Position numbers and translations under genes: made by a program
Notes under the pieces: model-generated
What the model was told of the DNA's origin: nothing
What the model saw: the letters and a program-made list of their open reading frames with translations, nothing else
The model's database searches: none
Source: Bacilli bacterium
Lineage (GTDB): Bacteria > Bacillota_I > Bacilli_A > RF39 > UBA660
Length of the DNA stretch: 61,540 nt
Assembly: GCA_017404555.1 (NCBI GenBank)
Contig: JAFRCD010000003.1
Span: 1 to 61,540, forward strand
Reading direction: 5' to 3'
Part shown: piece after piece, positions 1-61,540 of the stretch
Position numbering within the stretch: the first letter of the stretch is position 1
Layout of the letters: every line of letters begins with the position of its first letter

Positions 1-647
1 TATTTCTTTTGTTCCTTTTCTAGAGCTTTAGAAGCTTTATTTACTATCATATCTCTATCTATTAATGTTAGTAAAAGTAAGATAAATAGAAGCACAATTA
101 ATACAAGTAAAGTAATAACAATATAATTAGTCTTCTCTACTTTTTTAATAGTTGTATCTAAATACGTATTAGTCATATACTTATCAAAGTTCTTTTCATT
201 TAATTTAACTTTATTATCATTAGGTAAAAAGTTCTTATAATTCTTAAGAGTTAATTCTTTTAACTTGTTACTAATTATCTGCGGATATCCTTTTACAATT
301 AATGGTTTTTGTTTTTCTTTTGTTCTCTCGTAAGAATAATCTATTATTGGTTTATACTTTTTATAATCCTTTTTAGAAATCGCTATTAAATAAGAGCGAT
401 ATACCTTGTTCTTATCTTCTACTATTACAAAATGAATCTGTTTATTATCAATCTTCGCAAAAGCTTCACTCATTTTAGAAATAGTTAGTGATGTCTTATT
501 AGTAGTACTGATAACTTTATCCCAAGCAACTTCTTTTTTATCACTCATATATAATTTATAAGCTGAGAAGAATAAAATTCCCATTACCAGCAAATAAACT
601 ATACAGAAGAATATCTTTGTATATAAACGTAATTTCTTTTTTGGCAT
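1..647 (-). CDS. Membrane protein of unknown function, cut by the window edge
   Basis: I translated this frame by hand; it is open from an ATG at 647 to base 1, so at least 215 codons are present and the C-terminus is missing. The product has a short basic N-terminus (MPKKKLRLYTK), a membrane segment at about residues 11-30, an extracytoplasmic stretch of about 140 residues rich in Lys and Tyr, and a second membrane segment at about 172-193 (ITLLVLIVLLFILLLLTLI), followed by a charged, probably helical region (KASKALEKEQKK). Two membrane spans around an external domain, then a cytoplasmic tail, resembles a sensor or an envelope assembly protein, but I recognise no domain. The upstream GGTGGTGGT is a weak ribosome site. 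Function unknown. Confidence 0.75.
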   Translation of the reverse strand, partial: MPKKKLRLYTKIFFCIVYLLVMGILFFSAYKLYMSDKKEVAWDKVISTTNKTSLTISKMSEAFAKIDNKQIHFVIVEDKNKVYRSYLIAISKKDYKKYKPIIDYSYERTKEKQKPLIVKGYPQIISNKLKELTLKNYKNFLPNDNKVKLNEKNFDKYMTNTYLDTTIKKVEKTNYIVITLLVLIVLLFILLLLTLIDRDMIVNKASKALEKEQKK

Positions 648-681
648 AGTACCACCACCACTCTCTTTTTATTTTACCACA

Positions 682-2826
682 TTAGTCAATTAAAGAAAGA
701 CTAACTTTTTCTTTTTCTTTATTAATATCTATTACATGACAAGTTACAATATCACCGACTGATAGAATATCTGATGGATGCTTAACAAAACTATTAGACA
801 TTTTTGATATATGAACTAAACCATCTTCATGTAATCCAATATCAATAAAAGCCCCAAAATCAACAACATTACGAACAGTACCTTGTAATTTCTCACCAAT
901 ATGAAGATCATCAATAGTAAGAATATCACTCTTTAAAATTGGTTTAGGCATATCATCACGAGGATCTCTATCAGGTGCCTTTAAAGCATCAATAATGTCT
1001 TTTAAAGTATATTCATCAATAGCTAATTCCCGAGCCTTTTCTAATAGATTTATTTCGTCTAATTTTTCTTTTAATTTAGTTGTACCTATATCACTAGTAG
1101 TTAAATCTAAAGACTTCAATAATTTTTCTGTTTTCTCATAACTTTCAGGATGAATTCTTGTCTTATCTAGAGCATTATCACCATCAACTATTCTAATGAA
1201 ACCAATGGCTTGTTCATAAACTTTCGTAGTTACTCCTTTAACTTCTTTTATCTCTTCTCTAGACTTATATTTACCTAAAGCTTCCCTCGTCTTAAGTATT
1301 TCTTCAATCACTTTTTTACTTAATCCAGATATATAGGAAAGAATAGAGAAAGATGCAGTATTAATATTAACTCCTACTCTATTAACTGTCTTTTCTACAA
1401 CAAAGGTTAAAGCTTCATCCAGTTTTTTAGGTGTTACGTCATGTTGATATAGACCTACACCTATACTTTTAGGATCAATCTTGACTAGTTCTGACAAAGC
1501 ATCTTGTAATCTTCTACCAATACTAATAGCACTCCTTTTTTCAACAGTTAAATTAGGGAATTCAGCAATAGCTAATTTAGAAGCAGAATATACAGAAGCC
1601 CCTGCTTCATTGACAATAATATAATCAACTTTTCTTTTAGCATCTTTAATAGCATCCGCTACAAACTTCTCTGATTCTCGAGACGCTGTTCCATTACCAA
1701 TCGCAATAACATCAATATCATATTTTTCAATTAAATCTAATAGTATCTTCTTTGATTCTTCTATTTTTAAATGGGGTTCCGTTGGATAGATAACTTCTAT
1801 TTTTAAGACATTTCCTTTAGGATCTAAGACCGCTAATTTACAACCTGTTCTAAAAGCCGGATCAAACCCAAGTACTACTTTTTCTTTAATTGGTGGCGTT
1901 AAAAGTAAGTGTTCTAAATTATCTTTAAAATTATCAATTGATACATCCTCAGCCTTTTCTTTTAATTCACTTCTTATTTCCCTTTCAACACTAGGTAAGA
2001 TTAATCTTTTTAAACCATCTTTAATTGCTTCTTTGACCACATTAACTACAAATGATTCATTATTCTTAATCTTTCTTTTTTCAATAAATTCTTCTATCCT
2101 ATCAACATCATAATCTAAAGAAACAGTTATTACCTTTTCTTTTTCAGCCCTATTAATGGCCATAATACGATGTGGTTTAATATACTTAATCATTTCATTA
2201 TAGTCATAGTACATCTCATATACTTTATGTTCATCCTTAGCACTTTTCTTTAACTTAGTAATAATTGTTCCATTTTTATAAATAAAATTACGGATATATT
2301 TTCTAATACCGGCATCATCACTAATCCATTCACTGATGATGTAAGAAGCATTTTCGATAGCCATATCCGTAGAAGTTACTTCTTCATTCAAATACTTTCT
2401 AGCTAATTCTTCTAAAGAACCAGTAGTTGGGAAAGCCATAATTTGTTTAGCTAAAGGCTCTAATCCCATCTTAATAGCAGCACTAGCTTTAGTCTTTTTC
2501 TTTTCTTTATAAGGGCGATATAAATCTTCTACTTCAACTAATTTCTCACACTTTAAAATAGCGTTCTTTAATTCATCAGTAAGCATTCCTTTTTCAGCAA
2601 TAAGTCTAATAACATCTTCCTTGCGATTAAAGAGATTTTCTTGATAAAGATAGACTTCCTCTATTTTTTTAATTACTTCTTCATCAAGACCATTAGTCGC
2701 CTCTTTCCGATATCTAGCAATAAAAGGTACAGTATTACCATCACCTAATAGCTTTAATACTGCCTGTACCTGCTTTATGGTTATACCTAAATCCTTACTA
2801 ATATTTTCAATTATCAAGTCATTCAT
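682..2826 (-). CDS. tex: Tex-family S1 RNA-binding transcription accessory protein
   Basis: This 714-aa product has the Tex layout (YdcI/YhgF family): an N-terminal helical Tex domain (about 1-190), a central region, a YqgF/RuvC-like nuclease fold (about 315-450, beginning VVLGFDPAFRTGCKLAVLD), helix-hairpin-helix repeats (about 480-560, NINTASFSILSYISGLSKK) and a C-terminal S1 RNA-binding domain (about 635-705, LQGTVRNVVDFGAFIDIGLH). Length fits the family (about 720 aa). Tex proteins bind nucleic acid and affect transcription and stress tolerance; the exact role is unsettled. The ATG at 2826 has GAGGTG five bases upstream. The gene appears monocistronic, downstream of the 3D-domain gene's terminator. 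Confidence 0.95.
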   Translation of the reverse strand: MNDLIIENISKDLGITIKQVQAVLKLLGDGNTVPFIARYRKEATNGLDEEVIKKIEEVYLYQENLFNRKEDVIRLIAEKGMLTDELKNAILKCEKLVEVEDLYRPYKEKKKTKASAAIKMGLEPLAKQIMAFPTTGSLEELARKYLNEEVTSTDMAIENASYIISEWISDDAGIRKYIRNFIYKNGTIITKLKKSAKDEHKVYEMYYDYNEMIKYIKPHRIMAINRAEKEKVITVSLDYDVDRIEEFIEKRKIKNNESFVVNVVKEAIKDGLKRLILPSVEREIRSELKEKAEDVSIDNFKDNLEHLLLTPPIKEKVVLGFDPAFRTGCKLAVLDPKGNVLKIEVIYPTEPHLKIEESKKILLDLIEKYDIDVIAIGNGTASRESEKFVADAIKDAKRKVDYIIVNEAGASVYSASKLAIAEFPNLTVEKRSAISIGRRLQDALSELVKIDPKSIGVGLYQHDVTPKKLDEALTFVVEKTVNRVGVNINTASFSILSYISGLSKKVIEEILKTREALGKYKSREEIKEVKGVTTKVYEQAIGFIRIVDGDNALDKTRIHPESYEKTEKLLKSLDLTTSDIGTTKLKEKLDEINLLEKARELAIDEYTLKDIIDALKAPDRDPRDDMPKPILKSDILTIDDLHIGEKLQGTVRNVVDFGAFIDIGLHEDGLVHISKMSNSFVKHPSDILSVGDIVTCHVIDINKEKEKVSLSLID

Positions 2827-2851
2827 AATTACACCTCTATATTATTCTAAC

Positions 2852-2886
2852 AAAATAAAAATAAAGTTTAAAGCTAAACTTTATTT
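2852..2886 (-). terminator. Terminator of the 3D-domain gene
   Basis: An 11-bp perfect inverted repeat (2860-2870 with 2875-2885, loop of four) is followed on the minus strand by a T-rich tract (TTTTTATTTTG). The stop codon of the 2881-3546 gene lies inside the stem, a layout seen repeatedly in this window. Confidence 0.8.
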
Positions 2887-3546
2887 ATATCCTTCTCTTA
2901 TTATTTCAAAAGTAACATTATAGGAAACCATGAAGGCTGCGGCCTTAGCTTCTGATTCAAAGGCTAAGTCAAATAAATGCTTTTTACCAATACCTACACC
3001 AGAACCTCGGTCTAGAACTATCGCTAAGAAAGTTCCAATCTTAGAGTTCTTAACTCGAACTATACTTCCAAAAGGAATTGATCTATCTCCTGCTACTATT
3101 CTTACCCGACCATATTTGGTATCTGGATAATAAATATTACCATTTCGCAAATCCCAACCAGTTGAAGTTTTACCACTGCAACCCTTACAATCAGGACCAT
3201 AGCCACTAAGACTACCTTTTAATGTTCTAATAACATCTGGTTTAGGATCTGGTTTTGGTGGAGTTGGAGGCGGAGTAGGTTTTACCTCTTCCTTCTTAGG
3301 TTCTATTTTAGTAGGTTCTTTAGTAGTTACTGTACTAACCTTTTTCTCCTTATTTTCTTTGACATCTTTTTGACTATTTTTCTTTTCTTCCTTTACAACT
3401 TTTTTGACTGGTAAAACAGAACTATTTACATATCTAATTTCCTGTAAAGTGTCAATTTGGTCATTCTGAAGAGCCTCTGTCTTTACTACGACAGCGGGTA
3501 TAACCAGTAATATCAATATGTTTACTAGTACAATAATTTTTTTCAT
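2881..3546 (-). CDS. Secreted 3D-domain (double-psi beta-barrel) protein
   Basis: The 221-aa product starts with a signal peptide or N-terminal anchor (MKKIIVLVNILILLVIPAVV), continues with a Lys/Glu/Pro-rich linker (about 45-108, ending in PTPPPTPPKPDPKPD) and ends in a 3D domain (about 110-221). The domain shows LSGYGPDCKGCSGKTSTG, then IPFGSIVRVK and the acidic stretch DRGSGVGIGKKHLFDLAF, equivalent to the Asp-rich core of the 3D/MltA-like fold found in Bacillus YabE/YocH wall proteins. Members are wall-associated and linked to peptidoglycan remodelling; lytic activity here is inference. The ribosome site GAGGAG lies within the 3' arm of a long hairpin (3552-3591), so translation may be structure-controlled. 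Confidence 0.85.
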   Translation of the reverse strand: MKKIIVLVNILILLVIPAVVVKTEALQNDQIDTLQEIRYVNSSVLPVKKVVKEEKKNSQKDVKENKEKKVSTVTTKEPTKIEPKKEEVKPTPPPTPPKPDPKPDVIRTLKGSLSGYGPDCKGCSGKTSTGWDLRNGNIYYPDTKYGRVRIVAGDRSIPFGSIVRVKNSKIGTFLAIVLDRGSGVGIGKKHLFDLAFESEAKAAAFMVSYNVTFEIIREGYK

Positions 3547-3551
3547 ACTAA

Positions 3552-3591
3552 AAACTCCTCACAATAATTTTACCATTATTGAGAGGAGTTT
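3552..3591 (-). promoter_or_regulatory. Long hairpin: terminator-like and masking the ribosome site of the 3D gene
   Basis: Arms 3552-3560 plus 3562-3568 pair with 3583-3591 plus 3575-3581, giving 16 base pairs with one A/A mismatch and a six-base loop. On the minus strand the stem ends in GAGGAGTTTTT. That stretch is at once the 3' arm, the T-run expected of a terminator for the upstream gene (3626-4405), and the Shine-Dalgarno of the 3D gene eight bases before its ATG. Confidence 0.65.
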
Positions 3592-3625
3592 ACAATACAT
3601 ATATTTTTTAAATTTGTAAAGTGAT

Positions 3626-4405
3626 TTACTCTTTCTTGTTACAACGATATTCAGCCTTAACCATCTCTTTGTTTACCTTATCAATGTTTTCATTGAAGTC
3701 GAATTTTGGATATGTTCCGCCAGCTTCGGCGAAATCAGGGCCTAATTCTTTAGAATCAAAGTTTTCATAATCTATTTTTTCCGTTTGAACTATTTTTCCA
3801 TCACTTTGATTACACTTGATTTCAATACCTTTTAGGGATACCACTGCCGTACTGACAGCATCACACCTATCCATAACTAGTTTTAGTTTTTCTTCATCAT
3901 CGTTCTCAGTAACAAAAGTCATATCAACTCTTTTTAATTTATTATCAGCAAAAGAAAACCTTGCTTCTATTTCCTTACTTCCTGATCGACTCTTATTCTT
4001 ATAATTACAAACTAGAGTACCAGTCGTTATCTGTTCTGTCTCTTCTTTGTTGTTCATGCTTTCTAAATACTTAGTTATATCGGGTAAGAAAAACGCTACT
4101 CCCCATAATATAATAAACAGAATAATCAATAGAAATATTCTTAATTTACCGCCTTTACGTGGTTCTTCTGGTAGTGGTTGCTTTGGCTTTGGTGTTTCAA
4201 CTTTAGCAGGAGCCGGTTGGCTTGCGGGTGTTGGAGCAGCAGGTTGGCTTGGTACAGGCTGTGGTGTTGAAGGGGCCACTGCATTATTAGCTGGTGCTGG
4301 TTGAGTACTAGCTGGTACCTCCTCCTTTTGAGCAACAGTCTCTACTTTAGGAGCACTATTCTCCACTACTTCTAAAACTTCTGTTTTTTCTTCATTATTA
4401 TTCAC
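3626..4405 (-). CDS. Single-span membrane protein with a Pro/Ala-rich cytoplasmic region, function unknown
   Basis: The 259-aa product starts at GTG (4405), seven bases after AGGAGAT. Residues 1-90 are low-complexity, first Glu-rich and then a Pro/Ala/Gln-rich tract (repeats of the type APTPASQPAPA). A short basic segment (PRKGGKLR) precedes a membrane span at about 91-109 (IFLLIILFIILWGVAFFLP), so the positive-inside rule puts the Pro-rich part in the cytoplasm and about 150 residues outside. The external part carries four cysteines (CNYKNKS, CDAVS, CNQSD, CNKKE) that could form disulfides. I recognise no family. It follows the rpe operon by 35 bases and may be its last gene. Confidence 0.75.
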   Translation of the reverse strand: MNNNEEKTEVLEVVENSAPKVETVAQKEEVPASTQPAPANNAVAPSTPQPVPSQPAAPTPASQPAPAKVETPKPKQPLPEEPRKGGKLRIFLLIILFIILWGVAFFLPDITKYLESMNNKEETEQITTGTLVCNYKNKSRSGSKEIEARFSFADNKLKRVDMTFVTENDDEEKLKLVMDRCDAVSTAVVSLKGIEIKCNQSDGKIVQTEKIDYENFDSKELGPDFAEAGGTYPKFDFNENIDKVNKEMVKAEYRCNKKE

Positions 4406-4440
4406 ACTACCATCTCCTATTATATATATTGTAGCATATC

Positions 4441-5070
4441 TTATTTTCTTAAGCTATCAATTTTTTCTTGAAAATGATCACTATTAGTAATATAGCTACC
4501 AGCGACTAAAATATCCGCCTTCTTACAGTTTATATAACTCTTATCATTTATTCCCCCATCAACACTAATTAAAGCGTTAGAATTGTGCTCTTTTAAGAGC
4601 TTTCGCAATTCATCTATCTTTTTCTTAGTATCCTTAATAAACTCTTGTCCCCCCTCACCAGGGTATACTGACATAACTAAAATTAAATCTAAAAGAGGTA
4701 AATAAGGAACTAATTCTTTAACCTCAGTATCTGGTGAAATAGCTAATCCACATTTTATAGCGTACTTCTTTATAAGTTCTAAGCACTTAATAATATTAGT
4801 ACCTGATTCAATATGAAAAGTTATATATTCAGTGTTTAAAGCCGCATATTTGGGAATTAATTTCTCTGGCTTTTTCACCATTAGGTGAACATCTAATCGT
4901 TTAGAAGTAAAGCGATAAATATTACGCATTTCTTTAAATGGCATGGTCTTGTTTTTAACAAATTTGCCATCCATGATATCAACATGAATAAAATCAACAT
5001 CGGTATCATTTAGAACTCGTAAATCTCTACCTATATCTTTACTACTTAAAAATGATGCTGAAACTAACAA
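4441..5070 (-). CDS. rpe: Ribulose-phosphate 3-epimerase
   Basis: This 209-aa TIM-barrel enzyme interconverts ribulose 5-phosphate and xylulose 5-phosphate in the pentose phosphate pathway. Family motifs are visible: HVDIMDGKFV (metal-binding His and Asp), DVHLMVKKPE, MSVYPGEGGQEF and the phosphate-binding ISVDGGIN. Length is close to the usual 215-225 aa. The start appears to be TTG at 5070, with AGGTGAT five bases upstream and only four bases after the rsgA stop. The order rlmN-prpC-prkC-rsgA-rpe is the B. subtilis order. Its product feeds the phosphoketolase encoded at 24701-27016. Confidence 0.96.
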   Translation of the reverse strand: MLVSASFLSSKDIGRDLRVLNDTDVDFIHVDIMDGKFVKNKTMPFKEMRNIYRFTSKRLDVHLMVKKPEKLIPKYAALNTEYITFHIESGTNIIKCLELIKKYAIKCGLAISPDTEVKELVPYLPLLDLILVMSVYPGEGGQEFIKDTKKKIDELRKLLKEHNSNALISVDGGINDKSYINCKKADILVAGSYITNSDHFQEKIDSLRK

Positions 5071-5074
5071 GTTA

Positions 5075-5905
5075 TCACCTCTTTTTTATTAAACTTAGAT
5101 AATTAACATATCGCTCTGGTAAAATCTTACCAGTAGATACTGCTTTTTTAACCTGACACTCTTTCTCATTAACATGCCTACAGTCTTTATATTCACAAGT
5201 AAATTCTTTAAACTCTCTAAAGGCTTCCCGAATATCTTCTTCAGCAAAATCAGCAAACTCTAAAGCTGAAAAACCTGGAGTATCAAATACTTGTCCCCCA
5301 CAAAGAGAGAATACTTCAACTACTCTTGTAGTATGACGTCCTCTTCCTAAAGCTTTAGATACTTCGCCTGTTTTCAATGAAAAGTTCGGTTCTAATTTAT
5401 TCAAAAGGGTTGATTTACCAGCACCCGTTTGACCAACAAAGACACTTATCTTCCCTTTTAAAACTTTCTTTATTTCTTCTATATCTGTATTATACAAAAT
5501 TTTATAACCAATACTTGCATAATACTTCAAATATTTATCAATTTCTTGAAATTCTTCTTCAGTTAATAAATCCTTTTTAGTGATACAAATTATTGGTTTT
5601 ACTTTCTTTAACTCCATCAAAACCAATAATTTATCTAACAGATTAAGAGAAAAATCAGGTAATTTTAAACTAGTAATAATAAGGGCCTGATTAACATTAG
5701 CTACTTTAGGTCTTTTAAACTCATTATCCCGTGGTAATATCTTTTCAATTACTCTTTTATCTTCATCGTAATCAACTCGATCACCAACTAAAGGAGTTAG
5801 ACCTTCTTTTCTGAACCTTCCCCGACATTTACATATCAAGACCTCATTACCAGTTAAAACACTATAATCATTACTCTCAATTTTGACTATTTGTCCTTTT
5901 TTCAT
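5075..5905 (-). CDS. rsgA: Ribosome small-subunit maturation GTPase RsgA
   Basis: The 276-aa product is the circularly permuted GTPase RsgA (YloQ/CpgA), a late 30S assembly factor. It shows an N-terminal OB fold (about 1-65), then the permuted G domain with ITKKDL (G4), VGQTGAGKSTLLNKL (P-loop) and FDTPGF (G3), and a C-terminal zinc site of the form C-x4-C-x-H-x5-C (CEYKDCRHVNEKEC). The ATG overlaps the prkC stop as TAATG and has no clear ribosome site of its own, so translation is probably coupled to prkC. In B. subtilis this GTPase is a PrkC substrate; the same link here is inference. Confidence 0.96.
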   Translation of the reverse strand: MKKGQIVKIESNDYSVLTGNEVLICKCRGRFRKEGLTPLVGDRVDYDEDKRVIEKILPRDNEFKRPKVANVNQALIITSLKLPDFSLNLLDKLLVLMELKKVKPIICITKKDLLTEEEFQEIDKYLKYYASIGYKILYNTDIEEIKKVLKGKISVFVGQTGAGKSTLLNKLEPNFSLKTGEVSKALGRGRHTTRVVEVFSLCGGQVFDTPGFSALEFADFAEEDIREAFREFKEFTCEYKDCRHVNEKECQVKKAVSTGKILPERYVNYLSLIKKR

Positions 5906-7668
5906 TACTCAGTTGGTTCCGTTTCTGGTTCTTTATCTTTATCAGATTGACCACTATCGGGTTTCTTCTCTTCTTTTTTCTCAACTGGTTTCTTAGCAAT
6001 TTCTACTTTTAATGTTTTAACACTAGACATTGCGGTATTTGGAGAAACACTTTGAGAAACTACTTTTCCTGGTTCATAAGCCGTTGTTTCTACTTCATCA
6101 TAAGTAAGCGCTATATTATACTTACGACAGAACTCTTGAACATCAGCTAAACTCCAGCCGCCATTTTTCATATCTGGGAATTTTTCATCAATGTTAGGTA
6201 TGTATAGAGTTATCTTCGCACCCTTCTTTACTTTAGTACCTGGTTCAATTGATTGATCAATAATCAAATCTTCTTTGTCTTTATAAAGACTTCCGTCTTC
6301 AACATCTTTCTTTTCTATTGTAACTTTTAAACCATACATATTCTTAAGTAAAGTCTCTACTTCAATATAATTCTTACCTGTATAATCTTTTATCTTATAT
6401 TTCTTAACTCCATCAGATTTATATAAAGTAATAGTACTCTTACTCTTAATCTTTTTACCCTTAGTAGGATCAGTTTTTACAATCTTCCCTTTCGCAATCT
6501 TACTATCATTGATTGTCTTAACTTTAATTCTTCCTCTAAAGCCCTTATCTTTCAATTCACTCTTAGCTTCACCAATCGTCATATTCTTAAGATTAGGAAC
6601 CTTTATTTCTTTACCTCCAGTTAATGCTGGCCATATAAAGAAGATAAATAATAGGATTAATACTATTCCACCTAAAACACAAGATAGAATAATTATTAGC
6701 TTCTTGTTTTTCTTTTCATCTTCATCCTCTATTTTCTCCGCTAATTGTTCCTCATCATCTTCTATTTGTTCAAGTTTACGAACTGCTTTAGCATTTTCTT
6801 CTGTCTCTGGATAAGGATAAATATATGGTTCTTCATTCATCCTTTCATCATCTAAAGCCGTAAGTAAATCCCTATGCATTTCTTTAACATCATCATATCT
6901 ATTCTTAGGATTTTTAGCTGTAGCTTTTAAGATAATATTTTCAATACTTTGTGGAATAGCAGAATTCTCTTCCATTAAATTAGGAAGTGGATCTTTCATA
7001 TGTTTTAAAGCTATTTCTACAGCATTTTCCCCCTTAAATGGAAGTCTACCACTTAAAAGTTCATAAAAGATAATTCCTAATGAATAAATATCACTCTTAA
7101 TAGTTGATCCCTTACCAGCAGCTTGTTCTGGTGGTAAGTAATGAACACTACCCATAACACTATTAGTCTGAGTAAGCTGGGTAGAATTTAAGGCCATCGC
7201 AATTCCAAAATCAGTAATTTTTACTTGACCATCATCTTCAATCATAATATTTTGTGGTTTTAAATCACGATGAATAATATATGAATCATGGGCATGAGCC
7301 ATACCATCAGTAAGTTGAAGCATAATATCAATAGCTTCTGATAGAGTTAATTTTCCTCTTTTCTTAAGCAATTGTTTTAGAGTAATTCCTTCAATATACT
7401 CCATAACAATATAGTACATTCCATCGTCTTCACCAACATCGTACATCTCCACAATATTTGGATGAGACAAAGAGGATGCTGAAAGAGCTTCTCTTTGGAA
7501 ACGTCTAACAAACTTCTCATCGTTAGCTAGATCTCCTCTTAGAATCTTAATGGCTACTTTACGATCTAGAATTTCATCATATCCTAGATAAACATTAGCC
7601 ATTCCTCCTTCACCAATATTCCTAATTATTTCATAACGATCATTAATTCTCTGTCCCTTAGCTATCAT
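5905..7668 (-). CDS. prkC: PASTA-domain serine/threonine kinase PrkC
   Basis: I choose ATG 7668 (587 aa): it is eight bases after AGGAAGG, whereas an in-frame GTG at 7677 sits too close to it. The cytoplasmic kinase domain (about 10-270) has the Gly loop GEGGMANVYLG, catalytic Lys in VAIKIL, HRDLKPQNIM and DFGIA. A charged juxtamembrane linker leads to one membrane span (about 325-346), then three PASTA repeats (starting near VPNLKNM, KIKDYTGK and FPDMKNG) and an acidic/Lys-rich tail. PASTA repeats bind muropeptides or lipid II, and the kinase controls wall synthesis, division and, in spore formers, germination. It overlaps its phosphatase prpC by about 11 bases. Confidence 0.96.
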   Translation of the reverse strand: MIAKGQRINDRYEIIRNIGEGGMANVYLGYDEILDRKVAIKILRGDLANDEKFVRRFQREALSASSLSHPNIVEMYDVGEDDGMYYIVMEYIEGITLKQLLKKRGKLTLSEAIDIMLQLTDGMAHAHDSYIIHRDLKPQNIMIEDDGQVKITDFGIAMALNSTQLTQTNSVMGSVHYLPPEQAAGKGSTIKSDIYSLGIIFYELLSGRLPFKGENAVEIALKHMKDPLPNLMEENSAIPQSIENIILKATAKNPKNRYDDVKEMHRDLLTALDDERMNEEPYIYPYPETEENAKAVRKLEQIEDDEEQLAEKIEDEDEKKNKKLIIILSCVLGGIVLILLFIFFIWPALTGGKEIKVPNLKNMTIGEAKSELKDKGFRGRIKVKTINDSKIAKGKIVKTDPTKGKKIKSKSTITLYKSDGVKKYKIKDYTGKNYIEVETLLKNMYGLKVTIEKKDVEDGSLYKDKEDLIIDQSIEPGTKVKKGAKITLYIPNIDEKFPDMKNGGWSLADVQEFCRKYNIALTYDEVETTAYEPGKVVSQSVSPNTAMSSVKTLKVEIAKKPVEKKEEKKPDSGQSDKDKEPETEPTE

Positions 7669-8407
7669 GGCTGACACCTTCCTCTCGAATCAAATAAGCA
7701 ACCGAAATATTATCTGTCCCCCCACGATTATTAGCTTTTCTAATCAGTTTAATAACTTTATCTTCAATATCAGCATCTTCCAATAAAACATGTTCTATTT
7801 GTTCTTTCTCTAACATATTAGTAAGTCCATCACTACAAAGAAGTATTTCTGAAACATCCATATCACAATCAAAAACATCTATTTCAATCGGATCATTAGC
7901 ACCCAAAGCCTTCATCAAAACATTCTTTTTTGGATGTTCTTGAGCTTCTTCCCTAGTTAATTCTCCAGCTGAAACTAATAAATTAACCAAAGTATGATCA
8001 TATGTTACTTTGTGTAGTTTATCATCTTTCATCACAAAACCACTAGAGTCACCTATATTACCAAATAAGATATAATCTTTAGTAATAATAGCAATTACTA
8101 AAGTAGTTCCCATTCCTTTACTTTCAGGATGATCCTTTTCATGTTGAAAGATCAAAGTATTAATTTCTGTTACTGTATTTCGAAGCCAAGAAACAGCTTC
8201 ACTCTTGTCTAAATTTAAAAAAGTGTCATTGAAATGCTTTCCTAAATAACTAATCGCTATTGAAGAAGCTACTTCACCAGCAGAATGACCTCCCATACCA
8301 TCAGCAACCGCCATTAAATACTCCATATTAGTATTCTTAGTTATGATAACACTATCTTCATTATGATCTCTTACTTTACCAGGATCCGTTAAATAAAATG
8401 ATTTCAT
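7658..8407 (-). CDS. prpC: PP2C-type protein phosphatase PrpC (Stp)
   Basis: This 249-aa PPM phosphatase removes phosphate from PrkC and its substrates. The metal-binding motifs are all present: DPGKVRDHNEDS, VADGMGGHSAGEVAS, GNIGDSS, LLCSDGLTNML and GGTDNISV. Length is typical. ATG 8407 overlaps the rlmN stop as ATGA, with GGAAG upstream, and the 3' end overlaps prkC, so kinase and phosphatase are tightly co-translated. Soluble, Mn/Mg-dependent. Confidence 0.96.
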   Translation of the reverse strand: MKSFYLTDPGKVRDHNEDSVIITKNTNMEYLMAVADGMGGHSAGEVASSIAISYLGKHFNDTFLNLDKSEAVSWLRNTVTEINTLIFQHEKDHPESKGMGTTLVIAIITKDYILFGNIGDSSGFVMKDDKLHKVTYDHTLVNLLVSAGELTREEAQEHPKKNVLMKALGANDPIEIDVFDCDMDVSEILLCSDGLTNMLEKEQIEHVLLEDADIEDKVIKLIRKANNRGGTDNISVAYLIREEGVSHDS

Positions 8408-9423
8408 AAATCTTCCTTTCTACTTCGAAGCTGTCCACAAGCAGCCGAAATATTTCCCCCGAACTCACGACGGATTGTTACATTAATTCTATTCTTCTTT
8501 AGTATATCATAAAATTTGTTAATTTGCACTAAATTAGAGCGATTAAATTCTAAATTCTCAGTTTCGTTATAAGGTATCAAATTAACATAAGAATTAATCC
8601 CTTTAATTAATGATACTAATTCTAAAGCACATTCTTCACTATCATTAATATCTTTAAGCATAATATACTCAAAAGTAAGACGTCTATTAGTCTTTTCAGT
8701 ATATTCTTTTAAGACCTTCATTAAGTCTTTTAAAGGGTAAGCTTTATTAATAGGCATTAATTTACTACGCAACTCATCATTAGGAGCATGAAGTGATATA
8801 GCTAAATTAACTTGTAAATCAAGATTCATAAACTCTTTAATTTTAGGAATAATTCCACAAGTAGAAACTGTTATATGACGAGCACCTATTGCTAATCCTT
8901 TAGGATGATTAATTATTTTTATCATCTTAATAACATTATCATAATTATCAAAAGGTTCTCCAATACCCATAACTACTACATGAGAAATACGATCACCTAA
9001 ATCATCTTCTACTTGTAAGATTTGTCTAATCATTTCCCCAGTAGTTAAATCTCTTCTTTTCTTTAACCGACCACTCTCACAAAACTTACACCCCATATTA
9101 CAACCTACTTGAGATGATATACAAATACTATTACCATAGTCATGTTTCATTAAAACAGCCTCAATATAGTTACCATCATCAAGTTTAAATAAATATTTAT
9201 TAACATCACTATCACGTTCTATTTTTTCAACTTCTAAAAGAGCAATAGAAAAACAACTATTAAGTTTCTCTAACAGTTCTTTTTTAACATTAGTCATTTC
9301 TTCATAACTATTTACTTTATGAATATATAACCATTCCCATATTTGACTAGCATTATACTTTTTTCCACCATTATTTAAAATATATTCTTCTAGTTCTTCA
9401 AAAGAAAGATCATATATACTCAT
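8404..9423 (-). CDS. rlmN: Dual-specificity 23S rRNA/tRNA adenine-C2 methyltransferase RlmN
   Basis: The 339-aa radical SAM enzyme methylates C2 of A2503 in 23S rRNA and of A37 in some tRNAs. The cluster motif is C-x3-C-x2-C (CNMGCKFC), followed by GEPFDNYDN. The methyl-carrying cysteine is probably the one in SAACGQLR near the C-terminus. The start has AGGAAGTGG upstream. It opens the conserved operon rlmN-prpC-prkC-rsgA-rpe. The stop is TGA, which supports the standard genetic code. Confidence 0.96.
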   Translation of the reverse strand: MSIYDLSFEELEEYILNNGGKKYNASQIWEWLYIHKVNSYEEMTNVKKELLEKLNSCFSIALLEVEKIERDSDVNKYLFKLDDGNYIEAVLMKHDYGNSICISSQVGCNMGCKFCESGRLKKRRDLTTGEMIRQILQVEDDLGDRISHVVVMGIGEPFDNYDNVIKMIKIINHPKGLAIGARHITVSTCGIIPKIKEFMNLDLQVNLAISLHAPNDELRSKLMPINKAYPLKDLMKVLKEYTEKTNRRLTFEYIMLKDINDSEECALELVSLIKGINSYVNLIPYNETENLEFNRSNLVQINKFYDILKKNRINVTIRREFGGNISAACGQLRSRKEDL

Positions 9424-9454
9424 AACACCACTTCCTATAATCTATTTTACCACA

Positions 9455-10411
9455 TTAGTCGTTATCAGCACCCAAAAAATTCATTATTAAATCAATTAAA
9501 ATTTGCTTTTCTGTAGGATTAGACTCCGCAATTAATAAAATAAGAGCTACTAAAGCATTATTCTCAATTATCCTCTTACCCTTTTTATATAAAATATTAT
9601 AGAAATTCAGAAAGTAAATAAATAATGCTGCCGCAATTCTTTTATTACCATCAATAAAAACATGATCTTTGACAATTAAATATAAAAAATTAGCGGCTTT
9701 TTCTTCAATTGTTTTATATAGATCTTTCCCATCAAAAGACTGATATATATCGTTAATAATTGAACTTAATCCTTTGTCTCGTTCTAAAGCAAACAGATCA
9801 CTATCACAATTAATTCTAGAAACCACATCTATACAATCTTCATATAATATTTTTCTATCATCAGTAATGCCTTTAGGTTTTACTAAATTTCGACGATCAT
9901 AATCATTTAGTAAATTTAGTGCTTTAGCATAATTATTAATAACTCTGATAACATTGTTAGCTTCACTATCATCAAAATCCATTCTACCAGCAATATCAAT
10001 CAATTTAACTGTTTTCTCTAGACATTTTAACCTTTCTTCATTAATTGCATATCCCTTTAATAAATAATCTTTTAATACTTTGTTAGCCCATTTTCTAAAC
10101 GCAATACCTTTTTTAGATTTAACGCGATAACCAACACTAATAATCAAATCTAAATTGTAATAATTTATATCCCTAGTTTGTGTTTTATGTACTACAGCAC
10201 CATGTTCAGTGGTATGTGCAAATTTTGCACATACCTCCTTTTTAGTCAATTCGTTTTCCTTGAATATACTATTAATATGTCGAATTATAACTGTTCTATC
10301 TCTACCAAACAGTTTGGACAGTTGCTCAACATTTAACCAAACTGTTTCTCCGCTCATATTAACTTCTAATTTTACATCTTGATCCTCAAAGATCGCTATT
10401 TCATTCTTCAT
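9455..10411 (-). CDS. RhuM-Fic hybrid protein (Fic/Doc-type toxin-like)
   Basis: I choose ATG 10411 (318 aa) over an in-frame TTG at 10426, which has no ribosome site. The N-terminal half (about 10-150) is RhuM-like (virulence RhuM family): WLNVEQLSKLFGRDRTVIIRHI, then ELTKKEVCAKF and YRVKSKKGIAFRKWANKVL. The C-terminal half (about 185-310) is a Fic/Doc fold with the active-site loop HVFIDGNKRIAA. GNKR differs from the HPFxxGNGR of classical AMPylating Fic enzymes and is closer to Doc, which phosphorylates. I see no inhibitory helix motif and no small antitoxin gene beside it. It sits between two housekeeping operons, consistent with acquisition by transfer. Confidence 0.85.
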   Translation of the reverse strand: MKNEIAIFEDQDVKLEVNMSGETVWLNVEQLSKLFGRDRTVIIRHINSIFKENELTKKEVCAKFAHTTEHGAVVHKTQTRDINYYNLDLIISVGYRVKSKKGIAFRKWANKVLKDYLLKGYAINEERLKCLEKTVKLIDIAGRMDFDDSEANNVIRVINNYAKALNLLNDYDRRNLVKPKGITDDRKILYEDCIDVVSRINCDSDLFALERDKGLSSIINDIYQSFDGKDLYKTIEEKAANFLYLIVKDHVFIDGNKRIAAALFIYFLNFYNILYKKGKRIIENNALVALILLIAESNPTEKQILIDLIMNFLGADND

Positions 10412-10441
10412 ACTTCTATTATTCAATTTTTTTCAAAAAAA

Positions 10442-10474
10442 CCAACAAAAAAGGAATGCTTTAAAGCATTCCTT
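10442..10474 (-). terminator. Terminator of the ftsY-ylxM operon
   Basis: A self-complementary stretch at 10451-10472 (AAGGAATGC arms) is followed on the minus strand by TTTTTTG. The ylxM stop codon lies in the loop. It separates the ftsY operon from the RhuM-Fic gene. Confidence 0.9.
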
Positions 10475-10754
10475 CTAATTCCTCTTTTATTTTTTTATCA
10501 CTAATCTTCTTAGCAATTTTATTAAGTCTATTGGACTTTTCATTCAACTTTAACTTTTCTTCATAAAAATCTAACTTTTCTTTAACAATATTTATTTGTT
10601 TAAAGGCAGCATTACGACTAACATTTAAATTCTCCGCAATCTCACCTAAAGAAAGATTTTCAAAATAATAATATTCAAAATACTCTCTTTGCTTAGAAGT
10701 TAAAAGTTCTCCATATAAATCATATAATCTATTATAATATACTAAATCATCCAT
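10461..10754 (-). CDS. ylxM: YlxM-family helix-turn-helix protein of the SRP operon
   Basis: The product (97 aa from ATG 10754) matches UPF0122/YlxM: a sigma-70 region 4-like helix-turn-helix, LTSKQREYFEYYYFENLSLGEIAENLNVSRNAAF split over two helices at about residues 13-50, then a Lys-rich coiled tail. YlxM proteins are encoded with SRP components and modulate SRP GTPase complexes in streptococci; that role here is inferred from family and context. ATG 10754 lies seven bases after GAGG, better than an in-frame GTG at 10766. It follows ftsY by eight bases. Confidence 0.93.
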   Translation of the reverse strand: MDDLVYYNRLYDLYGELLTSKQREYFEYYYFENLSLGEIAENLNVSRNAAFKQINIVKEKLDFYEEKLKLNEKSNRLNKIAKKISDKKIKEELEGML

Positions 10755-10762
10755 AACATACC

Positions 10763-11764
10763 TCACATAAAATCCTTAAACAGCCCATAGATATATTTTT
10801 CAATATCAAAGGCTTGTAGATCGTCTTTAGTCTCACCAAGACCAATATATTTAACTGGTATACCTACTTCCTCTTTAATAGCTAAAACAATACCACCTTT
10901 AGCTGTACCATCAAGTTTAGTTAAAACGATACCCGTAATATTAGTTATTTCTTTAAAAGCCTTAGCTTGTGATATACCATTTTGTCCAGTAGTAGCATCA
11001 ATTACTAATAACGTCTCATGAGGAGCATTTTCTATTTTTTGACCCAAAACCCGATTCATTTTTTCTAATTCTCGCATTAGATTATCTTTATTTTGAAGAC
11101 GTCCAGCAGTATCAACAAGAACAACATCATAATCTTCATTTATAGCCTTATCAACACCATCAAATAAAACACTAGATGGATCAGAGCCCTCCTCTTTAGC
11201 AAAAGAATCTACTCCTATTTTCTTACCCCAATCAGTAAGTTGCTCAATAGCACCAGCTCTAAAAGTATCACCCGCTACTAAAAGTACTTTTTTACCTTCA
11301 TCTTTATATTTAGAAGCAATCTTCGCAATAGTAGTAGTCTTACCTACTCCATTTACCCCAACAAAAAGAATAATAGTAGGTCCTTCCTCTTGAAGATTAA
11401 TCTTACTAGTAAGTATTTCATCATTAACATAAATAATGAATAGTTCATCAACAATAATCTCTTTTAAATCCTTAGGATCATCAATCTTATCTTTCTTAAC
11501 TCGATCACGCAAACGATCAACAAAAGACATAACTGTATTAACCCCTATATCAGCATTAATTAATATTTCTTCTAATTCATCAAAGTATTCATCACAAAGC
11601 TTATTATATTTGTTAGTTAAGTTAAGAAGGCTAGAAACAAACCCATCACGAGATTTAGTAAGTCCTTTTTCATAAACCTTGACTTCTTTTTTTACTTCCT
11701 TTTCTTCTTCTGTCTTAACCTCTTCTTTAACAAAAGCTTTTTTTAATCTATCAAATAATCCCAT
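10763..11764 (-). CDS. ftsY: Signal recognition particle receptor FtsY
   Basis: The 333-aa SRP GTPase docks ribosome-SRP complexes at the membrane. After a short, highly charged N-terminus (A-domain reduced to about 30 residues) comes the N domain (about 35-115) and G domain with GVNGVGKTTTIAKIA (P-loop), DTAGRLQNK, and TKLDGTAKGG. Length is typical of Gram-positive FtsY. AGGTGAT lies five bases before the ATG. It ends with TGA and runs into ylxM. Delivery of the very large secreted proteins in this window would depend on this pathway or on Sec post-translationally. Confidence 0.97.
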   Translation of the reverse strand: MGLFDRLKKAFVKEEVKTEEEKEVKKEVKVYEKGLTKSRDGFVSSLLNLTNKYNKLCDEYFDELEEILINADIGVNTVMSFVDRLRDRVKKDKIDDPKDLKEIIVDELFIIYVNDEILTSKINLQEEGPTIILFVGVNGVGKTTTIAKIASKYKDEGKKVLLVAGDTFRAGAIEQLTDWGKKIGVDSFAKEEGSDPSSVLFDGVDKAINEDYDVVLVDTAGRLQNKDNLMRELEKMNRVLGQKIENAPHETLLVIDATTGQNGISQAKAFKEITNITGIVLTKLDGTAKGGIVLAIKEEVGIPVKYIGLGETKDDLQAFDIEKYIYGLFKDFM

Positions 11765-11807
11765 GTTATCACCTAGAAAAATTATATCATAAAAACCAAT
11801 ATTTTAA

Positions 11808-11837
11808 TAATAAAAAAGACTAGGAAACCTAGTCTAA
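11808..11837 (-). terminator. Terminator of the first BspA-type gene
   Basis: Inverted repeat AGACTAGG/CCTAGTCT with a three-base loop (about 11816-11834), then TTTTTTATTATT on the minus strand. The TAG stop lies in the stem. The second BspA-type gene has nearly the same hairpin at 51534-51552. Confidence 0.9.
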
Positions 11838-14800
11838 TTTTAATCTCTTACGTACACAAACAATACCAAAAGTAATAAGAACTCCTAATACGACTAATAA
11901 TATATATGGCGCTAAGATAGAACTTATACCAGTATCTACACTGATGTCATAAGTATTCTTATAAGTGATTCTTTCATTATGAGTAACAGTTTTAGTAATA
12001 GTCCTACTATTAGTATCATTTACTGTTGTTGTATATGGTGTTTCAGAATCCTGAGTCACAGTTATACTATAACCTTCAGGTAGAGATAACACTTCAGATT
12101 CATCATTTGCTAATGTGAAAGTTCCACTTAATGCTGTATCTACCACATCATTTTCATCTCTTACTTCTACACTATAAGTAAAGTCTTTACTTATACTAGC
12201 CATATTTCCATATATTTCATTAGTAATAGTAATATTATAACTTGATTTTACACAGCTTCCTTTTACGACATTACTACTAGATGATTTAGTTGCAATAATT
12301 CTATCTATATTAGTTGTTTTATCACAATTATAGATAACCGTTACTTGAGCTCCTGTAGCAGTAGCAGTATTAGTAAAAGTACTACCATAAGTTGTTGGAT
12401 TGCCCAATATTGGGAAAGTCCCAGAGGCATTAGTACAACCACTAAACATACTAGACATATCAGTAACACTGGAAGTGTTCCATGCACTTGCACCATCTAC
12501 ATCAGCAAGGGCACTATCGCCATTAAACATATTTGACATGTTGCTTACTCCTGAAACATCCCATTCTTCTAAAGCATCTATATTTGTTAAGGACGAACAA
12601 TTTCTAAACATACTGGATGCATTATTTAAATCCGAACTATCCACTGAACTTAATCCACTTATATCAGTTAATCCTTGGAAATTATAGAACATATTTGAGG
12701 AATTAAGATTTAAATATACATCGCTATCTTCGCTATAATAATACATTGTTCCATCACTATCATCGAAATAAATATATATTGGATATTCTGAAGTGCTTAG
12801 CGATACTGTATTCTCTGTTGAAGGTGTGAACCCACTTGGTAATGAATTGGCCTTTTTAATAGCATGAATTGCTGTATCAACAGAGCTATAAGTCATAGAA
12901 GATGAATTGTTAGCTAAGTTCTTCATCTTAACATTTACATTTTGACCTGTATCAAACATAGTTCTAAGATTAGAACAACCTCCTTTTACAACATGGCTAT
13001 TAGATGATTTAGTTGCAATTATATTATCTATATTGGTTGTGACTGTACAATCATATATTACTGTTATTTGGGAATCTGATGCAGTAGCAGCACTAAAAAA
13101 TGCAGCCGAAGTTGAAGTCGGTCTACCTAATATTGGGAAAGTTCCACTTGCTTTACCAGAGTCAGCGAATATATATGTAATATCTGTTACACTTGAGGTA
13201 TCCCAATTTGAAGCTCCATCTATATTAACTAATGAGCTACACTCAGAAAGCATACGACCCATATCTGTTACACTGGAGGTATCCCAATTTGCTGCTCCAT
13301 CTATATTGGCTAATAGAGAACAATGCCAAAACATCAAACCCATATCTGTTACCCTGGAAGTATCCCAATTTGCTGCTCCATCTATATTGGCTAATCTATA
13401 ACTGCTTCTAAACATTTCTGACATAGATGTTACACTGGAAGTATCCCAATTCGCTGCTCCATCTATATTAACCAAACTACTGCAACTTATAAACATTTGT
13501 CCCATATCTGTTACGTTTGAAGTGTCCCAAGATGATAAGGCATCAATATTTGATATTTTACAATCAGAAAACATTCCGCCCATTATAGTTACCTTAGAGG
13601 TATCCCAATTTGATACTCCATCGATATCTACTAGGGATGTGCACTCTGCAAATGTTCCGTTCATACTTGTTACACTTGAGGTGTCCCAATCTGTTAAAGC
13701 ATCTATATCTTCTATTGCGCAGTTTCTAAACATTCCGCCCATATTCGTTACGTTTGAGGCATCCATGTCACTAAGACCACTTATATCCGTTAGGGTTTGC
13801 ATTCTTGAAAACATGCTTGAAGAATCACTATTTAAACGCAATTTAGCTGCTTCAGTATAATAATACATAGTTCCGTCTGTATCATCAAAATAAATATATA
13901 CTGGGTATGCTGATGCGCTTGTTGAGATAGTATTAGCTGTTGATGGTGTAAAGTCACTTGGTAGTGAGTTTGATCTTTTTATTGCCGTAATAGCGTAATC
14001 ACTAGAACCTGAAGACGTTGATGTGCCATTAGCTAAAGTTTTCATCTTAGAATTTACAGTTTGTCCATTAAGCAAATCAGCAGGTTCTGTTGTACAAGCT
14101 CCTTTTACAACATTAGAACCAGCCGTTTTTGTAGCAATAATAGCATCTATATTTGTTGTTTTTACACAATCATACACTACCGTTATTTGAGCACCGGAAT
14201 CCTTTGCAGCCCCACTAAAGGCACTCGAATATGTAGTAGGATTACCTAATATTGGAAAGGTACCACTAGCCTTTTTACAACCACTAAATATATTTTCAAT
14301 ACTTGTTACACTGGAGGTGTCCCAATCAGCAGCTCCATCTATATCCTCTAAGGAACTACAATCACGAAACATGTAGGTCATATTAGTTACACCAGAAGTA
14401 TCCCAATCACTTAAAGCATCTATATCTTCTAATAGGTCACAATTATAAAACACATACCCCATATTGGTTACGTTTGAAGTATCCCAATTACTAGCTCCAT
14501 CTATATCCTCTAAATTAAAACAATCAGTAAACAGCCAGGATATGTTCGTTACACTTGAGGTGTCCCAATTACTAGCTCCATTTATATTGGTTAAATTTCT
14601 ACAACCTGAGAACATTCCAGACATACTTGTTACACTTGAGGTGTCCCAATTATTTAAAGCACCTATATTTGTTAGAGAACTGCAACCAGCAAACATCCCA
14701 GACATACTTGTTACACTGGAGATATCCCAATTGCTAGCCCCATCTATATCACCTAGTGAACTACAGTTTTGGAACATATAAGACATGGTTGTTACGCTGG

Positions 14801-17636
14801 AAGTATCCCAATTGCTTAATGCATTGATATTTGTCAAGGAAGAATTGGAAAACATATTAGACATATCAGTCACACCGGATGTATCCCAGCCTGATAAAGC
14901 ATTGATATTTACTAAATCATCACAATGAAGAAACATATTGCTCATATCTGTTACATTTGATGTATCCACAGCACTAAGACCACTTATATCAGTTAATTCA
15001 GTAAAGTTGTCAAACATATATGAGGAATCACCATTTAAATAAACAATATCAGCTTCACTATAATAGTACATTGTTCCATCTGTATCATCAAAGAAAATAT
15101 ATATTGGATATTGTGAACTATAACTATTTAATGATACTGTGTTTTCAGTTGATGGTGTAAACCCGGTTGGTAGAGCATTGGCTTTTTTAATAGCATGAAT
15201 TGTTGTATCAGCAGTACTATATCCCATCGAAGATGAATTGTTAGCTAGTTTCTTCATCTTTGCATTTACATTCGTTCCATAGTCAAAATTAGCTGTTGTT
15301 AGCTGCCTATAGGTAACCGTAATAGTGTGATCACCTGTTACATTAGTAAAGGTATAACTATTAGCATATGTACTTGTGCTTACTGCTACTCCATCTACTT
15401 CTATACTATCTAATACACATGAACTATCTGTTGGGCTATAACTAATTGTCTTGCTTGATCCAAATTCTACTTCAGATGTCGATGTAATAGTTCCGTTGGT
15501 TACACTTGTTGTTATAGTAGGTTTCCAATATACCACGGATATAGTATGATTATCAGTTATATTAGTAAATGTATAACTATTGGCATAGGTACTAAGACTG
15601 ACATCTACACCATCTACTTTTATACTCTTTAATTGATAACCGCTATTTGGACTATAATTTATAGTTTTATTGCTACCAGATTCTACTCTAGATGATTCTG
15701 TTATAGTTCCGTTGGTTACACTTGTTTTAATTTTTGGCCTTGGGTCAGTAACAACTACATATGGATCACTTGTACTTCCATCACCACCACTATAAGTAGT
15801 TCCCTCCTCCAGAGAAATCACTGGTCGAATACCAATTGAACTATTACTAGTTGAGAGGGAACCAGATGTATTAATCATACGTATTGAAGGGGTACTGCTC
15901 GATAGATAATAAGGCGACATAAGATAATAAGCTTGTCCTGTATTACGAGCAGTATTATTGCCTAATAGATTCATCTCTGAATATGTGGCAAGTCCCACCG
16001 GATATGCTAATTTTGCTTTAGTATTACCAACCGCAAATTGATCAGTAACATTATTACATTTTAAAACAGTATTGCTACTATAATCTTTAAATTGGAATGA
16101 TGTTGATAAACTTCCTCCGTTTGGATTCCACCCATTACTTGAAGCGTTTCCCTCAGTTCTATCATTACAATAAATAGCATCTTCTAAGTAATTGGTATAA
16201 TTATTCATGTTTTGTGCATACCAAGCATCTATTACTCCCTTAATGGCTGAATTATATCTATTAACATCATTTGCATATAGCATCTCATTTTTCATATCAG
16301 TTATTGTCTTGCTTCCACCTGTTAAAGTTACGTAGTAAGCAGTAGAAGAAGATTTATAATAAATATATTTCAATTCTGAACAGGTATCACTAGTTGACAA
16401 ACAAGTGTAGTGGTTATTAGATAAATCATCACTACCTTCAGCTTTTATGGTATTTTGTAATATATAGTTTCCATTCTCATATCTAAAACTATTACCAAAG
16501 ACATATCGATTATCGGTTGCTTGTCCTGTTTGGGTTCCTAAACTAAAGACTACATTATCATTTCCTGATGCTTGTGATCCATCTTTACTGTATTTTACTT
16601 GAATAACATTACTTGTTGTTAAGTTTTCTAAGACTATACTTCCACTTTTACTTCCACTATCATTTTTTAGCTCTGTTCCATCTTTATAGAAGTATGCTTT
16701 ATCATAATTTGCTTCGCTTGATACAGTATAATTTAATACATAAGTACCCGCTGTTTTAACCTTGAATTTAATTGAAGCGCTTGTACTATCGACTTTCATA
16801 GTACTTTCCCATGTCTTATTAGTAGAATCCCATGTAAACGGATAAGTAGCATCATTTTCTGTTACATCATAATCTGATTGCTCAAATGGTGTTGTTTGTA
16901 TTTCATACGTTCCCCATGAACTAACACTTGATGAATCACTTTTATATACAGTGTTAAACATATATCCTGCTTTAGCAAGAGTACCAATACTACCATGATT
17001 AAAAATACTCGTACCTATCTGAGAATAATGAGTATCCCCTATTGTGTAACTTGATGTATAAGCTTGGGTGTTAGTGTAGTAGCTATTGACATTATAGATA
17101 GTTGTACAGGTGTTAGATGTTGATGCACAAGTATATTTACCTATTAAATTAGTATATGTTGAATCGCTCCATGTAGCAGTAATTGGATTAGTTAAGGTAA
17201 ATTCTCCTGTTGATTCATCATAAGTGAAACTATTACTATATTTATAAGCACCACCAGATAAAGTCTTATTCGTCCTACTTGCACCTGTTATACCTTTATG
17301 ATTTCCTCTTGATGTATTACATTTGTTGGTAGAATCATAAGGACCATTATAAATCATCTTTACTCCACCAGTATCAGTGGTTCTTAATATTTGCCAACAA
17401 GTATCACCTAGTTTTGCATTATTGTGATTGACTGCATCACTACCTGCAAAATAATGAATTGTTTCTGTTCCAGAATTATCTAAACTGTCTTGATGTTGTC
17501 CGTTATAAGCTGCAGTTAATGAATCTGCTGCAACAGCATCATATAAACTATTAGTGTTATCTGCACGCGAAAAAACTAGGAATGTTCCTATTACTAATAT
17601 AGATATAATTAAATACAGACCTTTTCGTTTATTCAT
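11829..17636 (-). CDS. Giant BspA-type (DUF285 repeat) surface protein, paralogue 1
   Basis: I choose ATG 17636 (1,935 aa), six bases after AGAGG; an ATG at 17642 abuts it. Domains in order: signal peptide/anchor (GLYLIISILVIGTFLVFS); an N-terminal domain starting with KLGDTCWQILRTTDTGG and ending IGIRPVISL (about 75-630; the ending resembles DUF6273/FISUMP domains); two divergent InlB-B-like repeats (about 635-780); then three cassettes, each with a header (VNAKMKKLANNSSSM ... FFDDTDGTMYYYSEA), a run of about 26-residue DUF285 repeats (core WDTSSVTDMSxMF) and a cap (SGTFPILGNPTT ... NIDAIIATK). I count 9, 8 and 3 repeats. A Spy0128-like module (about 1800-1905) and a membrane anchor with basic tail (VRKRLKLD) end the protein. 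BspA proteins bind host or bacterial surfaces; the ligand here is unknown. Confidence 0.9.
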   Translation of the reverse strand: MNKRKGLYLIISILVIGTFLVFSRADNTNSLYDAVAADSLTAAYNGQHQDSLDNSGTETIHYFAGSDAVNHNNAKLGDTCWQILRTTDTGGVKMIYNGPYDSTNKCNTSRGNHKGITGASRTNKTLSGGAYKYSNSFTYDESTGEFTLTNPITATWSDSTYTNLIGKYTCASTSNTCTTIYNVNSYYTNTQAYTSSYTIGDTHYSQIGTSIFNHGSIGTLAKAGYMFNTVYKSDSSSVSSWGTYEIQTTPFEQSDYDVTENDATYPFTWDSTNKTWESTMKVDSTSASIKFKVKTAGTYVLNYTVSSEANYDKAYFYKDGTELKNDSGSKSGSIVLENLTTSNVIQVKYSKDGSQASGNDNVVFSLGTQTGQATDNRYVFGNSFRYENGNYILQNTIKAEGSDDLSNNHYTCLSTSDTCSELKYIYYKSSSTAYYVTLTGGSKTITDMKNEMLYANDVNRYNSAIKGVIDAWYAQNMNNYTNYLEDAIYCNDRTEGNASSNGWNPNGGSLSTSFQFKDYSSNTVLKCNNVTDQFAVGNTKAKLAYPVGLATYSEMNLLGNNTARNTGQAYYLMSPYYLSSSTPSIRMINTSGSLSTSNSSIGIRPVISLEEGTTYSGGDGSTSDPYVVVTDPRPKIKTSVTNGTITESSRVESGSNKTINYSPNSGYQLKSIKVDGVDVSLSTYANSYTFTNITDNHTISVVYWKPTITTSVTNGTITSTSEVEFGSSKTISYSPTDSSCVLDSIEVDGVAVSTSTYANSYTFTNVTGDHTITVTYRQLTTANFDYGTNVNAKMKKLANNSSSMGYSTADTTIHAIKKANALPTGFTPSTENTVSLNSYSSQYPIYIFFDDTDGTMYYYSEADIVYLNGDSSYMFDNFTELTDISGLSAVDTSNVTDMSNMFLHCDDLVNINALSGWDTSGVTDMSNMFSNSSLTNINALSNWDTSSVTTMSYMFQNCSSLGDIDGASNWDISSVTSMSGMFAGCSSLTNIGALNNWDTSSVTSMSGMFSGCRNLTNINGASNWDTSSVTNISWLFTDCFNLEDIDGASNWDTSNVTNMGYVFYNCDLLEDIDALSDWDTSGVTNMTYMFRDCSSLEDIDGAADWDTSSVTSIENIFSGCKKASGTFPILGNPTTYSSAFSGAAKDSGAQITVVYDCVKTTNIDAIIATKTAGSNVVKGACTTEPADLLNGQTVNSKMKTLANGTSTSSGSSDYAITAIKRSNSLPSDFTPSTANTISTSASAYPVYIYFDDTDGTMYYYTEAAKLRLNSDSSSMFSRMQTLTDISGLSDMDASNVTNMGGMFRNCAIEDIDALTDWDTSSVTSMNGTFAECTSLVDIDGVSNWDTSKVTIMGGMFSDCKISNIDALSSWDTSNVTDMGQMFISCSSLVNIDGAANWDTSSVTSMSEMFRSSYRLANIDGAANWDTSRVTDMGLMFWHCSLLANIDGAANWDTSSVTDMGRMLSECSSLVNIDGASNWDTSSVTDITYIFADSGKASGTFPILGRPTSTSAAFFSAATASDSQITVIYDCTVTTNIDNIIATKSSNSHVVKGGCSNLRTMFDTGQNVNVKMKNLANNSSSMTYSSVDTAIHAIKKANSLPSGFTPSTENTVSLSTSEYPIYIYFDDSDGTMYYYSEDSDVYLNLNSSNMFYNFQGLTDISGLSSVDSSDLNNASSMFRNCSSLTNIDALEEWDVSGVSNMSNMFNGDSALADVDGASAWNTSSVTDMSSMFSGCTNASGTFPILGNPTTYGSTFTNTATATGAQVTVIYNCDKTTNIDRIIATKSSSSNVVKGSCVKSSYNITITNEIYGNMASISKDFTYSVEVRDENDVVDTALSGTFTLANDESEVLSLPEGYSITVTQDSETPYTTTVNDTNSRTITKTVTHNERITYKNTYDISVDTGISSILAPYILLVVLGVLITFGIVCVRKRLKLD
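12430..14990 (-). repeat. Coding tandem repeats of about 78-81 bp (DUF285)
   Basis: The DNA is an irregular tandem array with units of about 78-81 bases, each encoding one BspA-type leucine-rich repeat (core WDTSxVTxMSxMF). It comes in three runs (near 14280-14990, 13150-13800, 12430-12660) separated by cassette header and cap sequences. Such arrays can recombine to change repeat number. Confidence 0.85.
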
Positions 17637-17661
17637 ATGCATCCTCTACTATATAATTATC

Positions 17662-17697
17662 CAATCTTATTATATCTCTTTTTCAATTGTAAATCAA
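17662..17697 (-). promoter_or_regulatory. Promoter of the first BspA-type gene
   Basis: On the minus strand TTGATT (17692-17697), a 17-base spacer, and TATAAT (17669-17674). The start point would fall near 17662, giving a leader of about 26 bases. The second BspA gene has the same two hexamers with the same spacing. Confidence 0.8.
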
Positions 17698-17733
17698 TGG
17701 ACAAACCACTATTTTTATGATATAATTACTCCG
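17698..17733 (+). promoter_or_regulatory. Promoter of rnjA
   Basis: TGGACA (17698-17703), 17-base spacer, TATAAT (17721-17726). Its -35 box directly abuts the -35 box of the divergent BspA promoter (17692-17697). Confidence 0.85.
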
Positions 17734-17772
17734 TTAGTCTTCTTATAAATATTAAAAAGAAAGGAGTTTATA

Positions 17773-19464
17773 ATGAAACCTAATAATAAACCTAATGGGA
17801 CAAAGTTAGTTGTTTTAGGAGGTTTAGGAGAAATCGGTAAAAACATGTACTGTGTAGTACATGAAGACGATATTGTAATTATTGATGCCGGAGTAGCATT
17901 CCCTGAAGATGAACTCATGGGTATCGATTACGTCATACCAGATTACTCATTTTTAAAAGAGAACGAAGATAAAATTAGAGCCCTTTTAATAACTCATGGA
18001 CATGAGGATCATATTGGAGGTATTCCTTTTTTACTTAATCAAGTAAAAATACCCGCTATTTATGCACCTAAACATGCCAAGGAATTAATTGCGGTTAAAT
18101 TAGAAGATCGAAATATTAGATATGATAATCTATTTACTTTTACAGAGAATGAAAAACTAATATTTGGTTCAATTGAAGCTTCATTTTTCCTAATAACACA
18201 CTCTGTTCCTGATTCACACGGTATTTGTATTAGAACTAAAGATGGTACTATTGTAACTACCGGAGACTTTAAATTTGATTTAACTCCTATTGGACCAATG
18301 CCTGATTTATATAGGATTGCGAAGATTGGTGATAATGGTGTAGATCTCTTATTAAGTGATTCTACTAATGCTTTAAATTCTGGTTTTTCTACATCAGAAT
18401 CAGTAGTAGACAATGCTTTAGGAGAAATGTTTTCTAAATACACCAACAATCGAATTATTATTGCTACTTTTGCTTCTAATATTTACCGCGTAAAACACAT
18501 TTTTGAGACTTGTTATAAGTATAATAGAAAGATATGTATCTTTGGTCGTAGTATGGTAAATAATATGAATATTTCTATTAATAATGGCTATATAGATCAC
18601 AAAGAACTTTTAGTAACACCTGAAGAAGCTAACAATTTAAAACCTGGGGAAGTTACTTTACTTTGTACTGGAAGCCAAGGAGAACCACTAGCGGCTTTAT
18701 CTAGAATTGCTGATGGTACTCACAAACAAATTCATTTACGTCCTGATGATATAGCTATCTTCTCATCAAGTGCTATTCCTGGTAATGCTTTATCTATTTC
18801 TAGGACTATCAACAAACTATGTCTAAAGGGTGTTAAAGTATTTACCAATAATTATGTCTCTGACTTACATACCTCTGGTCATGGTAACGAAGAAGAATTA
18901 AAATTAATGATTAGATTATTAAAACCAAAGTATTTAATGCCGTTCCATGGTGAATACAGAATGCTTAAACGACACGCAGAAATCGGTATGAAATGTGGTA
19001 TCCCAGAAGAAAATACTTTCATTATGAAAAATGGTGGTTCCCTTCTTCTATGGAATCATATGATTAGAAAAGATGAAAATGTAACTGCTGGTGATGTTTA
19101 TGTTGATGGTAGTAGAATTGGTGAAGTTGGTAGTGCTGTTATTAAAGATCGAAAAATAATGTCTAGTGATGGTATCCTAGTAGTAATAGTTAATGTAGAA
19201 ATGAAAGAAAGAAAACTATTAATAAAACCTAATATTACTACTAGAGGTTTTGTCCAAATTAATGAGAATGAAGAATTATTAAAGAAAATAGAAAATGAAG
19301 CAACCAAGATTATTCAAAATGATCTTAATGATAAAAAAGCTACTTTTGCTATTATGAAAAGTAACATTATTACTAATTTAAGTTCATATATTAATAATCT
19401 AACTGGTAGAAGACCTATTATCTTACCAATAATTTCTGATATAAAAAGAGAAAAGAATGATTAA
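17773..19464 (+). CDS. rnjA: Ribonuclease J
   Basis: The 563-aa product is a metallo-beta-lactamase/beta-CASP nuclease that degrades and matures RNA by 5'-3' exonuclease and endonuclease action, together with RNase Y in Bacilli. The zinc motif HGHEDHIGG is at about 75-83; further ligands lie in THSVPDSHG and TGDFKFD, and the beta-CASP region includes SQGEPLAALSR and SSSAIPGN; FHGEYRMLKRH is near residue 395. Length is typical. AGGAG lies eight bases before the ATG. It has its own promoter, divergent from the BspA gene, and ends in a bidirectional terminator. A second RNase J paralogue is not in this window. Confidence 0.97.
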   Translation: MKPNNKPNGTKLVVLGGLGEIGKNMYCVVHEDDIVIIDAGVAFPEDELMGIDYVIPDYSFLKENEDKIRALLITHGHEDHIGGIPFLLNQVKIPAIYAPKHAKELIAVKLEDRNIRYDNLFTFTENEKLIFGSIEASFFLITHSVPDSHGICIRTKDGTIVTTGDFKFDLTPIGPMPDLYRIAKIGDNGVDLLLSDSTNALNSGFSTSESVVDNALGEMFSKYTNNRIIIATFASNIYRVKHIFETCYKYNRKICIFGRSMVNNMNISINNGYIDHKELLVTPEEANNLKPGEVTLLCTGSQGEPLAALSRIADGTHKQIHLRPDDIAIFSSSAIPGNALSISRTINKLCLKGVKVFTNNYVSDLHTSGHGNEEELKLMIRLLKPKYLMPFHGEYRMLKRHAEIGMKCGIPEENTFIMKNGGSLLLWNHMIRKDENVTAGDVYVDGSRIGEVGSAVIKDRKIMSSDGILVVIVNVEMKERKLLIKPNITTRGFVQINENEELLKKIENEATKIIQNDLNDKKATFAIMKSNIITNLSSYINNLTGRRPIILPIISDIKREKND

Positions 19465-19484
19465 ATTAATCATTCTTTTTTACT
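19451..19484. terminator. Bidirectional terminator between rnjA and the 19466-20146 gene
   Basis: A 12-bp inverted repeat (19453-19464 with 19466-19477) has T-runs on both sides and both genes' stop codons at its centre. It serves the convergent genes rnjA (plus) and the unknown gene (minus). Confidence 0.88.
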
Positions 19485-20146
19485 TTTACTTTACCCTTTT
19501 CTAAACTCTTATTAACAGCAATTTCACTTGTCTCGACTAGTGATTTATCACTATTAACATATGAATAAGGACGTTCTTCTCTTAAACCAAATATTTTTAC
19601 TCCAAGCAATCCTTTTTTAACTGGTGATACATAAGTCTTTTTATCACCATGCTCTAATCTAGTAAATGCATATATTCTAGAAGATTCACCTAATTCTTCT
19701 ACTTCGTTTTTCTGAATAAACTCTTCTGTTGTTTGCTTACTTCTCAAAAACTTTTGATATAAAAGATTATCTTCATCATTCATCTCTGTATAAGCATACT
19801 TACCTCTAGGATATCCATCACTATAATAAGTACCATATTCATATGTTTCTTTTTTAATTGTTCCATCTTCTTTACTAATAATAGTAAATTTAAATCCTGC
19901 TTTTTCATAAGAACTGAATCTAATTATGTTATCAAAATCACCAGCAAACAAATCGTTTTTATTAGGTACTAATAAAACTTCATCATAATTATATTGATAT
20001 AGTTTATAAGCTTTTCCATTTAATTGAGCTGGTTTTACTTCACAAGGTCTATCTTCTATTTCCATAAAATCAGAATAACTCTTTAATACTTTTATGTACT
20101 TATTATAGACATAATTAAACTCCTCTTTGTGGTAATCATAATTCAT
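19466..20146 (-). CDS. Cytosolic protein of unknown function
   Basis: I choose ATG 20146 (226 aa): AGGGAG lies eight bases upstream and a promoter ends 29 bases upstream; a longer in-frame start at 20191 would lie upstream of the predicted transcript start. The product is hydrophilic, with no signal peptide or membrane span. It is Tyr- and Lys-rich (YNYDEVLLVPNKNDLFAGDF, EYGTYYSDGYPRGKYAY) with a strongly basic C-terminus (KGKVKVKKND). I recognise no domain. It is monocistronic, between two terminators, so it is regulated on its own. Confidence 0.75.
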   Translation of the reverse strand: MNYDYHKEEFNYVYNKYIKVLKSYSDFMEIEDRPCEVKPAQLNGKAYKLYQYNYDEVLLVPNKNDLFAGDFDNIIRFSSYEKAGFKFTIISKEDGTIKKETYEYGTYYSDGYPRGKYAYTEMNDEDNLLYQKFLRSKQTTEEFIQKNEVEELGESSRIYAFTRLEHGDKKTYVSPVKKGLLGVKIFGLREERPYSYVNSDKSLVETSEIAVNKSLEKGKVKVKKND

Positions 20147-20174
20147 ATTATCAACTCCCTTTCTTTTGACGCAT

Positions 20175-20210
20175 AGGGAGTATATTACCACAAAAAGGAG
20201 TTATTGGCAA
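20175..20210 (-). promoter_or_regulatory. Promoter of the 19466-20146 gene
   Basis: On the minus strand TTGCCA (20205-20210), 17-base spacer, TAATAT (20182-20187); predicted start near 20175. Confidence 0.65.
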
Positions 20211-20221
20211 GTATAAACTTG

Positions 20222-23200
20222 TTAAACATCATTCTTAGTTACAAAATGATGATTAGATACAAGAACCCATATGTATAATCCACCTAATATAAGTATAACC
20301 CCTAGGAATTTCAATACTATACTAGCAAAACTAGCAGTATCTGGAACATCACTCAAGGTTAGTGGATTTTCATATCGTCCTCTATTACCTTTATTATTGC
20401 TGTCATTTTCTTTATCATCAGGAATAACCTCATCTTCTTCAGTTGGATCAACAACATCAACATTAGTATTTGTAAATGATGATATATCATCTTTAAAAGC
20501 AAGACTATATGTCAAATCATCATTTACTGTAATAGTAACTTCAATAATTTGATCATCAATATACCAATTATCAGATTCAACCTCATTCTGTTTTACCTGA
20601 TAAGTATATTCACCTGGAGCCAATAATAATGTTTTAAATGCATAACCCATACTTTCACTAGCAACTGTTTCAATTGGAATATTATTTTCAAATAAAGTTG
20701 CTTGCATATTTAAATCTTTAATATCACCGCTATTAGAAAACATATTAATATTTACAGGAACATTAACAAAAGGATCATTAGGTGCCTCTGTTGGAGTATA
20801 ATTATTGTTAAAACTATTAGAATCATATCTAACATTATAACTTAAAGCACCATTATTATCTGTAACATCAATAGTAGCTGTTATAGTTTTATCGTCTAAA
20901 TCTTGTACTAAATTGTTCTCTGTTTTATGATATGGCTGTTGTTGATATAATTTATAAGTATATGTACCTGTATCATCAACACTTACAGAAGATTTATACT
21001 TTGATTCTTCATTTTCCATAGTATTAAGAACTTTATCATTAGTAGCTAAAACAGCTCTTGATTTAATAGGCTCTTCTCCCTGATAATTATCTATTATGCT
21101 TACTTCTAGCGGCACATCAACAGCTGTATAGTGAGCAATTATTTTGTTATTAAACTCTGTACTATCATAAGTAATATTATGTTTTAATTTGCCACCTTCA
21201 GCAAAGACACTTATATGGACATTTATTTCACTATCATCCATATTTATTTCATAGGTGTCATTAATATGACTAGTGTAACCCTCTTGTTTAATCTGATAAT
21301 CATATTCTCCTTCTGTTAAAAATTCAACAGGTGTAAATGTATACTTATTGCTTGCACTATTTACTGTTTCTATTTTTTCTTTATCTCTATAAATAGAAGC
21401 CCTAGTAACAGGAATATTTATATTAGGATTAGGAGCATCATTAACAATATTCACTTCTATTGGAACAGCAATAGCATCAAAGCCCTTCATATAGTAGTTT
21501 TCAAAAGTACTATCACCATATCTGAATGATTTTCGATATTTTAAAACATTGTCTTCCTCATAAACTTCAACATTGACTATCTTACTGTCGCCATCAATCG
21601 TATAAGAATAAGTTGGTTCTTTATGAATACCAGGATTGTTTTGTCTAATAGAATAAATATATGTTCCTGCCTTTGCTATTTGAACACTGAAATCATATTT
21701 TTCATTAGCACTAGTTACTGTCTGTAGTTTATTATCACCTTGATAAATAGCAGCACTAGTCTCAGCAACTGAAAGGCTTTCATTATCCTTAATATTATCA
21801 ATGGTTAAACTTATAGGTACTGAAATCGGATCATAGTTTTGAGTAATACTATTTTCAAAGACATTTGCTGAATAACTAATATCAAGCCATAGTCTTCCTT
21901 CTCCTTCAGTAGCAGTAACATGTACTTCTATTTCTTTACTATCATAATAGTAATCTATATTACCAATAGTTTCCTTACCGTTTTTATCTTGTTTTATTGT
22001 ATAAACATATTCTCCCGGTGATGTTATTTCAATATCATTAAAGGTATACTTTCTACTCCTACTATTAGCTTGCGCTAAAGAAGCATTATTTCTATATAAA
22101 GTGGCACTTGATACAGGTGTTTCAATTTCACTATTAGAAACCGAAGTATTTATCTGAACAGAGAAATTAATACTTTCCGAAGTACTCACTTCATTATTAA
22201 ACTGTGCTGAAGTAGGATTAATAGTATACTGCAGAGTACCATTATTATCAGTAACCTCTATAGTATAAGTTATTCTTTTATCATCGATATCATACATATA
22301 CTCATCATTATCAAGATTCTTCTGAGTAATTATATATTTATATACCCCTGGTTCATTAGTTCTAAAAGTATAGTTATAATATTCTCCTTCATTAGATATA
22401 TTCTCTTCGTTACCGCCTATTACCACTGTAGCCTGCGTATTAGGTGTAGGAATAGTATCTAGACTCTTAATAGTAACGATTTTAGTATGAATAGGAATAT
22501 TAATATTATCATAGCTATAAGATACTTTATTAGTAAAAGTATTGCTTGATAAACTATAAGTACTAACAAGATTATTATTCTCAACTGTAGCTACTATCGT
22601 TAATGTAATCGTCTTATCATCTAATTCATATGAATAATTTCCATTACCAGTTATACTTGTATCTTGAGCAATTGTATATCTATAAGTACCTGGTTCTGTA
22701 ACTTTAATATTAAAAGTATATTTATCAGAAGCATTACTCTTAGTTTCAATTACAACTCCGCTCTTATAAAGAGTAGCACTTGTATTAGGAGTAACACTAG
22801 TTTGATGCTTATCCGTTTTAATATTGATTTCCACTTTATTATTAACTTCCGGGAAGTCAGCTGATACCTTGTTTGTAAAGGTACTCTTACTATATTTAAC
22901 TGAACATTCAAGGCCTGACGCACTCTTAGTTGCTGTAATTGTAGCTGTTATATTAGAACTATCAATATCAGTAGTAATATTACCACTAGTTGTTTGACCA
23001 CTATTATCTTGTTTTATCGTATACGTATATGTTCCTTCTTGACTAATTTGAACATCACTAAAGCTATACTTGTTCTCCGATGCGGAAACAGTACCCACTT
23101 TTTGATTATCTTTATATAAAGAAGCGCTTGTGCTTGGAGTATCCAAACCACTATATGTTTTAGTAGTTTGAACATTTACTGAAAGAGGAACACTGACAGC

Positions 23201-24601
23201 ACTATAATTATAGGTGTTAGTAAATGTATTGTCTCCATTAGCAAAAGTAGTAGACGAAATTAAGTTGTTCGTCGCCAAACTATACTCCACCGCAACAGTA
23301 GCTTTTTTAGTTGATTGATCAAAAGTCCAATTAGGAGCTGTTTTAGAAGCCTGCTTAATATTAAATGTATAATTACCTATTGTTGTTGAAGCAGGACCAG
23401 AATAAGAATACTTATTATTAACAGCTGTAACAGTTTTATTAGTAGAAGGCGATGATGATGTAATAGTAGCCTGCATTCCTAAGTTATCAAAACCAGTTTG
23501 ATTATTTGTAGATACCTTAGTAACTATTGAAGCTTTAGGGTCTTTAGCAGTAAAGTCTGGTGTTAAAACCCAAGCAGAATATGAAGAATTCTGTGTATAT
23601 GCATTAGTATTTTTATTCTTTTTGCCCGGATTATGGAACAAAATCCAAGGACGATAAGCTCTTCCAGATTCAGTATTTAATTCAACACTTTCAGTTTCAC
23701 CTGGAACCTCAATAATGTCACCACTAGTAGTAAAATCAGAGCCAGGTAATATTTTCCATCCCTTAACATACTCATAACTACTAGAGCTTTTATAATCTCC
23801 TCCCATATAATGGAAAACATATATCCTACCATCTCTTGTATCTTTTCCATTACTTTGTGCTCCAATATTACTAGACTGATAAAGGTATCCTTTAGCCGCT
23901 GAGCAACCACCTGTAGCACCAGAAAGAGTTGTCCCAAAAACATCAACAGTACACTTTGCATCACTAATTTCTCCATCACAAACTGTATATTTAAATACGC
24001 CGCTTCTTTTTCCGCCTAAATAGAATCTTTTTAAAGAAGCATCATAAGCCATAGAAACATACTGTTTAGTCAAGGTGTTTGTTTGATCAAGTTTTTTTAT
24101 CCTCTTACGCTTCCATTTTTTACTATCTAAACTGCTAGCATCTATGTATACAACTCTGTATATAGGATCGTCATTATCATCATAAATATAATATAAAATA
24201 GCTATCTCGTTCGTATCTTTTATGTATGTCATATCATTTCCATGACTATACCTTAGGGCCCGTGTTGATTCTGTACCACTACTAGTTGTATAAGTCTCTT
24301 TTTCAGTTGAAAAGTACTTTACCCATGTACCACTACTATTTCTTTTAAAGACATGAATAATACCTTCATAATTATCAGCATTTTTATTATTTGCATAAAT
24401 AGCTAAGTATTTCCCAGTAAAAACCATCGATTGATGCCCCCAATTACTTATTGGATAATCTTTCTTAGAAATATTTAATCCTGAAATTTTATGAACCTTA
24501 AGATCTTCGACAACAGCATTAGCAGTAATAGCCTTCCCTAAAATTATTAGAAAAGTCCCTGAAATTATCAATAAAACAAGTAATAGTTTGGGTTGTTTCA
24601 T
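20222..24601 (-). CDS. Giant surface protein with nine tandem Spy0128/FctA-like modules
   Basis: I choose ATG 24601 (1,459 aa) with GGAG eight bases upstream; an in-frame start at 24664 lies in the promoter. After a signal peptide (LLLVLLIISGTFLIILG) comes a domain of about 340 residues with beta-propeller-like phrases (HQSMVFTGKYLAIYANN, LRYSHGNDMTYI), unassigned. From about residue 370 to 1377 there are nine modules of about 110 aa: an opening strand of the type VPLSVNV, a middle part with SATLYKDNxxV, the strand pair GTYTYTIKQ, and a closing strand FTNxV/FNNxV. A Glu/Asp-rich spacer, VPDTASFAS, a membrane span (about 1425-1447) and a short tail end it. In pilin Spy0128 the residue aligned with this Gln is the catalytic Glu of the Lys-Asn isopeptide bond. 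Probably a stalk-like adhesin. Confidence 0.88.
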   Translation of the reverse strand: MKQPKLLLVLLIISGTFLIILGKAITANAVVEDLKVHKISGLNISKKDYPISNWGHQSMVFTGKYLAIYANNKNADNYEGIIHVFKRNSSGTWVKYFSTEKETYTTSSGTESTRALRYSHGNDMTYIKDTNEIAILYYIYDDNDDPIYRVVYIDASSLDSKKWKRKRIKKLDQTNTLTKQYVSMAYDASLKRFYLGGKRSGVFKYTVCDGEISDAKCTVDVFGTTLSGATGGCSAAKGYLYQSSNIGAQSNGKDTRDGRIYVFHYMGGDYKSSSSYEYVKGWKILPGSDFTTSGDIIEVPGETESVELNTESGRAYRPWILFHNPGKKNKNTNAYTQNSSYSAWVLTPDFTAKDPKASIVTKVSTNNQTGFDNLGMQATITSSSPSTNKTVTAVNNKYSYSGPASTTIGNYTFNIKQASKTAPNWTFDQSTKKATVAVEYSLATNNLISSTTFANGDNTFTNTYNYSAVSVPLSVNVQTTKTYSGLDTPSTSASLYKDNQKVGTVSASENKYSFSDVQISQEGTYTYTIKQDNSGQTTSGNITTDIDSSNITATITATKSASGLECSVKYSKSTFTNKVSADFPEVNNKVEINIKTDKHQTSVTPNTSATLYKSGVVIETKSNASDKYTFNIKVTEPGTYRYTIAQDTSITGNGNYSYELDDKTITLTIVATVENNNLVSTYSLSSNTFTNKVSYSYDNINIPIHTKIVTIKSLDTIPTPNTQATVVIGGNEENISNEGEYYNYTFRTNEPGVYKYIITQKNLDNDEYMYDIDDKRITYTIEVTDNNGTLQYTINPTSAQFNNEVSTSESINFSVQINTSVSNSEIETPVSSATLYRNNASLAQANSRSRKYTFNDIEITSPGEYVYTIKQDKNGKETIGNIDYYYDSKEIEVHVTATEGEGRLWLDISYSANVFENSITQNYDPISVPISLTIDNIKDNESLSVAETSAAIYQGDNKLQTVTSANEKYDFSVQIAKAGTYIYSIRQNNPGIHKEPTYSYTIDGDSKIVNVEVYEEDNVLKYRKSFRYGDSTFENYYMKGFDAIAVPIEVNIVNDAPNPNINIPVTRASIYRDKEKIETVNSASNKYTFTPVEFLTEGEYDYQIKQEGYTSHINDTYEINMDDSEINVHISVFAEGGKLKHNITYDSTEFNNKIIAHYTAVDVPLEVSIIDNYQGEEPIKSRAVLATNDKVLNTMENEESKYKSSVSVDDTGTYTYKLYQQQPYHKTENNLVQDLDDKTITATIDVTDNNGALSYNVRYDSNSFNNNYTPTEAPNDPFVNVPVNINMFSNSGDIKDLNMQATLFENNIPIETVASESMGYAFKTLLLAPGEYTYQVKQNEVESDNWYIDDQIIEVTITVNDDLTYSLAFKDDISSFTNTNVDVVDPTEEDEVIPDDKENDSNNKGNRGRYENPLTLSDVPDTASFASIVLKFLGVILILGGLYIWVLVSNHHFVTKNDV

Positions 24602-24617
24602 ACTACATTCTCCTTTT

Positions 24618-24665
24618 ACAATATCGCCCATTATCCTAATAACATTATAACACCTATTAATCATA
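24618..24665 (-). promoter_or_regulatory. Promoter of the giant nine-module surface protein gene
   Basis: On the minus strand TTGCTT, a 17-base spacer (ending AATAGGTGT) and TATAAT, lying just downstream of the phosphoketolase terminator's T-run. The leader is then about 40 bases. Confidence 0.7.
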
Positions 24666-24669
24666 TAAG

Positions 24670-24700
24670 CAAAAAAACAAACAATTAGTTTGTTTTTTTA
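24670..24700 (-). terminator. Terminator of the phosphoketolase gene
   Basis: ACAAAC/GTTTGT inverted repeat with flanking A- and T-runs (24671-24699), reading into TTTTTTT on the minus strand, directly after the xfp stop codon. Confidence 0.8.
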
Positions 24701-27016
24701 TTATTTCCACTTCCACTCTCTAATATAAGGCATATCAATTCCATATTCTTTAATATATTTATCATGCCGTTTTAACATATCATCACACCAATCAGCAAGT
24801 ACTTTAGTAAACTTTCCATATTGAGGAAGTTCTTTTAAAGCTGCTTTTACCAAATGGAATCTATCAATTTCGTTTTGTACTCTGATATCAAAAGTAGTTG
24901 TTATAGTACCTTCTTCTTTATAACCATGAACATGCATATTCTTATTATGTCTCTTATAAGTAAGTTGATGAATAAGCGATGGATAACCATGAAAGTTAAA
25001 GATAATTGGTTTATTCTTAGTAAAGACATAGTCATATTCTTCATCAGTGGCCCCATGAGGATGCTTCTCATTAGACTCTAATTTCATTAAATCAACTACA
25101 TTAACTACTCTAATTCGTAATCCTTTAATTGAGTTTTTTAGTATCTTAACTGCTGCCAAAGTCTCAAGAGTTGGTGTTTCTCCTGCACAAGCCATTACTA
25201 AATCAACTTCTCCTTTGTCACTAGCAAAATCCCAAATACCAAAGCCTTTTGTACAATGAGCCTTAGCTTCTTCTACTGTTAACCATTGTGGACGTAAATG
25301 CTTAGAAGCAACTATTACATTAATATAGTCCTTGGTCTTAATACAATGATCAAAGCATGATAAAAGACAATTAGTATCTGGTGGTAAATACATTCTTACC
25401 ACATCAGCCTTTTTAGTAACTAAATGATTTAAAAAGCCCGGATCTTGATGAGTGTAACCATTATGATCTTGTTGGAAAACATGAGATACTAACATAAAAT
25501 TCAAAGAAGCGATTGGCTTTCTCCACTTAATATCTTGGCATACTTTCAACCATTTAGCGTGTTGAGAAGCCATAGAATCAATTATTCTAATAAACGCTTC
25601 ATAACTATGCATAAATCCATAACGTCCTGATAGAAGATATCCTTCAAGCATTCCTTCACAGACATGTTCTGATAAATAAGAATCCATAATTCTTCCTTCT
25701 GGACTTAGTAATTCATCTTTTTTATCAATAGCCATATTCCAAGTTCTTTTTTCTACTTCAAAAATAGAATTAAACTTATTAGATAGGGCTTCATCAGGTC
25801 CAAAAATTCTAAAGTTTTTATTCTTTTTATTTAAGACAAATAAATCTCTAATATATGGGGATAAATTATTAGTATCTGATGCTTCAATAACACCTCTATC
25901 AATAATATCAATACCATAATCTTCCCAATTAGGAGTAATTATCTCTTTTAATAGCAAGCCCCCATTAGCATATTCAGATGCACCCATACACTTCATAGGA
26001 CTAGGAACTACTGCGTCTCTTATCTCTTTTCTTAATTTACCCTTCCCATCAAATAATTCTTCAGGATGATAACTCTTTAACCATTTTTCTAAAGCCTCTA
26101 AGTTCTCAATATGTTCATTATCAATTTGAATAGGTATTTGATGAGCTTTAAAAGATCCTTCAGCAACTTTAGGACCAGTCCAACCTTTAGGGGTAGTAAG
26201 GACAATTAATGGCCATTTCTTACTTTCCCCTTTTTTTAACTTTTTAATATCAGCAACTACTAAATCCAAGGTCCTAGCCATCTCTTCATGCATCATCATC
26301 ACGTTTTTACCCATGACAAAATATGGCTTATAACCAAGTCCTTTAAAATAACTCTCTATCTCATCGTTACTCATCTTTCCAAAGACAGTTGGATTAGCAA
26401 TTTTATAACCATTACGATGGAGAATTGGTAAAACAATTCCATCTTTCTTAGGATTAATAAACTTATTAATATTCCAACTTGTAGCTAGCGGTCCTGTTTC
26501 TGCTTCTCCATCACCTATAACACAAGCTGCAATTAAATCAGGATAATCTAAAACAGCTCCTGCCGCATGCACAAGAGAATAACCAAGTTCTCCCCCTTCA
26601 TTAATAGATCCTGGTGTTTCAGGAGCTACATGTGATGATACTCCAAACGGAAAAGAAAACTGTTTAAAGAGTTTTTGCATCCCCTTTTCGTCCTCAGTTA
26701 TTTTAGGATAAAATCTAGTATAAGTACCATCCAAATAATTATTAGCGATCATTGCTTCTCCACCATGTCCTGGTCCTGATACATAAATCATCTTTAAATT
26801 ATATTTCTTAATAATTCTATTTAAATGAGTATAAACAAAGTTTTGTCCAGGAGCAGTACCCCAATGCCCAACTAAATTATTTTTAACATCATTAATGCTA
26901 AGTTTTCTTCTTAAAAGAGGATTATCTAAAAGATACAACTGTCCTACAGATAAGTAGTTAGCTGCTCTAAAGTATTTATCAATATTTTCTAATTCATTTT
27001 TAGTAAGTGTTTTCAT
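24701..27016 (-). CDS. xfp: Phosphoketolase (xylulose 5-phosphate / fructose 6-phosphate)
   Basis: I choose ATG 27016 (771 aa) because AAAGGAG lies seven bases upstream. This thiamine-diphosphate enzyme splits xylulose 5-phosphate (and often fructose 6-phosphate) with phosphate into acetyl phosphate plus glyceraldehyde 3-phosphate (or erythrose 4-phosphate). Visible motifs: YVSGPGHGGEAM, the ThDP motif GDGEAETGPLATSWN, and QQDHNGYTHQDPGFLNH in the central domain. Length is slightly below the usual 790-800. Rpe (4441-5070) can supply xylulose 5-phosphate, and AckA (50289-51476) can turn acetyl phosphate into acetate and ATP. Cytosolic; monocistronic with its own terminator. Confidence 0.96.
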   Translation of the reverse strand: MKTLTKNELENIDKYFRAANYLSVGQLYLLDNPLLRRKLSINDVKNNLVGHWGTAPGQNFVYTHLNRIIKKYNLKMIYVSGPGHGGEAMIANNYLDGTYTRFYPKITEDEKGMQKLFKQFSFPFGVSSHVAPETPGSINEGGELGYSLVHAAGAVLDYPDLIAACVIGDGEAETGPLATSWNINKFINPKKDGIVLPILHRNGYKIANPTVFGKMSNDEIESYFKGLGYKPYFVMGKNVMMMHEEMARTLDLVVADIKKLKKGESKKWPLIVLTTPKGWTGPKVAEGSFKAHQIPIQIDNEHIENLEALEKWLKSYHPEELFDGKGKLRKEIRDAVVPSPMKCMGASEYANGGLLLKEIITPNWEDYGIDIIDRGVIEASDTNNLSPYIRDLFVLNKKNKNFRIFGPDEALSNKFNSIFEVEKRTWNMAIDKKDELLSPEGRIMDSYLSEHVCEGMLEGYLLSGRYGFMHSYEAFIRIIDSMASQHAKWLKVCQDIKWRKPIASLNFMLVSHVFQQDHNGYTHQDPGFLNHLVTKKADVVRMYLPPDTNCLLSCFDHCIKTKDYINVIVASKHLRPQWLTVEEAKAHCTKGFGIWDFASDKGEVDLVMACAGETPTLETLAAVKILKNSIKGLRIRVVNVVDLMKLESNEKHPHGATDEEYDYVFTKNKPIIFNFHGYPSLIHQLTYKRHNKNMHVHGYKEEGTITTTFDIRVQNEIDRFHLVKAALKELPQYGKFTKVLADWCDDMLKRHDKYIKEYGIDMPYIREWKWK

Positions 27017-27065
27017 ATACGCTCCTTTATTATTCTTAAGATTATTATATAACAAAACTAGAAAT

Positions 27066-27103
27066 ATATAAAATAAAAACTGCTTACTTTATGTAAACAG
27101 TTC
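27066..27103 (-). terminator. Terminator of the dgkA-PAP2 pair
   Basis: Ten-pair stem (27078-27087 with 27093-27102, one U-G pair) followed by TTTTATTTTAT on the minus strand; the stop codon of dgkA lies in the loop. Confidence 0.8.
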
Positions 27104-27478
27104 AATTATTTTAGGTAGGAAAATAATACAACCAATTACCACAGCCCCTAAGGCAAACACAAGTACTGCTCCTGCAGATAAATCTTTAGCTAGTTTAGCA
27201 TGTGGATTAACATGAGGAGAAGCCAAATTAACTACTTCTTCTAAAGCTGTATTAAATAGTTCTGAACCAATAACTAAACAGAATAATAAAATACAAGCAA
27301 ACCATTCATTAAGAGATATTTTTAAGAAAAGTCCTAAGATAATAACTAACAACATTATGAAGATATGAATCTTCATATTAGCTTCACTTTCAAAAGCCGA
27401 AAAGATTCCTTCAATTGCATATCTAAAGCTATTTCTTCTTTTCTTTATCTCTTCTTTAACATATTTCTTTTTAAACAT
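27089..27478 (-). CDS. dgkA: Undecaprenol/diacylglycerol kinase (DgkA family)
   Basis: This 129-aa small integral membrane kinase has the DgkA/UdpK family signature: FRYAIEGIFSAFESEANMK at the N-terminus, ELFNTALEEVVNLASP and AKDLSAGAVLV. Three membrane segments (about 36-52, 57-76, 101-122) match the family. Gram-positive members mostly phosphorylate undecaprenol to make carrier lipid for the wall. It overlaps the upstream PAP2 phosphatase gene by eight bases, which pairs a lipid kinase with a lipid phosphatase. Confidence 0.93.
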   Translation of the reverse strand: MFKKKYVKEEIKKRRNSFRYAIEGIFSAFESEANMKIHIFIMLLVIILGLFLKISLNEWFACILLFCLVIGSELFNTALEEVVNLASPHVNPHAKLAKDLSAGAVLVFALGAVVIGCIIFLPKIIELFT

Positions 27479-28076
27479 TTTTCATCTTCTCCTTTGCTTC
27501 AATAAATACTATTAAATAAATAAGTCCTAAAAGATATCCAGCTAAAACATCTGATAAGTAATGAACTCCTAAATAAATTCTACTAAATCCAATTAAAAGT
27601 ATCAATAAGGACATTATAATTAATAGAACTATTCTTAAAATTTTATTCTTAACCTGCCGATAAATTAAATAACAAAGAAACCCATAAAAAGCTACTGAAA
27701 GCATCGCATGGCCAGAAGGAAAAGCATAACCTCCCTGCTTTATCAACATATCAGTTGGTCTATTTCTTCTAATTACTATCTTCAAGATAAAGTTTAATAA
27801 TGCAATAGCACCAAGATTAATAGGGATAAATATTTTCTCTTTTTTATCTTTCCAAAATACTAATAAAATTGCGGTTAGAATAACTAAAAAGGTTGCATTA
27901 CATAGTTTAGTAATAAGTTTAAAAAACGTTGTTAAAAAAGGAGTACGAATACTAGCAACAAAATCTATTGCTTTTTTATCAATATTTAAAACACCTCTAC
28001 TCAAAACCAACATAAGTAAGACAATAAATATTATTATAAGAATAGCAATTATAAAATATCTCTTCTTAAGTTTCAT
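27471..28076 (-). CDS. PAP2-family membrane phosphatase
   Basis: The 201-aa product has about six membrane spans and the acid-phosphatase signature: KIVIRRNRPTD (motif 1), PSGHAMLS (motif 2) and SRIYLGVHYLSDVLAG (motif 3 with catalytic His). Such enzymes remove phosphate from undecaprenyl pyrophosphate or phosphatidylglycerol phosphate; which of these is not decided by sequence. GGTGATAAG precedes the ATG. Co-translation with the adjacent kinase suggests work on the same lipid pool. Confidence 0.92.
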   Translation of the reverse strand: MKLKKRYFIIAILIIIFIVLLMLVLSRGVLNIDKKAIDFVASIRTPFLTTFFKLITKLCNATFLVILTAILLVFWKDKKEKIFIPINLGAIALLNFILKIVIRRNRPTDMLIKQGGYAFPSGHAMLSVAFYGFLCYLIYRQVKNKILRIVLLIIMSLLILLIGFSRIYLGVHYLSDVLAGYLLGLIYLIVFIEAKEKMKNV

Positions 28077-28103
28077 CTTATCACCACTATAATTATATCA
28101 AGC

Positions 28104-28135
28104 CACAAAAAAAGAAGCAATTATTTTGCTTCTTC
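28104..28135 (-). terminator. Terminator of rny
   Basis: AAGAAGCAA/TTGCTTCTT stem (28112-28120 with 28126-28134), followed by TTTTTTTG on the minus strand; the stop codon is in the loop. Confidence 0.9.
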
Positions 28136-29674
28136 TTGAGCTCTCGTTTCTCTAACAACAGTTATTTTAATGGTACCTGGATATTTCATAGTCTCTTCTA
28201 TTTTTTCTTTAACACTACGAGCAATCTTATGTGCTTCTAGATCATCTACTTCATCTGGTTTAACAATTACTCTTAATTCTCTTCCTGCTTGAACAGCATA
28301 TGTTTTATCGACACCATCCATATTATTACCAACTTCTTCTAGTTGAGTAAGTCTCTTAATATAGTTTTCTAATGAATCATTACGAGCACCAGGACGTGAT
28401 GCTGATAAGGCATCAGCAATTGCTACTAAAGAAGCAATAACTGAAGTTGCTTTAGTATCTCCATGATGAGAAGCAATAGCATTAACAACTGTCTCATTTT
28501 CATGATACTTTTTAGCTAAATCAACACCAATATCAACATGGCTTCCTTCCATTTCATGATCAATTGCTTTACCAATATCATGTAATAGTCCAGCTCTTTT
28601 AGCTAAAGTTACATTTTCTCCTAATTCACCAGCTAGAAGTCCAGCTAAATGAGCAACTTCTAAAGAGTGATTTAGGGCATTTTGACCATAACTAGTTCTA
28701 AAATGTAGTTTACCAATTATTTCAACTAGTCCTGGATCTAATTTAGTAATTCCTAGTTCAAAAGCTGCATCATTACCATATTCAATAATCTTCTTATGAA
28801 AATCTTTAGCAGTCTTATCATACAACTCTTCTATTCTAGTTGGATGAATTCTTCCATCTTTAATTAGAGTCTCTAAAGTTACACGAGCAATCTCTCTTCT
28901 CAATGGATCAAAACTAGATAAAACTACTGCTTCTGGAGTATCATCAATTATTAAGTCTACTCCTGTAATAGCCTCTATAGTTCTAATGTTTCGTCCTTCA
29001 CGACCAATTATACGACCTTTCATCTCATCATTAGGTAGATCAACTACCGTAACAGTTTGGTCACTAGCAATATCAGCTGCATATTTCTGCATAGAAGAGA
29101 CAATTAATTCCCGAGCTTTATTATCAACAGTTAACTTAGCTTCATCTTCTTGTTCCTTAATATAAGCCGCAATCTCTCTTTGCATACTATCTTTTACTTT
29201 TTCCATGACCATTTTCTTAGCTTTTTCTTTGTTGATTCCAGATATCTTTTCAAGTTCTTTAATCTGTTCTTGTTTGATTTCTTCCACTTTACTCTTTTCA
29301 TTTAATATGTCTTTTTGTTCTTTACTTAGTTTAGCTTCTCTATCATCTAAACTAGCTTCTCTTTTCTGATAAAGTTCATCTCTTTTATCCATACTAGCTT
29401 CACGTTGTAGTAGTCTGTTTTCACTTTGCTTTAACTCAGCTTTCTTCTCTTTAATCTCTTTATCAGTTTCCATTTTTAGTTTATGAGCTTCTTCTTTTTG
29501 TTCTAAAATGGCATCTCTTTTTAATTTTTCAGCCTCTTTTTTAGCTTGCTCAATCAAAGCATTTGCTTTTACTTCTTTACTCTTATTCTTAATCATGTTG
29601 AATACAAATGCTATAACAAATCCTACAAATAAACCTATTATTGCAAGTAAAATGGAGAATGTTGTGTTATTCAT
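28121..29674 (-). CDS. rny: Ribonuclease Y
   Basis: I choose ATG 29674 (517 aa): GGAGG lies nine bases upstream, and the ATG at 29689 overlaps that ribosome site. RNase Y is the main membrane-bound endoribonuclease of Bacilli mRNA decay. Layout: N-terminal membrane anchor (about 4-24, [20 protein letters not shown]), long coiled coil (about 28-200, rich in EAEKLKR and REASxxxRE), KH domain (about 205-275, [19 protein letters not shown]) and HD domain (about 325-425, [15 protein letters not shown]). Length is typical. The gene follows recA in B. subtilis too, though here surface genes and murE intervene. A hairpin sits at the predicted 5' end of the message. Confidence 0.97.
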
Positions 29675-29690
29675 AAATATTTCCTCCATC

Positions 29691-29709
29691 TAGATTACAT
29701 CGTAATCTA
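29691..29709 (-). promoter_or_regulatory. 5'-terminal hairpin of the rny message
   Basis: TAGATTAC/GTAATCTA is an 8-bp perfect stem with a three-base loop. It starts within a base or two of the transcription start predicted from the rny promoter and ends just before the ribosome site. Confidence 0.6.
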
Positions 29710-29743
29710 ATTTAATTGTACTTGCTAATTTAAAATGTGTCAA
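29708..29743 (-). promoter_or_regulatory. Promoter of rny
   Basis: On the minus strand a perfect TTGACA (29738-29743), 17-base spacer, and TACAAT (29715-29720). Confidence 0.88.
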
Positions 29744-29747
29744 GGAA

Positions 29748-29777
29748 GGAAAAAAAGGAATTAATTAATTCCTTTTA
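29748..29777 (-). terminator. Terminator of the CotF-like pair
   Basis: A 24-base palindrome (29753-29776, arms AAAAGGAATTAA) followed by TTTTTCC on the minus strand; the stop codon of the second gene lies at its edge. Confidence 0.85.
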
Positions 29778-30023
29778 ACTACTTTGTTTAACCTTATCTA
29801 ATACTTTTTTTATGGCTGTATCTTTAACATTATCTATCTTATACCAACCATATTTAGTCATTTCTGTATAAGTATTTGCTTGTGCACACATAGTATTATC
29901 TAAACCTTGTTTTAAGAGCTTACGAACACTCTCATTAGAACTTTCTAAAGTACCATGAACATATACTTCAACAGTACTTTTTAATACTAGTAAATAGTTA
30001 TCCATTAACATTTGATCATTCAT
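29775..30023 (-). CDS. CotF-family spore coat protein (C-terminal part as a separate gene)
   Basis: The 82-aa product is helical and matches the Coat_F family: two helices (about 3-30, LLVLKSTVEVYVHGTLES; about 33-60) and the diagnostic ending MTKYGWYKIDN. Met, Gln and Ser content is typical of coat proteins. GGAGG lies eight bases upstream, inside the preceding gene, which it overlaps by eight bases. In B. subtilis CotF is one precursor cut into two polypeptides; here the two halves seem to be separate genes. Coat assignment rests on the family and on other spore genes nearby. Confidence 0.85.
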   Translation of the reverse strand: MNDQMLMDNYLLVLKSTVEVYVHGTLESSNESVRKLLKQGLDNTMCAQANTYTEMTKYGWYKIDNVKDTAIKKVLDKVKQSS

Positions 30024-30207
30024 TACTATTAACCTCCAATTTACTAACTAGTTTTTCTTGAAACCCTTCATGAAGTTTTAACTCTTTTTCCATAAAAGAT
30101 ATTAAGTTTGGATCTTCTAAATAGTTAAGAGTCTCCGCTAATACTTTAATAATTACTCCTTCATGCCCAATAGCATCTTCTACATACAATAATTCTTTTT
30201 GTGTCAT
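30016..30207 (-). CDS. Small ferritin-like helical protein, probable partner of the CotF-like protein
   Basis: This 63-aa protein is two amphipathic helices (KELLYVEDAIGHEGVIIKVL and PNLISFMEKELKLHEGFQEKL) resembling the N-terminal helices of CotF/ferritin-like coat proteins. AGGAGGG precedes the ATG. It is co-translated with the 82-aa Coat_F gene. A sigma-G-like promoter lies 16 bases upstream of the ATG. Alone it could not be assigned; position and helix pattern make a coat or forespore role likely. Confidence 0.7.
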   Translation of the reverse strand: MTQKELLYVEDAIGHEGVIIKVLAETLNYLEDPNLISFMEKELKLHEGFQEKLVSKLEVNSNE

Positions 30208-30223
30208 TATATCCCTCCTGTTT

Positions 30224-30253
30224 TAGTATGTGAAACTATTATTCTTTTATACA
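30224..30253 (-). promoter_or_regulatory. Sigma-G/sigma-F-like forespore promoter of the CotF-like pair
   Basis: On the minus strand TGTATA (30248-30253), 17-base spacer, CATACTA (30224-30230). Both match the B. subtilis forespore consensus (TGHATR, N17-18, CATACTA). The -35 box overlaps the end of the T-run of the preceding terminator. Confidence 0.6.
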
Positions 30254-30279
30254 AAAAAAGAAGCTCTTTAAGCTTCTTC
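30250..30279 (-). terminator. Terminator of the 30268-31218 surface protein gene
   Basis: AAGAAGCT/AGCTTCTT stem (30258-30265 with 30271-30278), five-base loop, then TTTTTTTG on the minus strand. Confidence 0.88.
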
Positions 30280-31218
30280 TTTAGGTTTAATAAAGATATA
30301 TATTCCTCCAGTTATTAATAATAGTGCCCCAGATAATAGTAATATACTTATATTTTTATTAGTATCCGGAACTTTTACTTTTTCTCCAGGTGCTGTTACT
30401 GTTTTCTTGGTTGTTGTTGTAGTACTTGTACTACTATTATCTCTACCACTACTATTTGAATTATCAGCAGCAACTTGGGCTAAAACACCATCTATATCAT
30501 CAAGATTGTGAATTATAAAACGATGTCCTGATTTAGGATTAACGAGTGTTGAATCAGAAAACTCTACCTTCTCTTCATTAGACAAAACAACATAATCTTG
30601 AACCGCTAACATATCAGTATCCGTTCCTTCGATTTTTCCTGTCTTAAAGTAAATTTCATCATTTTCCTTACCATAAGCAGCAGCTCCAACATTTTGGGAA
30701 ACACTTTGATTTAATGATATCCTAGTGTCTATTGTTGCTTCTTCACTTGGATTTGAAAAACTATCAATAAAAAGTTTCATATAGTCAAAGAAATTTACAT
30801 AGTGAATATAATTATAACCCTCTGGTATTTCCGTTATTTTATAATCTAATGTTACTAAAACTAAATACTGTTTATTATTATCCTCAATTGTAGGAATTTC
30901 TGCTCTAACTAATTCTTCCACACTAATGTCAGAAAGAGTATAATTAACTTTTACCCCTGTTGCGGAAGTATGTCCAGTAGGAACATTAATTTCACTAGCT
31001 ACTGGATTAATTGTTATTTTATCAGCAGGAATACTAATTGTTTTATAAACTGTATTAGTACGGATTCCTTCTTCATCCAAAATCTTAATGGACATTCCTT
31101 CTATAGTATATTTAATCCCATTAGCCTCATAATTCTGTGGAAACTCAGCAGCAGATACATTTAAAACTGAAACAACAAGCATGACTATAACTAGTATTAA
31201 ACTTTTAATTAATTTCAT
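30268..31218 (-). CDS. Secreted, C-terminally anchored surface protein
   Basis: The 316-aa product has a signal peptide with a good cleavage site (LVVSVLNVSA/AEFPQN), an extracellular region of about 230 residues that I cannot assign (beta-rich; phrases INVPTGHTSATGVKVNY and DTRISLNQSVSQNVG), a Ser/Thr linker (SSTSTTTTTKKT) and a C-terminal anchor: VPDTNKNIS, hydrophobic segment (LLLSGALLLITGGIYIFI), tail KPKEEA. The anchor resembles a sortase signal but has TN where LPxTG has TG. GGAGAG precedes the ATG. The 1,459-aa protein at 20222-24601 carries VPDTASFAS in the same place. Confidence 0.82.
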   Translation of the reverse strand: MKLIKSLILVIVMLVVSVLNVSAAEFPQNYEANGIKYTIEGMSIKILDEEGIRTNTVYKTISIPADKITINPVASEINVPTGHTSATGVKVNYTLSDISVEELVRAEIPTIEDNNKQYLVLVTLDYKITEIPEGYNYIHYVNFFDYMKLFIDSFSNPSEEATIDTRISLNQSVSQNVGAAAYGKENDEIYFKTGKIEGTDTDMLAVQDYVVLSNEEKVEFSDSTLVNPKSGHRFIIHNLDDIDGVLAQVAADNSNSSGRDNSSTSTTTTTKKTVTAPGEKVKVPDTNKNISILLLSGALLLITGGIYIFIKPKEEA

Positions 31219-31235
31219 AAGACTCTCCTTTACTC

Positions 31236-31271
31236 TATATTAATCATATCTAATAAAAGCAATACTTGCAA
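31236..31271 (-). promoter_or_regulatory. Promoter of the 30268-31218 gene
   Basis: On the minus strand TTGCAA (31266-31271), 17-base spacer, TATGAT (31243-31248). Confidence 0.7.
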
Positions 31272-31301
31272 AAGAAAAAACACCGTATTTACGGTGTTTT
31301 T
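31272..31301 (-). terminator. Terminator of murE
   Basis: AAAACACCGT/ACGGTGTTTT stem (31277-31286 with 31291-31300), four-base loop, then TTCTTTTG on the minus strand. Confidence 0.88.
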
Positions 31302-31304
31302 ACA

Positions 31305-32717
31305 CTATTTATTAAAATATTTCTCAATAACCTCATAATCACAATAAGGAACCTTTCCTTCTGCTAGAGCCATATAATTATCTCTTCCTTTACCTAGGAT
31401 AGCTACTATATCACCTGCTTCTGCTTGATCAAGGGCATATTTAATAGCTTCTTCCCGGTCATTTATTCTTACATAATTAGTTAAAGGACTATCATCTATT
31501 AAATCATCAATAATATCATCAACGCTTTCCTTACGTGGATCATCCATCGTAAAGATTACTAAATCAGAATTCTCTAAACAGGCTTTTCCCATTAGTCTTC
31601 TTTTAGCTTTTTCCCTACCTCCAGCACTACCAGTAAGAGAAATTAATCTTTTATGAGGATATCCTTTTAAAGTTGTTAGAATGTTCTCAATAGCTGGTGC
31701 TGTATGAGCATAATCAAGTATTATCTTATAGTTAGTACCAAACTTTAGCTCCTCACTACGACCAGGAATAGTATCAATTTCTTTTATAATGCTCTTTAAT
31801 TCTTCATAAGTAAATCCTTCTAAGAAAGCTACTATAATAGCTGCCGTTAAGTTATAGACGTTATAAACACCAATTAAAGGGGTTTCAAAAGAGTATTCTT
31901 TTCCATCATTAATAATAGTAAATGTAGTTTTTCCTAAAACCATATCAACATCTTTAATCTTATACTGAGCATCATCACTAAAACCATAACTAATACAATT
32001 ACCCTTTTCAGCAATAATTTCTTTACCAACATTATCATCAATATTAATGATACACTTACCTGTTTCCTCCACCAAAGAGAATAAGTGTTTTTTAGATTCA
32101 ATATAATTATCTAGAGTTTTATGAATATTTAGGTGATCTTCAGTAAGATTAGTGAAGATAGCATATTTAAATCTTAATGTATCAACTCTTTTATGAAGCA
32201 ATGCTTCACTAGCAACTTCCATAATAATATTCTTATTACCATCATCATTAAGTCTCTTTAAATATGGATATAATTCCTCTGGTATTGGTGTTGTATTATT
32301 AGTTGTTGTCTTGAATTTCTTACTTTCAATCCCATTAGTACCAATATAAGCACAGTCATCATGATAATTAAGTATTTTATTAATAATAGTTGCTGTTGTT
32401 GTTTTACCATCAGTACCAGTTATCCCAATAAAACTACTAGTCCATTTATCTTTATCATAGAACTTCTCTAAAATAGAAATAAACTCACTATTAACATCAG
32501 GAACTTCTACTTGATAAATATCTTTATCAACCTTTTTAGATACAATAGCCGCTACAGCACCCTTCTCAATAGCACTATCAATAAAATCAATATGATCAGT
32601 AAAGAAACCCTTTTCAGCAACAAAAAGAAACCCTTTCTCCACTTTCCTGGAATCACTAGTAACTCCTGTTATTTCTAAATCACTATCACAATTTACTAAA
32701 TCTTTTAATAATTTCAT
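31305..32717 (-). CDS. murE: UDP-N-acetylmuramyl-tripeptide synthetase MurE
   Basis: I choose ATG 32717 (470 aa), seven bases after AGGTGA. MurE adds the third amino acid to UDP-MurNAc-L-Ala-D-Glu in the cytosol. The Mur-ligase motifs are present: ATP loop GITGTDGKTTTATII, TNNTTPIPEEL, and LDYAHTAPAIENIL. The specificity motif reads DDPRKE: meso-DAP enzymes have DNPR, Lys enzymes usually DNPA, so the Arg favours DAP, although the second position is Asp. The gene stands alone rather than in an mra/dcw cluster, as in several Firmicutes. Confidence 0.94.
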   Translation of the reverse strand: MKLLKDLVNCDSDLEITGVTSDSRKVEKGFLFVAEKGFFTDHIDFIDSAIEKGAVAAIVSKKVDKDIYQVEVPDVNSEFISILEKFYDKDKWTSSFIGITGTDGKTTTATIINKILNYHDDCAYIGTNGIESKKFKTTTNNTTPIPEELYPYLKRLNDDGNKNIIMEVASEALLHKRVDTLRFKYAIFTNLTEDHLNIHKTLDNYIESKKHLFSLVEETGKCIINIDDNVGKEIIAEKGNCISYGFSDDAQYKIKDVDMVLGKTTFTIINDGKEYSFETPLIGVYNVYNLTAAIIVAFLEGFTYEELKSIIKEIDTIPGRSEELKFGTNYKIILDYAHTAPAIENILTTLKGYPHKRLISLTGSAGGREKAKRRLMGKACLENSDLVIFTMDDPRKESVDDIIDDLIDDSPLTNYVRINDREEAIKYALDQAEAGDIVAILGKGRDNYMALAEGKVPYCDYEVIEKYFNK

Positions 32718-32797
32718 AAAATCACCTACTATCATTTTATCATATTTAAAGTTATTTTAATACAAATATGTTGGAAAGTATCTTATATTTCTCCTCT

Positions 32798-32836
32798 ATA
32801 ACAAAAAATGTAGACCGTTTTTATGTGTCTACATTT
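32798..32836 (-). terminator. Terminator of recA
   Basis: ATGTAGAC/GTCTACAT stem (32808-32815 with 32827-32834) followed by TTTTTTG on the minus strand, about 30 bases after the recA stop. Confidence 0.85.
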
Positions 32837-32862
32837 ATCTTACAACTTCAATATATCCTTGT

Positions 32863-33864
32863 TTATTTTTCAGCTATTGAATAGAACTCTCTAACCTTCT
32901 TTTCAATCTCTTCAGCAAGCTCTTTATTATCTTTTAACAGAAGTTTTACATTTTCTTTACCTTGACCAAGTTTTTCACCATTATATGAATACCATGAACC
33001 CATTTTTTCTAAGATACCTGCTTCAGTACCTAAATCAATAAGTTCTCCTTCATGAGATATTCCTTCACCATACATAATATCAACTACAGCAGTCTTAAAT
33101 GGCGGTGCCACCTTATTTTTAACAACTTTAATAGTTGTCTTGTTACCAACTACTCCGTCACCTAGTTTTAATTGTTCATTACGTCTAATATCAAGTCTAA
33201 TAGTTGAATAGAACTTAAGAGCTCTACCACCAGTAGTAGTCTCTGGATTACCAAACATAACTCCTACTTTTTCTCTTAACTGATTTATAAAGATACAAGT
33301 AGTATTAGTCTTATTAATGGTTCCTGATAGTTTTCTGAGAGCTTGAGACATAAGTCGTGCTTGTAAACCGACATGAGAGTCACCCATTTCACCATCTATT
33401 TCAGCTTGTGGTACTAGAGCTGCTACTGAGTCAATAACAATGATACTTAAAGCTTCACTTCGTACTAAAGCCTCACATATTTCCAAAGCTTGTTCTCCAG
33501 TATCAGGTTGAGATAATAATAAATCATTAATATCAACCCCTAGCTTTTTAGCATACTCAGGATCTAAAGCGTGTTCAGCATCTATAAAGGCTGCTCTACC
33601 ACCTCTCTTTTGTTGCTCAGCAATTGCCTGTAGGGCAAAAGTGGTTTTACCACTAGACTCTGGTCCATATATCTCAATTATTCTTCCTCGTGGATAACCA
33701 CCCACACCTAAAGCAATATCTAAGGATAAACATCCTGTTGGACAAACATCCACTTTCATATGGGCATTATCCCCTAATTTCATAATTGAACCTTTTCCAA
33801 ATTGTTTCTCAATATCATTTAAAACTTTATCTAAAGTCTTGTCACTTTTTGTTTCTTTTGTCAT
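32863..33864 (-). CDS. recA: Recombinase RecA
   Basis: I choose ATG 33864 (333 aa), with GGAGG ahead; a longer in-frame reading to 33933 would run upstream through the promoter. RecA forms filaments on single-stranded DNA for strand exchange and triggers LexA self-cleavage. Walker A is [13 protein letters not shown]; further marks are [22 protein letters not shown], the L2 loop [10 protein letters not shown] and [18 protein letters not shown]. The C-terminal acidic tail is short. A LexA-type box and a strong promoter lie upstream. The order rodZ-like/pgsA/recA follows B. subtilis except that cinA is missing between pgsA and recA. Confidence 0.98.
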
Positions 33865-33882
33865 TATTTTTCCTCCTCTATC

Positions 33883-33918
33883 TAATACCATTTTATATAA
33901 TAAAAAACCACTTGTCAA
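33883..33918 (-). promoter_or_regulatory. Promoter of recA
   Basis: On the minus strand a perfect TTGACA (33913-33918), 17-base spacer, TAAAAT (33890-33895). Confidence 0.88.
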
Positions 33919-33926
33919 GACTTTTT

Positions 33927-33940
33927 TAAACATTTGTTCG
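33927..33940 (-). promoter_or_regulatory. LexA (SOS) box upstream of recA
   Basis: CGAACAAATGTTTA on the minus strand matches the Gram-positive LexA/DinR consensus CGAACRNRYGTTYC at 13 of 14 positions. It lies eight bases upstream of the recA -35 box. lexA itself is not in this window. Confidence 0.8.
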
Positions 33941-33969
33941 TAATTTTACACTTTCCTCTTTTTCCTTAT

Positions 33970-34012
33970 TACAAAAAGAAAAATTCCCTTACCAATTGGG
34001 AATTTTTCTTTA
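33970..34012 (-). terminator. Terminator of the rodZ-like/pgsA operon
   Basis: A 14-bp perfect stem (33975-33988 with 33998-34011; arms AAAGAAAAATTCCC) and nine-base loop, ending in TTTTTCTTTTTG on the minus strand. Confidence 0.85.
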
Positions 34013-34029
34013 CTTTTTTCTACTTAAAT

Positions 34030-34629
34030 TTATTTTTTTGCATCAGCAAAAATCATTCTTTTACCAAGAGCAATATACTCAAACATAGATATAAGTGCCA
34101 TAACTGTAGCAAATAATACTAATATTAATGATACTCTGACATTAATTAGTTCAAATGGTAAATTATAGAAGAAAGTAAGAGTAAGTCCTACCATCATAGC
34201 TGCTGTCTTAAGTTTACCAGAATTAATGGCTGCAACTACATGTCCTCTATTACCTATTTCCATCTTAACAGCATCAACAATAATATCTCTAATAATAATT
34301 ACTACTGGTACTACTACTGGTATAAATCCTTGGCAAGCTAAGATAATAAGTATTGGATTTACTAATACTTTATCAGCAATTGCATCAAGCATCTTTCCTA
34401 AATCAGTAACCTGATTATTTTTTCTAGCTAGGTATCCATCTAAAAAGTCTGTTAGACTAGCAATAATAAATATTACTCCTGCCACAATATACCTTAGATC
34501 AATCTTTATCCCACTGACCATATACTTAGGCCAATTAATTCCCACTGAATAAAATGGGAAAATAAGAATAATGATCATTACAATACTTAATATCAATCTT
34601 AGTACTGTTAATTTAGTAGGTGTATTCAT
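34030..34629 (-). CDS. pgsA: CDP-diacylglycerol-glycerol-3-phosphate phosphatidyltransferase
   Basis: This 199-aa membrane enzyme makes phosphatidylglycerol phosphate from CDP-diacylglycerol and glycerol 3-phosphate. The CDP-alcohol phosphotransferase signature D-G-x2-A-R-x8-G-x3-D-x3-D is present (FLDGYLARKNNQVTDLGKML, then DAIADK). About five or six membrane segments. GGAGAG lies upstream, inside the preceding rodZ-like gene, which it overlaps by 17 bases. The pairing with rodZ (ymfM) is that of B. subtilis. Confidence 0.95.
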   Translation of the reverse strand: MNTPTKLTVLRLILSIVMIIILIFPFYSVGINWPKYMVSGIKIDLRYIVAGVIFIIASLTDFLDGYLARKNNQVTDLGKMLDAIADKVLVNPILIILACQGFIPVVVPVVIIIRDIIVDAVKMEIGNRGHVVAAINSGKLKTAAMMVGLTLTFFYNLPFELINVRVSLILVLFATVMALISMFEYIALGKRMIFADAKK

Positions 34630-35101
34630 AATTAAATTTCTCTCCTTTCAATTCACTATTACGAATTGGTTTCCTATTCATTATCATAACCATTAAATAT
34701 ATAAGAACAAGTAACAATATTAAAGCTCCCACACCAATTAAAATTGGTTTATAATTTATCTTCTTTTTATACTCTTTAGTATAAGGAGAATGCATCTTTA
34801 CTTCTTTAGTAGCTTCTTGTTTAGCTTGTTCTTCTTCAATATCTTTTAAAGATATCTTCGAAGTATGCGCAAATAAGAATTCATTAAACTCATCAGCCAC
34901 TTTATCTGAATCAAGACCCAAGTATTTAGCATATGTCTGCATCTTATGCCTTAATTCATAGATATCTTTAAAAGCCTTAACGTTCCCAGCTTCAATATTC
35001 TCTATCTCAACTTCTTCGATCTTTAAATCATCAGCTGCTTCTTCAATACTGACACCATTTTCTATCCTGGTGATCTTTAAATATCTTCCTAATTCTTTCA
35101 G
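34613..35101 (-). CDS. RodZ/YmfM-like helix-turn-helix membrane protein, apparent CTG start
   Basis: An ATG at 34942 would give only 109 aa and cut off the DNA-binding domain. The same frame stays open upstream to 35101 and encodes a clear HTH_25 domain (KELGRYLKITRIENGVSIEE, then KIEEVEIENIEAGN, leading into MQTYAKYLGLD). Just before it are in-frame TGA and TAG stops. The only sensible start is CTG 35101, six bases after AGAGGTGA (an adjacent ATC is the alternative). The resulting 162-aa protein has the RodZ order: HTH (1-75), charged linker, membrane span (about 124-144), short external tail without the large RodZ C-terminal domain. RodZ links MreB to the membrane in rod-shape control. Confidence 0.85.
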   Translation of the reverse strand: MKELGRYLKITRIENGVSIEEAADDLKIEEVEIENIEAGNVKAFKDIYELRHKMQTYAKYLGLDSDKVADEFNEFLFAHTSKISLKDIEEEQAKQEATKEVKMHSPYTKEYKKKINYKPILIGVGALILLLVLIYLMVMIMNRKPIRNSELKGEKFNYEYTY

Positions 35102-35127
35102 GATCTATCACCTCTTTATATAAAAAA

Positions 35128-35476
35128 AATAATATTAATAAGCCAAGTTCTGTACTCTTTAAAAGAGTGACAAACATCTATCTACTAGTTACCTAGTCCC
35201 TATATTAGTTCATTTCCTAATAATAGAGCTCCCCTACCATAATTTGGGTTTCTCACTTGTGGGGTTTACCCGTTTCACTTTCTTGTTTCCAAGAAATTCG
35301 TCTCTGTGGCACTTTATAGCTCCTACCATATAAAAAACTTAGGTATTACGCCGCCGTTAGATTCCTCTACCTTAGGTTATTTTTTCCCTAAGCACAAACA
35401 CTACATCCATCGCAGAATGTGTGAGCCTGGACTTTCCTCAGTATAGTATATATACCGCGTTTGTCTAAATATTATT
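35128..35476 (-). ncRNA. rnpB: RNase P RNA (bacterial, B-type-like)
   Basis: The minus strand carries the conserved core: GAGGAAAGTCCAGGCTCACA near the 5' end, TAACGGCGGCGTAA, GTGCCACAGAGACGA, GTGAAACGGGTAAACC and GGTAGGGGAGC, and ACAGAACTTGGCTTAT near the 3' end. P1 can form between AATAATATT (about 35468-35476) and AATATTATT (about 35129-35137); P2 between AGACAAAC and GTTTGTC; a small hairpin ACTCTTTTAAAGAGT fits P19. The 3' side of P1 runs into TTTTTTTT, so P1 may also act as terminator. RNase P RNA matures tRNA 5' ends with RnpA protein (not in this window). It follows gpsB as in B. subtilis, and its P1 overlaps the gpsB stop codon. Confidence 0.96.
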
Positions 35477-35813
35477 CCTCTTCTTTAGTTTTAGTTGTTC
35501 CATATACCATTTTCTCAAGTTGAGAAAGTCTTCTCATAACATCAACATTAGTCATTTCATTACTTTCAGTACTCTTTACTATCTCTGCATTAGTCTTAGC
35601 TGTTCTAAGTTCCTGTTTTAATTTCATAATCTCTGATAATAGATCAGCCTTTTCTTTTTCTAATGAATTAATGATATTAAGAAATTGTTCATAATCGCCA
35701 ATGATAGTATCTAAGAAACTATCAACTTCCTTTAAACGATATCCTCTAGTATCTATTTTGAACTCTTTTTCTAAAATGTCTTGAGGAGTCAAAACAATTT
35801 TATTTTGGTACAT
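35472..35813 (-). CDS. gpsB: GpsB/DivIVA-family cell division protein
   Basis: This 113-aa protein has the DivIVA/GpsB N-terminal membrane-binding motif (LTPQDILEKEFKIDTRGYRL, then KEVDSFLDTIIGDYE) followed by a coiled coil (about 42-75) and a short C-terminal helix (MRRLSQLEKMVYG) typical of GpsB. GpsB moves PBP1 between side wall and septum and adjusts PrkC activity; ponA and prkC are both in this window. GGTGAAGA precedes the ATG and a strong promoter lies upstream. It ends with TAA inside the first helix of rnpB. Confidence 0.93.
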   Translation of the reverse strand: MYQNKIVLTPQDILEKEFKIDTRGYRLKEVDSFLDTIIGDYEQFLNIINSLEKEKADLLSEIMKLKQELRTAKTNAEIVKSTESNEMTNVDVMRRLSQLEKMVYGTTKTKEEE

Positions 35814-35842
35814 GTCTCTTCACCAATCCTTTTACACTACCT

Positions 35843-35871
35843 ATTTTAAAAGATTAGTCTTTTTTTGTCAA
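35843..35871 (-). promoter_or_regulatory. Promoter of gpsB (and probably rnpB)
   Basis: On the minus strand a perfect TTGACA (35866-35871), 17-base spacer, TAAAAT (35843-35848). Confidence 0.85.
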
Positions 35872-35963
35872 TTATTTATCATAATAAATCTACTTTTAAT
35901 CTTCGTAATAGTTACTTTTGATAGGACCTTATTGATTAAAAGAATCGTCTCTAGATTATTCAT
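35868..35963 (-). CDS. Candidate 31-aa small protein or leader peptide
   Basis: An ATG at 35963 preceded by GAGGTGA (seven bases) opens a frame of 31 codons (MNNLETILLINKVLSKVTIT and on to FIMINN), ending in TGA at 35868-35870. The last codon and stop overlap the -35 box of the gpsB promoter. TATAAT about 25 bases upstream could be a -10, without a good -35. I recognise no family. It may be a real small protein or chance in this 286-base gpsB-recU gap; nothing else is visible in the gap apart from promoters. Confidence 0.3.
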   Translation of the reverse strand: MNNLETILLINKVLSKVTITKIKSRFIMINN

Positions 35964-36099
35964 CACTATTCACCTCAATCTCATTTTATTATATCTTTTT
36001 TGACCTGTCCTCCGTTTCGACAAAACTTCCGATTATTTTTATCTCTTTTTATAGAAATTTTTCTAACTATATAGTATAATTAATAGTAGGTGATGCTGA

Positions 36100-36702
36100 T
36101 TGAGTATTACAAAGCAAAATAAAATAAATTACCCTGGAGGGACTAAAGTAAAAGTAAGTAAATTACCCACTAATTATTCTAATCGGGGAATGGCTTTAGA
36201 AGACGATATCAATTTAACTAATAATTATTATATAGATAATGATATTGCCTATATTTATAAAAAACCAACTCCCATTAAAATAACAAAAGTGGATTATCCA
36301 TCTAGACAAAAAGCAGTTATTAAAGAAGCTTTTTTTACCACCCCTTCCACTACTGATTATAATGGGATTTATAAGGGTAAATATATTGATTTTGAAGCTA
36401 AAGAAACCAATTCTAAAAGTTCTTTTTCCTTGGCAAATATTCATAAGCATCAAATTAAACATCTAGAGAATATTTATCGTCATGGTGGCATTAGTTTTTT
36501 AATAATTAGATTTAATAAATTAAATAAAACCTACTTATTAAAAGCCGAAGACTTAATTAGTTTTTTAGAAAATGAAAAAAGAAAGTCAATACCACTAGAT
36601 TTTTTTGAAAAATATGGTATTATTATAGAAGAAAAATATAATCCTCGGTTGGATTATTTAAAGATAATTGATTTTCTTTATGGAGGTAGTTATGGCAAAT
36701 AA
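36100..36702 (+). CDS. recU: Holliday junction resolvase RecU
   Basis: The 200-aa product shows the RecU pattern: NYPGGTKVK near the N-terminus, NRGMALEDDIN, the nuclease residues in TTDYNGIYKGKYIDFEAKET, and HQIKHLENIYRHGGISFLII. RecU cleaves Holliday junctions during recombination and chromosome segregation. The start appears to be TTG at 36100, five bases after AGGTGAT. It overlaps the PBP1A gene by 11 bases; the recU-ponA pairing is that of B. subtilis (there in reverse order of function but the same operon). Confidence 0.94.
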   Translation: MSITKQNKINYPGGTKVKVSKLPTNYSNRGMALEDDINLTNNYYIDNDIAYIYKKPTPIKITKVDYPSRQKAVIKEAFFTTPSTTDYNGIYKGKYIDFEAKETNSKSSFSLANIHKHQIKHLENIYRHGGISFLIIRFNKLNKTYLLKAEDLISFLENEKRKSIPLDFFEKYGIIIEEKYNPRLDYLKIIDFLYGGSYGK

Positions 36703-39631
36703 TAGAAATAAAAGATCTACATATCAAAAGAAAAAAAGATCTAGTAATAGTAGAGCTAAAACTAGAAGTGAAGCTACAAAAAGATATAGCTCTAAAGATT
36801 TTTACGGATCAGAAAGAGTAAGTTTTAAAACTACAAATTATTCTCCTAGTAAAAGTAAAACCAAACCAATAAAAACAACTGTTAAGAGTAGAAGAAAGAA
36901 CAGAATTACTCTTACTAAGAATCAAAAATTGGCTTGCCTAGGAGCATTCGCTTTAGTAGAAGTGTTCTGTCTTATTAGATTTGACTGGTTTATTGCTTTA
37001 TTCTTTGCTCTAGGTGTTGGAGTAATTGCTGGATTTACTGTCTTATTACATAAAGCAGAGAATAATAAAAAGCGGAAAAGATTACTTAACTTAGCAATTA
37101 TTGCTTGCTTAGCATTAGGTATTATCATTGTTTCTGCAATAGCCTTATTCCTAATCTTTATTACTTTGAAGGCACCTAAGTTTGATACTAAAAAACTGAA
37201 TAAAAAAGAAATGACTATTCTATATGATAAAGATAATAAAGAAATAATTAGATTAGGTAGTGAAAAAAGAGAAAAAGTAACTTATGAAAAATTACCAGAA
37301 GTTCTAGTTGATGCTATTATTTCAACTGAGGACTCTCGGTTCTTCCAACATAATGGATTAGATACTGCTAGATTTGTTTCAGCTTCTGTTAAACAGTTGG
37401 CAGGTCAAAGTGATGCTGGTGGTGCTTCCACATTATCGATGCAAGTTATTAAAAACAGTTTTACCTCAACGGAATCTCGTGGTATAGCTGGTATCGTCCG
37501 TAAATTTACTGATATTTATCTAGCTGTCTTTAAGCTAGAAAAGAATTACACTAAACAACAAATTATTGAATTCTATGTTAATAACCATTTCTTGGGTGGT
37601 AATATCTATGGTGTTGAAGAAGCTTCACAAGCTTATTTCGGTAAACATGTTTCCGATCTTAACTTGAGTGAGGCTGCAACCATTGCTGGATTATTTAGAT
37701 CACCTAATGAATATCGACCAATTACTCATCCAGATGCGGCTGAAAAGCGAAGAGAAGTTGTTTTAAAAAGAATGTTAGCACATGGTTATATAACTAAAGA
37801 AGAATTTGAAGCAGCTAATTCAATTCCAATGAAGTCAATGATTAGAACAACAGTTGATGAAGAAAGTGATGAGTATCAAGGATATATTGATACGGTTATT
37901 GAAGAAGCTAAAGAAAAATATCATGTTAATCCATATACAACTCCACTTATTATTCATACTAATATGGATAGGGATAAACAAGACGCTGTTAATGCTGTCT
38001 TCAACGGTGAAGCTTATGATTGGATTAATGAAAAGATTCAAGCTGGAGCTGCTGTTCTAGATACTGAAACAGGTCAAATCTTAGCTATTGGTGCTGGTCG
38101 TAATAGAAGTGGTAAATCAACCTTTAACTATGCTACTCAAATGAACAGGCAACCAGGATCTACTGCTAAACCATTATTTGATTATGGACCAGGAATGGAA
38201 TATAATGATTGGTCAACATATGGTTATAATGAAAAAGGAAATTATAAAATGTTTGTTGATGCACCATATACTTATTCTAATGGTCGAAAGATAAATAACT
38301 GGGATGGTGGATACTTTGGTACTATTCCACTAAGAAAAGCTTTATCGGCATCAAGAAATATTCCTGCCTTAAAAGCTTTCCAAAAAGTTGATAATCAAAA
38401 AATTGTTAAATTTGTTACTAGCTTAGGTATCAAACCAGAAATAGATAGTGAAGGATATATTCATGAAGCACATGCTATTGGAGCCTTCACTGGAGTTACT
38501 CCATTACAAATGGCTGGTGCTTATTCAGCATTCTCTAATGGTGGTTATTATAATGAACCATACAGTATTGCGAAGATGGAATTCAGAGATTCTGGTGAAG
38601 TAGTTGAACACAAAAAGAAAAAGAAAAAAGTAATGAGTGAAGCTACAGCTTATATGATTACTAATGTTTTACAAGATGTTAACTTAACTGGTGGTACTCC
38701 TGCTGGTATCGCTTGTAAAACTGGTACTACTAACTTTGATACTGCTACTATCGCTGCTAAAAACTTACCTGGTGATGCTATTCGTGATTCTTGGGTAATT
38801 GGTTATTCTACTAAGACAGCTATTGGTATGTGGTATGGATATGATATTGTTAATAGTACTTATGTATCACGTAATATTCCTGCCAGTGCTCAAAAAGATA
38901 GATTATTCGCAGCTCTAGTAAATGCTGGTGCTATGGAAAGAAGAAGAAGTGCTTTCAAGCAACCAAATACTGTTTCTAAAGTACCAATTATTGCTGGTAG
39001 TAACCCTGCTCGTATAGCTGGTGATGGTTACTCTGGTTCAGTTACTTATGAATACTTTAAGAAAGGTAAAGAGCCTTCTAAATCTACGGCTGATATAAAA
39101 ACTAAATTAGCTACTCCTGGTGGACTTAAAGCATCTTTCAATGGTTCTAACTTAGTAACTATTACTTGGAATGCTGTATCACGTATTCCTGATGACGAAG
39201 ACTTTGGTGAATTAGTATATGATGTTTATGCTGGTAGTGTCTTGATTGCTACTACTGCTTCTACATCTTTTGCCTATAATACTTCATCACCATTTACGAC
39301 GTATAAAGTATATGCTACTTATAAAAGTTATAGTGGTGCTAGAAGTGATCCGGCTACATTCGAATTAAAAGAAGATATTGACTTATCTCTAACCTGTAAT
39401 GCTATTACTTCAACTGATAATACTTTTGCTACAATAGATACTAGTGATTGTCAGGTTAGAAATAAAGGAACAACAGTTACTGCTAATATTAAGTCGGTTA
39501 CTTTTGAAAATGGTTCACCAACCATAACTGGTCTAACTCCTGGTACAACTACTAGTCATGCTGTTAAAGCCGATGTAGAGTATCAGTCTAAGACCTATAA
39601 CTTATCGACTAATGTAACTGTTATAACATAA
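36692..39631 (+). CDS. ponA: Class A penicillin-binding protein PBP1A
   Basis: I choose ATG 36692 (979 aa): GGAGG lies seven bases upstream; a start at 36668 has none. The bifunctional wall synthase has a basic cytoplasmic tail, membrane spans at about 78-110 and 130-155, a GT51 glycosyltransferase domain (ISTEDSRFFQHNGLD, GGASTLSMQVIKN), and a transpeptidase domain with RQPGSTAKPL (SxxK), SASRNIPA (SxN) and CKTGTTN (KTG). The C-terminal 200 residues hold fibronectin III-like folds (GLKASFNGSNLVTITWNAVS) and a second beta-rich tail. Two hydrophobic hairpins near the N-terminus instead of one is unusual. GpsB and MurE in this window act in the same pathway. Confidence 0.95.
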   Translation: MANNRNKRSTYQKKKRSSNSRAKTRSEATKRYSSKDFYGSERVSFKTTNYSPSKSKTKPIKTTVKSRRKNRITLTKNQKLACLGAFALVEVFCLIRFDWFIALFFALGVGVIAGFTVLLHKAENNKKRKRLLNLAIIACLALGIIIVSAIALFLIFITLKAPKFDTKKLNKKEMTILYDKDNKEIIRLGSEKREKVTYEKLPEVLVDAIISTEDSRFFQHNGLDTARFVSASVKQLAGQSDAGGASTLSMQVIKNSFTSTESRGIAGIVRKFTDIYLAVFKLEKNYTKQQIIEFYVNNHFLGGNIYGVEEASQAYFGKHVSDLNLSEAATIAGLFRSPNEYRPITHPDAAEKRREVVLKRMLAHGYITKEEFEAANSIPMKSMIRTTVDEESDEYQGYIDTVIEEAKEKYHVNPYTTPLIIHTNMDRDKQDAVNAVFNGEAYDWINEKIQAGAAVLDTETGQILAIGAGRNRSGKSTFNYATQMNRQPGSTAKPLFDYGPGMEYNDWSTYGYNEKGNYKMFVDAPYTYSNGRKINNWDGGYFGTIPLRKALSASRNIPALKAFQKVDNQKIVKFVTSLGIKPEIDSEGYIHEAHAIGAFTGVTPLQMAGAYSAFSNGGYYNEPYSIAKMEFRDSGEVVEHKKKKKKVMSEATAYMITNVLQDVNLTGGTPAGIACKTGTTNFDTATIAAKNLPGDAIRDSWVIGYSTKTAIGMWYGYDIVNSTYVSRNIPASAQKDRLFAALVNAGAMERRRSAFKQPNTVSKVPIIAGSNPARIAGDGYSGSVTYEYFKKGKEPSKSTADIKTKLATPGGLKASFNGSNLVTITWNAVSRIPDDEDFGELVYDVYAGSVLIATTASTSFAYNTSSPFTTYKVYATYKSYSGARSDPATFELKEDIDLSLTCNAITSTDNTFATIDTSDCQVRNKGTTVTANIKSVTFENGSPTITGLTPGTTTSHAVKADVEYQSKTYNLSTNVTVIT

Positions 39632-39662
39632 GAAAAAACCTTTACAGGTTTTTCTTTTTTTC
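39629..39662. terminator. Bidirectional terminator between ponA and nth
   Basis: AAAAACC/GGTTTTT stem with a six-base loop (about 39634-39653), T-run on both strands, between the convergent genes. Confidence 0.85.
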
Positions 39663-40274
39663 TTTGCATAAATTAATTATTTGGCACTCCTTACAATTAG
39701 GATTCTTGGCTTTACAATGATATCTACCAAATAAGACTAACTGCAGATGTATTTTAGCCCAGGAATCTTTGGGAAAACATTTCTTTAACTTTTCTTCTAC
39801 TTGTAAAACATTATCCTTTTCCTTAGCTATTCCTAGCCTTTTAGCTACCCTATTAACATGAGTATCTACCGCAATAGCGGGTTTACCTAAATACTCACCA
39901 AAAAACACATTAACTGTTTTTCTTCCAACACCTGGTAGATTCTCTAATCTATCTCGATCATGAGGTACTATATCATTATATTCATTATGTAGAATATTCG
40001 CTATATTATGGACATATAAAGCTTTTTTTCGGAAAGAACCCAATGGTCTTAAAATAGTCTCTAAATCAGCTAGAGAAGCCTTAGAAAGAGCTTCTAATGA
40101 AGGATATTTATCAAACAAAACTGAAGTTACGGAATTAACCCTCTTATCAGTTGTTTGGGCACTTAAAACAATCGCTATTAATAGTTCATAGTCATTAGTA
40201 TAATTAAGTTCACATTTAGGATCAGGAAACAAATAATCTAAATATTTTTCTATTTCTAAGGATTTATTTTTCAT
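39642..40274 (-). CDS. nth: Endonuclease III
   Basis: Nth is a bifunctional DNA glycosylase/AP lyase for oxidised pyrimidines. The helix-hairpin-helix LPGVGRKTVNVFFGEY carries the catalytic Lys, and AIAVDTHVNRVAKRLG the catalytic Asp. The 4Fe-4S ligands are C-x6-C-x2-C-x5-C (CKAKNPNCKECQIINLC). I take ATG 40274 (210 aa) as most likely since the family starts near KSLEIEKYLDYL; longer in-frame Met codons to 40298 exist and no ribosome site is decisive. It overlaps dnaD, as in the B. subtilis dnaD-nth operon. Confidence 0.95.
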   Translation of the reverse strand: MKNKSLEIEKYLDYLFPDPKCELNYTNDYELLIAIVLSAQTTDKRVNSVTSVLFDKYPSLEALSKASLADLETILRPLGSFRKKALYVHNIANILHNEYNDIVPHDRDRLENLPGVGRKTVNVFFGEYLGKPAIAVDTHVNRVAKRLGIAKEKDNVLQVEEKLKKCFPKDSWAKIHLQLVLFGRYHCKAKNPNCKECQIINLCKEKKKNL

Positions 40275-40923
40275 CATCATCAAACCAATCATAATCAAAT
40301 AATTCTACATTGGTTTTATCCTCTTTTTTACCTTTAAACTTCTTTCTGCGTTCTTCAACATCTTTTAAACTCTTAATACCTGCTTTCTTCCATTCATAAA
40401 GAATCTTATCAATATAACGAAGATTAGTAACGCCATTAAAGACTGCTTCTTTAACCGCTTCTCTAATCAATTCTTCCTTTGTATTACCATCTAACCAAGC
40501 CTTAATAATTTCATATTCCATTGGTGACAAAGTTCTTCCAAATTCTTTTTCAATTAGTTCATAAACTGATAATTCATCACTCTCTTTATCACTATTATCA
40601 AAGATAAGTAAACTTAATTTACTGAAAAAAGGATTTAGACTAATATAATCTTCCATTACTTTACTCTTATTCTTTTTCGAAGTTATTTCAATCATCTTTT
40701 TATCAGTTAAGTTAGAAATAATACCCATAACTTCATCTAAAGACATCGATAAGTCATTTCCTATCTTACCAGGAGCAAAAATATCAATCTTTTCACTATA
40801 AAGGTACATTAAAACTATAAACTCTTCTAATTCTAAGTTTAAATTCTTATAATTCTTAAATAAATATAGTGGTATTACCATATTATTATCAGTTAACACT
40901 TTAATAAACTCTTGATTCTCCAT
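40264..40923 (-). CDS. dnaD: Replication initiation protein DnaD
   Basis: The 219-aa product has a winged-helix N-terminal domain (about 1-110, FIVLMYLYSEKIDIFAPGKI) and a DnaD/DnaB C-terminal domain (about 125-195) with the YEIIKAWLDGNT and LRYIDKILYEWKKAGI motif. DnaD helps load the replicative helicase in low-GC Firmicutes. Length is close to B. subtilis DnaD (232 aa). GGAGGG precedes the ATG. It is 10 bases downstream of cca and overlaps nth. Confidence 0.92.
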   Translation of the reverse strand: MENQEFIKVLTDNNMVIPLYLFKNYKNLNLELEEFIVLMYLYSEKIDIFAPGKIGNDLSMSLDEVMGIISNLTDKKMIEITSKKNKSKVMEDYISLNPFFSKLSLLIFDNSDKESDELSVYELIEKEFGRTLSPMEYEIIKAWLDGNTKEELIREAVKEAVFNGVTNLRYIDKILYEWKKAGIKSLKDVEERRKKFKGKKEDKTNVELFDYDWFDDDEK

Positions 40924-40933
40924 AGTAACCCTC

Positions 40934-42025
40934 CTATCGATAATTATCTTTAATATATTTAGCTAAACTCTCTTCCTTATTCTCTAGATTATTCAAAAGA
41001 ATTTCCTTTTCCAAATCATGATATATTTCTGTAAGCATACCATCATTTCCCATTATATCAATGATTTCTGTCGCGTTAATCGCAATTTCACGGCGAGACT
41101 TGATTGGTAAATCATTATATACCTCGGTAATCTTCTTAGTATCTAACTCCTTAATTTCACCCGCTATTTGATTAACATATAAACCATATTTATAAAGGAC
41201 ATAGGGATCTAAATTGTCTCTTTCCATTACTTTGCGAATGTTTTCAATTAATGTCCTTTCATTATTAGTATAAGGGTACTTTAAATCTTTATCAACAACT
41301 GCCCAAATACCAATTAAAGAGTGGGTCTTTTTGGCTTTATCTAAGTCACTAAAGCCTAATTCTTTAGCCAGTTTATACTTCTCAATTAATTCAATACCCT
41401 TAAGAGCATTAGGACAAGTAAACATCTTGTCTAATTCTTCCTTAATTCTATTATACGATAAAGTTCTAATCTTCTTTTTATTTTTTCTAATTGCTTCTTC
41501 AACATCCCGACTAATATTAAAATCTAATTTAGTCGCATAACGAATTGCTCTAATGATACGCAAAGCATCTTCAGACATTTTCTTATTAGCGTCCCCCACA
41601 CAGTTTATAAGGTGTCTCTTAATATCATCTTGACCTTTTAAAAAGTCAATTATTTCTCCCTCACTAGTCATACAAATAGTATTAATCGTAAAGTCTCTTC
41701 GTAAAAGATCTTGATATAGATCATCAATATATTCTATTTCTGCTGGATGACGATTATCTAAATATTTAGTCTCTTTTCTAAAAGTAGTAATCTCAAATTT
41801 AACATTCTTATAATTCAAAATTACTGAACCATAAATAGCCGCTGATAGATTAACATCATAACCACTAAATACCTCCTTAATTTCTTTAGGTTTAGCATTA
41901 GTAGTAATATCAATATCATTAGATTTAATCTTTAGAATAGTATCACGCACAAAACCACCAACTATATATGCTTTATAGTTGCTGTCTTCTAACTTTTTCA
42001 ATATTTCGATCGCTATTTCTAACAC
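40934..42025 (-). CDS. cca: CCA-adding tRNA nucleotidyltransferase
   Basis: I choose GTG 42025 (363 aa), nine bases after GGGGAG; the longer frame to 42076 has no ribosome site. The class II nucleotidyltransferase has YIVGGFVRDTILKIKSNDID (metal-binding DxD), TTFRKE, the RRDFTINTI motif (motif C) and DALRIIRAIRYATKLDF (motifs D/E). It adds or repairs the 3' CCA of tRNAs. The C-terminal part is somewhat shorter than in B. subtilis (397 aa). It begins the cca-dnaD-nth operon. Confidence 0.94.
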   Translation of the reverse strand: MLEIAIEILKKLEDSNYKAYIVGGFVRDTILKIKSNDIDITTNAKPKEIKEVFSGYDVNLSAAIYGSVILNYKNVKFEITTFRKETKYLDNRHPAEIEYIDDLYQDLLRRDFTINTICMTSEGEIIDFLKGQDDIKRHLINCVGDANKKMSEDALRIIRAIRYATKLDFNISRDVEEAIRKNKKKIRTLSYNRIKEELDKMFTCPNALKGIELIEKYKLAKELGFSDLDKAKKTHSLIGIWAVVDKDLKYPYTNNERTLIENIRKVMERDNLDPYVLYKYGLYVNQIAGEIKELDTKKITEVYNDLPIKSRREIAINATEIIDIMGNDGMLTEIYHDLEKEILLNNLENKEESLAKYIKDNYR

Positions 42026-42081
42026 GAATATCGCTCCCCTATAAAATGATATTAATCTAACTTCATTATAACACATTAAAG

Positions 42082-42118
42082 TAAAAAAAAAGAAATAGTT
42101 TATTTAGCTGTTTCTTTT
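42082..42118 (-). terminator. Terminator of the 42100-43287 gene
   Basis: An imperfect AAGAAA-AG/CT-TTTCTT stem around the stop codon, followed by nine Ts on the minus strand. Confidence 0.7.
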
Positions 42119-43287
42119 TTATTATTCATATTCATAGCAATTAATGTACCACAAACAGTTATAACTATTAATAAGATATAAGGAACAATAGTTGTGATTA
42201 TACCTGTTACAATACTTCTATTCTTAGAATTAAAGAATGTTACTTTAACTACCTTTGGAACCACTTCAGCATTAGTAATGGCATTGCCATCAACAACTTC
42301 AGCACCGTTGATAGAATAAGATGCTTCATAATCTTTATTATCTTCAACAATATCAAAAAGGGTTGTCTTCTTACCTGTATCATTAGCTAGTAATATAGGT
42401 GTTCTTTTCTCTTTCAGATTAGCTATTTGGGTAGCGCTTTCATATTCAACCGGTATTACATCATAGGTTGTGCCTCCCTCAGTAACTCTTCCTATAACAG
42501 CTGTCTGTCCATGTTTTAAATAAATAGTAGCTTCAGTATTACCAATAATCTCTGTTGGCTGAGTAACCATAGTTCCTTCATATTCTACTTGTGGATCTAT
42601 TCCTGTTATCGGATAAGTACCAGTATATCCCTTTAAATTAATCGTATAAGCAAAATATATATCATCTTCAGCCATATTACCTTCTACAGTATTCTCTATT
42701 TCTAAATGAGTAAACTTACCACCATTAACAGAAGCAATAAATGCCGCTATTGGATCTGCTCCTGAAATACCATCTACCTTTGTATTATCCTTATCTTTAA
42801 GAATCATACTAGCAGTAAAGTTTCCAGTAGGAACACCAGAAGCCGCTGTCTCATTTCTTACTGAAATAATAACTGTATACATATTAGTACTATCAGTCGC
42901 AAAAGCTGTATTATCAGTATCAGTTTCTGCTATTATATACATATAATCCCCTGGCCTAGTAAATTCTACATTAGCAAATGAAAGGGAACTACTCTTTTTC
43001 ACTTGGTTATTTACCATTTCTTCTGTTCCATCAAAAGCTACTGTAGCGTTTGTAGGAACACCACTTGCTCCAGCAGGATTACTAGCTGTTGGAGTTATTT
43101 TATAAGTAAAGGTTACTGCATCAGGATTAAATAAATTATCAATAGTTCTTTCGATTGTTACTTTATTAGTTCCGCTCCAAGTAATTGTACCTGCTGCTTT
43201 AACACTAACAGTTTTTAATGAAAACATTGATAACAAGATAACTATTAATAATAATGCAATATTATAGCCATTAAAAACCTTTCTCAT
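42100..43287 (-). CDS. Pilin-like surface protein with Spy0128/FctA domains
   Basis: I choose ATG 43287 (395 aa), with GAGGTG upstream. A signal peptide (IALLLIVILLSMFSLKTVSVKA) is followed by an FctA-type domain (about 30-205) in which the isopeptide triad seems intact by eye: Lys in VTFTYKITP, Glu in YMYIIAETD, Asn in HLEIENT. A second, DUF7601-like domain (about 205-345; TVEGNMAEDDIYFAYTINL) keeps Glu in RVTEGGTTYDV and Asn in VTFFNSKN but lacks an obvious Lys. The anchor reads VTGIITTIVPYILLIVIT with a basic tail, very like the BspA anchors. No sortase gene is in the window. Probably a surface or pilus-like adhesin. Confidence 0.85.
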   Translation of the reverse strand: MRKVFNGYNIALLLIVILLSMFSLKTVSVKAAGTITWSGTNKVTIERTIDNLFNPDAVTFTYKITPTASNPAGASGVPTNATVAFDGTEEMVNNQVKKSSSLSFANVEFTRPGDYMYIIAETDTDNTAFATDSTNMYTVIISVRNETAASGVPTGNFTASMILKDKDNTKVDGISGADPIAAFIASVNGGKFTHLEIENTVEGNMAEDDIYFAYTINLKGYTGTYPITGIDPQVEYEGTMVTQPTEIIGNTEATIYLKHGQTAVIGRVTEGGTTYDVIPVEYESATQIANLKEKRTPILLANDTGKKTTLFDIVEDNKDYEASYSINGAEVVDGNAITNAEVVPKVVKVTFFNSKNRSIVTGIITTIVPYILLIVITVCGTLIAMNMNNKKETAK

Positions 43288-43344
43288 AACAAACACCTCT
43301 ACTATATACAACATTATACTATTAAAAGTAAAATATTTCAACAT

Positions 43345-43375
43345 AAAAATAAAAAGACCTTAAAGGTCTTTTTAA
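43345..43375 (-). terminator. Terminator of the HU gene
   Basis: AAAAAGACCTT/AAGGTCTTTTT stem (43351-43361 with 43364-43374), then TTTTTATTTTTATG on the minus strand. Confidence 0.9.
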
Positions 43376-43386
43376 CTATACATATT

Positions 43387-43659
43387 TTAGTTTACAGCAT
43401 CTTTTAGAGCAGATCCTGCTTTGAAAGTAACAGCAGTTCTTGCAGCGATCTTAACAGTTTCTCCAGTTCTTGGATTACGTCCTTCACGTGCAGCTCTCTT
43501 TGCTGTTTTGAATGTTCCAAATCCTACTAGTGGAACACTATCTCCTTTTGCTAAAGCTCCTGTAATTGCAGCTAAAGTTGCATCTAGAGCTCTGTTAGCA
43601 TCTGCTTTAGTAAGTCCTGTTTTCTTAGCAACAGCTTCTACTAATTCTACTTTTTTCAT
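43387..43659 (-). CDS. hup: Nucleoid protein HU
   Basis: This 90-aa protein matches HU over its whole length: KKVELVEAVAKKTGLTKADA, LVGFGTFKTAKRAAREGRNP and the DNA-bending arm with RNPRTGETVKI. HU compacts and bends DNA without strong sequence preference. GGGAGG lies nine bases upstream. Its GC content is higher and its codons more regular than its neighbours, as expected for a very highly expressed gene. In B. subtilis hbs is next to spoIVA and near der; all three are within 5 kb here. Confidence 0.97.
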   Translation of the reverse strand: MKKVELVEAVAKKTGLTKADANRALDATLAAITGALAKGDSVPLVGFGTFKTAKRAAREGRNPRTGETVKIAARTAVTFKAGSALKDAVN

Positions 43660-43803
43660 AATTAATTACCTCCCATATTGTATTAATTATTTAAGCACAG
43701 AATATGCTTACATATATAATCTAACATAAAACCAACATTATTTCAAGAAAATGTTGTACTTTTCTTATGTTTTTTGCCGTTTTTGACAATTTTTACTTCT
43801 TTT

Positions 43804-43836
43804 TGACAAAAAAACAAGACTAATTACTTAGTCTTA
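43804..43836 (-). terminator. Terminator of the 44179-44817/43824-44174 pair
   Basis: AAGACTAA/TTAGTCTT stem (43816-43823 with 43828-43835), four-base loop, then GTTTTTTTG on the minus strand. Confidence 0.85.
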
Positions 43837-44174
43837 CTTTTAGAAAGATTCCTATTTATTAATCTTAATTGTTCTATTATCTCACCTATAGCATATATCA
43901 ACATACATCCTATAAAACTACAGAACCAAGTAAATAGAGTCAAAGATGTATTAAATTCAGTCTTAGTACAAACCTTACTATATAGTTCACCATTAGAACT
44001 ACAAGCTGGGAATACATTTCCTAAAACAATACCACTAACAAATAGAATAAAGAATATAACAATCGCTGCCATTTGATAATAATTTAACTTTTGTTTACCT
44101 ACCTCTTTCGCAATAGTATCTATTTTAGGTAAATCTTCTCTTTGCTTATCAATCTCTTCAAATATATTTGCCAT
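43824..44174 (-). CDS. Small two-span membrane protein, function unknown
   Basis: The 116-aa product has a charged N-terminus (FEEIDKQREDLPKIDTIAKE), a membrane span at about 33-53 (MAAIVIFFILFVSGIVLGNVF), a short external loop with two cysteines (PACSSNGELYSKVC) that may form a disulfide, a second span at about 79-98 and a basic C-terminus (RNLSKSKTK). GGAGTG precedes the ATG. It follows the 212-aa membrane protein gene by four bases, so the two probably act together. I recognise no family. Confidence 0.75.
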   Translation of the reverse strand: MANIFEEIDKQREDLPKIDTIAKEVGKQKLNYYQMAAIVIFFILFVSGIVLGNVFPACSSNGELYSKVCTKTEFNTSLTLFTWFCSFIGCMLIYAIGEIIEQLRLINRNLSKSKTK

Positions 44175-44178
44175 CCTA

Positions 44179-44817
44179 TCACTCCTTTATTTTCTTCTTT
44201 TCTTTAGCTATTTTCTTACTATCAGAATAAGCTTTATATAAATAGATATATCGACCAAATAAGATATAATATAGAGATCCTAGAAGTGATACACATACTT
44301 CATCAAAATTAGAAGCATCAATTAGATTAACTACTAAAGCAACAATTGATAGAATCGCAATTAAATAGAAATACATATCATTACCAATTTCATCAAAAGG
44401 AACTTTATTAAGTTTTAATTCTCTCCATACTTTAGTTTCTTTAATAAATGTATATATTAGATATAAAAGAATAACTAAGTGTAATCCCAATTCCACAATA
44501 TAAGCTAATCCAAATGATTGGAATACAGTGAATAAAGAAGACATAAACATGATAAAGTATACTATTATTAGTAAAACATTTAAAAAGTTAAAGTACTTCT
44601 TCCCAACACGAGTCTGAAGAATTATAAAATAAGCTAAAGACATAAAGTAAATAGTATTATGATTCAACAAACTCCTTAAAATACTAACCGCATCCATATT
44701 ATTCTTCACTGCAAATGATTGTGAAGACAGTATAATAATCGCACTTAAAGCAATTAAAAATAAAATTATAAGATTAGGATTATTATACCATTTGTCATCC
44801 TTTTTAATTTTTTCCAT
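44179..44817 (-). CDS. Polytopic membrane protein, function unknown
   Basis: The 212-aa product has about six hydrophobic segments (near 14-32, 48-66, 75-97, 104-122, 148-165, 174-193) and a Lys-rich C-terminus (KKIAKEKKKIKE), suggesting the tail is cytoplasmic. No catalytic motif is visible. GGAGAG precedes the ATG. It is the first gene of a two-gene operon divergent from der. Confidence 0.75.
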   Translation of the reverse strand: MEKIKKDDKWYNNPNLIILFLIALSAIIILSSQSFAVKNNMDAVSILRSLLNHNTIYFMSLAYFIILQTRVGKKYFNFLNVLLIIVYFIMFMSSLFTVFQSFGLAYIVELGLHLVILLYLIYTFIKETKVWRELKLNKVPFDEIGNDMYFYLIAILSIVALVVNLIDASNFDEVCVSLLGSLYYILFGRYIYLYKAYSDSKKIAKEKKKIKE

Positions 44818-44904
44818 GACATCACTCTCCTACTATCCCATTATATCATAAATATATCAAATGTATACTAGTTTTATTAATAATTCTTCCAAACAACTTT
44901 CAAG

Positions 44905-44940
44905 TAGCAATTTTTTACTTTTTATGGTACAATTTCTTTG
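44905..44940 (+). promoter_or_regulatory. Promoter of der
   Basis: An extended -10 (TGGTACAAT; TACAAT at 44928-44933) with a weak -35 TAGCAA at 44905-44910, 17-base spacer. Confidence 0.65.
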
Positions 44941-44958
44941 AAATTGGAGGTGATATTT

Positions 44959-46266
44959 ATGGTCTTACCTACAGTAGCTTTAGTGGGACGTCCTAATGTT
45001 GGTAAAAGTACTCTCTTTAATAAGATAGTTGGCAAAAAAATATCAATTATTGAAGATACCCCAGGTGTTACTAGAGATCGTCTTTATCAAGATACTATTT
45101 ATAATAATAAACCCTTCTCTTTAATTGATACGGGTGGTATTGATATGGAAAATGTCACCTTCAATGAAGAGATCAAGACTCAAGCACTAATCGCTATTGA
45201 AGAAGCTGATGTCATTGTCTTTATGGTTGATGGTAAAGAAGGGATTACTTCTAATGATTTAGAAATAAGTAAAATCTTAAGACGTAGTAAAAAGAAAGTA
45301 ATTGTCGCTATTAATAAGATTGATACTAAGACTGCTCAAGAAAACTTATATGACTTCTATGAACTTGGCTTTGATACTTATATACCAATTAGTAGTATTC
45401 ATAATCTTGGTTATATTGAACTATTAGATGCCATCACAATGGATTTTAGAGAAGCTGATGTTGAAGAAGATACTCGTCTTAAGTTTTCAATTATTGGTCG
45501 ACCTAATGTTGGTAAAAGTTCACTAGTCAATGCCCTTTTAAATGAAGAGCGCGCAGTTGTAAGTGATATTGCAGGAACAACTAGAGACTCCATCGATACA
45601 ACCCTAAAATATAATGGTGAAGAATATGTCATGATTGATACTGCTGGTATGCGTAAAAAAGGTAAAGTATTTGAATCAATTGAAAAGTACAGTTTAATTA
45701 GAAGTATGAGAGCTATATCAAGAAGTGATATCTGCTTAGTAGTAATTAATGCTGATGAAGGCATTACTGAACACGATAAACATATTGCTGGTTATGCTAT
45801 CAATGAAGGTAAAGGACTAATACTAGTAGTCAATAAATGGGATTTAGTAAAAGATAAATCTATTAAAGAGTTTACCCAACTAGTACGTAATGAGTTTCAA
45901 TTCGCTACTTTCGCACCTGTTGTCTTTTTATCAGCTCTAACTAAGAAAAGAATTCATACTCTAATGCCTGAAGTAATTAAAGTAGCTGAAAATATCAAAA
46001 GAGAGATTAAAACTAGTATTTTAAATGAAGTTATAAGTGAGGCTTATGAATTAAACCTACCTCCTACTTATAAAGGGAAAAGATTAAAGATATATTTTGT
46101 TTCCCAAAGTGGAATCAAACCTCCTAAATTTACTTTTAGAGTAAACAATAAAGGTTTAGTTCATTTCTCTTACGAAAGATATTTAATAAATAAACTAAGA
46201 GAGAACTTTGATTTCACAGGAACCCCAATTGAAATAAAATTTAAGAATAGGAGTGGTGATGAATAA
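44959..46266 (+). CDS. der: Ribosome assembly GTPase Der (EngA)
   Basis: I choose ATG 44959 (435 aa), with GGAGGTGA seven bases upstream. Der has two tandem GTPase domains needed for 50S assembly: the first with VGRPNVGKSTLFNKI, DTGGID and INKID; the second with IGRPNVGKSSLVNALL, DTAGMRKKG and VNKWD; then a KH-like C-terminal domain (about 350-435, LPPTYKGKRLKIYFVSQSG). Length is typical. It leads an operon with a 63-aa gene, spoVIF and possibly spoIVA. Confidence 0.97.
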   Translation: MVLPTVALVGRPNVGKSTLFNKIVGKKISIIEDTPGVTRDRLYQDTIYNNKPFSLIDTGGIDMENVTFNEEIKTQALIAIEEADVIVFMVDGKEGITSNDLEISKILRRSKKKVIVAINKIDTKTAQENLYDFYELGFDTYIPISSIHNLGYIELLDAITMDFREADVEEDTRLKFSIIGRPNVGKSSLVNALLNEERAVVSDIAGTTRDSIDTTLKYNGEEYVMIDTAGMRKKGKVFESIEKYSLIRSMRAISRSDICLVVINADEGITEHDKHIAGYAINEGKGLILVVNKWDLVKDKSIKEFTQLVRNEFQFATFAPVVFLSALTKKRIHTLMPEVIKVAENIKREIKTSILNEVISEAYELNLPPTYKGKRLKIYFVSQSGIKPPKFTFRVNNKGLVHFSYERYLINKLRENFDFTGTPIEIKFKNRSGDE

Positions 46267-46457
46267 TGTTATTTGGTAATAACAAAGAAAGAAAAGATCC
46301 AACTAATGAAATAGAGATGCTTGATCAAGCATTAGAAAATCTAAAAAAAAGATATGAAGATAAAGCTATTACTCTAGAAGAATTCTCAAAGCTTTGTGAA
46401 GAACTAGGTAAAAAGAAAGAAAAAGCTCTAAAAAGATTAGAAAAAGAAAACAATTAA
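46266..46457 (+). CDS. Small coiled-coil (SHOCT-like) protein downstream of der
   Basis: The 63-aa product is charged and helical (ALENLKKRYEDKAITLEEFS, then KLCEELGKKKEKAL). A short helix, a LKKRYEDKAIT-like turn and a second helix resemble SHOCT (short C-terminal domain) proteins, often of the form L..L.e.G.It.eEFe..K. The ATG overlaps the der stop as TAATG, so it is translationally coupled. Function unknown. Confidence 0.7.
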   Translation: MLFGNNKERKDPTNEIEMLDQALENLKKRYEDKAITLEEFSKLCEELGKKKEKALKRLEKENN

Positions 46458-46494
46458 TTATCACACAAGCATATTATAAAATAGGAGGAATAAT

Positions 46495-46731
46495 ATGTTT
46501 GGTGATAATTTTTTTAAAAGAGTTGAAAACAAGACTAATGTAGATAAAGAATCTATTATGTCTTTAGCTTCTAAGCTTCAAGGTAATATGAAAGATGAGA
46601 AAACTATTAGAGAAGTAATAAAAAAACTAAGTACTCTTTCTGGTAAAGAAGTTTCTAAAGAAAAAGAAGATAAGATAGTAAAGACTATTATGGAAGATAA
46701 TGTTCCTGAAGGAATAGATAAAATGTTTTAA
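46495..46731 (+). CDS. SpoVIF-like sporulation protein
   Basis: The 78-aa product matches the SpoVIF family (stage VI sporulation protein F) in pattern: NFFKRVENKTNVDKESIMSL, then LQGNMKDEKTIREVIKKL and KEVSKEKEDKIVKTIM, ending near a VPEGIDKMF tail. In B. subtilis SpoVIF (YjcC) is needed for proper coat assembly late in sporulation. AGGAGG lies seven bases before the ATG. It precedes spoIVA, another coat-assembly gene. A terminator directly follows. Confidence 0.82.
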   Translation: MFGDNFFKRVENKTNVDKESIMSLASKLQGNMKDEKTIREVIKKLSTLSGKEVSKEKEDKIVKTIMEDNVPEGIDKMF

Positions 46732-46757
46732 CTTACAGAATACTGTAAGTTTTTTAT
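46730..46757 (+). terminator. Terminator after spoVIF
   Basis: AACTTACAG/CTGTAAGTT stem (46730-46738 with 46743-46751), then TTTTTATTT on the plus strand. Confidence 0.85.
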
Positions 46758-46819
46758 TTAAATAGTTCTTTTATCGAATATTAGCACATATAGTTAAAAT
46801 GAATAAAAGGAGAATGTGT

Positions 46820-48295
46820 ATGGATAAAAAAGAAATTATTAAGAATATTGCGAAACGTTCAAATGGTGACTTATATTTAGGGGTTGTAGGGGCAGTACGA
46901 GTTGGTAAATCAACTTTTATTAAAAGAGTAGTTGAGACATTAATAGTACCTAATATTGAAGATGAATATGAAAAGAAAAGAGCTTTAGATGAAATTCCTC
47001 AATGTGCCGCTGGTAAAACCATTATGACTACAGAACCAAAGTTTGTACCTAATACAGCTGCTAAAATAAAGATAGATGACTTTTCTTGCAATGTTCGCCT
47101 AATAGATTGCGTTGGTTATATGATTAATAATGCTAATGGTGCTGAAGATGAAAATGGGCCAAGAATGATCAAAACCCCTTGGTATGATGAAGATATTCCG
47201 TTTGTAGAAGCTGCTGAAATTGGAACTGAAAAAGTAATTAAAGATCATTCTAGTATTGGTATTGTTATTACTACTGATGGATCAATTGGAGACTTTGAAA
47301 GAAAAGACTATGTAGAGGCTGAAGAAAGAGTAATAAATGAACTAAAAGAATTAGGTAAACCCTTTATTGTTCTTCTAAACTCTACTCACCCTACTCTACC
47401 TGAAACTGAACAATTAGCTGAAAAACTATCAGAAGAAAAGAAGGTTACCGTAATTCCTGTCAATATTGATACGATGAGTGAAGTGGATATGTATAATATC
47501 CTGAGAAGTGCTTTATATGAATTCCCAGTTATGGAAATAAAAGTTAATATGCCAGAATGGATTACTAGACTTGATTCTAAACATGATGTTAAAAAAGAAT
47601 ATATTAACTGTATTAGAGAAAGCGTTATCGAAATAGATAAACTAAAAGATATTGAGAATATTAATTCTAATTTCTTAGAAAATGAATATATAGAAAAAGC
47701 CTATCTATCTGATGTTGATCCAGCTACCGGTATTGTAACCATTACTATAGAAGCACCAAATGATTTATATAATAGTGTCTTAAATGATATTATTAATATT
47801 GATATAAGATCAAAGGCAGATCTATTAAGTATCTTTCAAGAGTTTAATGAAGCTAAAAGCGAATATGATCAAATAAAATATGCTTTAAATATGGTTAAAC
47901 AAACTGGCTATGGAGTAGCTACTCCTAAAGTAGAAGAGATGAAAGTTGATAACCCTGTAGTAGTTAAACAAGGAACTAGATATGGTATTAAAATTAAAGC
48001 TGTAGCTTCTTCTATTCATATGATTAAAGTCGATGTTGAATCAACTTTCGAACCAATTATTGGTAGTGAAGCTCAATCTAAAGAACTAATTGATAGACTA
48101 ATGAAAGACTATAAAGAAGATCCAAATAGTATTTGGAAATCAGAAATCTTTGGTAGAAGTCTAAATTCAATTGTTCAAGAAGGTATTCAATCAAAAATAA
48201 ACTTAATGCCTGATAATATTAGATTAAAACTACAAAATACATTATCTAAAGTAGTTAATAAAGGTTCTAATAATATGATTGCAATCGTTATATAA
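46820..48295 (+). CDS. spoIVA: Stage IV sporulation protein A (coat morphogenetic ATPase)
   Basis: I choose ATG 46820 (491 aa), eight bases after AAAGGAG. SpoIVA polymerises with ATP on the forespore surface as the base layer of the coat. The N-terminal TRAFAC ATPase has Walker A GAVRVGKSTFIKRV and a Walker B-like RLIDCVGYM, with TTDGSIG and LLNSTHP further on; the middle and C-terminal parts (about 240-491) include the polymerisation region ending in LSKVVNKGSNNMIAIVI. Length matches B. subtilis (492 aa). Its presence strongly argues that this organism forms endospores. In B. subtilis it lies between der and hbs, as here. Confidence 0.96.
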   Translation: MDKKEIIKNIAKRSNGDLYLGVVGAVRVGKSTFIKRVVETLIVPNIEDEYEKKRALDEIPQCAAGKTIMTTEPKFVPNTAAKIKIDDFSCNVRLIDCVGYMINNANGAEDENGPRMIKTPWYDEDIPFVEAAEIGTEKVIKDHSSIGIVITTDGSIGDFERKDYVEAEERVINELKELGKPFIVLLNSTHPTLPETEQLAEKLSEEKKVTVIPVNIDTMSEVDMYNILRSALYEFPVMEIKVNMPEWITRLDSKHDVKKEYINCIRESVIEIDKLKDIENINSNFLENEYIEKAYLSDVDPATGIVTITIEAPNDLYNSVLNDIINIDIRSKADLLSIFQEFNEAKSEYDQIKYALNMVKQTGYGVATPKVEEMKVDNPVVVKQGTRYGIKIKAVASSIHMIKVDVESTFEPIIGSEAQSKELIDRLMKDYKEDPNSIWKSEIFGRSLNSIVQEGIQSKINLMPDNIRLKLQNTLSKVVNKGSNNMIAIVI

Positions 48296-48320
48296 AAAGA
48301 TGCTAAGCATCTTTTTTATT
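48293..48320. terminator. Bidirectional terminator between spoIVA and the 48303-48722 gene
   Basis: AAAAAGATGC/GCATCTTTTT stem (about 48294-48303 with 48307-48316), three-base loop, T-runs on both strands. Confidence 0.85.
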
Positions 48321-48722
48321 GAAATGAACTATTTGATAAAAGTCACTATATTTAATTATTTCTTTGTTAGAAAGACTATCTAAATCAATATAGTACTTAT
48401 CGTTATAAATAAGTACTTTCTTATTCTTAGGAATATCAAAATAATCATTAAACTCTAATAGGAATGTACAATTATTATATATTTCTATATTAAAACTAGG
48501 ATAATCCAATTCTATTTCGTCTAAATAATACAATTCCATAATCATGTTTTCTTTATCATGATATACTTTAACATCATAAACCCCTTCTAAATCAATGCTT
48601 ATTCTTTTCTTCAAACTAAGTAATAGTTTCAGTACTTCTTCCTTATTACTATAATCTAAATCTTTTAAAAAATACTTATTTAGATAAATAATAACTTTAT
48701 CATTATATTCTGATACCCTCAT
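48303..48722 (-). CDS. Protein of unknown function convergent with spoIVA
   Basis: The 139-aa product is soluble, acidic and rich in Tyr, Asp and Ile (MRVSEYNDKVIIYLNKYFLK, VKVYHDKENMIMELYYL, NKKVLIYNDKYYIDLDSL). No signal peptide, span or known motif. AGGTGAT lies five bases before the ATG. Just upstream the minus strand reads CATACTATAA, which fits a -10 of the sporulation sigma factors E or G but also gives TATAAA for the housekeeping factor. A sporulation role is possible but unproven. Confidence 0.7.
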   Translation of the reverse strand: MRVSEYNDKVIIYLNKYFLKDLDYSNKEEVLKLLLSLKKRISIDLEGVYDVKVYHDKENMIMELYYLDEIELDYPSFNIEIYNNCTFLLEFNDYFDIPKNKKVLIYNDKYYIDLDSLSNKEIIKYSDFYQIVHFNKKDA

Positions 48723-48739
48723 CCTATCACCTGTTTTAT

Positions 48740-48780
48740 AGTATGAAAAAAGCTTATTGTGTTTCCACTAATAAGCTTTC
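48740..48780 (-). terminator. Terminator of the ackA-nrnA-ysxC operon
   Basis: AAAGCTTATT/AATAAGCTTT stem (48749-48758 with 48770-48779), 11-base loop, then TTTCATAC on the minus strand; the ysxC stop is in the stem. Confidence 0.75.
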
Positions 48781-49347
48781 TATTTTTGTCCAAATTTCTT
48801 TAACACCTAACTTAGTATTTCCAGAGAAAACAATTAAGTCATCACCTACTACTAAGTCTAAAGTATTCATAATCATCTTTAATTGTTTTTCTTTCTTACT
48901 ACCACTTACTTTATCAGCTTTAGTAGCAACAATAGTAACAGGGATATTATAATACTTTAAGAAATTATACATAAGAAGATCATCTTCAGTTGGTTTATGA
49001 CGGAAATCAATCAACATAAACACTCTTTTTAAAACATCTCTAGTCTCTAGATATTCTTCTATCATCATCCCAAACTTTGTTTGAGTCTTTTTATCAACAG
49101 CAGCATATCCATAACCAGGAACATCTACTAAATAAAAAGCATCATTAATACAGTAGAAATTAAGAGTTTTAGTTTTACCAGGAGTAGAAGAAATATGAGC
49201 TAATCTTTTTCTACCAGTAAGAGCATTAATAAAACTACTCTTACCAACGTTACTACGACCAACTAGTAAAAATTCTTTTTTACCACCTTCTGGATATTGA
49301 CTACGCCTAGTAGCCATTACTTCCAAATTGGCACTTTTAATTACCAT
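48754..49347 (-). CDS. ysxC: Ribosome assembly GTPase YsxC (EngB)
   Basis: This 197-aa small GTPase takes part in 50S subunit assembly. Motifs: VGRSNVGKSSFINALTG (P-loop), SSTPGKTKTLNFY (G2), LVDVPGYGYA (G3), VATKADKV (G4) and VFSGNTK (G5). GGAGGAAGG precedes the ATG, which lies inside the end of nrnA (11-base overlap). Length is typical. Confidence 0.96.
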   Translation of the reverse strand: MVIKSANLEVMATRRSQYPEGGKKEFLLVGRSNVGKSSFINALTGRKRLAHISSTPGKTKTLNFYCINDAFYLVDVPGYGYAAVDKKTQTKFGMMIEEYLETRDVLKRVFMLIDFRHKPTEDDLLMYNFLKYYNIPVTIVATKADKVSGSKKEKQLKMIMNTLDLVVGDDLIVFSGNTKLGVKEIWTKIESLLVETQ

Positions 49348-50296
49348 TTCCTTCCTCCTTATCCAAATAATCTCTAACCGCTTTATTTAAATCAGTTATT
49401 AATTTATCAGCTTCTTTCATAGTTTTTAATCTAGCTCCTGATGCATATTTATGACCACCACCAGCATAGTTTTCAGCAATCTTATTAATCTCTGGTCCTC
49501 TTGATCTAATAGATACCCTAATAATTTCATTTTTAATATCTTCAGTAATCGTTAACCAAACAACAATACCATCAATAAAATTAAAATCATTAACCATATT
49601 ACCTGGAGCAGCAGCATCTACTTCAAACTTCTTCAAAAGTTTATCAGTTATTTTAATATAACCAACCTTATCTTCAGTAACAACCATGTTCTCTGAAATA
49701 TAACCTTCAAAACGAACCTCTTTTAAATCTCTCAAATAAAACTTTTGATAGATTTCCTTCATATTGAATTTATACTTCCGTAAATACTTACTAACAATAC
49801 TAAATGTATCAGGAGTTGTACTATTAAAGAAACGATTAGTATCCGCAATTAAACCCATATATAACACTTCAGCAATTTCTTCATTACAAGTAAGACCAAC
49901 TTCATCAAGAAATTTCATAATAATCTCACAAGTACTAGAAGCTTTTGTATCAATATATTCTAAATCACTTAACTTATCGACAAAAGGATGATGATCTATC
50001 TTGATAATACTTTTGAATTCCTTAAGGTCCTTAGAGATATCTATTCTTCTAATATCAGGAGTATCTAAAACAATTAATAAAGTCTTATCATCCATCTCCA
50101 ATTTATCTAATTTACCAATATAATTGAATTTATTACTTCCAGTCCCAACAGCCATAACCTTCTTGTTTGGGAAACTAAGACGCAAAGAGTCTCTTAAGGC
50201 TACTTGGGATGCGAAAGCATCAGGATCAACCCCAATATGACGAGCAATTACAATAGTCTCATATTTTTTTATTTCTTTTAATATCTTCTTAAGCAT
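49337..50296 (-). CDS. nrnA: Oligoribonuclease/pAp phosphatase NrnA
   Basis: This 319-aa DHH/DHHA1 enzyme degrades nano-RNAs and 3'-phosphoadenosine 5'-phosphate. The metal-binding motifs are HIGVDPDAFASQ, LDTPDIRRID, IKIDHHPF and LIADTNRFFN; the DHHA1 substrate motif is GGGHKYASGA near the C-terminus. Length is typical. The ATG overlaps the ackA stop by eight bases. With RNases J, Y and P in the same window it completes a Bacilli-type RNA turnover set. Confidence 0.95.
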   Translation of the reverse strand: MLKKILKEIKKYETIVIARHIGVDPDAFASQVALRDSLRLSFPNKKVMAVGTGSNKFNYIGKLDKLEMDDKTLLIVLDTPDIRRIDISKDLKEFKSIIKIDHHPFVDKLSDLEYIDTKASSTCEIIMKFLDEVGLTCNEEIAEVLYMGLIADTNRFFNSTTPDTFSIVSKYLRKYKFNMKEIYQKFYLRDLKEVRFEGYISENMVVTEDKVGYIKITDKLLKKFEVDAAAPGNMVNDFNFIDGIVVWLTITEDIKNEIIRVSIRSRGPEINKIAENYAGGGHKYASGARLKTMKEADKLITDLNKAVRDYLDKEEGNGN

Positions 50297-51476
50297 TTTG
50301 TTTTACCAAAGTAACTGTCTCTCTAGCAATCATTAATTCCTCATCAGTTGGAATCAAATATATTAATGATTTACTATCATCAGTACTTAACTTTCTAAGT
50401 TCCCCTCTAACATCATTAGCTTTTAAGTCCATTTTAAATCCTAGACAAGCTAATTTCTCAACAACTCTTTTTCTCGTTTCAGCACTATTTTCACCAATAC
50501 CAGCTGTAAATACTAAAGCATCACAACCACCTAATAAAACATAGTACTGCGCTATATAATTAACTATTGTCCGAACATATTTTTCTTGAGCAAGAATACA
50601 TCTTTCATTACCCTCACTAATTCCCTTTTCAATATCACGAGAATCACTACTAATACCAGATAATCCTAAGAATCCAGATCTCTTGTTTAAGTCTTCTAAC
50701 ACTTCACTAGCATTTTTAGTTTCTTTAACCATAATATAAGGGATAATAGATGGATCAACATCACCAGATCTAGTACCCATCATAATACCTGCTATTGGCG
50801 TAAATCCCATTGAAGTATCAACACATTTACCATCTTTAATGGCACTAATAGATCCACCATTACCTAAATGACATGATATTACTTTTAAATTATCTTTCTT
50901 TAACTCTTTAGCAATAGCTTCAGCAATATACATATGTGATGTACCATGAGCTCCATATTTACGTACTTTATGGTCCTCATACCAAGCATATGGTACTGGA
51001 TATAAATAACTAACAGGATCCATTGTTTGATGGAATGCTGTATCAAAAACAGCAGCCATCTTTACATTAGGTAATGCCTTTCTAAAAGCATTAATTCCTA
51101 TTATATTAGCAGGATTATGAAGTGGTGCTAATTCAATACAATCTTCTACGTCTTTAATAACTTTATTATCAATTAAAACAGATTGTTTGTATTTTTCTCC
51201 ACCAGTTACTACTCTATGTCCAATACCTTCTATCTCATCAAGAGACTTAATTATATCTAAATCAATAAGTCTATTTAAAAGAATAGATACTGCTTCAGCA
51301 TGAGTTGGCATTTCTGCTTGTTCACTTACTTTATTACCATCATACTTAATAGTATAATTACTACCCTCAATACCAATTCTCTCAAAAAGACCACTAGCTA
51401 GAACAGATTCATCTTTCATCTCAAAAAGTTTAAACTTTAAAGAACTACTTCCAGCATTAATTGATATTATTTTCAT
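50289..51476 (-). CDS. ackA: Acetate kinase
   Basis: I choose ATG 51476 (395 aa), with GAAGGG upstream; an in-frame TTG at 51494 is less likely. The enzyme transfers phosphate from acetyl phosphate to ADP, giving acetate and ATP. Family signatures: ISINAGSSSLKFKLF at the N-terminus, GHRVVTGGEKY, VISCHLGNGGSISAIKDGK, MGTRSGDVDPSII and FTAGIGENSAETR. Length is typical. No pta beside it; acetyl phosphate could come from the phosphoketolase in this window. It leads the ackA-nrnA-ysxC operon. Confidence 0.97.
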   Translation of the reverse strand: MKIISINAGSSSLKFKLFEMKDESVLASGLFERIGIEGSNYTIKYDGNKVSEQAEMPTHAEAVSILLNRLIDLDIIKSLDEIEGIGHRVVTGGEKYKQSVLIDNKVIKDVEDCIELAPLHNPANIIGINAFRKALPNVKMAAVFDTAFHQTMDPVSYLYPVPYAWYEDHKVRKYGAHGTSHMYIAEAIAKELKKDNLKVISCHLGNGGSISAIKDGKCVDTSMGFTPIAGIMMGTRSGDVDPSIIPYIMVKETKNASEVLEDLNKRSGFLGLSGISSDSRDIEKGISEGNERCILAQEKYVRTIVNYIAQYYVLLGGCDALVFTAGIGENSAETRKRVVEKLACLGFKMDLKANDVRGELRKLSTDDSKSLIYLIPTDEELMIARETVTLVKQNA

Positions 51477-51519
51477 TATATCCCTTCTTTCCAAGAATAT
51501 TATATCAAAAATTACTATG

Positions 51520-51553
51520 ATATCAAAGAAAAAAGACTAGAAAATCTAGTCTA
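51520..51553 (-). terminator. Terminator of the second BspA-type gene
   Basis: AGACTAGA/TCTAGTCT stem (51534-51541 with 51545-51552), then TTTTTTCTTTG on the minus strand. Nearly the same hairpin ends the first BspA-type gene. Confidence 0.9.
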
Positions 51554-54500
51554 ATTCCAGTTTCTTACTTACATGGCTAATGCCCAAAAGAGTAAGGATA
51601 CTTAGTAAGAGTAAAACTATATATGGAGGTATTATTGTCTTAACACCGGTATCTACACTTACATTATAAGTATTCTTATAAGTAATAGTTTCATCGTCAG
51701 TAACAGTCTTAGTAATAGTTCTACTGTTAGTATTATTCACAGTGGTTGTATAGGCAGTTTCTTCTTGTGTAACAGAAATCTCATATCCCCCTGGAATTGT
51801 CAAAACTTCAGATTCATCATTTTTTAAAGTAAAGGTTGTACCCAAAGAAGGAACTATTGTATCGTTATCATCGCGTACCACCACCGTATAACTAAACTCT
51901 TTGTTTATATTTGCCATATTACCATATATCTCGTTAGCTATAGTAATATCGACATCTGGTAGAGTACAACTACTAGCCTTTGCTACATTTGAAGCAGATG
52001 ATTTAGTTGCTACTATAGCATCAATATTAGTTGTTATATCACACATATACTTAACAGTTACTTGTGTCCCTGATTTAGTAGCAGTACCATAAAAAGCACT
52101 TGTATATGATGATGGATTGCCCAATAATTGAATAGTTCCCGATGCATTTGAACAACGGTAAAACATATCCTCTATATCTATTAGCAATGAAGTATCCCAA
52201 TTAGAAAGAACACTTATATCTGTTAAAGAATCACAATCGTAAAACATGTAAGATGTATCGGTTGTATACGAAGCATCTACCAAACTAAGCCCGCTTATAT
52301 CTTCCAATGACGTTAATTCTTCAAACATCTCTGATGAATTAGAGTGTAAATATATCTTTTCGGCTTCACTGTAGTAATACATTGTTCCATCTGTATCATC
52401 AAAGAAAATATATATTGGATATTCAGACCCACTTGCAGATACAGTATTTAATGATGTAGGAGTAAAGTCATTAGGAAGAGTGCTAGCTCTCTTAAAACTA
52501 ACTATTTTTGTATCTTCATCTTCTTCATCCATCGAAGTAGAATTATTAGCTACATTCTTCAACGCTTTATTTATCGTCAATCCTGTAGTAAAACTCGTCC
52601 GTGCATTAGCACATGAACCTTTGACAACATTAGAATTAGATGACTTCGTTGCTACTATGTTATCAATTCTACTTGTTCCTATACAATCATAAACAACTGT
52701 TATTTCAGCATCTGTTGCAGTAGCAGCATTGGTAAATGCACTTGTATATGATGATGGATTACCTAATATTGGGAAACTTCCCGATGCATTTGTACATCCG
52801 TTAAGTATGTAAGAAATATTATTTACTTGTGTGGTGTTCCATGAACTTGCACCATTAATATCAGATAAAGCTGTACAATTTCTAAACATATAAGACATAT
52901 TTGTTACCTTAGATGTATCCCAGTCACTGGCTCCATCTATATCACCTAGCGAACTACAGTTTTGGAACATATAAGACATGTTTGTTACCTTAGATGTATC
53001 TACCGAACTAAGGCCACTTGCATCAGTCAATCCCTGAAAATTATAAAACATATATGATGAATCACTATTCAAATATAACGTTTCCGCATCACTATAATAA
53101 TATATTGTTCCATCGCTATCATCAAAAAAGATATATATAGGTTCTTCTGATAATGGATTTGATATTTTATTATCAGATGTAGGTGTGAATCCACTTGGTA
53201 ATGCAGTAGCCCTTTTAATTGAATGTATCGCCGTATCAGATGAACTATAAGTCATTGAACTGGAATTATTAGCTAGTTTTTTCATCTTAGCATTGACATT
53301 TTGCCCTGTATCAAAAGTGGCCACTGGGGATACATATCTCACTTTGATAGTATGATCTGATGTAATATTATTAAATGTATAACTATTACTGTACTCATTT
53401 ATATCCACATTAACACCATCTACCTCAATACTTTTTAAAGTGCAACCACTATTAGGACTATAGTTGATAGTTTTACTACTTCCCGAATTAACATGTGTTA
53501 TTTCAGTTATAGTTCCATTTGTAACTTTAGTTACTATTTTAGGTCTTGTATCCGTATTAGTATATATCACATAAGGATCATACATACTTCCATCACCGTC
53601 TACATATTCAATCCCTGATTTTAGTGAGACCACTGGCCGAACACCAATGAAGCTTCCATCAGCACCAGTATAATCGAGCGCTCCAGAAGTATTAACATAA
53701 TTAGTAAGTGCTTGATTATAGGGGCTAGAATGTGGAGATGCTAGCCAGTACTTATCTCCTGCTTTTGCAGCATTAGCATTATCTATCAAAGCTATTTCTG
53801 GAACCGTTGCCAAGCCAATCGGATATTTGTTTTTTGCTTTAGTATTACCAACTGCAAATTGATCAAGGACATTATCACACTTTAAAACCGTATTGCTAGT
53901 ATAATCTTTAAATTGCAATTTGGTATCACTATGTACATTACCGCTTGGATTCCACCCATTGGTTGATGCATTAATTTGAGTTCTATCATTACAATATATA
54001 GCATCTTCTAAAAAGTCTGTATAATCCGTCATGTTCTGAGCATACCATCCTTCTATTTGTCCTTTGATAGCCGAGTTGTATTTATTAACATCGCTACTAT
54101 AGAGCATTTCATTTAATAAATCAGTTGCCCTTTTTCCGTTTGTTAAATAAATCCCTGCAAGAGTTGTTGAATCACCGTCAAGAACATGAAAAACGCTTTC
54201 ACACGAATTACCAGAAGTACCACAGGTATAGTGGTGAGTGGAATCTGGCCTTGGAATACTGGAAACACCAGTTAAAGTATATACCCCATTTGAATATGTT
54301 ACTCCACTACCAAATTTATATGTTATAGGTAAATAATATATACGGCTTGGACCAACATCTGTTATATACCCCATATTTGAACACGAAGTAGTAGTTGTAT
54401 TCCCATAACAAAAATACTTTTCCTCCAAATTGCTAAAATTATTAATATAAGTTGTCGTTCTAATGGTTGTAGGGTTTGTTAAAGCATTACCGCTATGACT

Positions 54501-55508
54501 AGTCGCATATGAATAATACTTATTAACACCACTTGTAGTTAATAATTTTCCACCAGTCAAAGTAATATAATATAAATATTGAGATACTTTTCCTGTAATA
54601 TAATATGCCGTTGTACCTGTCGCAGCAGCCGTCGTTTTTCTAACGGTGTATTTACCTATTAAAGCGTTTGCTGAGGTTTGTGTTGCTGCCCCAGTTAATC
54701 TATATGTCGAGCCATAATTCAAACCAGTACCATAGTAGTATGCCAAAGAAAAATAATTTTGAGTTCCTTCATCTAAAACTTTTGTAACGTCCATAGCATC
54801 GCTTGAATATTCATATGCAGTATTAAACATATATCCAACCATAGCAATAGAAGATTGGTAGGCAGAAAAACCTCCTTCACCAATCTGAGAATATTCGGTA
54901 TCTCCTATTTCATAATCATGAATATAAGCAGTTGTGCTATCTTTATAACCACCAACATAATTTAAAACAGTACATGTATTTGTTGCTGAAGCACACGTAT
55001 ATTTGCCTAGTAAATTTTTGTATGTACTATCACTCCAGGTAGCAGTAGTTGGATTAGTTAAAGTAAACACCCCTGTATCCTCATCATAGGTAAAACTATC
55101 ACCATATTGATAAGCGGAGTTTAAAGCCTTTGTGACGTAATAATTATATATCATTCCTTTGTGAGTTCCCCTCGACTTATTGCACCTGTTAGTTTCATCA
55201 TATTTACCATTATAAATCATCTTAACTCCACCAGTATCAGTAGTTCTTAAAATTTGCCAACAAGTATCTCCTAGTTTAACATTATTACGATTTACTATAT
55301 CATCACTACCTGTAAAATAGTATATTGTTTTTGTTCCTGTACCGCTTAAACTATCTTGATGTTGACCATTATAAGTTGCAGTTAAAGAATCTGCTGCTAC
55401 AGCATCATATAATTTATTACTTGGCTCATTTTCTGCACGCGAAAAAACTAGGAATACTCCTATTACTAATATAGATACAATTAAGTATAGATTTCTTCGT
55501 CTATGCAT
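51546..55508 (-). CDS. BspA-type (DUF285 repeat) surface protein, paralogue 2
   Basis: The 1,320-aa product is a paralogue of the protein at 11829-17636. Signal/anchor (NLYLIVSILVIGVFLVFS), N-terminal domain (about 75-640; KLGDTCWQILRTTDTGG to IGVRPVVSL) with an insertion absent from paralogue 1 (about 215-440), one InlB-B-like repeat (about 645-725) instead of two, then two cassettes (about 730-965 and 968-1180) with 3 and 2 DUF285 repeats against 9, 8 and 3. A Spy0128-like module (about 1183-1285; YEISVTQEETAYTT) and an anchor (VDTGVKTIIPPYIVLLLLS, tail VSKKLELD) end it. GGAG lies seven bases before the ATG. Likely an adhesin; ligand unknown. Confidence 0.9.
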   Translation of the reverse strand: MHRRRNLYLIVSILVIGVFLVFSRAENEPSNKLYDAVAADSLTATYNGQHQDSLSGTGTKTIYYFTGSDDIVNRNNVKLGDTCWQILRTTDTGGVKMIYNGKYDETNRCNKSRGTHKGMIYNYYVTKALNSAYQYGDSFTYDEDTGVFTLTNPTTATWSDSTYKNLLGKYTCASATNTCTVLNYVGGYKDSTTAYIHDYEIGDTEYSQIGEGGFSAYQSSIAMVGYMFNTAYEYSSDAMDVTKVLDEGTQNYFSLAYYYGTGLNYGSTYRLTGAATQTSANALIGKYTVRKTTAAATGTTAYYITGKVSQYLYYITLTGGKLLTTSGVNKYYSYATSHSGNALTNPTTIRTTTYINNFSNLEEKYFCYGNTTTTSCSNMGYITDVGPSRIYYLPITYKFGSGVTYSNGVYTLTGVSSIPRPDSTHHYTCGTSGNSCESVFHVLDGDSTTLAGIYLTNGKRATDLLNEMLYSSDVNKYNSAIKGQIEGWYAQNMTDYTDFLEDAIYCNDRTQINASTNGWNPSGNVHSDTKLQFKDYTSNTVLKCDNVLDQFAVGNTKAKNKYPIGLATVPEIALIDNANAAKAGDKYWLASPHSSPYNQALTNYVNTSGALDYTGADGSFIGVRPVVSLKSGIEYVDGDGSMYDPYVIYTNTDTRPKIVTKVTNGTITEITHVNSGSSKTINYSPNSGCTLKSIEVDGVNVDINEYSNSYTFNNITSDHTIKVRYVSPVATFDTGQNVNAKMKKLANNSSSMTYSSSDTAIHSIKRATALPSGFTPTSDNKISNPLSEEPIYIFFDDSDGTIYYYSDAETLYLNSDSSYMFYNFQGLTDASGLSSVDTSKVTNMSYMFQNCSSLGDIDGASDWDTSKVTNMSYMFRNCTALSDINGASSWNTTQVNNISYILNGCTNASGSFPILGNPSSYTSAFTNAATATDAEITVVYDCIGTSRIDNIVATKSSNSNVVKGSCANARTSFTTGLTINKALKNVANNSTSMDEEDEDTKIVSFKRASTLPNDFTPTSLNTVSASGSEYPIYIFFDDTDGTMYYYSEAEKIYLHSNSSEMFEELTSLEDISGLSLVDASYTTDTSYMFYDCDSLTDISVLSNWDTSLLIDIEDMFYRCSNASGTIQLLGNPSSYTSAFYGTATKSGTQVTVKYMCDITTNIDAIVATKSSASNVAKASSCTLPDVDITIANEIYGNMANINKEFSYTVVVRDDNDTIVPSLGTTFTLKNDESEVLTIPGGYEISVTQEETAYTTTVNNTNSRTITKTVTDDETITYKNTYNVSVDTGVKTIIPPYIVLLLLSILTLLGISHVSKKLELD

Positions 55509-55531
55509 ACTCTACTCCATTATCTATTATC

Positions 55532-55567
55532 TATACTAATTATAACTCTAGAAAAGGACAAAATCAA
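55532..55567 (-). promoter_or_regulatory. Promoter of the second BspA-type gene
   Basis: On the minus strand TTGATT (55562-55567), 17-base spacer, TATAAT (55539-55544): the same hexamers and spacing as the first BspA gene. Confidence 0.8.
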
Positions 55568-55703
55568 TAGAGACTCAGCAATTTCAAGCCTTTGAAAGTA
55601 ATCCCCTTACAGGGTTTTTTATATACTTTTTTATCTTGCATATATCTTTGCATATTCAATATATATTGGTTATATATTAAATAAATTTTAAATTTTTAGT
55701 CAT

Positions 55704-55738
55704 TTTTAATAAAAAAGTAGGCATTTGGCCTACTTTCT
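55704..55738 (-). terminator. Terminator of the SASP-like gene
   Basis: AAAGTAGGC/GCCTACTTT stem (55714-55722 with 55728-55736), five-base loop, then TTTATT on the minus strand. Between it and the second BspA promoter (55568-55703) I see only AT-rich sequence. Confidence 0.88.
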
Positions 55739-55740
55739 TA

Positions 55741-55938
55741 TTATTTTCTATTATCTTGATCATCCAATCTACTCTTTCTATTTTGTTTAGATCTTCTGTT
55801 ATTGGATTTGTTTCTATTGTTACTCTTTGAAGAACCAGGACAATCATCAAATTCATTAGCTATTTCATATTGCATTTGTTCAACAGATTGTCTTTTGTTT
55901 GCTTTATTAGATTTGGAATCTTTCTTTGATTTACGCAA
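55741..55938 (-). CDS. Probable divergent alpha/beta-type small acid-soluble spore protein
   Basis: The 65-aa product starts at TTG with a strong AGGAGGTGA upstream. Residues about 19-30 read EQMQYEIANEFDD, matching the first conserved SASP helix and the GPR protease site (typically MKYEIAxEFG). The remainder departs from the family: the usual second motif (NGxxGGExxRRMV) is missing and replaced by a very basic Asn/Ser/Arg/Lys tail (RNKSNNRRSKQNRKSR), which could bind DNA non-specifically. It is monocistronic with a sigma-G-like promoter and strong terminator. SASPs coat forespore DNA and protect it. Identity is inference from a short motif, promoter and organism. Confidence 0.6.
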   Translation of the reverse strand: MRKSKKDSKSNKANKRQSVEQMQYEIANEFDDCPGSSKSNNRNKSNNRRSKQNRKSRLDDQDNRK

Positions 55939-55958
55939 AATTTCACCTCCTACATTAT

Positions 55959-55988
55959 TAGGGTGTGAAAAATTACTCCTTTCATACT
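55959..55988 (-). promoter_or_regulatory. Sigma-G-like promoter of the SASP-like gene
   Basis: On the minus strand AGTATG (55983-55988; core GTATG fits GNATR), 17-base spacer, CACCCTA (55959-55965; fits CANNNTA). This is the forespore sigma-G pattern of ssp genes. Confidence 0.5.
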
Positions 55989-56005
55989 AGCAAACTCTGG
56001 TAATT

Positions 56006-57184
56006 TTATAATAGATCGTTTTGTTCTTCTTCTGTTACTTCTATTTTCTTAATACTATTTACTGTTTCTTCTATTAAAGTTTTATAATCAAATTTTTCTT
56101 CTTCCTCCCTAGCTTTTTCTAACTTAGGATTAATTACTGGATGTTTAGGTACAAAGATAGTACAACAATCTTCATATGGAAGAATACTAGTATCATAAGT
56201 ATCTATTCTTTTGGCTAGATCAATTATTTCTAGTTTATTTAGACACGCTACTGGTCTAATTACTGGAAGATTAGTAACACTATTAATAACTCCCATACTA
56301 GATAGAGTCTGTGACGCTACTTGTCCTACTGATTCACCATTAATAATAGCTTTAGCTTTATACTTTTTAGTCAATTCTTCCATTATTCGATACATCATTC
56401 TACGCATAATAGTAATGGTATAACTCTTATCACAGTTTTTATAAATAGCTTCTTGTATCTTAGTGAAATTTACTATATATAAATTAATTTTATTAGTATA
56501 TTTCACTAACTTTTTAGTTAAACTAATTACTTTTTCTCTAGCTTCTAATGAAGTATGAGGTATAGCTTCAAAATAAACACAATCAACAGTTATTCCTCTT
56601 TTCATAGCTAGATACATCGCTACTGGAGAATCTATTCCCCCTGATAACATTCCTAAAGCTTTATCTCCTACCCCTACTGGGTATCCTCCTAATCCTCTAA
56701 TTGTATTAGTATAAATATAAGTTTTCTTATCTCTTATTTCTACTTTAAATAATAAATCAGGATTATGAACATCTACTTTAATATCGTCAATGTTCTTTAA
56801 TAAAGTTCCTCCTAATACTTTAACATATTCCATGCTTTTAATAGGAAACTTCTTATTACTTCTTTTTACTTCTACTTTGAATGTCTTAAATTTTTCACCC
56901 TTTGCCACCTCTAAAATAGTATCCTTTATTGCCTCATCTTCACTATCACAGATAGTAGCAAGTTGATATGAATGAATACCAAAAGTATGATTTATTACCT
57001 CAATAATACTATTAAGATCTTTCTCTTTAAAAGAAATAGTCATATTAGATCTTTCTTTTAAAATACTACATTCATATTTATCTAACTTGTCTTTAATATT
57101 CTTATATAACGTATTAATAAAATAACTTCTATTATCACCTTTAGTATTAAGTTCTGCATATTTTATTAGAATTACTTTCTCCAT
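56006..57184 (-). CDS. thiI: tRNA 4-thiouridine synthase ThiI
   Basis: This 392-aa enzyme adenylates U8 of tRNA before sulfur transfer. Domains: N-terminal ferredoxin-like region, THUMP (about 60-165), and a PP-loop ATPase with GMLSGGIDSPVAMYLAMKRG. AIINGESVGQVASQT and the Cys in LPYEDCCTIFVPKHP follow. There is no C-terminal rhodanese domain, as in B. subtilis (where a dedicated cysteine desulfurase NifZ is adjacent; none is here). GGAAGTGAG precedes the ATG. Confidence 0.95.
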   Translation of the reverse strand: MEKVILIKYAELNTKGDNRSYFINTLYKNIKDKLDKYECSILKERSNMTISFKEKDLNSIIEVINHTFGIHSYQLATICDSEDEAIKDTILEVAKGEKFKTFKVEVKRSNKKFPIKSMEYVKVLGGTLLKNIDDIKVDVHNPDLLFKVEIRDKKTYIYTNTIRGLGGYPVGVGDKALGMLSGGIDSPVAMYLAMKRGITVDCVYFEAIPHTSLEAREKVISLTKKLVKYTNKINLYIVNFTKIQEAIYKNCDKSYTITIMRRMMYRIMEELTKKYKAKAIINGESVGQVASQTLSSMGVINSVTNLPVIRPVACLNKLEIIDLAKRIDTYDTSILPYEDCCTIFVPKHPVINPKLEKAREEEEKFDYKTLIEETVNSIKKIEVTEEEQNDLL

Positions 57185-57209
57185 AGTCTCACTTCCGCCT
57201 TAAATTATA

Positions 57210-57239
57210 CCAAAAGAAAAAGGATTTTAAAATCCTTAT
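57210..57239 (-). terminator. Terminator of the thioredoxin-like gene
   Basis: AAGGATTT/AAATCCTT stem (57220-57227 with 57230-57237) then TTTCTTTTGG on the minus strand; the stop codon is in the stem. Confidence 0.8.
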
Positions 57240-57886
57240 TTTTTAGTATTTGTTTTTTTAGTAGTTTTCTTCTTTGGAGTAGTTTTCTTTTTAGTAGATG
57301 TTGTCTTCTTCTCTTCTTTTACTGGTGCCTTTTCTATTTTGTCTTTCTCATTAGTCTTATTACGAGCATAGATGATTAGTAATACTACTAAGCAAAGAAC
57401 AACTAGAATAAGAATTAAAGCAACTGCATCTTGAGAATTAGATTCACTACTATCAGCAGAAGTTCCTTGATCACTAACAGCATTAGCTTTAACATCTTCA
57501 GAAACATATTTCATGACATCTTTACTACCATTTTTATAAAGATCTTTAATCTTAGTCTTAATTTCATCACCCATGTTATCAGTAAATCCAGAATAGTATT
57601 TATCCCCGATTACAATAAATGGTACTCCGGAAGCTTCTGTATTTAAAGCTTTAGCAGTAGCTTCCATTAAAGCAGAATTCTCTTCATTATTCCAAACTTC
57701 ATAACTTATTAAACGATAATATTTACCATAGTCACCTTTAATACTATCGAAGAAATCTTCAGCATCTTGACAATGAGGACATCCTTCTCCTCTAAATAAA
57801 TAAACATTTACTTTTCCTTTAGCGCTTACTGAAAGTGGTAATAATACTAAAAGAAGCGCTACTAAAACTAACTTAATCTTTTTCAT
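57236..57886 (-). CDS. Membrane-anchored extracytoplasmic thioredoxin-like protein
   Basis: I choose ATG 57886 (216 aa), five bases after GGAGG, over the adjacent ATG 57889. A signal peptide (KLVLVALLLVLLPLSVSA) is followed by a thioredoxin-like domain (about 25-115) with the redox motif FRGEGCPHCQDAEDFF and the cis-Pro region ASGVPFIVIGDKYYSGF. After a Ser-rich linker come a membrane span (about 151-171) and a Lys/Thr-rich cytoplasmic tail (TTSTKKKTTPKKKTTKKT). It probably handles thiol-disulfide exchange outside the membrane; the 3626-4405 protein has four external cysteines and may be a client. Partner reductase not seen. Confidence 0.85.
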   Translation of the reverse strand: MKKIKLVLVALLLVLLPLSVSAKGKVNVYLFRGEGCPHCQDAEDFFDSIKGDYGKYYRLISYEVWNNEENSALMEATAKALNTEASGVPFIVIGDKYYSGFTDNMGDEIKTKIKDLYKNGSKDVMKYVSEDVKANAVSDQGTSADSSESNSQDAVALILILVVLCLVVLLIIYARNKTNEKDKIEKAPVKEEKKTTSTKKKTTPKKKTTKKTNTKK

Positions 57887-57919
57887 CATAACCTCCTATA
57901 ACTATTATAACACTTATTA

Positions 57920-58603
57920 TTATTTTAGAAAATATTTATTTTTGATTTCTAAATTACTATCCATTTCATATACATAAGGAACACCAGTTGGAACCTCTAC
58001 ATTCATTATTTCATCATCAGAAATGTTCTCTAAATACTTAAGAATACTTCTAATTGAATTACCATGTGCAACAATAATAATATTTTCCCCTTTTAATAAG
58101 TTAGGTTTAATCTCGTTTAAATAGTAATCAATCGTTCTTTTCATAGTATCTTTTAGACTCTCAGTAGTTGGTAATTCCTCTTTTTTTAAGTTACGATACT
58201 TGCGATCATATCCTGGAAATCTTGGATCATCCCAACTAAGTGCTGGGGGTCTAACATCATAACTTCTTCGCCAAATATGCACTTGTTCTTCGCCATATTT
58301 TGCCCGCATTTCGTCTTTATTAAGACCTTGCAAAGCACCATAATGTCTTTCGTTTAATTTCCAAGTCGAAAAAGTTAAAATCATCGTTTGTAATTCTTTT
58401 TCCACTATCATCAAAGTATCAATTGCCCGATTAAGAACTGAAGTATATGCTTTATCAAAAACAAAACCATTTTCTTTTAACAATCTTCCTGCTTGTTCTG
58501 CCTCCAAAACACCTTGAGCTGATAAATCGACATCAGTCCAACCAGTAAACCTATTTTCCATGTTGTAGACACTTTCTCCGTGTCTTAATAATACTAATTT
58601 CAT
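57920..58603 (-). CDS. gpmA: 2,3-bisphosphoglycerate-dependent phosphoglycerate mutase
   Basis: This 227-aa glycolytic enzyme interconverts 3- and 2-phosphoglycerate. It has the catalytic LVLLRHGESVYN, NRFTGWTDVDLS, LNERHYGALQGLNKDEMRAK, WRRSYDVRPP and the second His in IIVAHGNSIRSIL. Length is typical. GGAGG lies five bases before the ATG, which overlaps the stop of the SWIM-type gene as ATGA. Confidence 0.96.
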   Translation of the reverse strand: MKLVLLRHGESVYNMENRFTGWTDVDLSAQGVLEAEQAGRLLKENGFVFDKAYTSVLNRAIDTLMIVEKELQTMILTFSTWKLNERHYGALQGLNKDEMRAKYGEEQVHIWRRSYDVRPPALSWDDPRFPGYDRKYRNLKKEELPTTESLKDTMKRTIDYYLNEIKPNLLKGENIIIVAHGNSIRSILKYLENISDDEIMNVEVPTGVPYVYEMDSNLEIKNKYFLK

Positions 58604-59916
58604 AGAACCTCCAAACTCTCAGCACTCTTAGCTTTATCTTGTAGATATTTAAGCAGTGTCTTTAAAGCTTCTAAAAGAGTTCCATCATCAATATGTTTCT
58701 TCATAATACTTTTATCTGTTCGATACTTATTAACAATATTTGTTAAATAAGTAACTACCTCTTCTAAAGTATATTCAGCTATTCTCTTTTTCTTTAATTC
58801 CTCGTCTAAACCAGCTTTACTATAAATAGCAACAGTTGAAGAAAGAATTAGTTCAAATAAGTCTTTAAACTTAGAATCTTCTCCCATAATATAATCATCA
58901 TTAGTAAAAGTTACTACAATATCCTTCTTATTTAACCAATTAATTATTTCTTTTAGTTCTACTACTTCACTACGATATGAATAATAATCTCTTAAATAAG
59001 CCATTAGGCTTGAATATTCGTGCTGACAATTATCATTAACAGGACATGTACAACGCATAAACTTAACAACATCATTTTTAATTCTAATATCCACTTCATA
59101 AAGATTATTACCATCTTCTACACTAGATAATACCCGTGTTAAGTACTTATTTACTCTAACATCTAGAGCTTTAATTTTATTCTTATAGAAACTGTTGTAT
59201 CCCCTAACAATAGCATCTTTCTTAAAAGAGAAGTTAGCACTTGGTAAATAGAAATTATCATAAGCCGCTACTCCATCAATAAACTTACCATTAGTATCTT
59301 GGTACCATCTCTTTAACATTTCTTCCAAAAAGATTCTATTTCTAGCTTTTTTAACCCTAATTGGCAAAAGTGTTGGTGCATTACAATAAGGGCAAACTGC
59401 TGTTTTGCCATCATCAATATAATCAATTATATCTTCTACTCGAACCCCTTCATTACAGTTATAACAAATACCCGCCCCATCATCTTTTAAATACTTCTTA
59501 TTATTAAAACTATATTTATGAGCATCAATTAATTCTTTAGAAATATCTACAGATGAATCATAAAGAGCTTTAACAAATTCTTTATTATAGTAATAAACAT
59601 CTTCTTCCCACATAATTGAAGTATATTCTTTAATAAAATCTTCTATTTCCTTAGCACTATATTTCTTATCATCTATGTTATCATCAAGTTCATAGATTTG
59701 ATGATATTTTAAAATTCTTCTTAAATAATGACTATCTTGTTTATTGTCTTTCAAAATAGCTAAATAAGCTTTAACTAAAGGATCATTTAAATCAGTAGAA
59801 TAAGACTTATCATTAATCTTTTCTAATAAAGAATCAACATCATTGAAGTTATCTACTATTATTCCTTTTTCTTCTAAAAGCTTTTTATTATTGTCATCTA
59901 CTATTATCACAGCCAT
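58600..59916 (-). CDS. SWIM-type zinc-finger protein of unknown function
   Basis: The product (438 aa from ATG 59916; a GTG at 59910 is better spaced from AGGG and is also possible) has a zinc-ribbon pair CYNCNEG ... CPYCNAP (about 152-182) and a SWIM-like motif CTCPVNDNCQHEYSSLMAYL (about 293-312, CxCx6CxH). The N-terminal 120 residues are acidic and helical. SWIM domains bind DNA or protein in varied bacterial proteins, often beside SNF2 helicases, but none is here. Co-translated with gpmA, though a functional link is not evident. Function unknown. Confidence 0.75.
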   Translation of the reverse strand: MAVIIVDDNNKKLLEEKGIIVDNFNDVDSLLEKINDKSYSTDLNDPLVKAYLAILKDNKQDSHYLRRILKYHQIYELDDNIDDKKYSAKEIEDFIKEYTSIMWEEDVYYYNKEFVKALYDSSVDISKELIDAHKYSFNNKKYLKDDGAGICYNCNEGVRVEDIIDYIDDGKTAVCPYCNAPTLLPIRVKKARNRIFLEEMLKRWYQDTNGKFIDGVAAYDNFYLPSANFSFKKDAIVRGYNSFYKNKIKALDVRVNKYLTRVLSSVEDGNNLYEVDIRIKNDVVKFMRCTCPVNDNCQHEYSSLMAYLRDYYSYRSEVVELKEIINWLNKKDIVVTFTNDDYIMGEDSKFKDLFELILSSTVAIYSKAGLDEELKKKRIAEYTLEEVVTYLTNIVNKYRTDKSIMKKHIDDGTLLEALKTLLKYLQDKAKSAESLEVL

Positions 59917-60024
59917 CACCCTAGGTTAATTATAACACAAATATATTCTTTTTACCCACTTTTTTAAGACATTTACCCAAGCAACTTATTTTTTTCAGAA
60001 TACATTAAAAAGAAGGAGGATTTT

Positions 60025-60459
60025 ATGAATTACAATGACTTTATGGAAACTTATTATGGTTTTCCAGTAGCGGGAGAACCAATTCCTAGCAATAACAATG
60101 TAGTTTTAGATAGTCCAGATGAAGGTTTTTTAAAAGGCAATATGTTTAAAAACACTTATGAACCCTATAAGAATTACCAGTATATGAGACTAAATCCCAT
60201 TAACGAAAAAGAAAAACTACTCTATGAAATTTCTAAATATAGTTTCGCTACTCATGATTTAAATCTTTATCTAGACTTATATCAAAATGATAATAGTATC
60301 TTGATGCTATTCAATGACTATCGCAAGAAAACTAATGATCTTATTAATGAGTATGAAACTAAGTTTGGTCCAATGACTATCAGTACTGATGATGAAAAAG
60401 GTATTCCTTTTAAATGGGCTAGTAATAGTTTTCCGTGGGGAGGTAATATGAATGTTTAG
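60025..60459 (+). CDS. CotJA-CotJB fusion spore coat protein
   Basis: The 144-aa product joins two coat proteins that are separate in B. subtilis. Residues about 25-55 (DSPDEGFLKGNMFKNTYEPY) resemble CotJA. Residues about 60-140 match CotJB: KLLYEISKYSFATHDLNLYL, then DLYQNDNSILMLFNDYRK, YETKFGPM and a Trp-rich end (PFKWASNSFPWGG; canonical PWPWE). GGAGG lies seven bases before the ATG. It overlaps cotJC by eight bases, keeping the cotJABC order. CotJ proteins sit in the coat and depend on each other for assembly. Confidence 0.85.
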   Translation: MNYNDFMETYYGFPVAGEPIPSNNNVVLDSPDEGFLKGNMFKNTYEPYKNYQYMRLNPINEKEKLLYEISKYSFATHDLNLYLDLYQNDNSILMLFNDYRKKTNDLINEYETKFGPMTISTDDEKGIPFKWASNSFPWGGNMNV

Positions 60460-61006
60460 TTATCAGAAAAGATTGATGTATCCAATCAATATTAAGAAAA
60501 AAGACTTAAAAATGGCCAAGTACTTAGTTACTCAATATGGAGGCCCTAATGGGGAATTAAATGCAGCTTTAAGATATTTAAACCAACGCTATACCATGCC
60601 TGATAATAAAGGAAAAGCTCTTCTCAACGATATTGGTACTGAAGAATTATCTCATGTAGAAATGCTTCAAACAATGATCTATCAACTTACTAAAGATGCT
60701 AGTGTTGAAGAATTAATTAAAGCTGGTATTGGTTCCAACTATACTGAACATGGTATGAGTTTCTTCCCTACTGATTCTTTTGGGGTACCCTACCAAGCTA
60801 CTTTTGAATCAACTGGGGATGTTTTAGCAGACTTATATGAGGATATGGCTGCTGAACAAAAAGCTCGTACTGTCTATGAAAACTTAATTGATATGACCAA
60901 TGATCCTGATATTTTAGGACCTCTTCTATGGCTAAGACAACGAGAAATAGTGCACTTTAATTTATTTAAAGAATTATTAGAACATTATAAAAGTAATCTA
61001 AAATGA
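60452..61006 (+). CDS. cotJC: CotJC, manganese-catalase-type spore coat protein
   Basis: The 184-aa product is a Mn-catalase family ferritin-like protein. Metal ligands are visible: Glu in GGPNGELNAALRYLNQR, E-x2-H in TEELSHVEMLQT, a further Glu in DMAAEQKARTVYE, and E-x3-H in RQREIVHFNLFKEL. It probably decomposes hydrogen peroxide at the spore surface. Ribosome site GGGGAGG lies in the preceding gene. The stop is TGA. B. subtilis CotJC is 189 aa. Confidence 0.94.
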   Translation: MFSYQKRLMYPINIKKKDLKMAKYLVTQYGGPNGELNAALRYLNQRYTMPDNKGKALLNDIGTEELSHVEMLQTMIYQLTKDASVEELIKAGIGSNYTEHGMSFFPTDSFGVPYQATFESTGDVLADLYEDMAAEQKARTVYENLIDMTNDPDILGPLLWLRQREIVHFNLFKELLEHYKSNLK

Positions 61007-61018
61007 TTGCTTTTTTAG
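60989..61018 (+). terminator. Terminator of the cotJ operon
   Basis: AAAAGTAATC pairs with GATTGCTTTT (one U-G) around the cotJC stop, six-base loop, then TTTTTT. Confidence 0.75.
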
Positions 61019-61053
61019 TATCATTTTGATAAAATAAGTAATGTAATTTATAT

Positions 61054-61130
61054 GGCGGCGTTGGTGAAGTGGTTAACACACTGGTTTGTGGCACCAGCAT
61101 GCATGAGTTCGATCCTCATACGCCGCCCCA
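61054..61130 (+). tRNA. tRNA-His (GTG anticodon)
   Basis: A full cloverleaf can be drawn. The anticodon stem CTGGT/ACCAG (61081-61085 with 61093-61097) holds the loop TTGTGGC with anticodon GTG at 61088-61090. The acceptor stem pairs 61055-61061 with 61120-61126, and the extra G at 61054 (G-1, the identity element for histidyl-tRNA synthetase) pairs with C73 at 61127. CCA is encoded at 61128-61130. Confidence 0.97.
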
Positions 61131-61219
61131 GTTTAAAATGAAAAGATTCTTTTTAAAAGATTCTTTTTTTTTAATAAAATGTTATAATAGTATATATTAA
61201 TAAAAATAAGGAGAATTAT

Positions 61220-61540
61220 ATGAATTATAAGAAAATAGTAGTTGCTGGTGGCGGTGTTTTAGGAAGTCAAATTGCTTTTCAATCAGCTTATTGTGGATAC
61301 GATGTAACAATATGGTTAAGAAGTGAAGATAGTAAAACAAGAACACAACCTAAGCTAGATGCATTAAAAAAAGATTATATTAAAACCATTGAGTCTTTAA
61401 ATCCTCATGATGAGAACAGTTGGGCAAGAGGAATATCTGATATTGATAGTTTTAATAAAGAAGAGTGTTTAAAAAAAGTTGATTTTGCCTATAACGATAT
61501 TAAATTAGAAGTTGATATGAAAGAAGCAGTGAAAGATGCA
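61220..61540 (+). CDS. 3-hydroxyacyl-CoA dehydrogenase family protein, cut by the window edge
   Basis: I translated this frame by hand: an ATG at 61220, eight bases after AAGGAG, opens 107 codons that run off the window. The N-terminus is a Rossmann NAD-binding fold (KKIVVAGGGVLGSQIAFQSA) with GxGxxG-type glycines followed by YCGYDVTIWLRSED, as in 3-hydroxyacyl/3-hydroxybutyryl-CoA dehydrogenases. The substrate cannot be told from this part. An extended -10 (TGTTATAAT) lies upstream, after the tRNA. Confidence 0.8.
   Translation, partial: MNYKKIVVAGGGVLGSQIAFQSAYCGYDVTIWLRSEDSKTRTQPKLDALKKDYIKTIESLNPHDENSWARGISDIDSFNKEECLKKVDFAYNDIKLEVDMKEAVKDA

Follow-up and report, generated by a model that had tools for sequence, protein, structure and literature searches.

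Isopeptide bond chemistry involves a Lys, an Asn, and a catalytic Glu (PMC5311914), whereas ester-bond domains carry a Thr on the first strand and a Gln on the last, together with buried acids (PMC10619420). Native FctB has Gln67 at the place of the catalytic Glu and was crystallised without an isopeptide bond (PMC5311914); an FctA-type domain that lacks the bond and naturally carries Gln there is thus already known. In the window (the whole stretch of 61,540 nucleotides analysed here), one gene encodes a protein with nine tandem modules of this type. In our judgement, this is very probably a secreted, anchored protein with a nine-module FctA/FctB-family stalk, in which the isopeptide reaction would be missing and Gln and Asn would form a non-covalent clamp.

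The gene is an open reading frame of 1480 amino acids on the minus strand (20222..24664). The true translation start is probably Met22 at 24601, which is a better start than 24664 because this internal ATG comes after AAAAGGAG, with AAGGAG directly 5' of it; the sequence-only reading had ended the gene at 24601, and this position holds as the likely start. Between a phosphoketolase-like gene and the nine-module gene, an inverted repeat at 24671..24700 (AAAAAAACAAAC..GTTTGTTTTTTT) resembles an intrinsic terminator. The protein is laid out as follows.

24515..24601 (-): putative signal peptide, residues 22-50, with the hydrophobic stretch LLLVLLIISGTFLIILG
23540..24514 (-): N-terminal region, residues 51-375, orphan
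23207..23539 (-): module 1, residues 376-486, NYTFNIKQ ... FTN, the copy diverging most, Thr at the Lys place
22862..23206 (-): module 2, residues 487-601, the modelled copy; Val498 is equivalent to Lys, Gln552 to Glu, closing Asn598
22520..22861 (-): module 3, residues 602-715, GTYRYTIAQ ... FTN, Ile at the Lys place
22184..22519 (-): module 4, residues 716-827, GVYKYIITQ ... FNN, Ile at the Lys place
21842..22183 (-): module 5, residues 828-941, GEYVYTIKQ ... FEN, Ile at the Lys place, top PF12892 stretch
21488..21841 (-): module 6, residues 942-1059, GTYIYSIRQ ... FEN, Ile at the Lys place
21137..21487 (-): module 7, residues 1060-1176, GEYDYQIKQ ... FNN, Ile at the Lys place
20795..21136 (-): module 8, residues 1177-1290, GTYTYKLYQ ... 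FNN, Ile at the Lys place
20450..20794 (-): module 9, residues 1291-1405, GEYTYQVKQ ... FTN, Met at the Lys place
20225..20449 (-): linker, VPDTA sorting-like motif, transmembrane helix, and short tail, residues 1406-1480, read from the sequence

The N-terminal region (residues 51-375) is presumed to be an exposed head. A Pfam search with it gave zero matches, no relatives were found in 291 genomes of the family, and its single-sequence AF2 model (pLDDT 39) was too poor to read. Relatives of the whole protein were sought in the genome contigs and close relatives of the nine-module protein in 386 genomes of the family, and none was found in either. At the other end of the protein, the tail gave a weak, sub-threshold match to EF0750_LPXTG. 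A second surface protein in the window, 30268..31218 (-), has a C-terminal VPDTN followed by a helix, and its tail matched EF0750_LPXTG and IsdC, both below threshold. The two proteins thus have a VPDT(A/N) sorting-like motif in common, and the genome holds five sortase genes, all on other contigs, with none in the window; it is therefore plausible that a sortase reading this motif anchors the nine-module protein at the surface. For a genome of 0.94 Mb, the window carries many surface proteins. Two further ones, 11829..17642 (-) and 51546..55508 (-), are large DUF285/PARCEL-repeat proteins, the latter with a DUF7601-like domain adjoining its C-terminal helix.

The protein matched PF12892 (FctA) of Pfam in nine stretches (E 1.3e-40), with a score of 139.3 bits against a curated cut-off of 22.1, and NCBIfam TIGR03786 likewise in nine stretches (E 2.7e-34). 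Judged from these profile matches, the nine modules are genuine relatives of FctA/Spy0128-type domains. A phmmer search of the PDB with the whole protein gave zero matches, and a profile was needed to obtain PDB matches; the module alignment was rejected as a pattern-search query because the copies were too divergent. Pairwise identity among the modules averages 27% (range 17-38%), and no more than seven columns of the alignment have the same residue in every copy (Y, G, Y, Q, L, F, N). Strand E of modules 2-9 fits G.Y.Y.[IVL].Q, that of module 1 reads NYTFNIKQ, and the strand ends, from module 1 to module 9, in IKQ, IKQ, IAQ, ITQ, IKQ, IRQ, IKQ, LYQ, and VKQ. The catalytic Glu or Asp on this strand is thus absent from all nine, with Gln instead, while the Asn or Asp that an isopeptide-forming FctA domain carries on strand G is present as the Asn of an F.N motif in every copy. 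Both observations agree with the sequence-only reading, which had described nine FctA-like modules with an invariant Gln and a closing Asn. Gln makes up 3.4% of module residues, and the invariant one is encoded by both CAA and CAG; given also the mean identity of 27%, its invariance is due neither to recent duplication nor to chance.

We modelled module 2 with AlphaFold2, using the other modules and 15 domains of related loci elsewhere as the input alignment, and obtained a model with a pLDDT of 97.1 and a pTM of 0.87. Its strand 58-66 ends at Gln66, and Asn112 lies within the last strand, 109-115. The top folds in VIA-align were those of FctB (5ttd, Z 12.4; 3klq, Z 12.2; 8k6t, Z 11.9), with alignments covering about 108 of 116 residues, and next came Spy0128 (3b2m_B, Z 9.4, 108 residues, rmsd 3.2 Å), showing a CnaB-type fold; Foldseek ranked FctB and then Spy0128 in the same order. 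An EMC subunit and other unrelated entries with Z about 8 were regarded as instances of a common sandwich fold.

The VIA-align ranges placed model residues 5..116 on Spy0128 29..172, 2..116 on Streptococcus oralis PitB 42..217, 4..116 on GG-SpaA 39..176, and 1..116 on FctB 2..121 (target numbering from PMC5311914, PMC12617251, and PMC4923907). Accordingly, Val at model residue 12 falls on Spy0128 Lys36, PitB Lys52, GG-SpaA Lys47, and FctB Asn13, an equivalence that rests on the range ends and assumes a gap-free strand A, and Asn at model residue 112 falls on Spy0128 Asn168, PitB Asn213, GG-SpaA Asn172, and FctB Pro117. The column of residue 12 is T in module 1 and runs V/I/I/I/I/I/I/M across modules 2-9, so that, by the structural ranges and the alignment, Lys is absent from the Spy0128 Lys36 position in all nine. 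Two other registers were considered and rejected: in the MAFFT alignment the Lys column came out at model residue 14 (T/T/T/T/N/N/D/S), and a blind sequence locator put it at residue 16 of module 2, which is a Lys, whereas the structural ranges against four proteins all give residue 12, and this register was used. Four residues past the column of residue 12, where strand A ends, modules 2, 3, 4, and 6 have a Lys and the other five do not. A plain-sequence profile match aligned the module strand GTYTYTIKQ with FctB GQYTYRVYQ, placing Gln at the Glu place, and the corresponding stretch of an engineered FctB reads GQYTYRVYE. The module Gln is at the position of Spy0128 Glu117, and the module Asn is at that of Asn168. 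The earlier claims that the Gln stands at the Spy0128 Glu place and that the opening strand has no conserved Lys are therefore upheld, the former by the profile alignment with FctB and the structural ranges, the latter at the structurally equivalent position. Of the results that the sequence-only reading would have taken as refuting, a conserved Lys or Glu at another core position was not found, nor was any sign of a displaced Gln.

FctA-type domains of other genomes were collected by a family search and a related-locus search; they were located with a profile from which the window protein had been left out, at least 60 upstream residues were required, and strand A was found with a locator blind to the position of Lys. 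Among about 146 domains from outside the window, the catalytic place held Glu in 137, Gln in seven, Met in one, and Lys in one. The nine non-Glu domains come from eight genomes (Gln in L035, L042 twice, L017, L057, L061, and L079; Met in L068; Lys in L019), and an "Ala" domain of L076 was excluded as a misalignment around an insertion. Of the 137 Glu domains, 103 had the A-strand Lys, whereas all nine others lacked it (Fisher p 9e-6, an optimistic value because domains within one protein are not independent); by eye the true number of Glu domains with Lys exceeds 103, since the locator put strand A in the wrong place in several. The closing Asn is retained in seven of the nine non-Glu domains. 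In L079 (VDVTLDG for xxKxLxG) and in the last domain of L035, the change from Lys to Val accompanies that from Glu to Gln without gaps. Other modules of the L035 and L042 proteins retain both Lys and Glu, indicating that the two residues were lost together inside one protein. The Gln replacement is therefore not unprecedented, since it occurs in FctB and, in every case found together with loss of Lys, in other FctA-type domains.

Two of the surveyed proteins have further features. The last FctA module of L035 (at about position 795 of a 2059-aa frame) has many Cys, unlike the numerous Lys/Glu modules before it, and it is possible that disulfides substitute there for the isopeptide bond. A same-family relative, L019 / L067 7156..8208 (-), consists of an unassigned N-terminal part, cut by the contig edge, and a single module whose catalytic Glu is replaced by Lys (YTIKK), and it ends in NPQTG and a transmembrane helix. 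The converse association is looser, as some Glu domains have no Lys, including those of four pilin-like FctA proteins of the source genome (42100..43344 (-) in the window, L002, L003, and L004). In these four, Arg appears to replace the strand-A Lys (VTIERTI, VTIDRTI, ATISRTV) and the strand-E Glu is kept; the motifs suggest that an Arg-Glu salt bridge perhaps substitutes for the isopeptide bond. The second, C-terminal domains of L003 and L004 apparently keep Lys (HIELTKKVKG), Glu, and the closing Asn, and the genome therefore seems to hold domains able to form the bond alongside others that are not.

Because Lys and Glu are both gone, an isopeptide bond is not expected in the nine modules, which most likely serve as ordinary spacers without cross-links, a type known from FctB. 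In the mechanism we propose, a secreted protein anchored to the wall or membrane would consist of the N-terminal region, nine CnaB-fold modules, and a sorting-signal-like tail. The nucleophilic Lys of strand A has given way to a hydrophobic residue, according to the structural alignment ranges, and the catalytic Glu of strand E to Gln, with the acceptor Asn of strand G retained. Loss of Lys would leave a buried carboxylate without a partner, which would be costly, and its neutral isostere Gln would be favoured for this reason. A hydrogen bond between the Gln and Asn amides probably spans the two sheets, so that the pair may act as a non-covalent clamp in domains otherwise held by ordinary packing alone.

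The earlier suggestion that the modules gave up isopeptide chemistry while Gln is still selected is supported as the most likely one, with Gln at the Glu117 place, Asn at the Asn168 place, and no Lys at the Lys36 place. The alternative that Gln was not selected and merely descends from one isopeptide-free ancestral module is quite unlikely: all nine copies do sit in one protein of one genome, with no close relative in 386 family genomes, yet Gln stayed invariant, with both codons in use, in copies diverged to 17-38% identity, and it is combined with Lys loss in other genomes too. Slightly less unlikely is a role of Gln and Asn in surface contacts, between modules or with a ligand, instead of in the core. 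Interface residues can be conserved in tandem repeats, but these two lie where Spy0128 has the core residues Glu117 and Asn168, and single-domain FctB, which has no neighbouring module, has Gln at the corresponding place.

A different intramolecular bond, either a Lys-Asn isopeptide through the strand-A-end Lys or an ester of the Thr-Gln type, is very improbable. It could account for an Asn kept in all nine modules though no chemistry would otherwise require it, and the end-of-strand Lys of modules 2, 3, 4, and 6, which the sequence-only locator chose in module 2, might serve as the nucleophile. This Lys is missing from five modules, however, and therefore does not explain a Gln present in all nine; an ester is disfavoured by the module Gln lying on strand E and the Asn on the last strand, where ester domains have a Thr on the first and a Gln on the last (PMC10619420). 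Cys accounts for about 0.1% of module residues, and the site has no acid able to catalyse a bond. The substitute bond offered as a second option by the sequence-only reading thus found no support in a conserved strand-A-end Lys, in Cys, or in an ester-type residue layout. Least likely of all would be an undescribed covalent link requiring the strand-E Gln and strand-G Asn, perhaps with the strand-A-end Lys where it is present.

With non-cross-linked spacers as the preferred reading, the database labels "isopeptide containing" and "isopeptide linkage" stand against a reactive set that is missing from all nine modules here, from FctB, and from domains of eight other genomes. Lys and Glu go together, and Asn is mostly retained. 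Loss of Lys with Glu changed to Gln would serve as a sequence rule for the absence of the bond, sorting cross-linked from non-cross-linked stalks, and the modules offer natural material for comparing the contribution of a presumably buried Gln-Asn pair to stability with that of the covalent bond.

Among known systems, the Thr-Gln ester-bond stalk domains (Cpe0147, TQ) resemble the protein in being a tandem Ig-like stalk of a Gram-positive-type surface protein. They differ in their reactive Thr/Gln pair and buried acids, which the modules do not have; the last strand of the modules bears F.N, and their Gln is on another strand, strand E. The Spy0128/FctA backbone pilin (PDB 3B2M) shares the fold, the family, and the positions of the strand E and G motifs, but it has Lys36 and Glu117 and forms the Lys-Asn bond, whereas the modules have Val or Ile for Lys and Gln for Glu. 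The minor or basal pilin FctB of Streptococcus pyogenes (PDB 3KLQ, 8K6T) is the best structural match of the modules and also a strong profile match, with the same FctA-type CnaB fold, no isopeptide Lys, and Gln67 at the catalytic Glu place. In FctB, the Lys place is occupied by Asn and the Asn place by Pro, where the modules have a hydrophobic residue and Asn, and FctB is the single-domain base of a pilus, unlike the nine tandem modules and orphan N-terminal region found here. These results describe a situation close to that of FctB repeated nine times.
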